A DNA stretch of 34,642 bases from Candidatus Liptonbacteria bacterium. Its GTDB lineage: Bacteria; Patescibacteriota; Minisyncoccia; UBA6257; 2-01-FULL-56-20. The position numbers were made by a program, and so were the translations under genes. The notes under the pieces were generated by a model, which was not told the origin of the DNA, made no database searches, and saw only the letters and a program-made list of their open reading frames with translations. The stretch lies in contig JACOXZ010000002.1 of assembly GCA_016182105.1 (NCBI GenBank), positions 1 to 34,642 on the forward strand. The letters are read 5' to 3'. Positions 1-34,642 of the stretch are shown here, piece by piece; the stretch's first letter is position 1; each line of letters begins with the position of its first letter.

Positions 1-313
1 TTGCGTTCTCGATTGCCGCTAAAATCTTCAGGCGGTTACGGATGATGCCCTCGTCTTTGAGGAGCCGCTTTACATCCCGAGCGCCGAAGTGCGCGACCTT
101 CTTTGGGTCGAATCCCCGGAACGCCTGCTCGAACCCTTTTCGCTTCTTCACCACAATCGCCCAGCTTAACCCTGCCTGGAAAGCGTCTAAAACCATAAAC
201 TCAAAAAGCTTTCGGTCGTTGTGGAGCGGCACTCCCCACTCGCGGTCATGGTATCGAACCATGAGCGGGTTCGTCCCTGGCCAATCGCAGGTTCCCAAAA
301 TATTATGTTTCAT
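1..313 (-). CDS. tag: DNA-3-methyladenine glycosylase I, N-terminal part (truncated by window edge)
   Basis: Not in the ORF track. Minus-strand translation from ATG at 313: MKHNILGTCDWPGTNPLMVRYHDREWGVPLHNDRKLFEFMVLDAFQAGLSWAIVVKKRKGFEQAFRGFDPKKV...; the YHDxEWGVPLHxDRKLFE and QAGLSW motifs are typical of Tag. Confidence 0.9.
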   Translation of the reverse strand, partial: MKHNILGTCDWPGTNPLMVRYHDREWGVPLHNDRKLFEFMVLDAFQAGLSWAIVVKKRKGFEQAFRGFDPKKVAHFGARDVKRLLKDEGIIRNRLKILAAIENA

Positions 314-341
314 CTGCTTTAATTTTAGCAGCAGATTTTTT

Positions 342-376
342 GTTTAGAAAAAAGCCCCATCATGGTGATGGGGCTA
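342..376 (-). terminator. Intrinsic terminator
   Basis: Minus strand AGCCCCATCACCATGATGGGGCT followed by TTTTTT. Confidence 0.75.
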
Positions 377-497
377 TCCAGACAGAAGTGTTTGATGGTG
401 TTGGCCGTCGGTCCTATGTAACTTCTCCCTTTTTTGGTTTTTGGTTTCACGCCCAACGCAACGAAGGGCATGGTTAATATGTTAATATACTGAATAA

Positions 498-525
498 ATA
501 ATAGCAATCATGTAAGGGGTGTCAA
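498..525 (-). promoter_or_regulatory. Sigma70-like promoter
   Basis: Minus strand TTGACA (525-520), 16-nt spacer, TATTAT (503-498). Confidence 0.6.
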
Positions 526-585
526 GCGTACCCGGCCTCTCAACCTATAGGCATATATTATTGACCAGAAGTCATGAGAAGTCAC

Positions 586-617
586 TAAAAAGGGGCGGGG
601 ATGAATTCCCGCCCCAG
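586..617 (-). terminator. Intrinsic terminator downstream of the 948-aa secreted protein
   Basis: Minus strand GGGGCGGGAATTCATCCCCGCCCC followed by TTTTT. Confidence 0.7.
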
Positions 618-639
618 CTGAAAAGGTACTGCATTCGTG

Positions 640-3480
640 TTACTTCAGCAGCATCATTCGTTTGATGTCTTTCCGCGCACCGTCGTAGGACAAGGCGTAG
701 AAGTACATGCCGCTGGCTGCCGGTTTGCCATTTTCATTTTGACCATCCCAAACTACGGAATAGTCGCCTGCCAGGCGAAACCCCTGCTCAACCATTCGTA
801 CATGCTGCCCAAGCGTGTTAAAAATCTTAAGCTCTATGTACCCGTCATGCGGCAACGAGTAAGAAATTGCCGTTTGGCTATTGAATGGATTGGGGTAGTT
901 CTGGGCCAACGAGTATGCGTACGGCACGGGAATGCGTGATGCCACAAGCGGCATCTCCCATCCGTCCTGCGTACTCGCCGACATAACAACTATCATTAGC
1001 TCGTCCGATGAATGAAACCGTGCAATGAGCGTGCGGCCAGCCGGTACGACAGTACGCAACTGGTCTTGATCGATGCTCAGGAACCGCGAGGTGTCCCCCT
1101 TCCTTTCGAACCGGCAATCCGGAAGCAAACTGTCCGGATCTGATGAGATTCCAGTCAACGTCATCGCCAACCCGGCCAGCTCCACCGGCGTTTCTAGCCA
1201 CAACTCGTTGCCTTCCGTCCAGACGTACGCCGGGGCCAACGGTGCAACCTTCGCCAGTGCAGGCGCGTCGTGCACTATTACCCGGATTAGGTAGACTAGG
1301 TCGGCTACGGTCAGAGGAATCCCATCGCGATTGACTTCGCTCACTCGCTCGTGGAGATCAAAGAAGAGTGGATCGAATACTGCCCGCCCTTCGATGAAGT
1401 AGCGCGAGTAGAGGACGGCGTCGCCGATCTCGTACGACTCGAAGTTGAGATTGAGATCGCCAATTTGCATATTGAAGCCCAGAGGCCCAATGACCGTTGG
1501 CAATTGCCACGTCCCGTCCCAGTGCGCGAACGCTCCTTTCACGCGCACCTGTTTGGTGCCGGGCAGCAGCGAAACCGGGATGTCAAACTCGTACCACGTC
1601 CGCGTAGTCGGGTGGCCAAGGAAGACGCAACCGTTCATGAGCGACGGGCCACCGATGATTTCCACGGATAGGTTTCCCAGGAAATTCAGCAACCCGACGC
1701 GCACACCGTTGACACCGGTTTCCACCTGTATACTCGGCGAGGTTTGGTTGAATACCAGCAAGCTCGGGGCCTCATCAAACGTATTCAAGTCCCAGTTGAG
1801 CACGGTATACAGCGTGGAGCCATTCACGATACACACCCTCGCTTCGTTCGATGCGTCATAGGCCACGTTCACTTGTCCGGTAAACGGGCTTAAGACGGCC
1901 GAATACTCGGTTGCAATCACGGTTTCCAGGAACTTGAAGTTCCCGAGATCGAGCACGGCAAACGTCATCGCCGTGCCGAAGTTCACGCCGTCACGGTGGT
2001 ACAGCCAGTAATTGATGCAATTGGGATCAACACAATTTGGCTGATAGTCATTATCGTTGACCGTCCATCCGATCATAGCCAGCGTCGACTCGTCGAGGTC
2101 CCAATTCATGCGTGAAGCGTTCATCAACGAGCTGTCTTGCGGCGCGCCTGAACACTCTTCGCAATTGTTATTCACTCGACGAATTTCCCCGCACCGCTTC
2201 TCGCAACCCGGGACCGTGGTACAGGCGTACCAGGCCAGGTCACACGCGTTCGGTTGGTGCAGAAGTTCGTGGCAGAACGCCAACGGGAATAGACTGGAGT
2301 CGCTCCCCGTTCCCACGACACTGTAGTACCCGCTCACGTCACGATCGTTGTCACCGTCCACGTCCCATCCGCCGGGGTAATCCTGATAATTCGCCCACCA
2401 AATGTCGTCGCCCAAGCCGAGTCCGAATTTGTCGTACCCGGCGGTAAATGGCACCAACATCACCGCAGCATGGTTTGCCCAGTTCGCGCGTCGGTTGTCA
2501 TTCACCCAACGGCGGTATGCGGCGGTTCCGCCTTCGGCATACCCCTGCGATGCGGCCACCCAGCTGACCCAGTCAGTCACGTTCGATGAGCCGGAAAATT
2601 GCTTGCCGCTCGAACGCTTGACCGGCGTTTGCTGGACCCGGACAGTGCCGCTGGGATTGTTGGAGACGAACTCCACCACCCAATCCTGTGGGATATTGCG
2701 CGTCGCGGCCACCCGTGACAGGTACGATAGGCCGATGACGATTTGCCGTTTGTACCGTTCAACCTGACCAGGAGTCAGGTGGTACTTGGTTGAATCACCG
2801 CCATCCACCAGCGCCACCGCAATGTGTACTCGGCCGACCCAGTAGTTGAAGGTCAGCTTGTCCTGCTTCAACGCGATGTCATCCAGGTCAGCCACGCCCA
2901 TCACCGGGTCGGGAACCGTCGCCAGGTTGCCCTCGAAGTCATAGTACAACCCCGTGGCAGACCGCGCGGTTACCGCGGTGGTCACCCGCTGTTGCGTTAA
3001 ACCTGCGTCCGCGTCTGTGGCAGCGTTAATAGCCGCAATGGCCGACTCTTCCGTCATCCACTGCTTCGCGTGCGCGAGCAACGCTTCAGCCTCTGCCGTT
3101 GGGCGCCCGTTCGCTTTCGCTAAGTCAATGACTGACTGAACGGCCTGCCAACGCTGTTCGAGCGTCGGCGGGCGCTCGTCAATACTGTAGACGTGAGAAT
3201 AATCGAGCGAGGCACTCATCTGCCACGCATCACGAATCCAGGTGAACTCGGACGCACCTAATGGCTGCAATCCGAATCTGCCTGTCTTTGCTCCAGACGC
3301 GGTGATGATGTGCGCCTGCCCGTTGTCGATCACGGTGCCGATAACCCGGACGCCGCTCTCGATCATCTGCCGACGCACCTCATTGGCCTCTCGCTCACCT
3401 ACCGTGCGAATGCCCGGCTCATCAACTGCAAAAGTGGCCGAGGACAGAAGCATTGCCAAAAAAACTGTAAGGGTTTTCAT
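640..3480 (-). CDS. Secreted metalloprotease-like protein with dockerin-like segment and C-terminal FlgD-Ig/T9SS type A sorting-like domain
   Basis: Signal peptide MKTLTVFLAMLLSSATFA; HELLH zinc-binding motif; dockerin-like VNRDGIPLTVADLVYLIRVI; C-terminus NYPNPFNSQTAISYSLPHDGYIELKIFNTLGQ...ASGMYFYALSYDGARKDIKRMMLLK. Start at 3480 chosen because AAGGAGG lies 7 nt upstream; the ORF track starts at 3486. Confidence 0.85.
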   Translation of the reverse strand: MKTLTVFLAMLLSSATFAVDEPGIRTVGEREANEVRRQMIESGVRVIGTVIDNGQAHIITASGAKTGRFGLQPLGASEFTWIRDAWQMSASLDYSHVYSIDERPPTLEQRWQAVQSVIDLAKANGRPTAEAEALLAHAKQWMTEESAIAAINAATDADAGLTQQRVTTAVTARSATGLYYDFEGNLATVPDPVMGVADLDDIALKQDKLTFNYWVGRVHIAVALVDGGDSTKYHLTPGQVERYKRQIVIGLSYLSRVAATRNIPQDWVVEFVSNNPSGTVRVQQTPVKRSSGKQFSGSSNVTDWVSWVAASQGYAEGGTAAYRRWVNDNRRANWANHAAVMLVPFTAGYDKFGLGLGDDIWWANYQDYPGGWDVDGDNDRDVSGYYSVVGTGSDSSLFPLAFCHELLHQPNACDLAWYACTTVPGCEKRCGEIRRVNNNCEECSGAPQDSSLMNASRMNWDLDESTLAMIGWTVNDNDYQPNCVDPNCINYWLYHRDGVNFGTAMTFAVLDLGNFKFLETVIATEYSAVLSPFTGQVNVAYDASNEARVCIVNGSTLYTVLNWDLNTFDEAPSLLVFNQTSPSIQVETGVNGVRVGLLNFLGNLSVEIIGGPSLMNGCVFLGHPTTRTWYEFDIPVSLLPGTKQVRVKGAFAHWDGTWQLPTVIGPLGFNMQIGDLNLNFESYEIGDAVLYSRYFIEGRAVFDPLFFDLHERVSEVNRDGIPLTVADLVYLIRVIVHDAPALAKVAPLAPAYVWTEGNELWLETPVELAGLAMTLTGISSDPDSLLPDCRFERKGDTSRFLSIDQDQLRTVVPAGRTLIARFHSSDELMIVVMSASTQDGWEMPLVASRIPVPYAYSLAQNYPNPFNSQTAISYSLPHDGYIELKIFNTLGQHVRMVEQGFRLAGDYSVVWDGQNENGKPAASGMYFYALSYDGARKDIKRMMLLK

Positions 3481-3492
3481 GGTCATGCCTCC

Positions 3493-3909
3493 TTACGGCT
3501 GCTGCGCGATCGCTGGATCGGCGCGCAATGTGTCACCAACAAACGAGTACTGCAGACGATTCTCGCTCCATCCCGGTAGCGTCACCCAAATACCCGCCGA
3601 TTTGGTGGGGTCAACAGTACCATCCTTCCGGACGAGCCCGGCGAACTTGTCGTACGTCCAGGGAGCGGTTTCCCCGTTCCCGTCCGTGACCAGGTTGACG
3701 CCAGGGTTTACTTCCCCGGGCATCGCTTTCGGGGTGATGTTCACTGTCGCGCCCTTGACGCGGATGGTGGCACCGGTTGTATCAATGCCCGATACCACCA
3801 CGCAGACCGTTCCGGTGAGCGGAACGTACTGGTCGGGCGCAACGGGATTGCTACATCCTGCCACTAACGCCACGAGCGGTAGTGCCACTAACTTCAGTTT
3901 CTTTCCTAT
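3493..3909 (-). CDS. Predicted lipoprotein; probable upstream non-canonical start (ORF-track start 3888)
   Basis: Lipobox LVAGCSN; extending in frame to codon ATA at 3909 gives a basic n-region (GKKLKLVALPLVALVAGC) with AAGGAG 7 nt upstream. Confidence 0.55.
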   Translation of the reverse strand: MGKKLKLVALPLVALVAGCSNPVAPDQYVPLTGTVCVVVSGIDTTGATIRVKGATVNITPKAMPGEVNPGVNLVTDGNGETAPWTYDKFAGLVRKDGTVDPTKSAGIWVTLPGWSENRLQYSFVGDTLRADPAIAQQP

Positions 3910-4038
3910 ACGATCACTCCTTATACTATGGGGTTTACGGTTATTGTAGGTTTTGTCTATTTTTTCTTATTCAATTGTCAAATAGTCAACATTATTACCC
4001 TAAGAATTTTAACCTCATTTGTCAAATGTAAGAATTGT

Positions 4039-4094
4039 TGGTGCGTCCACCAATCGCTCCGCCATGCCGCCCGGCTTAAAGTTCTTTCAATACC
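4039..4094. repeat. Left copy of a 56-nt inverted repeat flanking the lipid cassette
   Basis: Reverse complement matches 8244-8299 at 52/56 positions; the four differences are all transitions. Confidence 0.9.
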
Positions 4095-6592
4095 CCTTCT
4101 AATTTTCTTGTCACTTCAATATACGAATCAGATTTTTTAAATTTAATCGGCTTGCCGAATTTTACCGAAACCTGTCCTCCTTTCCGAGGCATAATTTTGC
4201 CAGCCGGCATAATATCTGCCGTACCGCTGATTTTTACCGGAACAATATAAGAATCCATTTCCACTCCGACGAGTCCCGCTCCGCGCTTAAGAGGCAATAA
4301 CTCGCGAGTCATGCTCATTTTCCCCTCTGGATAAACGGCAATTGACCAATTTTTGTCTAAAAGGCGACCCATGTATTCTAACCCCGCTTTTATATTTTCA
4401 TGCTCATGCCTCGGGAATGGAAAGGCATTAAAAAATAATTCCACAAGCCAAGCAATATTTTTATATTGTTCATAAAGGACATCTTCGGCGGCGGCAAAAG
4501 CAATCTTTCTTCTGATTTTTAATGGCAAGGCCATCAGCAAAAATAAAGAATCTAGAAAACTCACGTGATTTGGCATAAAAATAGCGGGTAAGGGCAAGTT
4601 TTCAAGGCGATCTTTTCCTTCAATTTTTAATTTCGCAAAAATTCTGGCGAGTGGAAAAATTATTAAAATTTGAGTCAGCATTCGCCCTAAAGAAGCCCGT
4701 CTTGTAAGAGGCCAGTTTTTAAAAGGGGGCGCCTTTTGAGTAGGCTCCTGTCTCCCTACGGGAGATCTCCCGTCGGGAGACTTTTTAATCATTTCTTCTA
4801 GGTCCAAAACGGTGGTTTCTGAACTTATTTTTGCCTCATCAACAGTTATCCCCAACCCTTCTTCAATCCGCGACACCAACTCAACGCGCAAAAGCGAGTC
4901 CAAGTTTAACTCAGAAACTATTTTGGTTTTTTGGCTAATTCCTGAAACATCGTGACCGGTTATCTCGGAGAGTAAGCGCGTAAGCGGCGTTCCTACGAGC
5001 GTGGGTGGTGTCGGAATTTTTGAAGCCTTAAGCCATCGTAACACCTCCTCCTTCTTTACCTTTCTTGTTGCTGATCTTGGGAAATCTTCTCTTGGCCAAA
5101 TTGACCAGCCGGCAATATTCTGATAAGAAGAGAGTTTTTTATTGACCCTGGTTATAATTTTTTCCGGATCCTTGATATCCCCGAGGAGCACAGCGTGAAT
5201 CTCCACTTGACCGCCCGATTTTTCCACTCCAACCACACAGCTGTCTTTCACTTCGGGTATTTTGTTAAGTTCCAATTCTATGTCTTCCGGGTACACATTT
5301 TGAGCGCCTGGGCCTTTAATCATGTATTTTTTTCTGCCTTTAAGATAAAGAAATCCTTCTTTATCCAGTTCCCCAATATCGCCAGTCTTAAACCAGCTTG
5401 CCCCGAGCGCAGTCGAGGGGCCGTCAGCAATAAAGACCTCTTTAGTCTTTTCCTTATTTTGGAAATAACCCTGAAAAATATTCGCTCCTTTAACAAGGAT
5501 TTCTCCGTCAGGAGCGATTTTTACCTCCACGCCGGGTAGAATTTTCCCGACGGATCCGACTCGTTGATCTTCATAACTATTGCTCGACACCACCGGCGAA
5601 GTTTCGGTAAGGCCGTAACCTTGCAAAAGATACACGCCGAGTGCGTTCCACTTCTTTTCAAGCTCCGGATCAAGTGGCGCACCGCCAGAAATCACCGTAT
5701 GGAATCGCCCGCCAAATTTCTTGAGTATTGGCCGCATCAAAATCCGCTGCAGTAATTTTAGTTTCATTGCACCGGAAATCTTCATCAATATCTCAAGCAT
5801 CTTTTTTTTGCCCCCTTCTTGTGCCTGCGCTTCGATTTTCATCATCACCACTCGCAAAAATTCCGGCACGGCCGCCATCGTCGTAATCCGATGCTCTCTT
5901 AAAAGATCGCGAATGGCAGCTGGCGAGTGCGCATAAACAATCGGTGCCCCTTTAGCATAGGGAAGTAAAAATCCGATTACTTGTTCAAAAATATGGCTCA
6001 GGGGTAAAATGGATAAAAATTTATCGGTTTCAGCAATCGGAGCAATTTTTAAAATTGCCTCAAGATTGGAGCTGATATTTTTATGAGTAAGAATTACGCC
6101 CTTGGGGTCGCCAGTGGTCCCGGAAGTGTACATAAGCTCCGCAACATCTTTTTCTTTGATTGGGGGTTTTCTAAAATTGGCGCCTTCGCTCTTGCTTACT
6201 ATTTCATTTAAAAATTCGGCGTCGAATACCGAAAGATTTGACGGGAGCGGCTGTTTATAATGTAAATATTTAAAAACAACTTTTGCGCCGGTTTGTTCGG
6301 CAATTTTTCTTACCAGCTCGCTCGTGCTTTGAATATTAAGCGGCACCGGCACATACCCGCCTAAAATGCTGCCCCACCAAAGACAAATCCAATAGGGAGA
6401 ATTTGGGGCAAGCAAAAGCACCTTATCTTCTCTCTGCAGTCCTTGCCTTTCTAAAAATACCGCAACCCTTTTGGACCATTCGTAAACATCGCCGTAACTC
6501 AAGGAAACAGTGCGATATCCCATTTTCATCACGAGCGCGGTCCGATTGCCATGCTCTTTTGCGTTTTTCTCTAAAATATTAGTGAGCACCAT
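4076..6592 (-). CDS. Fusion of AMP-dependent acyl-CoA/acyl-ACP synthetase, acyl carrier domain and PlsC-type 1-acyl-glycerol-phosphate acyltransferase
   Basis: YTSGTTGDPKGVILTHKN, GYGLTETSP and WFKTGDIGELDKEGFLYLKGRKK (AMP-binding); LNLDSLLRVELVSRIEE (phosphopantetheine site); MPNHVSFLDSLFLL and YPEGKMS (PlsC). Confidence 0.92.
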   Translation of the reverse strand: MVLTNILEKNAKEHGNRTALVMKMGYRTVSLSYGDVYEWSKRVAVFLERQGLQREDKVLLLAPNSPYWICLWWGSILGGYVPVPLNIQSTSELVRKIAEQTGAKVVFKYLHYKQPLPSNLSVFDAEFLNEIVSKSEGANFRKPPIKEKDVAELMYTSGTTGDPKGVILTHKNISSNLEAILKIAPIAETDKFLSILPLSHIFEQVIGFLLPYAKGAPIVYAHSPAAIRDLLREHRITTMAAVPEFLRVVMMKIEAQAQEGGKKKMLEILMKISGAMKLKLLQRILMRPILKKFGGRFHTVISGGAPLDPELEKKWNALGVYLLQGYGLTETSPVVSSNSYEDQRVGSVGKILPGVEVKIAPDGEILVKGANIFQGYFQNKEKTKEVFIADGPSTALGASWFKTGDIGELDKEGFLYLKGRKKYMIKGPGAQNVYPEDIELELNKIPEVKDSCVVGVEKSGGQVEIHAVLLGDIKDPEKIITRVNKKLSSYQNIAGWSIWPREDFPRSATRKVKKEEVLRWLKASKIPTPPTLVGTPLTRLLSEITGHDVSGISQKTKIVSELNLDSLLRVELVSRIEEGLGITVDEAKISSETTVLDLEEMIKKSPDGRSPVGRQEPTQKAPPFKNWPLTRRASLGRMLTQILIIFPLARIFAKLKIEGKDRLENLPLPAIFMPNHVSFLDSLFLLMALPLKIRRKIAFAAAEDVLYEQYKNIAWLVELFFNAFPFPRHEHENIKAGLEYMGRLLDKNWSIAVYPEGKMSMTRELLPLKRGAGLVGVEMDSYIVPVKISGTADIMPAGKIMPRKGGQVSVKFGKPIKFKKSDSYIEVTRKLEGVLKEL
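4750..4781. repeat. 32-nt near-perfect palindrome inside the coding sequence (ACP-PlsC linker)
   Basis: GTCTCCCTACGGGAGATCTCCCGTCGGGAGAC; one mismatched pair. Confidence 0.85.
5400..5421. repeat. REP-like imperfect palindrome inside the AMP-ligase coding sequence
   Basis: GCCCCGAGCGCAGTCGAGGGGC; encodes the extra PSTALGAS between DG and WFKTGD. Confidence 0.7.
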
Positions 6593-6613
6593 CGTTCTTC
6601 AGTTCCTTTCTAA

Positions 6614-6967
6614 TTAAGTTAAAATAAAGACCACGACGGCCATCGCATATTCTTTATCATGGCTGATACTAACATCACGACTTAATATTTTGTCATTAAA
6701 TTCGTGCAGCTGTACTTCTGGCCTTCCATTTCTTTTTTTTATAATTTCAATTTTTTTCCAATCTCCGGCTTTTAATTTCAATACCTTCCCCAGCGCCTTA
6801 ATCACCGCTTCTTTTGCTGCAAAAATACCGGCGAGATTTTCCGGTTTTGAAGCGCCCGCTAATTCAGCCTGAGTAAAGATCTTGTACAAGAATCCTCTCC
6901 CGCCTCTTTTCATTGATTGCTTAAAATGCCCAATATGTACAAGATCACAACCAACTTTTATATCCAT
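6614..6967 (-). CDS. acpS: Holo-[acyl-carrier-protein] synthase
   Basis: MDIKVGCDLVHIGHF, GIFAAKEAVIKALGK and DVSISHDKEYAMAVVV are AcpS motifs. Confidence 0.92.
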   Translation of the reverse strand: MDIKVGCDLVHIGHFKQSMKRGGRGFLYKIFTQAELAGASKPENLAGIFAAKEAVIKALGKVLKLKAGDWKKIEIIKKRNGRPEVQLHEFNDKILSRDVSISHDKEYAMAVVVFILT

Positions 6968-7003
6968 AGTTATAATTTATATAATTAAAGTTAATATAAA
7001 AAT

Positions 7004-8206
7004 ATGCCTAATTGGATCAACAAGAAAGTTATCGCCTGGTCACTATACGATTTTGCCGATACGGCCTTTTCCGCGCTCTTTATTACATTTTTCTTCCCTG
7101 TCCTTATTAAAGTCTATCTTGGCGGGAATGAATTACAAATCGGTCTGGCTATGGGCCTCTCGGTATTTATAGCCGCACTCCTTGTCCCGCTTATTGGCGC
7201 GATGTCCGACGCGTCGGGCAAAAGAATGCCGGTTCTCGTCATAACAGCGTTCCTGACTGCCGGTATCGCCGCCTCGACCGGCTATGCAGGGCTTTTTCTC
7301 GCTCTCGTTCTCGGACTTCTCGCCAACATCACCCACCTAATTTCGAAAGACGTCTATGACGCAAAAATGATTGATATTGTGCCTCGCCAACTTTTTGGTT
7401 CGCTCTCCGGCCTCGGCGTTGCGGTCGGATACTTCGGCACCATTACCAGTTTAGCCATTGCCTATCCGATGTTTTCTTACTTTGGCTGGGAAAGTTTAGG
7501 GAGTATTCGCGCTGCTTTCTGGGAGGCCGGCATATTTTATATACTTTTTTCGTTGCCTTTATTTTTATTTGTTCCCGATATACCGCGACCAACTCGGTCA
7601 CTTTCGGAATCGCTAAAAAGCGGGCTACGTGAGATTAAAAAAACAATCGCATCTCTCCGTCACACTCCTGTTTTAGCAAAATTTCTTGCGTCCTCATTTT
7701 TTTATAACAATGCGATGAACACGGTCATCGTTTTTCTATTCCTCTACGGCCAGCAAGAAATCGGCCTTAGCATCCGGCAATTCTTTCCAGTTTTTGCGAT
7801 AATGGCCTTAGCGGCGGCGATTGGGTCTTATATTTCCGGTAAACTCTCTGATAAATTTGGGCCAATTACAATGATCAAGCTGGCACTATATGTATGGATC
7901 GTGATTATTATCTATCTTCTTTTTATCACTACTTATGCGAGTTTTTTGATTGCCGGCATTCTCGGCGGCGCCGTATTGGGCGCCATCTGGACGCTTAATC
8001 GTCACCTAATTGCAGTCATCAGTCCGGAACATAAAATAGCCGAGTGGTTCGGTTTTGAAGGATTGACAGAAAAATTCTCTGGTGTAATTGGGCCAGTTGT
8101 TTTTGGGTATCTCGTGACTGTATCCGGATACCCCGCAGCATTAATCTCGATGATAATTTTCTTTTTAATCGGCCTTGGATTTATTAGAACAATCAGGCAT
8201 GTTTAA
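7004..8206 (+). CDS. MFS transporter, UMF1/Atg22-like
   Basis: N-terminus KKVIAWSLYDFADTAFSALFITFFFPV plus multiple hydrophobic helices. Confidence 0.85.
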   Translation: MPNWINKKVIAWSLYDFADTAFSALFITFFFPVLIKVYLGGNELQIGLAMGLSVFIAALLVPLIGAMSDASGKRMPVLVITAFLTAGIAASTGYAGLFLALVLGLLANITHLISKDVYDAKMIDIVPRQLFGSLSGLGVAVGYFGTITSLAIAYPMFSYFGWESLGSIRAAFWEAGIFYILFSLPLFLFVPDIPRPTRSLSESLKSGLREIKKTIASLRHTPVLAKFLASSFFYNNAMNTVIVFLFLYGQQEIGLSIRQFFPVFAIMALAAAIGSYISGKLSDKFGPITMIKLALYVWIVIIIYLLFITTYASFLIAGILGGAVLGAIWTLNRHLIAVISPEHKIAEWFGFEGLTEKFSGVIGPVVFGYLVTVSGYPAALISMIIFFLIGLGFIRTIRHV

Positions 8207-8243
8207 TCAGAAACGATATGATTTACTATGCCTCAGAAAAAAA

Positions 8244-8299
8244 GGTATTGAAAGAACTTTAGGCCGGGCGGCATAGCGGAGCGATTGGTGGGCGCACTA
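8244..8299. repeat. Right copy of the 56-nt inverted repeat
   Basis: GGTATTGAAAGAACTTTAGGCCGGGCGGCATAGCGGAGCGATTGGTGGGCGCACTA; inverted match to 4039-4094. Confidence 0.9.
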
Positions 8300-8526
8300 G
8301 GAATCTCCCGCCCATTGTGCGAGCAAAGCGAGCTACAATGGCGTGCCTGCCTGCCGCAGGCAGGGATCCCGCGCTCTTCCACTTTTCAAAATCTTATCAA
8401 ATTTCGCTGGCACAATAGCGGGATCGCGCATCTCTAATTCGCTAGCGCTCAAAGAGCTGCGGGAGAACCTATAACCTCTATGATGTGAACCGAACGCTCT
8501 GCTTCACCCCGCCACTTGGGCGCTTG

Positions 8527-8598
8527 TGGGCGTTGCTGGGATCGAACCAGCGGCCTCTTCGATGTGAACGAAGCGCTCTACCACTGAGCTAAACGCCC
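8527..8598 (-). tRNA. tRNA-Val(CAC)
   Basis: GGGCGTTTAGCTCAGTGGTAGAGCGCTTCGTTCACATCGAAGAGGCCGCTGGTTCGATCCCAGCAACGCCCA; anticodon loop TTCACAT. Confidence 0.9.
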
Positions 8599-8647
8599 AA
8601 GTGGCGGGGCAAGCTCGGCGATGCACGCTCAACCACCTCATCATAAA

Positions 8648-8683
8648 TAAAAAACACCCCGATTTCAATCGGGGTGTTTTTTT
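8648..8683. terminator. Bidirectional-looking intrinsic terminator after rplL
   Basis: AACACCCCGATT TC AATCGGGGTGTT flanked by A-rich and T-rich tracts. Confidence 0.85.
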
Positions 8684-9047
8684 ATTGAATCTCCGCTTGC
8701 CCTCCGGCTGCCTCGAGTTTCTTTTTTATTTCCTCGGCTTCTTCTTTTTTCACGCCTTCCTTCACCATCTTTGGCGCGCCGTCAACTAAGTCTTTAGCTT
8801 CTTTGAGGCCGAGGGTTGTTACCTCACGGATGACTTTGATAACATTAATTTTCTTCTCTCCGCTCGCTTTAAGCATCACGTTAAAAGCGGTTTTCTCTTC
8901 AGCGACTACTCCCCCAGCTGACGCGGTAGCGACTGGCGCAGCAGCAGCTATGCCAAACTTTTCCTCGAGGGCTTTAACCAGCTCCGAAAGTTCTAAGGCT
9001 GTAAGAGATTCTATTTTTGTGATTATATCGTGAAATTTTTCTGACAT
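8682..9047 (-). CDS. rplL: 50S ribosomal protein L7/L12
   Basis: [67 protein letters not shown]. Confidence 0.97.
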
Positions 9048-9069
9048 ATCTATAAAATACTAACGACCT

Positions 9070-9579
9070 TTATCCTGAGTTTATCGAATGGGTCTTGGCT
9101 TTTTGGTCCATTAGATAAAGCAGTGACTTTATCGGTGCGGCTATCATCCCCAAAAGCTGGGATAAAAGAACCTCGCGAGACGGCAGTTGCCCAATCGTGA
9201 GGATCTTCACGGGTTCGATAATAGATTTGCTTTTGATGTCATAACCGCCCAAAATTTTCTCTTTTTCAAGGTTTAATTCTTTAAAAAATTTGAAAATAGG
9301 CGCGCCTATCTCTTCAATCCCAGCCGAAGAAAAAATCGTCCCCATAGAAACCTTGAATTTCCGAACATCAAAATCAATGCCCTTTTCTTTTAGAAGGATG
9401 TTAAGCAGACGCTTTTTGATTACTAGGAATTGGGCGCCCAACTTTTTGAGTTCGCTCCGCAGACGGCGAATATCTTCGTTTTTCACATTATTAAAATCGG
9501 TAAAAACCAAAAGCTGGCTCTTATCGAATAGCTCTTTGCCTTTCTTCAACTCCTCTTGTTTCTGTGACTTACTCTTCAT
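9070..9579 (-). CDS. rplJ: 50S ribosomal protein L10
   Basis: LLVFTDFNNVKNEDIRRLRSELKKLGAQFLVIKKRLL; immediately upstream of rplL. Start MKSKSQ preferred over the ORF-track start. Confidence 0.93.
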   Translation of the reverse strand: MKSKSQKQEELKKGKELFDKSQLLVFTDFNNVKNEDIRRLRSELKKLGAQFLVIKKRLLNILLKEKGIDFDVRKFKVSMGTIFSSAGIEEIGAPIFKFFKELNLEKEKILGGYDIKSKSIIEPVKILTIGQLPSREVLLSQLLGMIAAPIKSLLYLMDQKAKTHSINSG

Positions 9580-9591
9580 AATAAACAAAAA

Positions 9592-9673
9592 CGCGCCATT
9601 CCGAGGCGCAGAAAAAAGGATAAATCCCCTTTCCTCGGCGGGTCTTATGGTCGCCCGCTGTCTTCGGAACTTA
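9592..9673 (-). promoter_or_regulatory. Ribosomal protein L10 leader (autoregulatory RNA)
   Basis: Minus strand CCGAAGACAGCGGGCGACCATAAGACCCGCCGAGGAAAGGGG... shows the AGACAGCGGG / CCCGCCGAGGAA core typical of L10 leaders, directly upstream of rplJ. Confidence 0.85.
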
Positions 9674-9678
9674 TCGTG

Positions 9679-9706
9679 AGTATAGCAAACGTGAAACTTA
9701 TGTCAA
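9679..9706 (-). promoter_or_regulatory. Sigma70-like promoter of rplJL
   Basis: Minus strand TTGACA (9706-9701), 16-nt spacer, TATACT (9684-9679). Confidence 0.8.
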
Positions 9707-9771
9707 GAACCTTGCCTGCCTGCAGGCATGGCTTTTTTAGACATAAGATAAGTTTATCAAAATAGTAGATG

Positions 9772-9843
9772 CGGGGGCACTAGGAGTCGAACCTAGATCC
9801 TTCCTTTTGGAGAGGAATGTTTTGCCGTTGAAACTATGCCCCC
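9772..9843 (-). tRNA. tRNA-Trp(CCA)
   Basis: GGGGGCATAGTTTCAACGGCAAAACATTCCTCTCCAAAAGGAAGGATCTAGGTTCGACTCCTAGTGCCCCCG; anticodon loop CTCCAAA. Confidence 0.93.
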
Positions 9844-9887
9844 ATGGCCTTCCAGTATACTCTCACTGTTTCTTTTATCCAACACTT

Positions 9888-9917
9888 ACATTATAACAGA
9901 TTAATCTGTTATAATGT
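9888..9917. promoter_or_regulatory. 30-nt perfect palindrome overlapping the -10 of the PaaX-like gene (candidate operator)
   Basis: ACATTATAACAGATTAATCTGTTATAATGT. Confidence 0.8.
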
Positions 9918-9922
9918 CAGAA

Positions 9923-10495
9923 ATGGCAAGAGGGTACGTACGGAGAAAAAACCTGACTAAGGATACACTACTAGGGATCGCGACGGTTGGCGTGCTTTTA
10001 CTAACCGGTGCCGGCGGACATCCCGCCCTAAGTCGCGCCCTCTTAAGTTATTTTAAAGATAAAGTAAAAGCCGCTCGGTGGGCACGCGCACGGAAGATAC
10101 GAGAATTAGAGAAACGAAAGTTGATCAGTATACAAGAAAATGATGATGATGCGATTCGCATCGAGCTTACACACCGCGGTAAGCGAGTTGTGAGACAATA
10201 TCATCTCGACAACCTAAAACTTAAAGTCCCCAGCAAGTGGAACGGCTACTGGCATTTGGCTATTTACGATATTCCTTCTTCGAAACGCAGGGCGAGTGAC
10301 GCCCTTAGACAAAAACTGCGCGACATGGGCCTCTTCCAATTACAAAAAAGCGTATGGGTTGCACCGTATCCATTCCTAGAAGAACTCGAATTCCTCACTG
10401 TCCTCTTCGAGATAGAGCTTAATAAACACATCTACTACTTCCGTAGCCGCGAACTTCCTCGCGAAAAGGAAATTCGCCGATTCTTCTTTGCCTAA
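9923..10495 (+). CDS. PaaX-like transcriptional regulator (winged helix plus Cas2-like middle domain)
   Basis: MARGYVRRKNLTKDTLLGIATVGVLLL...KRKLISIQENDDDAIRIELTHRGKRVV; KWNGYWHLAIYDIPSSKRRASDALRQKLRDMGLFQLQKSVWVAPYPF. ORF track starts at 9914, but TATAAT overlaps that ATG. Confidence 0.85.
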   Translation: MARGYVRRKNLTKDTLLGIATVGVLLLTGAGGHPALSRALLSYFKDKVKAARWARARKIRELEKRKLISIQENDDDAIRIELTHRGKRVVRQYHLDNLKLKVPSKWNGYWHLAIYDIPSSKRRASDALRQKLRDMGLFQLQKSVWVAPYPFLEELEFLTVLFEIELNKHIYYFRSRELPREKEIRRFFFA

Positions 10496-10519
10496 AAAGA
10501 AAATTTATCTACCGCCCCA

Positions 10520-10741
10520 CTAAAACTCACTATCATTATAAAAGATTAATCTTTTATAATGATAGAATCCCGTAATTTTGACTTCTTTATGTACGGTGTG
10601 CTTCCTGCACCACTTGCAATATTTCTTCAACTCAATTTTCCGCTCCACTTTTTTCTTGTTTTTGTGGGTGTAGTAATTCCGCCGCGCGCAGACAGAACAT
10701 TTCAATCCTATTAAATTTTCTGAACGCTTAACTTTAGCCAT
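10520..10741 (-). CDS. rpmG: 50S ribosomal protein L33 with unusual C-terminal extension
   Basis: MAKVKRSENLIGLKCSVCARRNYYTHKNKKKVERKIELKKYCKWCRKHTVHKEVKI...; starts inside the ORF-track frame. Confidence 0.9.
   Translation of the reverse strand: MAKVKRSENLIGLKCSVCARRNYYTHKNKKKVERKIELKKYCKWCRKHTVHKEVKITGFYHYKRLIFYNDSEF
10530..10565. promoter_or_regulatory. 36-nt perfect palindrome, related to 9888-9917
   Basis: CTATCATTATAAAAGATTAATCTTTTATAATGATAG; core CATTATAA(A/C)AGATTAATCT(T/G)TTATAATG is shared with the first palindrome. Confidence 0.8.
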
Positions 10742-10928
10742 GCATGTAAGGTTAGATGGTACCGCAGGTAAAATCAATCTGCAAGATGTCTCGAAAACCG
10801 AAGTCGTCCTGGCGAGAAAAATACTCAAACTCTAACTTGACAAATCAACTTATCCTCTAGATGATAAAGCCAGCAACCTGATATCTTAAACACTCGGTTT
10901 CTACACCGTGAGAAAGGAGGGATTGGTT

Positions 10929-11705
10929 ATGCAAGAACGGTTGCCTGCGCCCTACGTATTTACCCGAGCTGAACGGCCTCTCTTTGCCGAGGTCTATTTC
11001 CCGAAGAAGATCGTTTATCAAGGCACTATCTTTAAAGCTTTGGAGGAAGGACTTCAGGAAGAAGTAGTGAAGGAGTATCTGAGGGAAAACGTGGTGAGCT
11101 TGATGGAAGAACTCAAGGGGTATCCGGACATCTTGAACCCGCGCCAACTTGAAGAAGCGTCCCGCAAGCAGCCACAATCTGTTTCACTCGAAGACGCCTT
11201 GGAGCGGATCGAGATGTATCAATCCCGGTTCCAAGGCTGGTCAATGTACGAAGTGGACGGCATATTCCTCGAAGCCGGCCATATTGACGAGGAGCGTACG
11301 CAGGTGATTCGGCTTATGTTCCGCTTTGATAGCTCACTTTCTGCCTTAGCCGATGAGGCGGGGTGCGGCGATGCCCTGCGCATCATTCATCTCTGGTTTA
11401 TGGACCACCGGTTCTACCGGCTTTGGGAGCAGAAGCCGTGGGATGCGGCCGAGAAGAAGCGGCTCTTAGATTCCCGCTCGCCGTGGCCCGCCCGCAAACG
11501 GAAGTTTGTGGAGAAGCACTTTGAAGCGGCAATCAGGGAATCCGTGAAGTGGCTTGACGACTGCGCGCTTTTCACTTATGGCTACCTCGTGCGGAACTTC
11601 TGGGAGATTGTCCTTGAAAGAGGGCGGCGCGAGGATGAAATCTGGGTTACCAGTCTTTTCGGCTTGAACCTCAATGTCGTGAAGCGGCTCACGCCGTCTT
11701 TATAA
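10929..11705 (+). CDS. Hypothetical protein, no recognised family
   Basis: Long ORF with AAAGGAGGG upstream of ATG 10929; followed by 11721 ORF and a terminator. Confidence 0.75.
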   Translation: MQERLPAPYVFTRAERPLFAEVYFPKKIVYQGTIFKALEEGLQEEVVKEYLRENVVSLMEELKGYPDILNPRQLEEASRKQPQSVSLEDALERIEMYQSRFQGWSMYEVDGIFLEAGHIDEERTQVIRLMFRFDSSLSALADEAGCGDALRIIHLWFMDHRFYRLWEQKPWDAAEKKRLLDSRSPWPARKRKFVEKHFEAAIRESVKWLDDCALFTYGYLVRNFWEIVLERGRREDEIWVTSLFGLNLNVVKRLTPSL

Positions 11706-11720
11706 GAAAAGGAGAGAACA

Positions 11721-12047
11721 ATGTCACGAAAAAAGACAAAGCAGCCTGAACTACTCCAGAAGTCAGTGCTCTCCGAAGAGAGCCAGCTACTTCTCGAGGA
11801 AATCTTCGCCTTTTTCTATAACCGTAAGGAAGCGAGGCAAGATCCGGATATCTGCCTTGAGGCGATGCTCACACAGATCCACAAGGATCTTGTGTTGGGA
11901 AACCCGATCTCGGCAATGTTGCAGCTCACGCTTGATAAAGCTTGCACTGAAGGAGCGCCTGTATTGTTTAGACAATGGAAGAAGACCGGCGAGTATGGCC
12001 GCTTCGAGATGAGGAGGGTGAGTGAGAAAAAGGCGCAAACGGGATAG
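11721..12047 (+). CDS. Hypothetical protein, no recognised family
   Basis: ORF with AAAGGAGAG upstream; same operon as the preceding ORF. Confidence 0.7.
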   Translation: MSRKKTKQPELLQKSVLSEESQLLLEEIFAFFYNRKEARQDPDICLEAMLTQIHKDLVLGNPISAMLQLTLDKACTEGAPVLFRQWKKTGEYGRFEMRRVSEKKAQTG

Positions 12048-12081
12048 AACCTTTTTGTGCCGAGTGAACGCTATAAATAAA

Positions 12082-12110
12082 AGCCCAATCGCACGATTGG
12101 GCTTTTTTAT
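12082..12110 (+). terminator. Intrinsic terminator of the orphan operon
   Basis: AGCCCAATC GCAC GATTGGGCT TTTTT. Confidence 0.9.
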
Positions 12111-12147
12111 TTAATTAAAAACAATAAATCGAAAAGTTTAATTGTTG

Positions 12148-12219
12148 AGCCAGCGGGGAGAATCGAACTCCCGACTTCAAACTTACCAAGTTTGCGTTCT
12201 GCCACTGAACTACGCTGGC
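12148..12219 (-). tRNA. tRNA-Thr(GGT)
   Basis: GCCAGCGTAGTTCAGTGGCAGAACGCAAACTTGGTAAGTTTGAAGTCGGGAGTTCGATTCTCCCCGCTGGCT. Confidence 0.92.
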
Positions 12220-12235
12220 TTCTTTTTATTTCCGG

Positions 12236-12307
12236 AGCCGGAGAGAGGAGTCGAACCCCCAACCTTCACTTTACAAAAGTGCTGCTCTGCCATTGAGCTA
12301 CTCCGGC
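12236..12307 (-). tRNA. tRNA-Thr(TGT)
   Basis: GCCGGAGTAGCTCAATGGCAGAGCAGCACTTTTGTAAAGTGAAGGTTGGGGGTTCGACTCCTCTCTCCGGCT. Confidence 0.92.
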
Positions 12308-12417
12308 ATTAGTATTTCCGCTAATCAATAGTAGCAAAAACCTAAAAAATTTGCCAAGTTCTTAAAAATGTTTCGAAACCCTCTTTTTTGTGGACAGAAA
12401 AGAGTTATAATTTTTAG

Positions 12418-15400
12418 GTGACCAAGTTTGTCCATCTCCACACACACAGCCACTACTCCCTGCTTGACGGCCTCGCTAAAATTGACGAACTTGTGACGCT
12501 CGCTAAAGAATTAGGAATGAATTCTTTAGCGTTAACTGATCACGGCGTCCTCTACGGCGCCGTGGAGTTTTTTAAGAAGTCGAAAGCGGCCGGCATAAAA
12601 CCAATTTTAGGAGTCGAGGCTTATGTGGCGCCGAAGAGCCGGATCTCGCGAGACCCCGGCGAGCGATATTTTCATCTTGTTCTTCTCGTTAAAGATAAAC
12701 TTGGCTGGCAGAACTTAATCAAGCTTGTTACAAAAGCTCATCTCGAGGGCTTTTACTACAAACCAAGAGTGGACAAAGAACTTCTCCGTGAATATCATGA
12801 GGGACTAATAGGTCTTTCGGCATGCATGACTGGCGAAGTGAACCGCTTGCTTCTTGAAAACAAATTTGAAGAATCAAAAAAGACGGCTCTCGAGTATCAA
12901 GAAATTTTCGGAAAGGGAAATTTTTATCTTGAGCTCGGCGACCACCCAAATGTACCTGAGTCGGTAAAACTTCGCGGCGCAGTCATAAAACTTTCGCATG
13001 AAACCGGGATCCCGCTTGTCGCGACCCAAGATATCCATTACGTGAAACCTGAAGACGCAGAGTTCCATGACATTCTCCTCGCGGTCCAGACCGGGAGCCG
13101 CCTTTCGGACGACGACCGGCTCACGCTCAAAGCCGACGATTTCTCTATGACTTCGCCCGAGCAAATGGCCGAGAAGTTTAAAGATGTTCCAGAGGCGACT
13201 CTGAATACAGCGAAGATCGCTGAACGATGCAACTTAGAACTCGAACTCGGCAAGGTCAGACTCCCCCATTTCCCAAAGCCGGATAGTAAAACTTCGAATC
13301 AATATCTCGAGGATTTAGTCCGTGAGCGAATCGCGAATCGTTTTCCGGGAAAGGCGCTCACTCCCGAGGTTGAGACGCGGGCAGCCTACGAACTCGGTAT
13401 AATCGAGAAAACCGGTTTTGCCGACTACTTCCTGATTGTCGAGGATTTAGTGAGTTGGGCAAAAAATCACGGCATCGCTGTCGGGCCAGGCCGGGGTTCA
13501 GCCGCCGGCAGTATTATCTCTTACATTTTGGGGATCACTGATGTAAATCCTCTTAAGTACGGCCTGCTTTTTGAAAGGTTCCTGAATCCCGAAAGAATCC
13601 AGATGCCGGATGTGGATATTGATTTTGCGGACACGAGACGCGATGAAGTGGTGGCATATCTCAGAGAAAAATACGGCGAAGACCGGGTGGCCCAGATCAT
13701 TACTTTTGGAACCATGGCTGCGCGCGCCGCAATTAGGGACGCTGGCCGCTCAATGGGCTTGAGCTACGGCTTCTGCGACCGTTTGGCAAAACTCATCCCC
13801 TTCAACCTAAAACTCGAAGAGGCAGTCCAAAAAGTGCCGGAACTTAAGGAACTTTATGACAATAACGCTGATGCCAAAAAGATCCTCGATGCTGCCAAGC
13901 GCTTGGAAGGGGTTGCTCGACATGCCTCGGTTCATGCCTGCGGCACGGTTATCTCCAAGGAGCCGCTCGTAAATTACGTCCCTCTTCAATTCGCGCCCCA
14001 AGACAAATTCAATATCATCACCCAGTTTGAGATGCATTCCATCGAGGATCTCGGCCTCTTAAAAATCGACCTTTTGGGCCTTAAGAACCTCACCATTATC
14101 GAGGAAACCGTCCGATTGATTAAGGAATTGAAAGGTGAGGAGTTAAAAATTTCAGAACTGCCGCTTAATGACAAAAAAACTTTTGAGCTCCTGCGCCGGG
14201 TGGACACAACCGGCGTCTTCCAACTTGAAGGAAGCGGCATGCGGCGCTATCTCAAAGAATTGAGGCCGACCGAGCTTGAAGATATTGTGGCCATGATCTC
14301 GCTCTATCGGCCGGGGACGCTTGATGCCGGCATGGTGCCGCGCTACATCGCGCGAAAAAACGGCAAGGAAAAAGTCTCCTACCTTCACCCGCGGCTCGAA
14401 CCGATTTTGAAAAACACCTACGGCATCGGACTCTACCAGGAGCAGATGATGCAGATTGCGAGAGACCTCGCTGGCCTCACACTCCCTGAAGCCGACGTTC
14501 TCCGAAAAGCCATTGGCAAGAAAATAAAATCGCTTTTGAATGAACAAAAAGAAAAAGTTATGAAAGGGCTTCTTAAAAACGGCATTGAACCGAGGACCGC
14601 CGAAGCGATTTGGGAACTTTTCCCGCCCTTTGCCCGCTACGGCTTCAACAAAAGCCACGCTGTCTGCTACGCGCTTATAGGCTATCAAACCGCATACTTG
14701 AAGGCCCACTACCCGCGAGAGTTTATGGCCAGTCTCTTGAATTCTGAATTAAATGATATTGAGCGAATTGCATTCCTCGTTTCCGAATCGCGGCAGGCAG
14801 GAATTGAGATACTTTCGCCTGACATCAACAAAAGCTCTGTTAACTTCACGCCAGAGGGAGAAAAAATCCGCTTCGGACTGCTGGCCATCAAAAACGTCGG
14901 CGAACAGATTGCGAGAACCATTATTGATGAGCGTCTCCGCCGAGGACCTTTCAACGACTTCACTGATTTCCTATCGCGGATACAGCACAAAGATCTAAAC
15001 AAAAAATCACTGGAGAGCTTAATCAAGACCGGCTGCTTTGATTCTTTGGGGATTGATCGGCGGCAAGCCTTGGAGAACCTCGAGGAGATTCTGCGCTTCA
15101 GCACTTTAGTCAAAAAACAGAACGGAATGAATCACTCGCTCTTCGGACCTGCGAATCACGGCGCGAGTTTGAAATTAAAGCCAGCACCTAAGACCACGGA
15201 GCAAGAAAAACTGGCCTGGGAAAAAGAACTGCTTGGTTTTTACCTCTCCGGCCACCCGCTTACCAACCTCGAAGAAAAGATTAAAAAATCACAGGCGCAG
15301 TCAATTAAAGACGTAAAAGGAGTCAGAAACGAAAAACTCATTGTGAGGATCGCTGGACTTGTGTCAAAAATCCAGAAAATTCTTACCAAAAACGGTGAAC

Positions 15401-15588
15401 CGATGATTTTCGCTCAGATCGAGGATTTCTCGCCACAGCCGCTTGAGGTCGTGGTTTTTAACAGCACACTTACGAAAACAATGAATGTCTGGCAGGAAAA
15501 TAAAGCAGTTTTGATTCAGGGCCGCATGTCCTGGCGGAACGGCGAGCCCAAGCTTATTTGCGAGCAGGCGGTGGAGCTTACGGCCTAG
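12418..15588 (+). CDS. dnaE: DNA polymerase III subunit alpha
   Basis: PHP domain HLHTHSHYSLLDGL...LTDHG; GPGRGSAAGSIISYILGITDVNPL; PDVDIDFADTRRDEV; GTG start. Confidence 0.97.
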   Translation: MTKFVHLHTHSHYSLLDGLAKIDELVTLAKELGMNSLALTDHGVLYGAVEFFKKSKAAGIKPILGVEAYVAPKSRISRDPGERYFHLVLLVKDKLGWQNLIKLVTKAHLEGFYYKPRVDKELLREYHEGLIGLSACMTGEVNRLLLENKFEESKKTALEYQEIFGKGNFYLELGDHPNVPESVKLRGAVIKLSHETGIPLVATQDIHYVKPEDAEFHDILLAVQTGSRLSDDDRLTLKADDFSMTSPEQMAEKFKDVPEATLNTAKIAERCNLELELGKVRLPHFPKPDSKTSNQYLEDLVRERIANRFPGKALTPEVETRAAYELGIIEKTGFADYFLIVEDLVSWAKNHGIAVGPGRGSAAGSIISYILGITDVNPLKYGLLFERFLNPERIQMPDVDIDFADTRRDEVVAYLREKYGEDRVAQIITFGTMAARAAIRDAGRSMGLSYGFCDRLAKLIPFNLKLEEAVQKVPELKELYDNNADAKKILDAAKRLEGVARHASVHACGTVISKEPLVNYVPLQFAPQDKFNIITQFEMHSIEDLGLLKIDLLGLKNLTIIEETVRLIKELKGEELKISELPLNDKKTFELLRRVDTTGVFQLEGSGMRRYLKELRPTELEDIVAMISLYRPGTLDAGMVPRYIARKNGKEKVSYLHPRLEPILKNTYGIGLYQEQMMQIARDLAGLTLPEADVLRKAIGKKIKSLLNEQKEKVMKGLLKNGIEPRTAEAIWELFPPFARYGFNKSHAVCYALIGYQTAYLKAHYPREFMASLLNSELNDIERIAFLVSESRQAGIEILSPDINKSSVNFTPEGEKIRFGLLAIKNVGEQIARTIIDERLRRGPFNDFTDFLSRIQHKDLNKKSLESLIKTGCFDSLGIDRRQALENLEEILRFSTLVKKQNGMNHSLFGPANHGASLKLKPAPKTTEQEKLAWEKELLGFYLSGHPLTNLEEKIKKSQAQSIKDVKGVRNEKLIVRIAGLVSKIQKILTKNGEPMIFAQIEDFSPQPLEVVVFNSTLTKTMNVWQENKAVLIQGRMSWRNGEPKLICEQAVELTA

Positions 15589-17035
15589 CCTCTTTCTTCC
15601 GCATCAACGGAAAAATCACCGTTTCCCTTACTGGTTTATTCATGAGCACTGCAAATAACCGCTCGGAGACGCCAAAGCCGGCCGCGGGCGGCATCCCGTA
15701 TTCCAATGCCTCGAGGAAATCTCGGTCGAGCTGTTGTGCTTCCTTGTCCCCCGCCGCGCGAAGCTTCATCTGCTCTTCGAAGCGCACGCGCTGATCCTGT
15801 GGGTCGTTTAGTTCCGTAAATCCTTTCCCCAATTCCGTGCCGCAGGCCATTACCTGAACTCGCTCAACGCGCCGTGGATCTTTCCTGTGCCGTTTCGCAA
15901 GCGGCTCCACTTCAACCGGCGGGTCGAGCAAAAACACGGGCTCTATCAACTTCGGCCGCACGGTCTTTTTGAAAATGAGATCTATGAGTCGTCCCTTGCC
16001 AGCATATTTCTCTGGTTCAAGCTTTAATCCCCTCGCCTTTTTTATCAAATCCTCGTGCGAAGCAGAGAGTGGGTCCATACCCGTCGCTTTCTTGAACGCC
16101 TCGACATAATCAACTTTGCCCCATTTTTTGCCCCAGTTAATCTTTTCACTCTCCCAACTAGTCACTAGTCCACCAGTGGTTTTCTTAACTACTTCCTTAT
16201 ACATCGCCTCGAGGAGCTTCATTAAGTCGTTGTAGTCGTGGTGCGCCCAGTAGAACTCGAGCTGGGTGTAGTCCTGGAGGTGCTCCTTATCAATCCCCTC
16301 GTTTCTAAAAATCCGGCCGATCTCGAACACTTTCTCGTAGCCGCCCACCAAAAGTTTCTTAAGCGGGAGTTCGAGCGAAATGCGCAAGTAAAAATCCTCG
16401 TCGAGCGCATTCATGTGCGTCTTGAAGGGCTCGGCCTCTGCCCCGCCAGGCGTCGCCTCAAGCACCGGCGCCTCGACTTCGAGGAATCCTTCTTTCTTTA
16501 GGTAGTTCCGGAATGTTTCCCAGAAGAGATCTTTCTTTCTAAAAACCTCCCGCAGTTCGGGATTCAAAAGAAGATCTAGGTAGCGCTTCCTTAGGCGCGT
16601 CTCGGTTTCCTCAAGCCCATACCACTCGGTTGGGAGCGGCCGCACGCTCTTTGCGACCATCCCAATCTCCCGCACGTCAATGCTCTCCTCGCCCCGCTTC
16701 GTCTTAAAGAGCGGCCCCGTGACGGAAACAAAATCACCGCGGTCGAGATTCTTTTTCCACACATCAAACTTCGCAGTCGTGTCATACTTGCAAACCGCCT
16801 GAATAGAGCCGCTTTCATCTTTGATGTCCAAAAAGGCGACATTCCCCTGGTCGCGGACGCTCCACACGCGCCCGACAAGCGAAAGCTTTTTCCCCGATTT
16901 CGCGAGCTTAGTAAAATCCTTCCGCGCCTCGCCGATCTCATGTGTACGCTTCACCGCCCACGGATACGGATCCACCCCCACGGCTTTTAACGCTTCGAGC
17001 TTCTTTAATCGCTCTCTAATCAGATCATCCAACAT
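15578..17035 (-). CDS. lysS: Lysine--tRNA ligase (class II)
   Basis: VGRVWSVRDQGNVAFLDIKDESGSIQ, RNEGIDKEHLQDYTQLEFYWAHHDYNDLM, GFGVSERLFAVLMN. Confidence 0.95.
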   Translation of the reverse strand: MLDDLIRERLKKLEALKAVGVDPYPWAVKRTHEIGEARKDFTKLAKSGKKLSLVGRVWSVRDQGNVAFLDIKDESGSIQAVCKYDTTAKFDVWKKNLDRGDFVSVTGPLFKTKRGEESIDVREIGMVAKSVRPLPTEWYGLEETETRLRKRYLDLLLNPELREVFRKKDLFWETFRNYLKKEGFLEVEAPVLEATPGGAEAEPFKTHMNALDEDFYLRISLELPLKKLLVGGYEKVFEIGRIFRNEGIDKEHLQDYTQLEFYWAHHDYNDLMKLLEAMYKEVVKKTTGGLVTSWESEKINWGKKWGKVDYVEAFKKATGMDPLSASHEDLIKKARGLKLEPEKYAGKGRLIDLIFKKTVRPKLIEPVFLLDPPVEVEPLAKRHRKDPRRVERVQVMACGTELGKGFTELNDPQDQRVRFEEQMKLRAAGDKEAQQLDRDFLEALEYGMPPAAGFGVSERLFAVLMNKPVRETVIFPLMRKKEARP

Positions 17036-17074
17036 ACTCTATTATTCTAACACTACGAGGAGCGCAAATCTGAG

Positions 17075-17533
17075 CTACTCGATATTAGTAATTTGACAGG
17101 TAACTTTGCCGGCTGGGGTAGAAACGATCACGCTCTCTCCTATTTTATGATTTAAAAAAGCCCTTCCTAAGGGCGACTCATTTGAGATTTTCCCTTCTTT
17201 TGGGCTTGCTTCGTCAGAACCTACAATCGTGTACTTGAAAACCTGATCGCCTTTTTTAATAGTGACCGTGCAACCAACCTCGACTTCGCTTGAGCCTGAA
17301 GGCTTTTTGATGATAACCGCTTTCTTCAAAATATCTTCGAGCTCAAAGATCCGATTCTCGAGCCAACTCTGTTCTTCTCTCGCCTCAAGATACTCTGAAT
17401 TCTCGGTAAGATCCCCATATTCCTTAGCCTGCTTTAAACGTTCCGCCACTTCCAGCCGTTTCTTGCTCCGCAGTTCCTGAAGCTCCTTCTTTAATTCCTC
17501 AAATCGCTCTTTAGATAGATAATGTTCGTCCAT
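17075..17533 (-). CDS. greA: Transcription elongation factor GreA
   Basis: LSKERFEELKKELQELRSKKRLEVAERLKQAKEYGDLTENSEYLEAREEQ; SPLGRAFLNHKIGESV. Confidence 0.96.
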   Translation of the reverse strand: MDEHYLSKERFEELKKELQELRSKKRLEVAERLKQAKEYGDLTENSEYLEAREEQSWLENRIFELEDILKKAVIIKKPSGSSEVEVGCTVTIKKGDQVFKYTIVGSDEASPKEGKISNESPLGRAFLNHKIGESVIVSTPAGKVTCQITNIE

Positions 17534-17596
17534 GTATTTACACTATTCTGGTTTAGAAGATTATATCAAAATAGTGAAAAAGCTCAATTAAAATGC

Positions 17597-18370
17597 TTAA
17601 ATTTTAGTAAGAATTCTAGGGCCCGCCTCCGTAATAGCGACTGTATGCTCAAAATGAGCAGCTAAAGACCCATCTCTAGTAACAAAACTATCGTCATCTT
17701 TGCGGATGACTTTTTCGCCCCCGGGAGGAGGGCTAGAGGAAACCATCGGCTCAATCGCCAAGACCATTCCGACCTCAAGCTCCGCTCCGCTTCCTCTACT
17801 CCCAAAATTTAGAACGGTTGGCTCTTCATGAAGACTACGGCCTACCCCGTGACCGGTAAGTGTTTTAATAATGGAAAATTTGTTCCGCTCCACAAAATTT
17901 TGAATAACTTGACCGATATCTCCCAACCTTTTACCAGGAGTACAGTGAGCCACGGCTAACTCGAGCGCTCTTTCGGTTACCTGTAACAATCGTCTGGCCT
18001 CGTCGCTAATCTTCCCGAGGCCGACTGTCAAAGCTGCGTCAACATAATAACCCCAGTACTTTAAACCGAGGTCAAGTTTAACGAGATCGCCTTCTTTTAA
18101 AACATAATTAGAGGGCAAGCCGTGAACCACAGTATCATTCACCGATACACAAAGAGCGGCCGGATAAGGTTTGCTCGAATTCGCTGGCTCGTAATTTAAA
18201 AAAGCCGCCTCGGCTTCGGCTTCTTTTATTAGGACTCTCGTAAGTTTCTCGAGATATTCTGTTGGTATGCCAGCCTTGGTTTCGTTTTTTAAAATCGTGA
18301 GTATCTGCGCGAGCCTATGCCCGGCTTCGGCCATTATTTCAATTTCGGCTTTGGTCTTTAAGGTGACCAT
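17597..18370 (-). CDS. map: Methionine aminopeptidase type I
   Basis: SVNDTVVHGLPSNYVLKEGDLVKLDLGLKYWGYYVDAALT; GHGVGRSLHEEP; EPMV. Confidence 0.96.
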   Translation of the reverse strand: MVTLKTKAEIEIMAEAGHRLAQILTILKNETKAGIPTEYLEKLTRVLIKEAEAEAAFLNYEPANSSKPYPAALCVSVNDTVVHGLPSNYVLKEGDLVKLDLGLKYWGYYVDAALTVGLGKISDEARRLLQVTERALELAVAHCTPGKRLGDIGQVIQNFVERNKFSIIKTLTGHGVGRSLHEEPTVLNFGSRGSGAELEVGMVLAIEPMVSSSPPPGGEKVIRKDDDSFVTRDGSLAAHFEHTVAITEAGPRILTKI

Positions 18371-18412
18371 CTCGACATAAATACTAAATTCTAATATCTA
18401 AATTCTAAACTG

Positions 18413-19084
18413 TTAAAGTTTGAGAAATCGATAGATATTGTTCAACACTTTATACGGCGCTGGCCGGCCGTCAATTTTTCTGATTTCATAGCCGTGTTTT
18501 TTGAAAAAACGAAAAACCGGTTCTGTCCGCTTATGATATTCCTCAAGCCTCACCTTTATAATTTCCGGCTTATCAAGAGTCCGGCGATATAAAGGACCTG
18601 CGCAAACCGGACAGTGCTTCGGGTTCTTTGAAGGGTAGTACCTTGTAAGAAGCGGCGCGCCGCAGACTTTACAGACAAAACGGCGGCTGTTGCGCTCGAT
18701 CGAAGAGGCGGCTGGAACCTCCAGAGAGAAAGGAAAAATATTTTTTTTGCCATAAAGCTTTTCGAGTTCCGGGAGAAGTTTTGTAGCCTCACCTAAGGTT
18801 CGCGGCGAACCGCTAAAGACCACTCCCCACCCCGCTGCGGCAATCACTTTAAGATGACGGATAACCTCTTTTACTACAAACTCGGGCGTCATTAACTTGC
18901 CGCTATCAAAAAGCTGTCTTTCCCTTTTAATAACCGATTCTTTCTGTTTTTTTGGATCATGCACAATAGACTCAAGCAAGTGGCCGGTATCAAAATAAAG
19001 AAGTCCTGCCTTATTCGCGACGAGAATCGCCTGGGTGCTTTTGCCGCTCCCCGGCGACCCGAAAAGAATCACGACAATCTTCAT
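18413..19084 (-). CDS. adk: Adenylate kinase (zinc-lid type)
   Basis: MKIVVILFGSPGSGKSTQA; CKVCG...CPVCAG lid; located after secY. Start 19084, not the ORF-track start. Confidence 0.9.
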   Translation of the reverse strand: MKIVVILFGSPGSGKSTQAILVANKAGLLYFDTGHLLESIVHDPKKQKESVIKRERQLFDSGKLMTPEFVVKEVIRHLKVIAAAGWGVVFSGSPRTLGEATKLLPELEKLYGKKNIFPFSLEVPAASSIERNSRRFVCKVCGAPLLTRYYPSKNPKHCPVCAGPLYRRTLDKPEIIKVRLEEYHKRTEPVFRFFKKHGYEIRKIDGRPAPYKVLNNIYRFLKL

Positions 19085-19327
19085 GCCAATTTTGTTCGAG
19101 CGAAGCGAGATGACAAAATTGAGCACCCCGCCCTAATTTTGCTTCTGAATTTCAAGTGCGGCGCGAGGGCGAATAGCCCTGCCCTATTCGGGCAAGCGCC
19201 GCTTGCTGACCTTTGGTATTTACTTTGTTTCATAGATTTTTGTGACATCATTAGCAAAATTAGAGCGGGGTGAAGGTTTTGTGACCAAAATTTCTTCACC
19301 TTCGGCTCTAAATTTTGGACAAAACTC
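19085..19327 (-). repeat. Three-hairpin intergenic element (secY|adk)
   Basis: Arms 19087-19095/19113-19121, 19124-19143/19253-19272, and about 19275-19293/19310-19325. Confidence 0.85.
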
Positions 19328-19328
19328 T

Positions 19329-20600
19329 TCAAGTAATCTCATCGTATTCGCGGACAGTAAGCTGGGAGTTAATTTGACGCATTGTCTCGAGGGCCACGGC
19401 GACCACGATCAAAAGCGCTGTTCCGCTTATGCTTAAAACCTGAATGCCTGTTACCTTCTGAACGATCAATGGCAAAACCGCAATCAGACCCAAAAATACG
19501 GCTCCAAAAAATGTGATTTTATTGAGGACGCTCGAGAAGAAACGACCGGTCGCTTCCCCTGGCCTGATCCCAGGAATAAAACCGCCGCTCCGCTGAAGGT
19601 TCTTGGCCACTTCGTCGGAATTGAAGGTAATTGAGGTGTAAAAATATGTAAAGATAAAAACCAGAAGGAAGTAGATTACGCCGTAGAAAAGCTGATTGCT
19701 CAAAAAACGATTGACTATATCGTTAACTTTCAAGGCCAAATCCGTGGAAACCACTGAAATAATTTGGGCAAAAAATTGAGGGAAGAGCAGAACCGAGATC
19801 GCAAAAATCAAAGGAATCATACCAGCCTGATTGACCTTTAAGGGAAGATAACTCGAGACGCCGCCGTACATTTTCATCCCCCGCACCCTGCGGGCATAAG
19901 CAATCGGCACTTTCCGCTCGCCTTCATTTAAATAAACAATGCCGGCGACAAGCAGCACAGCGATGATAAGAAAACCAAAGTAGACAGGAAGAGCTGCCGG
20001 AGTATAGGAAGCTAAAGCCGCCCCGACGTAGGACGGGAGTCCTGCCACTATTCCAGCAATAATTATCAAGGATATTCCGTTTCCGATTTTTTGTTCGCTT
20101 ATGAGCTCCCCAAACCACAAAGCAATCATTGAACCGGTTGTAATCACAAGAACATTCACGAGCATCCCGAATAAATTTGGCCGGTCAATCACATTTTGAC
20201 TGCTAAGAAGAGTAAGGAAGCCGTAGGCTTGAAGCATAGCTAAGGGGACAGTGAGGAGGCGAGAGTATTGATTAAACTTGGCCTGACCGCGAGCGCCTTC
20301 TTCGTAATAAAGACGTTTGAATTTAGGGAAAACGATGGTTAAGAGTTGCATGATAATTGTCGCCGTGATATAAGGACCGACTCCAAGCATGGCAATCGAA
20401 AGATTTGAAAGCCCGCCGCCGGAGAAAAGATTTAGAAACCCGAGAAGCTGATTGGAATTAAAATAGGCTTGAAGACGGCTTGCGTCCACCTCGGGAATAG
20501 GAATTGCGGCGAGTAGTCGGAAGGCCACAAGAAGGCCAGCCACGATTAAAATCTTTTTTTTAAGATCCTTAACCCTAAAAATCTGGAGAAATCGGTTCAT
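19329..20600 (-). CDS. secY: Protein translocase subunit SecY
   Basis: MNRFLQIFRVKDLKKKILIVAGLLVAFRLLAAIPIPEVDASRL; RSGGFIPGIRPGEAT. Start inside the ORF-track frame. Confidence 0.96.
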   Translation of the reverse strand: MNRFLQIFRVKDLKKKILIVAGLLVAFRLLAAIPIPEVDASRLQAYFNSNQLLGFLNLFSGGGLSNLSIAMLGVGPYITATIIMQLLTIVFPKFKRLYYEEGARGQAKFNQYSRLLTVPLAMLQAYGFLTLLSSQNVIDRPNLFGMLVNVLVITTGSMIALWFGELISEQKIGNGISLIIIAGIVAGLPSYVGAALASYTPAALPVYFGFLIIAVLLVAGIVYLNEGERKVPIAYARRVRGMKMYGGVSSYLPLKVNQAGMIPLIFAISVLLFPQFFAQIISVVSTDLALKVNDIVNRFLSNQLFYGVIYFLLVFIFTYFYTSITFNSDEVAKNLQRSGGFIPGIRPGEATGRFFSSVLNKITFFGAVFLGLIAVLPLIVQKVTGIQVLSISGTALLIVVAVALETMRQINSQLTVREYDEIT

Positions 20601-20836
20601 GCCAATTTTACTCGCGAGCGCAAGCAGTCCTGCGCAGCACGAGCGATTGTAAAATTGAGCACCCCGCACCTTTTGGGGCAAAGACAAGGTGCTATCACCC
20701 AATCAGAGCCGCAAGGCGACTTCGTCTTTTGATATTGTATTTGCATAATCATTGCTACAAAAGGTGCGGGGTCTAAGGTGTTTGCAACCAAAAATCATTC
20801 GTTCGATGACTCTGATTTTTGGGCAAAACCTAAGAC
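20601..20836 (-). repeat. Three-hairpin intergenic element (rplO|secY)
   Basis: Arms 20603-20611/20649-20657, 20661-20675/20758-20772, 20771-20797/20813-20836. Confidence 0.85.
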
Positions 20837-21271
20837 TTTTCCGCCGGCTGCCTCTATCTTGATTTTAGCACTTTTAGAAACCTTAAGGCCCCGAAGAGTA
20901 AAGGGTGTTTGAATCTCGCCATCTCCTAAAATCTTAACTTCCCCTCGATAACGGCTGGGTAAAAGACCGAAGCTTTTTAGTTTCTCTCTATCAATTGTGA
21001 GTTCGACTTTTCCAGTTGCAAGAATCTTCACTGCCTTGGCTAAGTCCTTAATATTTAAAGTCAGTGGCTTAGGGCCTTTGGGCTTATTCTGGAAGCCGCG
21101 TTTTTTAGGGATACGCAGAATCAGATCCCTTTGTGCCGGCCTGATCCGGCGTCCGGCCCGGGACTTCTGACCCTTCTGCCCTCGGCCAGAGTAGGTGCCA
21201 CGCTTTCCGCCCCGGCCTATCCTTTTCACTCTTTTAGATTTAAAAGCTGGTTTTAGTTCGTGAAGTTGCAT
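20795..21271 (-). CDS. rplO: 50S ribosomal protein L15
   Basis: MQLHELKPAFKSKRVKRIGRGGKRGTYSGRGQKGQKSRAG. Confidence 0.96.
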   Translation of the reverse strand: MQLHELKPAFKSKRVKRIGRGGKRGTYSGRGQKGQKSRAGRRIRPAQRDLILRIPKKRGFQNKPKGPKPLTLNIKDLAKAVKILATGKVELTIDREKLKSFGLLPSRYRGEVKILGDGEIQTPFTLRGLKVSKSAKIKIEAAGGKVLGFAQKSESSNE

Positions 21272-21507
21272 GCCCCGTAGGAAATAAAGTATTTTCCGTG
21301 ATTACTGCTCTAGACCTTTAAAATAATTTTTTAATCTATATTTGATGAATCTTTTGCCTACCCCAGTTTTTTGTAGAAAATACTTTACCAACATTATGTT
21401 TTTAAGAGCTTTTTCTTTAGATTTTAGAGAAAACCAATGTATAGGTTACCATCTTTAACGCTTTTTAAGATATAGACATAAAACATAATGATTTCCTACG
21501 GGGCATG
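21269..21507 (-). repeat. Inverted repeat filling the rpsE|rplO gap
   Basis: CATGCCCCGTAGGAAAT (21269-21285) / ATTTCCTACGGGGCATG (21491-21507), perfect 17 bp. Confidence 0.9.
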
Positions 21508-21969
21508 TCAAACCTTCAGTTTCTTTAGCGCCTCTATCGTCGCTAGGGCGTTAGTGAGTTTGTTCGGCGTGCGGCCGAGGCACTTCGCGGTCGCGTCTTT
21601 GACTCCAGCCAAATTCAAAACAAAACGCACAGCGCCTCCTGCTCGAAGCCCATGGCCAACGCTTGCTGGTTTAAGCAAAACCCGAGCGGCGCTGTACTTG
21701 GCTTGCGTCTCATGGGCAATAGTCCGGCCATCTCTGATGTTCACAGCGATTAGATTCTTTTTGGCATCTGACTTGGCTTTTTCAACCGCTCTTGCGACAT
21801 CGAGCCCCTTCGCAATGCCCACCCCCACTCGGCCCCTTTCGTCGCCAACGACGACCGTAGCCCTAAAGCGAAAGCGCTTGCCGCCGGCCACCACCCGCGT
21901 CACTCGGCGTATATCTAAAACTTTGTCTTTAAACTCGTCTTTTTGAAATTTAATAAAACCTCTTGCCAT
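21508..21969 (-). CDS. rpsE: 30S ribosomal protein S5
   Basis: KVLDIRRVTRVVAGGKRFRFRATVVVGDERGRVGVGIAKG. Confidence 0.97.
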   Translation of the reverse strand: MARGFIKFQKDEFKDKVLDIRRVTRVVAGGKRFRFRATVVVGDERGRVGVGIAKGLDVARAVEKAKSDAKKNLIAVNIRDGRTIAHETQAKYSAARVLLKPASVGHGLRAGGAVRFVLNLAGVKDATAKCLGRTPNKLTNALATIEALKKLKV

Positions 21970-21976
21970 CGTGAAA

Positions 21977-22339
21977 TCAAATTTTTAAACCGGCCTTTCG
22001 CACCGCCTCCGCGAGTTCTTTTATGCGACCGTGGTAGCGATAATGACGCCTGTCCAAGACGCATCTTTTAATGCCTAACTCAGAGGCCTTTTTTCCAATA
22101 AGCGCGCCGACTAGGGCTGCTTGCTCGGCTTTCTTGCCTCGACGCTCGCTTTCTTTTAACTCCCGACTTGAAGCCTGGGCGAGGGTGTGGCCTTTCTCGT
22201 CATCAATGAGTTGTGCGTAGATCAACCTATTACTTCGAAAAACAGAAAGCCTAGGGAGATCGACTCGGCCAAAAATTTTGGCTCTCGTACGCTTGACTCG
22301 CCTTTGCCTTATTCTGTTTAAAATTTTACTTTTACTCAT
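21977..22339 (-). CDS. rplR: 50S ribosomal protein L18
   Basis: RLSVFRSNRLIYAQLIDDEKGHTLAQASS; VLDRRHYRYHGRIKELAEAVRKAGLKI. Confidence 0.96.
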   Translation of the reverse strand: MSKSKILNRIRQRRVKRTRAKIFGRVDLPRLSVFRSNRLIYAQLIDDEKGHTLAQASSRELKESERRGKKAEQAALVGALIGKKASELGIKRCVLDRRHYRYHGRIKELAEAVRKAGLKI

Positions 22340-22347
22340 TTCAATCT

Positions 22348-22899
22348 TTAGGCAGCGGCGCTCGTAGTCGTGGCTTTTTTCCCGGCCTTTCGTCGAATAA
22401 CCTCGCCTTTATAATGGATACCTTTGCCTTTATAAGGTTCTGGTTTTTTAAAGGCACGGATTTGAGCAGCCACCTCGCCGACCAATTCTTTATCAATGCC
22501 CGAAATTTTAATCGTATTTTTATCAACGACGATTGTAGTGCCCTCCGGCGGCAGGAAGCGCACCGGCTTCACATAACCCAATGCTAAGACGAGCGTTTTA
22601 CCTTCAAGGCTGGCTCGGTAGCCAATGCCTTCTATTTCTAAGATTTTTTGAAAACCTTGAGAGACTCCTAAAATAGCGTTTTTGGTTAAAGCGACGAAAG
22701 TTCCGGTATTAGCTCTCGCTTGTTTTGTGCTGCCTTCCCTTTCGATTGCTAGGGAGTCTTTTTCCATTTTGACCCGAACGCCAGCTAAGACTTTTAGGCG
22801 GCGCTCGCCCTTGGGGCCCTTAAAAATTAAAAAGTCGCCATCCTTATGGACACTTACGCCTTCACTAAATTGAATTGGGTTTTTAGCTAAACGTGACAT
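22348..22899 (-). CDS. rplF: 50S ribosomal protein L6
   Basis: MSRLAKNPIQFSEGVSV...PEPYKGKGIHYKGEVIRRKAGK. Start inside the ORF-track frame. Confidence 0.95.
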   Translation of the reverse strand: MSRLAKNPIQFSEGVSVHKDGDFLIFKGPKGERRLKVLAGVRVKMEKDSLAIEREGSTKQARANTGTFVALTKNAILGVSQGFQKILEIEGIGYRASLEGKTLVLALGYVKPVRFLPPEGTTIVVDKNTIKISGIDKELVGEVAAQIRAFKKPEPYKGKGIHYKGEVIRRKAGKKATTTSAAA

Positions 22900-22960
22900 G
22901 CCAATTTTGTTCGAGCGAAGCGAGATGACAAAGTGGGGGGTGAAGGTCAAGACCTTCACC
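22900..22960 (-). repeat. Short two-hairpin intergenic element (rpsH|rplF)
   Basis: GGTGAAGGTC AA GACCTTCACC (22939-22960) plus an H3-like hairpin next to the L6 ATG. Confidence 0.8.
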
Positions 22961-23336
22961 AAATTTCGAATAAATACTCGCCGCCGACCTTAATTTTTTT
23001 AGCTCCTCGGTTTTCCATTACTCCTTTGGGTGTTGTGAGAATCGCGAGTCCGTGACTGCCCTTCACGGGTCTTAAGTCGCGGTAGCCAATGTAAAAACGA
23101 CGACCGGGCTTGCTCCGAATTTTGAAATCAGAAATTGCCGGCTCGCCATCTCTATAGGCCAATTTGACCTCCATAAAACTTTTTCGGTCAATATTTTTCT
23201 TTTGGACGTCGGTTAGATATTTTTTTTGAACTAAAATTTTGGCGATCTCAAAATCCATCTTTGAAAAAGGAATGAAAACGGCCTCTTTTTTAGCCCGCCC
23301 AGCGTTTTTAATTTTAGCAAGGAAATCGTAGTACAT
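22956..23336 (-). CDS. rpsH: 30S ribosomal protein S8
   Basis: DFLAKIKNAGRAKKEAVFIPFSKMDFEIAKIL; GLAILTTPKGVMENRGAKK. Confidence 0.95.
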   Translation of the reverse strand: MYYDFLAKIKNAGRAKKEAVFIPFSKMDFEIAKILVQKKYLTDVQKKNIDRKSFMEVKLAYRDGEPAISDFKIRSKPGRRFYIGYRDLRPVKGSHGLAILTTPKGVMENRGAKKIKVGGEYLFEIW

Positions 23337-23562
23337 GCCAATGTTATCTAACCGAGCACATAAATATTTAGCGCCTCGACTTTATGTGCTCCGGTTAGCC
23401 ATAACATTGAGCACCCCGCCCCTTTGCTCACATGATTTGGACAACGAATCAAAGCTGAGCGGAGCGATTCGACTGCGTCTTTGTTTTGATGTGTCATTGT
23501 AATCTTAACCATAAAGGGGCGGGGTGAGGGTCAAGCCCTTCACCAAGATGATTTCTTGACCC
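23337..23562 (-). repeat. Three-hairpin intergenic element (rpsN|rpsH)
   Basis: Arms 23339-23347/23401-23409, 23412-23425/23513-23526, 23528-23535/23555-23562. Confidence 0.85.
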
Positions 23563-23725
23563 CGGGGATCTCTCCTCGGGTCGCCATCTCTCTAAAACAG
23601 ATTCGGCAAAGACCAAACTTCCTCATATAACCTCGTTTGCGGCCGCAACGAAAACAGCGCCGAACAATTCTCGAGGGAAATTTCGGCTTCTTTTTACTTC
23701 TTGCAATAACAGAGGTTTTTGGCAT
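23540..23725 (-). CDS. rpsN: 30S ribosomal protein S14 type Z
   Basis: [38 protein letters not shown]. Confidence 0.97.
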
Positions 23726-23729
23726 GAAA

Positions 23730-24236
23730 TTATTTTTTCTTTAGCGGCGCTCCTAAACGACGGAGAGCTTCGATCGCCGCCTCCCTGTCTTTAACCCTCG
23801 GCACCAAAGACACTTCCAAAGTAAAAACAACGGGCGACAGCTCCGGATTAACTTCGGGAAAGGCAAATTGTTCTTTAAAGCCGAGGCTCAATACCCCGCC
23901 GCCGTCAATGGACTTGAGGCTAAGGCCGCTAAAATCCCTGACTCGAGGCAGGACTATTTTAACCAAACGCTCAAAAAAATCAACCATTTTTTGGCGCCGG
24001 AGAGTTACTTTTAGACCTATGATTTGACCCTCGCGGATTTTAAAACCAGCGATAGAACGTCTCGCGCGTCTTACTTCCGGCTTCTGTCCGGCAAGAAGCC
24101 CAATATCGCGGCTTACCTGAACTAAGGTTTTTTCTTCAAAATTAGGCTGTGAACTCAATCGTCCAAGACCGGCATTAATCACAATCTTTTCCAAAAATTT
24201 CTTTATTTGGACTTTTTCGTCTTTGCTTCTAATCAT
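23730..24236 (-). CDS. rplE: 50S ribosomal protein L5
   Basis: [46 protein letters not shown]. Confidence 0.95.
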
Positions 24237-24239
24237 TTT

Positions 24240-24545
24240 TTAAGTGGCGGCTTCGCATTTGCGACAAAAACGCACTTTTTGATTGCCCTCGAAGCGGTAA
24301 CCGACGCGAGTCGGCTTTTTACAGCTTCGGCAAATAAGCATAACTTTTGAACCCCAAATTGGCCTTGCGACATTCACCACTTCTCCTTTCTGGCCCTGAC
24401 GCTTTGGCTTCACTTTCTTTTTATAAAGATTCAATCCTTCGACAGTTAGCTTCTGCTTATCAGGATAGACAGTCAAAACCGAACCACTTTTCCCGCGGTC
24501 TTTTCCGGAAATAATTCTTACCTGGTCGCCTTTTTTAATATTCAT
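24240..24545 (-). CDS. rplX: 50S ribosomal protein L24
   Basis: MNIKKGDQVRIISGKDRGKSGSVLTVYPDKQKLTVEGLNLYKKKVKPKRQGQKGEVV. Confidence 0.96.
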   Translation of the reverse strand: MNIKKGDQVRIISGKDRGKSGSVLTVYPDKQKLTVEGLNLYKKKVKPKRQGQKGEVVNVARPIWGSKVMLICRSCKKPTRVGYRFEGNQKVRFCRKCEAAT

Positions 24546-24646
24546 CCCGTTAGAAAATTAAACATATCGTCAGTCCGACTAATCAACGATAAATCAATAT
24601 TAGATTGCACTTTTATTCGAAACATGGTCTTTAATTTTCTAACGGG
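24546..24646 (-). repeat. Inverted repeat filling the rplN|rplX gap
   Basis: CCCGTTAGAAAATTAAA (24546-24562) / TTTAATTTTCTAACGGG (24630-24646), perfect 17 bp, abutting the L24 ATG. Confidence 0.9.
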
Positions 24647-24707
24647 ATTCATGATGCGAATTTTCGCATATTCGTAGATTGGCATTTGATTTGGGTATTG
24701 GCATCAC

Positions 24708-25076
24708 CTAGACTATTTCTTCGGCCAGAGTCATTACTTTTTCGAAACCTTTGGTTTTGAGCTCCCGAGGCATTGGTCCGAAAACCCGAGTGGCAATCGG
24801 CTCGCCCTTGGGGTCAACCAAAACCACGGCGTTTTCATCAAAACGGATATATGAACCATCAGGACGACGAAGCGGCTCCCTTGCGCGAACAATTAAAACC
24901 CGGACAATGTCTTTTTTCTTCACCGACTTTCTGGGTTCGGCCACTTGGACTGAAGCAATCACCACATCCCCGATCCGGCCGTAGCGATGGCGAGTCCCGC
25001 CTAAAATTCTAAAACACCGGACTATTTTAGCTCCGGAATTGTCCGCGACTTTTAAAATGGAACGTTCCTGAATCAT
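24708..25076 (-). CDS. rplN: 50S ribosomal protein L14
   Basis: [46 protein letters not shown]. Confidence 0.97.
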
Positions 25077-25324
25077 GCTTTAGATACTATTTTCCACCTT
25101 TTCTCTTTGGAAAGAGGCCTTGTCTCTTCGATCACAACTTTGTCGCCAGTCTTATATTCGTTATTCTCGTCATGGGCTTTGAAATTTTGGCTGACTTTAA
25201 AATACCTAAGATATTTAGGGTGTTTTTTCATCCGGCTCACGGTCACCACTCTCGTCTTTACCATTTTGTCGCTCGTCACGAGTCCCGCTATTCTCCTTTT
25301 TTTACTCCTTTTTTCCTTGGTCAT
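25073..25324 (-). CDS. rpsQ: 30S ribosomal protein S17
   Basis: [67 protein letters not shown]. Confidence 0.96.
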
Positions 25325-25508
25325 TGTTTATAAAAGTTTGGATTCTCGCTATGTCCTTCCTTAAAGATCTAAGTTCTTGAATGTCTTTGACTTTACCAGC
25401 TGCTAGGTCGAATTTTAGAATCCGCAACTTCTCTCGACTTTCCCCAAGAAGCTTATGTAATTCTGAAACGGGCTTATTTTTTAGTTCTTGAATCTCTCTT
25501 CTTTTCAT
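25302..25508 (-). CDS. rpmC: 50S ribosomal protein L29
   Basis: [58 protein letters not shown]. Confidence 0.94.
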
Positions 25509-25637
25509 CCCTCACCCTTCGGAGATCATGCGCTTTTTTTCAAAGCATGATCTTATCTGACGAGCGACCTTGAGAAGATATATTTTGTCTTTAGTACTCA
25601 TTGTGATGACGTAGAGAAAATCTCCGAAGGGTGAGGG
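25509..25637 (-). repeat. Inverted repeat filling the rplP|rpmC gap
   Basis: CCCTCACCCTTCGGAGAT (25509-25526) / ATCTCCGAAGGGTGAGGG (25620-25637), perfect 18 bp, abutting the L29 ATG. Confidence 0.9.
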
Positions 25638-25638
25638 A

Positions 25639-26049
25639 TCATTTGCCGATAACTTTAGTTTTAAAAGGCAACTTATAGGCAGCTCGCTCCAGGGCCCCTG
25701 TGGCTATTTCTTTGCTTACGCCGTCAACTTCAAAAATGATTCGGCCGGGCTTTACGGGAAAAACATAATGATCAACACTGCCCTTGCCGCCGCCCATGGT
25801 GGTCTCGGGCGGCCTCAAGGTCACCGGCTTATCAGGAAATACTCTGATCCACATCCTGCCTTCACGCTTCATAAAATGCGTAATCGCTTTCCGCGCTGCC
25901 TCAATTTGTCTGGAATTAAGCCAGGAGGGCTCGAGGGCTTTGAGGCCGTACTCGCCGTAATTTAACTCCAAGCCGCGAGTTTCCACTTGTCGCTTCCGCG
26001 AACGCCCCTTCTGCCACTTACGATGTTTAACTTTTTTAGGAATGAGCAT
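25639..26049 (-). CDS. rplP: 50S ribosomal protein L16
   Basis: [77 protein letters not shown]. Start inside the ORF-track frame. Confidence 0.96.
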
Positions 26050-26050
26050 G

Positions 26051-26725
26051 TCAGTTTTTTTCTTCGCGGATATTGGTATGGATTTCTCCCTTATAAATCC
26101 AGACCTTGACGCCAATTGTTCCGTAAGTGGTATAAGCTACTGCGTGTCCATAATCAATGTCAGCTCTTAAGGTCTGGAGCGGCAAAGAGCCGGATTTAAG
26201 GTGTTCTCTTCTCGCAATTTCGTTGCCGTCCAGCCTGCCGGCTACTTGGATCTTCGCTCCTTTTACTGCTTTATTTTGAGAGATTAGATCCAAATATTTT
26301 TTTATCGTCCGGCGGAAAGGCAGACGCTTCTCGAAATCCCAGGCAATTTGCTCGGCCGTATATTGGGCGGAGATTTCGGAACGTTTAAGTTCTTCGACAG
26401 TCACGCTCAAATCCGAGCCTAATTTGCCGCCCCTAAGTTTTTTTAACTCCTTCTCGAGCGACTTGGTTAAGTCTTCTATTCCTTTGCCGCCTCGGCCGAT
26501 AATGAGGCCTGGTCTCGCTGACTTGATTGTAATTCGCAATTTGTTGGAAGTCCTGTTTATCTCAACTGAAACAATGCCAGCCTGGCTGATTTTCGATTTA
26601 ATCACTCGTCTTACGGCCTCATCCTCCTCGAGAAATTTCTTGTAACCACGGTTTACAAACCAGCGCACCGGCCAATCGCGCGTTATACCCGACCTGAATG
26701 ATTGTGGATTAATTTTCTGCCCCAT
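26051..26725 (-). CDS. rpsC: 30S ribosomal protein S3
   Basis: [51 protein letters not shown]. Confidence 0.97.
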
Positions 26726-27046
26726 GCCAATTTTGTCCCCGTTAGATATCGAGTGATTTAACGCCTACGACTAAATATTGATTATTGCTATTTTTAATAT
26801 AAACCATGATTTCTTAGTTTTATCTAACGGGGCCACAAAATTGAGCACCCAGCTCTAATTTTGCTTGTGAATTTCAGGTGCGGCGCGAGGGCGAATAGCC
26901 CTGCCCTATTCGGGCAAGCGCCGCATGATGTTATGTTGTTTGGATATTGTATCATATCTTAATTTTCTAAATCTTGGACAAAATTAGGGCTGGGTTAAGA
27001 TTTTGTAATGAAAATTTACACTTCGTTCAGTTTTCAAACAAAATCT
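26726..27046 (-). repeat. Three-hairpin intergenic element (rplV|rpsC)
   Basis: Arms 26728-26748/26821-26843, 26847-26865/26979-26995, 26999-27014/27031-27046; contains a 45-nt block identical to 19158-19202. Confidence 0.87.
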
Positions 27047-27551
27047 AAATTGATTTTCGCCTGAAGATCTTAGTGAAAAACCCGGGCTTTTTCTCTTTGG
27101 AAACTCTAGTTTCTCTATGCTCTTTTATAGGCTGCTCTTTTTTGGCTTTACCTTTTTCCTCTGGCGGAAGTTTTATCTTTTTCTCGTAGATGATCTTGAA
27201 GCGGGACTTCAGCTCTGGTTTTTCGCTAAGCACAATTGTCACGTGACTACTTTTCTTCTGAAGAGGCGTAGCCATCCCTCTTGCCCGCGGAAGAGAACGC
27301 TTCAAGATCGGTCCCTGATTAACGAGCAAGCTTTCGATATAAAGCTTTTCTATGTCAAGCCGCTCGTTATTCTTGGCATTAGCCACTGCCGAACGCAAAA
27401 GCTTCAAAAGCGGCTTGGCCGCTCTTCGCCTTTGGAAAAGAAGCTGGGCTTCAGCTTCGTTAACCGGCAGTCCTCTAATCAAATCAGCTACCTGCCTAAC
27501 CTTTCTAGGAGCTATTCGTAAATAATTTAGCTTAGCTCTAGTGATCGTCAT
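27045..27551 (-). CDS. rplV: 50S ribosomal protein L22 with C-terminal extension
   Basis: AKLNYLRIAPRKVRQVADLIRGLPVNEAEAQLLFQRRRAAKPLLKLLRSAVANAKNN; RARGMATPLQKKSSHVTIVLSEK. Confidence 0.95.
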   Translation of the reverse strand: MTITRAKLNYLRIAPRKVRQVADLIRGLPVNEAEAQLLFQRRRAAKPLLKLLRSAVANAKNNERLDIEKLYIESLLVNQGPILKRSLPRARGMATPLQKKSSHVTIVLSEKPELKSRFKIIYEKKIKLPPEEKGKAKKEQPIKEHRETRVSKEKKPGFFTKIFRRKSI

Positions 27552-27554
27552 TTT

Positions 27555-27893
27555 TTAAGATTTTGGCTTAGCTGCCTTCGAGGTCGAAGTTTGGGTAGCG
27601 GCGGCTTCCGCTGGTTTACCTTCGATTTCACGCTGCATCTTGCCTCCGTGCTTTGTGAACTTTCGGGTCGGTGAAAACTCGCCTAAACGGTGGCCAATCA
27701 TTTCTTCGTTAATCTTCACTTCAACAAAATTTTTGCCGTTGTGGACCGCAAAAGTAAAACCAACCATCTCTGGAGAGATCTCCGAGTCTCGCGACCATGT
27801 TTTAATGGAAGAACCCTCTCCGGAGGCAACTTTGGAAATTTTCTTTAAAAGTTTTGGGTCGACATATGGACCTTTCTTGGATGAACGGCTCAT
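27555..27893 (-). CDS. rpsS: 30S ribosomal protein S19
   Basis: [55 protein letters not shown]. Confidence 0.97.
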
Positions 27894-27894
27894 A

Positions 27895-28719
27895 TTACTT
27901 TGTTCTGCGTTTAATAATCAGCACATTCGACCACTTTTTACGATTGCGTGTTTTTCTGCCGCCGGTAACCTTGCCCCATTTGGTTTTTGGCTTTCTCGTT
28001 CCCCTTTGAGTCTTGCCTTCGCCGCCTCCATAAGGATGGTCAACCGGGTTCATCGCTCGGCCGCGCACTGTAGGCCGGATACCGAGCCAGCGAGACCGAC
28101 CAGCTTTGCCGATCGTAATCAGATTATGCTCGGGGTTCGAAACCTGACCCAAAGACGCATAACCCCGTGAAGGCGCCCTCCTCACCTCCCCTGAAGAAAG
28201 CTTAAGGTCGGTGTAACCGCCCCCATGAGCCAAAACTTCTGCATAAGAGCCGGCTCCTCGCGCGAGTTGCCCGCCTCGGCCGGGTTTGAGCTCAATATTG
28301 TAAATCTGGAAACCAACTGGGATATTCTTAAGCTCTAAGCGGTTCCCGACTTTAAGGGGGGCATTTGGAGCAGCGACTATTTCACTCCCCACTCGAAGAC
28401 CATGGGGCGCGAGTATGTACCGCCTCTCGTCGTCCTCATATTTTATCTTCGCAATCCAGGCGGTTCGGTAGGGATCGTATTCCAAGGTTTCGACTACTGC
28501 TTTTTCATTCAAGCGGTTTTGTTTAAAGTCAATTATCCGATAGAGCCGCTTCACGCCGCCGCCTTGATGACGCACGGTTATCCGTCCGGCTGAATTCCGA
28601 CCGGCGTGACTTTTGAGACGCCTCAAGAGCGACTTCTCTGGCCGCGTTCGGCTTAAGGCCTTAAAACTAGAGGAAGACATCTCTCGGCGTGATGGCGTTG
28701 TGGGTGAGTATGTTCTCAT
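27895..28719 (-). CDS. rplB: 50S ribosomal protein L2
   Basis: [16 protein letters not shown]...[52 protein letters not shown]. Confidence 0.97.
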
Positions 28720-28811
28720 AGATGCCAATATGCTAATTTAATGCCAATATTGCGAATATTCGAATAGTATAAAGAGATAATTTCAGTATTTGTAATTTGC
28801 ATCATGTTGGT

Positions 28812-29090
28812 TCATCTTCCGAGGTCGATTTTCTGACCAGGGCGAAGGGTAACAATGGCTTTTTTGTAGCCCGACTTCTCGCTATAGACGTTCCTAAAGC
28901 GCTTTTCCTTGCCTCGGCGATTAATCACATTAACGTTTACCGCATCGACTCGGTAAATTTCCTTCACGGCTTTTTTAACCTCATTCTTGGTCGCTGAAGG
29001 TTTTACTATAAAAACATATTTACCCGACTTGTTCAAATCAGTGACTTTCTCGGTTACCCAAGGTTTTTTAATCAAAAAAATATCACTCAT
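28812..29090 (-). CDS. rplW: 50S ribosomal protein L23
   Basis: MSDIFLIKKPWVTEKVTDLNKSGKYVFIVKPSATKNEVKKAVKEIYRVDAVNVNVINRRGKEKR. Confidence 0.95.
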   Translation of the reverse strand: MSDIFLIKKPWVTEKVTDLNKSGKYVFIVKPSATKNEVKKAVKEIYRVDAVNVNVINRRGKEKRFRNVYSEKSGYKKAIVTLRPGQKIDLGR

Positions 29091-29206
29091 CCCGTTAGAA
29101 GCAGATCGCGATCTGGGCAAGTCTGCAGTTTAATTTTATTCATTGTAATGACTATACATTTATTGATATTTGGAGTTTTTGCAAAGCGATCGCGGCTTCT
29201 AACGGG
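29091..29206 (-). repeat. Inverted repeat filling the rplD|rplW gap
   Basis: CCCGTTAGAAGC (29091-29102) / GCTTCTAACGGG (29195-29206); the L4 stop codon lies within one arm and the other arm abuts the L23 ATG. Confidence 0.88.
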
Positions 29207-29858
29207 ACTCATCTTTTTGTTTGGTTGGGACGCCTATTAAGGAAATGGCACCTTTATCAATAAAAATATTTTTATGGTTTAAAAGATCTTGGATATTTAA
29301 ACTCTCTGGGCTTACTGCTTTAGCCTTCACTAAATTTCTGGCAGCTCGGAATAAATTTTTACTGTGAGCCTGGCCAACAAGAAGTAGATCCATTTTTTTG
29401 GAGTTTTTTTTGAGATTAAGAATTGGCTTTAAAACTCCGGCTAAAATTTTAGTCTTTGGTTCTTTAACTTCTAAATTATCGAAAACTTTAATTTCTTTGT
29501 CGTTCCACTTTTTAGAGAGGACGCTCGCGGTCGCTAAACGCTTCATTTTTTTATTAATTTTTTGAGAATAATCTCGTTCTTTAGAGGGTCCGTGAGCTTT
29601 TCCGCCGCCTCTCCATAAAGGCGATCGGATTGAACCATGCCTCGCCCGACCCGTGCCTTTCTGACGCCATGGTTTTCGGCCGCCGCCACGGACTTCGCCT
29701 CGGCCTTTGGCGTGAGCCCAGGGCCGACGTTCATTCGCTCTTAAAGCTAAGAGAACTTGGCGCACTAAGTCCGGGTTCCACTTTGCGCCAAAAATTTTAT
29801 CCGGAAGTTCTGTTTCTCCCACCACTTTATTTTCTAAATTGTAGACATCAGTCTTCAT
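29199..29858 (-). CDS. rplD: 50S ribosomal protein L4
   Basis: GRGEVRGGGRKPWRQKGTGRARHGSIRSPLWRGGGKAHGP. Start MKTDVYNLE. Confidence 0.95.
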   Translation of the reverse strand: MKTDVYNLENKVVGETELPDKIFGAKWNPDLVRQVLLALRANERRPWAHAKGRGEVRGGGRKPWRQKGTGRARHGSIRSPLWRGGGKAHGPSKERDYSQKINKKMKRLATASVLSKKWNDKEIKVFDNLEVKEPKTKILAGVLKPILNLKKNSKKMDLLLVGQAHSKNLFRAARNLVKAKAVSPESLNIQDLLNHKNIFIDKGAISLIGVPTKQKDESR

Positions 29859-30312
29859 GTTTAGATGTTTTAGATTTCGCGCTTTGGATTTGAACCAACC
29901 CACCTCTAGCTCCTGGAACCGCGCCCCTCACCATCAAAATATTTTTTTCCTTATCCACTTTCACAATCTCCAAGTTCTTCACTGTTACCCTGACGCTACC
30001 CATATGGCCGGCCATCTTTCGGCCCGGAAAAACTCTTTGCGGCGCAGTCGAGCCGATCGAGCCCGGTGCCCTAAACCTGTTTTTTTGACCGTGAGTTTTG
30101 GGACCGCCGTGAAAACCGTGCCTCTTAACCGTGCCCTGAAAACCTTTGCCTTTGGAAATTCCGCTAACCTTGACAAGCTCGCCTTCCTTAAAAACCGAGA
30201 CGTCGTGATTACCCTGAGTCGCTGGCTCGGCAATAAGGACGGTTACTGGAATAACCTCTTTGTCTTTCCAGATCTGGCTCATCTTGAGTTTTTTAACTAA
30301 TACCGTAGTCAT
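29848..30312 (-). CDS. rplC: 50S ribosomal protein L3 (short form)
   Basis: GKGFQGTVKRHGFHGGPKTHGQKNRFRAPGSIGSTAPQRVFPGRKMAGHMGSVRVTVKNLEIVKVD. Confidence 0.94.
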   Translation of the reverse strand: MTTVLVKKLKMSQIWKDKEVIPVTVLIAEPATQGNHDVSVFKEGELVKVSGISKGKGFQGTVKRHGFHGGPKTHGQKNRFRAPGSIGSTAPQRVFPGRKMAGHMGSVRVTVKNLEIVKVDKEKNILMVRGAVPGARGGLVQIQSAKSKTSKHED

Positions 30313-30325
30313 GGTTTTTTAAGAT

Positions 30326-30358
30326 TAACAAAAACTACCGAGGATTAGCCTCGGCAGT
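30326..30358 (-). terminator. Intrinsic terminator/attenuator between rpsJ and rplC
   Basis: Minus strand ACTGCCGAGG CTAAT CCTCGGTAGT TTTTGTT. Confidence 0.75.
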
Positions 30359-30427
30359 TTTTTTAAGCTAAAACCTCGGTTTATATTTTATAGGGCTTCT
30401 AGGTAATTGTCCATACTGAGGTTCCTT

Positions 30428-30760
30428 TTATCCCATCTTAATCTCGATATCGACTCCAGCCGGCAGATTCAAATTAGAGAGGGATTCGATGATTTTTTGA
30501 GTTGGATTTAAGATGTCGATTAAACGCTTGTGAACTCTAAGCTCAAACTGTTCCCGGGAATCTTTATGGACGAAGGTCGAACGATTGACGGTGTATTTTT
30601 TGATTTCTGTAGGCAAAGGAATTGGGCCCACAACTTTCGCGTCATTCCGCTCAGCTGTCTCAATAATCTGGCGAACGGAATTATCAACCAGGCGGTGATC
30701 ATAAGACTTCACCCGTAAGCGAAGCTTTTGGGGCAGTTCAAGTTCCTTCTTTTTAGGCAT
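30428..30760 (-). CDS. rpsJ: 30S ribosomal protein S10
   Basis: [71 protein letters not shown]. Confidence 0.97.
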
Positions 30761-30839
30761 GAAAAATAATACTAATCTGCGAATCTAGCACGAATGATAC
30801 GAATATTCGCGGCATTCGCATGACATTCGTAGATTGGCA

Positions 30840-32039
30840 TTACTTATTGATCTTTGTCACCACGCCTGCGCCAACGGTCTTTCCGCCTTCGCGGATAGCG
30901 AATCGCTGCTTTTCCTCAAGCGCAACTGGCGAGATTAATTTGACGCTAAGTTTAATTGTGTCGCCAGGCATTACCATCTCCATTCCCTCGGGCAGGGTGA
31001 CCTCTCCGGTCACGTCAGTAGTCCGGATATAAAACTGCGGTTTATAGCCCTTGAAGAACGGGGTGTGACGACCGCCTTCTTCTTTGGATAAAATGTAAAC
31101 TTCTGAATCAAAATCGGTGTGAGGCGTAACGCTCCCGCCTTTTACTACCACTTGGCCTCGCTCCACGTCCTCTTTCTTAAGTCCTCGAAGAAGGAGGCCG
31201 ACGTTGTCTCCGGCTAAACCCTCATCAAGAGTTTTTTGGAACATCTCAATGCCGGTTACCACAGTCTTTTGAGTAGGCCTGAGGCCCACGATTTCTACTT
31301 CTTCATTTACTTTTATTTTTCCTCTTTCGGCTCGGCCGGTCACGACCGTCCCTCTGCCGCCGATCGAAAAAACGTCTTCAACCGGCATCAAAAATGGCTT
31401 ATCAAGATCGCGGACAGGGGTGGGAACAAAATCATCTAGAGCCTTCACGAGTTCCAAGATCGGCTTTGCGTCAGGATCATCAGCAGATTTTACATTCATA
31501 GCCTTCAGAGCCGAACCTCGAATTATCGGCGTTTGATCTCCTGGAAATTCGTATTTTTTGAGAAGCTCTCTAACTTCAGATTCCACGAGATCAACTAATT
31601 CCGGATCGCTTACCTGATCAACTTTGCTTAAAAAGACTACAACCGCAGGCACGCCCACCTGCCGCGCAAGCAAGATGTGTTCTCTAGTCTGTGGCATCGG
31701 CCCGTCGGTTGCGGCGACAACGAGAATCGCGCCGTCCATCTGGGCCGCGCCAGTAATCATATTTTTAATATAGTCGGCATGCCCTGGCGCATCGATGTGC
31801 GCGTAGTGACGCTTTTCGGACTCATACTCCGAGTGGTGAAGAGCAATAGTGATGCCCCGAGCTTTTTCTTCAGGAGCATTGTCGATCTGGTCCACTGATT
31901 CTTCTTTTTTAGCCAAACCCTTTAAAAATAGGATGTGGGTGATAGCCGCGGTCAAGGTCGTTTTCCCGTGGTCGACGTGACCAATAGTTCCCACGTTGAT
32001 ATGGGGTTTGGTTCTTGAAAATTTCTCTTTTTCCGCCAT
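30840..32039 (-). CDS. tuf: Elongation factor Tu
   Basis: [76 protein letters not shown]. Confidence 0.99.
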
Positions 32040-32078
32040 TTTTTCCTAAATTTTTATTCTTTAATACGACAATATCTG

Positions 32079-32106
32079 ATTGTATGTTAAGCTCTTCCCA
32101 TGTCAA
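32079..32106 (-). promoter_or_regulatory. Sigma70-like promoter of tuf/S10 operon
   Basis: Minus strand TTGACA (32106-32101), 16-nt spacer, TACAAT (32084-32079). Confidence 0.75.
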
Positions 32107-32122
32107 GCCCCCTATTTATCCC

Positions 32123-34228
32123 CTACTTTTTCTTCCCCTCAACGATTAAGGTCTCGATGTTTTTTGGGACAAACTCATAACTATTAAACTCCATCGTGAA
32201 AGAGCCGCGGCCTTCGGTCATTGAACGGATGGCTGTGGCATAGCCGAACATTTCTGAAAGCGGCACCTTAGCGTCAATGACCTTAATGTTAGGCCGGTCG
32301 TTTATCTCCTCGATCCCTCCCCGACGGGAATTCAGATCGCCGGTCACTTCTCCTAAGAATTTGACTGGGATTATCACCTGAACCTTCATCACCGGCTCCA
32401 AAACGACCGGCTTTGCTTGTTTGCTCGCCTCCTGAAAAGCAATGGAACCTGCGATTTTGAAAGCCGCCTCTGATGAGTCAACCTCATGGAAAGAACCGTC
32501 ATAGAGGGTAACCTCCACATCAACCACCGGGTAATGGGCAATAATGCCTCTATCGGTCGCTTCCTTCACGCCTTTTTCCACGGCCGGAATGAATTCTTTA
32601 GGGATCACGCCGCCCTTCACAGCGTCCACAAACACAAAACCCTTGCCGCGCGGAAGTGGCGCGACTTTGAGCCAAACATGGCCATACTGACCGCGGCCGC
32701 CTGATTGCCTGATGTATTTTCCTTCAGAGGCGGCTTCACTCATGATGGTTTCTTTATAAGCCACTTGAGGTCTCCCGACATTGGCCATAACGCCGAATTC
32801 CCTCTTCATTCGGTCCACGATAATTTCAAGATGAAGCTCGCCCATTCCAGAAATAATTGTCTCGCCGGTCTCCATGTCGCCTGAGACCCGGAACGTCGGG
32901 TCTTCCTCAGATAAACGATGAAGAGCCACGCTCATCTTTTCCTGGTCAGCTTTGGTTTTGGGTTCGATCCGAACGCCAATCACTGGCTCCGGAAAAATGA
33001 TTTTCTCAAGAATAATTGGCGCTTCGGTCGAGCAAAGGGTGTCGCCGGTAGTCGTGTTTTTTAGGCCAACAATCGCCGCAATCTCGCCCGCGTAAACTTC
33101 TTCCACTTCTTCTCTTTGGTTGGCATGGAGACGTACAATCCGACCGATCCTCTCTTGCTCGCCCTTCACAGCATTCAAAATATAGGAGCCACGGCTCAAA
33201 ATCCCGGAATAATTTCTAAAGTAAGTCAAAGTCCCAACGTAGGGGTCAGTGGCGATTTTAAAAGCCAGCGCCGAAAAGGGCTCGTCATCGCTCGGACGCC
33301 TTGAAATTTCCGCGTGGGTTTCAGGATCAACACCTTTTACCGGCGGAATGTCCAGAGGCGACGGCAGATATTCCACGATAGCGTCGAGCATTAGCTGCAC
33401 CCCCTTATTTTTCAAAGCCGAGCCGCAGAAGACAGGCACTAATTTATTTGCTATCACGGCTTTTCTTAAAGTCCGGCGCAGGTCGTCGATTTTAACCTCC
33501 TTCCCTTCGAGATAGCGATGCATGAGCTCGTCGTCGTTATCAACAATTTTCTCAATCAAATGGTGACGACGCGTTTTAACTTCTGATGTAAGATTTTCCG
33601 GAATGGGAATCTCTATGACTCTTTCGCCATGCTCGCCCTCAAACTCAAAGGCTTTTTCCTGGATTAAATCGACAAGACCGCCGAAGGTCTCTTCGATCCC
33701 AATTGGAATTTGAAGAGGGATGGCGTTAGGAGTGAGCTTTTCTTCAATCGAAGATAAGCTCTTCTCAAAACTCGCGCCTAAGCGGTCAAGCTTGTTTATA
33801 AAACAAATTCTCGGCACCCGATATTCATCAGCGTATCGCCAGTTGGTTTCGGATTGAGGCTCAACTCCGGCAACGCCATCGAAAACCACGACTGCGCCGT
33901 CCAAGACACGCAAAGACCTCTTTACCTCAACAGTGAAATCAATATGGCCGGGGGTATCTATCAAATTTATCCGGTGCTCAAAATTCTTATCTCCTATTCT
34001 ATAAGTCGGGGTCCAAAAAGCAGTGGTCGCGGCCGCGGTAATCGTAATCCCTCTTTCACGCTCCTGTTCCATCCAGTCCATCACTGTCGTCCCCTCGTGA
34101 ACTTCGCCTATCTTATGGGAAATACCGGTATAAAAAAGAACCCGCTCCGTAACTGTGGTCTTCCCGGCATCGATATGGGCGATAATGCCAATATCTCTTA
34201 CCTTTTCTATAGGATAAAGTCTGGGCAT
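32123..34228 (-). CDS. fusA: Elongation factor G
   Basis: [57 protein letters not shown]. Confidence 0.99.
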
Positions 34229-34243
34229 CTTTCAAGTCCTGAA

Positions 34244-34642
34244 TTATCTGGCGAAGTGGGCGAAGGCGCGGTTAGCCTCTGCCATACGATGTGTGTCCTG
34301 TTTTTTCTTGATTGCGGCTCCTTCGTTTTTGGAAGCGGCGATTAGTTCCTCTGCGAGTTTCACGGCCATCGGCTTGCCCTTCTTGCTTCTCGCGGCCGCA
34401 ATGATCCATCTCGTGGCCAAAATAAACTGTCTTTCCGGCCTCACTTCTCTCGGGATCTGATAATTCGCGCCCCCGATTCTCTTTGAGGCAACTTCGAGAA
34501 GCGGCGAAGTATTTACGATGGCTTTTTCAAAAATTTTTATGGGATCGTCTTTGGTGGAATTTTTGATCGCCTCCAAGGCGCCGTAAACAACTTTTTCGGC
34601 GACAGATTTCTTGCCGTCTTTCATCACGTAATTCACAAAACG
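34244..34642 (-). CDS. rpsG: 30S ribosomal protein S7 (N-terminus beyond window)
   Basis: RFVNYVMKDGKKSVAEKVVYGALEAI; VASKRIGGANYQIPREVRPERQFILATRWIIAAARSKKGKPMAVKLAEEL. Confidence 0.96.
   Translation of the reverse strand, partial: RFVNYVMKDGKKSVAEKVVYGALEAIKNSTKDDPIKIFEKAIVNTSPLLEVASKRIGGANYQIPREVRPERQFILATRWIIAAARSKKGKPMAVKLAEELIAASKNEGAAIKKKQDTHRMAEANRAFAHFAR

Follow-up and report, generated by a model that had tools for sequence, protein, structure and literature searches.

The question raised by this locus is whether a Patescibacteriota genome encodes a self-contained route for salvaging lipids, and how far along the DNA such a unit extends. The locus lies in a stretch of 34,642 nt of a contig of a Candidatus Liptonbacteria bacterium, which was analysed as a whole and is called the window here. 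A preliminary description, made from the sequence alone, had proposed a cassette of three genes bounded by inverted repeats: a fusion of an AMP-ligase, an acyl carrier protein (ACP) and a PlsC acyltransferase, a holo-ACP synthase (AcpS) and a divergent transporter of the major facilitator superfamily (MFS). Our analysis partly supports this proposal. The core, consisting of the fusion and AcpS, holds; the outer parts, namely membership of the transporter, mobility and a tRNA-like half in the repeats, do not.

The fusion protein and the neighbouring holo-ACP synthase

The fusion gene occupies positions 4076–6592 of the minus strand as a single open reading frame of 838 amino acids. As first proposed, a ligase, a carrier site with a DSL motif and an acyltransferase lie on one polypeptide, where the Pfam domains PF00501, PF00550 and PF01553 follow each other in that order. 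The N-domain of a fatty-acid AMP-ligase (AMP-binding; residues 7–377, positions 5462–6574, minus strand, E 1.3e-77) is succeeded by a C-terminal ligase subdomain that extends to about residue 522 and includes K511, the residue of the A10 motif. The embedded acyl carrier domain (PP-binding; residues 537–602, positions 4787–4984, minus strand, E 1e-7) has its predicted phosphopantetheine site at S566, within the DSL motif. The acyltransferase domain (residues 663–789, positions 4226–4606, minus strand, E 1.6e-18) carries an NHxSxLD motif (H676-D681), and with PF01553 and HX4D (H676/D681) it has the features of a PlsC-type enzyme.

Full-length homologues were found in five other genomes of the phylum, labelled G083, G316, G348, G354 and G356. 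We aligned these six fusions with two from outside the phylum. Invariant in all eight are the ligase residues S157, G158, T160 and K164 (P-loop), Y326-G327-E330, D405, R420 and K511, the carrier residues D565-S566, and H676, D681 and E756 of the PlsC domain. The G354 fusion has PEAERT instead of PEG in the EGxR-type motif of its PlsC domain. The window's copy is the only one of the eight with a 24-nt in-frame insert comprising the palindrome CCCCTCGACTGCGCTCGGGG (positions 5397–5420, minus strand), which adds PSTALGAS to the ligase domain.

The solved structures nearest to the ligase domain are FadD13 and MatB, which match best, and also feruloyl-CoA synthetase; for the C-terminal domain, Thermotoga maritima PlsC (5kym) was the sole sequence relative with a solved structure. 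The best-scoring families of the ligase are long-chain fatty-acid ligases (FadD / PRK06187), though with scores below cut-off, and these nearest families point to a fatty acid as the probable substrate. The AlphaFold model of the fusion is of moderate quality (pLDDT 74, pTM 0.59) and silent on domain contacts, and it served for fold assignment only.

AcpS (117 amino acids; positions 6614–6967, minus strand) has the same orientation as the fusion and precedes it by 21 nt. It was identified as a holo-ACP synthase by matches above cut-off to PF01648 (E 4e-17) and TIGR00556, and by the catalytic D8 and the KE...K motif. D8, K52-E53, K57 and SISH are kept in the AcpS of all six carriers of the fusion.

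The co-occurrence and order of the three genes were surveyed in two samples: the 100 nearest relatives of the window's genome, and a separate draw of 380 genomes across the phylum, among which the window's own genome (G000) is counted. The nearest relatives yielded one further full-length fusion, that of G083, which belongs to the same order as the window's genome. The phylum-wide draw yielded four beyond the window's own (G316, G348, G354 and G356). The distribution of the fusion is patchy, with 5 of 380 genomes across the phylum and 2 of 101 among the nearest relatives, and the five carriers of the draw represent five different families. An 837-aa protein in G260 was considered as a seventh fusion and rejected as an alpha/beta-hydrolase::ligase.

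AcpS adjoins the fusion in all six carriers found in the phylum. Within the 380-genome draw, AcpS (PF01648) is present in 11 genomes, including all five with the full fusion, where it is each time the adjacent gene; the co-occurrence has a Fisher p of 7.2e-9, a value that is optimistic given the kinship among genomes. The linkage is not merely one shared arrangement, because the gene order differs in G083: the fusion precedes AcpS there, with a 4-nt ATGA overlap. G316 (GTGA) and G356 (ATGA) likewise have 4-nt overlaps; the genes are separated by 1 nt in G354, by 4 nt in G348 and, in the window, by 21 nt. The AcpS genes beside the G316 and G354 fusions, where open reading frames overlap, were placed by family search and their reading frames checked. 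Thus the two genes overlap or stand 1–4 nt apart in five of the six carriers, and such tight junctions are compatible with translational coupling.

Six genomes of the 380-genome sample have AcpS and no full fusion. Five of these encode a small stand-alone ACP. Its distance from AcpS is 87 nt in G379, 1.2 kb in G362 and 4.5–4.6 kb in G270 and G381, and G193 carries it on a different contig; in the sixth, G267, no stand-alone ACP was found. The genes near AcpS in these genomes include an SDR and an MBOAT gene, or an AMP-ligase and a LuxE-like gene. AcpS in the phylum tends to accompany its carrier protein, which strengthens the case for the embedded ACP as a working carrier.

Lipid metabolism of the carriers and the proposed relay

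The genome of the window measures 588 kb in 28 contigs and is 94% complete. The carrier assemblies are 91–99% complete, and the absences reported below are absences from these assemblies. Ketoacyl synthase (PF00109), used as a proxy for type II fatty-acid synthesis (FASII), was found in none of the six carriers, while the same search was positive in all 14 control genomes. PlsY was likewise found in no carrier, with 8 of the 14 controls positive. The carrier domain of the fusion is the sole PF00550 domain in five of the six genomes, which leaves AcpS without an alternative PF00550 substrate in them; in the exception, G356, a stand-alone ACP gene lies between nusB and rnc. The PlsC domain is also the sole PF01553 in five of six, the exception being G354 with two further PlsC-like genes.

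The fusion had been suggested to work without a free ACP or fatty-acid synthesis, and complete FASII plus a stand-alone ACP, with no conserved linkage in relatives, had been named beforehand as evidence to the contrary. What we found is a conserved linkage and a window genome with neither a ketoacyl synthase (by the PF00109 proxy) nor a second PP-binding domain. The proposal therefore withstands this test.

Taken together, we consider it probable that the locus equips an ultrasmall bacterium without FASII with its own complete acyl-ACP relay for salvaging fatty acids. From the observed architecture, conserved residues, AcpS linkage and co-occurrence, and absences of families, we infer each catalytic step, the substrates and the loading in cis as follows. 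AcpS, made from the adjacent gene, would attach the phosphopantetheine arm to Ser566 of the embedded ACP domain. The N-terminal ligase would then convert a scavenged fatty acid and ATP into acyl-AMP and load the acyl group in cis onto its own ACP. Finally, a diacyl lipid would form when the C-terminal PlsC domain passes the acyl group from the embedded ACP to an accepting lysolipid. A stronger form of this proposal is that the fusion is the entire ACP-dependent lipid machinery of the cell, that is, its sole carrier, with AcpS kept only to arm it, and with lipids completed from scavenged fatty acid and lysolipid with neither FASII nor free ACP; we give this stronger form an even chance.

The acceptor may differ between carriers. 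Neither CdsA (PF01148) nor a CDP-alcohol phosphatidyltransferase (PF01066) was matched in G000, G348, G354 or G356. The window's genome yielded no PlsY, no PF01148 CdsA, no CDP-alcohol phosphatidyltransferase and no second PlsC, and for this reason an imported lysophospholipid, reacylated as by Escherichia coli Aas, is the likeliest acceptor there. In G083, CdsA and CDP-alcohol phosphatidyltransferase genes adjoin the fusion/AcpS pair, which favours phosphatidic-acid synthesis: lysophosphatidic acid is the more likely acceptor, and the product would feed CDP-DAG synthesis.

The arrangement in G083 also bears on a reading in which the same relay uses lysophosphatidic acid, or even glycerol-3-phosphate, in all carriers, and would serve de novo synthesis of phosphatidic acid from scavenged fatty acids rather than lysolipid salvage. 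It is in line with the closest solved relative of the C-terminal domain, 5kym, being a lysophosphatidic acid acyltransferase, and with G316, where a weak PF01148 match to a CarS-like protein and a PF01066 gene lie close to each other, both away from the fusion. However, the four carriers in which PF01148 and PF01066 are unmatched would have no known onward route for the product, and PlsY is missing from all six. We regard this reading as possible but less likely than not.

A further alternative is that the protein is an NRPS-like unit of adenylation, carrier and acyltransferase domains whose acceptor is not a glycerolipid but, for instance, a small molecule, a glycolipid or an aminolipid. A-T didomain synthetases, for example LgrA, are among the matches, PF01553 spans acyltransferases of several substrates, and the SDR/MBOAT and AMP-ligase/LuxE genes mentioned above occur near AcpS and small ACPs in other genomes of the phylum. 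We nevertheless consider this alternative unlikely, given that the top ligase scores are with long-chain fatty-acid ligases, that the C-terminal domain matches PlsC, and that CDP-DAG genes adjoin the fusion in G083.

If the fusion acts as the salvage relay outlined above, it would bear on membrane formation in the candidate phyla radiation (CPR). A lipidomic study described lysolipid-rich CPR membranes, and ACP-producing or ACP-requiring enzymes were not identified in the genomes examined there (PMC7242380). The fusion/AcpS pair is a candidate for this missing enzyme class. Assuming that the window's genome is a CPR genome, as its size and relatives suggest, a minority of CPR would possess an enzyme that depends on ACP, concealed as one domain of a fusion that always lies beside AcpS, and ketoacyl synthase was found in none of the genomes concerned. 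The pair provides a specific and testable candidate for making diacyl membrane lipids out of fatty acids and lysolipids taken from a host, and suggests a route by which some presumed symbionts may finish membranes that they cannot build de novo.

The divergent transporter gene and the inverted repeats

The third gene of the proposed cassette is present in the window as described. It encodes a divergent MFS / ATG22 (UMF1-like) transporter of 400 amino acids (PF07690 and PF11700; positions 7004–8206, plus strand), and 36 bp separate its start codon from that of AcpS. Its membership of the cassette was not borne out: the survey that upheld the fusion–AcpS linkage detected no MFS relative in any of the neighbourhoods of the other five fusions, no LplT-type NCBIfam model matched the window's protein at E 0.001, and a paralogue lies on contig C8 of the same genome (G000:C8:5047-6234). 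Among the 100 genomes closest to that of the window, only three have a relative of the transporter. We identified no importer of fatty acids or lysolipids with confidence, and it is the position of the MFS gene that points to a possible part in lipid uptake.

The set had been described as flanked by 56-nt inverted repeats matching at 52 of 56 positions. The repeats are real. Their arms, at positions 4034–4094 (minus strand) and 8244–8304 (plus strand), reach 90% complementarity over 61 nt and share an ungapped core in which 51 of 54 positions match, and their local score of 93 is unlikely to arise by chance, the best of 500 shuffles scoring 30. That the arms are 90% alike and not identical argues against a simple assembly fold-back. 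In agreement with the initial reading, the left arm holds the last codons of the fusion (VLKEL) and its stop, and the right arm a second copy of this segment. A tRNA-like 5' half was also reported in the repeats; we rejected it, as ARAGORN and a permissive Rfam search call none and the similarity of the arms to 27 real tRNA genes does not exceed that of shuffled arms. To the right of the MFS gene lie the repeat arm, a tRNA-Val, and then open reading frames at 8682–9588 that read as rplL and rplJ.

It is very improbable that these repeats delimit a set of three genes, the MFS gene included, that can move or invert. The arms do bracket exactly three genes, and the fusion is patchy (5/380; 2/101). 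However, the genome contains no copies of the repeat beyond the two arms, none of the three enclosed genes is a recombinase or transposase, no target duplication was found beside the arms, and the left arm belongs to the fusion coding sequence. None of the other fusion loci contains the repeat's marker words, the shortest of which, CCGGGCGGCAT, also occurs alone at unrelated sites. Of the marks of a composite transposon or an invertible cassette, namely a recombinase, a target duplication and further copies, none was found, and the suggested transfer or inversion as a unit is not supported.

Comparison with known systems

The three-domain architecture in one open reading frame was found in six genomes of the phylum and in two others, from Acidobacteriota (Pyrinomonadaceae, L034) and Nitrospirota (L035), so it is not unique to the phylum. 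These two proteins have the same three domains in the same order, with 28–29% identity over almost the full length. In the ligase-domain tree, however, they branch apart from the clade that the six carriers form, and no AcpS was found in the flanking DNA examined around them. The six phylum fusions form one clade (SH-aLRT 96), and other ligase matches among relatives (L004–L008, L010 and L018–L027), tried as further members, lie outside it. This quick tree fits one origin in the phylum, which may have been followed by patchy retention or by transfer between lineages; both options stand. We found no published description of the AMP-ligase::ACP::PlsC architecture in the open-access literature.

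Stand-alone acyl-ACP synthetases of the AasS type convert fatty acid, ATP and holo-ACP into acyl-ACP. The fusion differs from them in having the carrier and the acceptor enzyme covalently attached. Single-protein LplT-Aas fusions (NCBIfam NF006386 / NF005291, acyl-[ACP]--phospholipid O-acyltransferase) likewise combine several steps of lysolipid acylation in one chain. Their profiles have 1140–1147 positions, and the fusion matches them partly, through its ligase part, with scores that stay far under the curated thresholds: 206 of 1221 bits (NF006386) and 176 of 1349 bits.

The functional parallel drawn in the preliminary description was E. coli Aas, a 2-acyl-GPE acyltransferase and acyl-ACP synthetase, together with the MFS flippase LplT. 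From free holo-ACP, Aas produces the acyl-ACP with which it acylates lysophospholipids that LplT has flipped in (PMC11416262). The parallel survives in part. Both proteins join a ligase and a PlsC-type transferase with HX4D in one chain, acyl-ACP is also the donor proposed for the fusion, an MFS gene lies nearby in the window, and an Aas-type role fits the lack of PlsY, CdsA and PF01066. The partner gene does not carry over: the conserved neighbour of the fusion is AcpS and not LplT, and the MFS protein of the window has no LplT-family match. Aas has its transferase at residues 1–203 and its synthetase at 204–719, whereas the domain order of the fusion is reversed; Aas uses free ACP, whereas the ACP of the fusion is built in; and the fusion reaches 158.9 of 886 bits against the Aas model NF005959, below cut-off. 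Because domain order, model scores and partner gene differ, we do not class the fusion as Aas. By analogy, it plausibly performs Aas-type chemistry with a built-in carrier.

Palindromic sequences in the fusion gene and beside the repeat arm

The gene for the AMP-ligase::ACP::PlsC fusion contains a 24-nt in-frame palindromic insert, CCCCTCGACTGCGCTCGGGG, at window positions 5397-5420. The insert adds the residues PSTALGAS directly ahead of the WFKTGD motif, and a comparison of eight fusions did not find it in any of the seven others. Another palindromic word, TGCCTGCCGCAGGCAGG, lies at window positions 8348-8364, a short way to the right of the right-hand repeat arm; a search among the loci compared recovered only this site. 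The window also encodes, at 9914-10495, a 193-aa protein with a Cas2-like PaaX middle domain (PF20803), adjoined by ribosomal protein genes.

Composition of the left end of the window

The GC content of window positions 1-3950 is 55%, compared with 43-49% across most of the remainder, and the tetranucleotide correlation with contig C8 of the same genome (G000) is lowest for this segment (0.20). The junction was placed near 3.9-4.0 kb. The segment, which carries on the minus strand (640-3486) the gene for a 948-aa protein that bears a sorting tail for type IX secretion, may be foreign DNA or a chimeric contig end.

Stand-alone ACPs and phospholipid genes in related genomes

In four same-phylum genomes that have AcpS without the full fusion (G362, G379, G381 and G270; loci L152-L155), a small stand-alone ACP occurs near AcpS. 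The two are accompanied by SDR and MBOAT in G362, by an AMP-ligase and a LuxE-like gene in G381, and by an AMP-ligase in G270. The fusion-carrying genome G356 has a stand-alone ACP flanked by nusB and rnc (L158, G356:C33:5576-5833); a family search found no ketoacyl synthase in this genome.

In G316 (G316:C9, locus L160, 7073-9151), a bacterial genome that also has the fusion, ~0.8 kb separates a CDP-alcohol phosphatidyltransferase gene from a CarS-like (CDP-archaeol synthase family) gene. The start of the G083 fusion is overlapped by the gene for a 209-aa membrane protein (L033, 8114-8743). No Pfam match was found for this protein, which, judged by its sequence, reads like a small DedA/YqaA-type protein.
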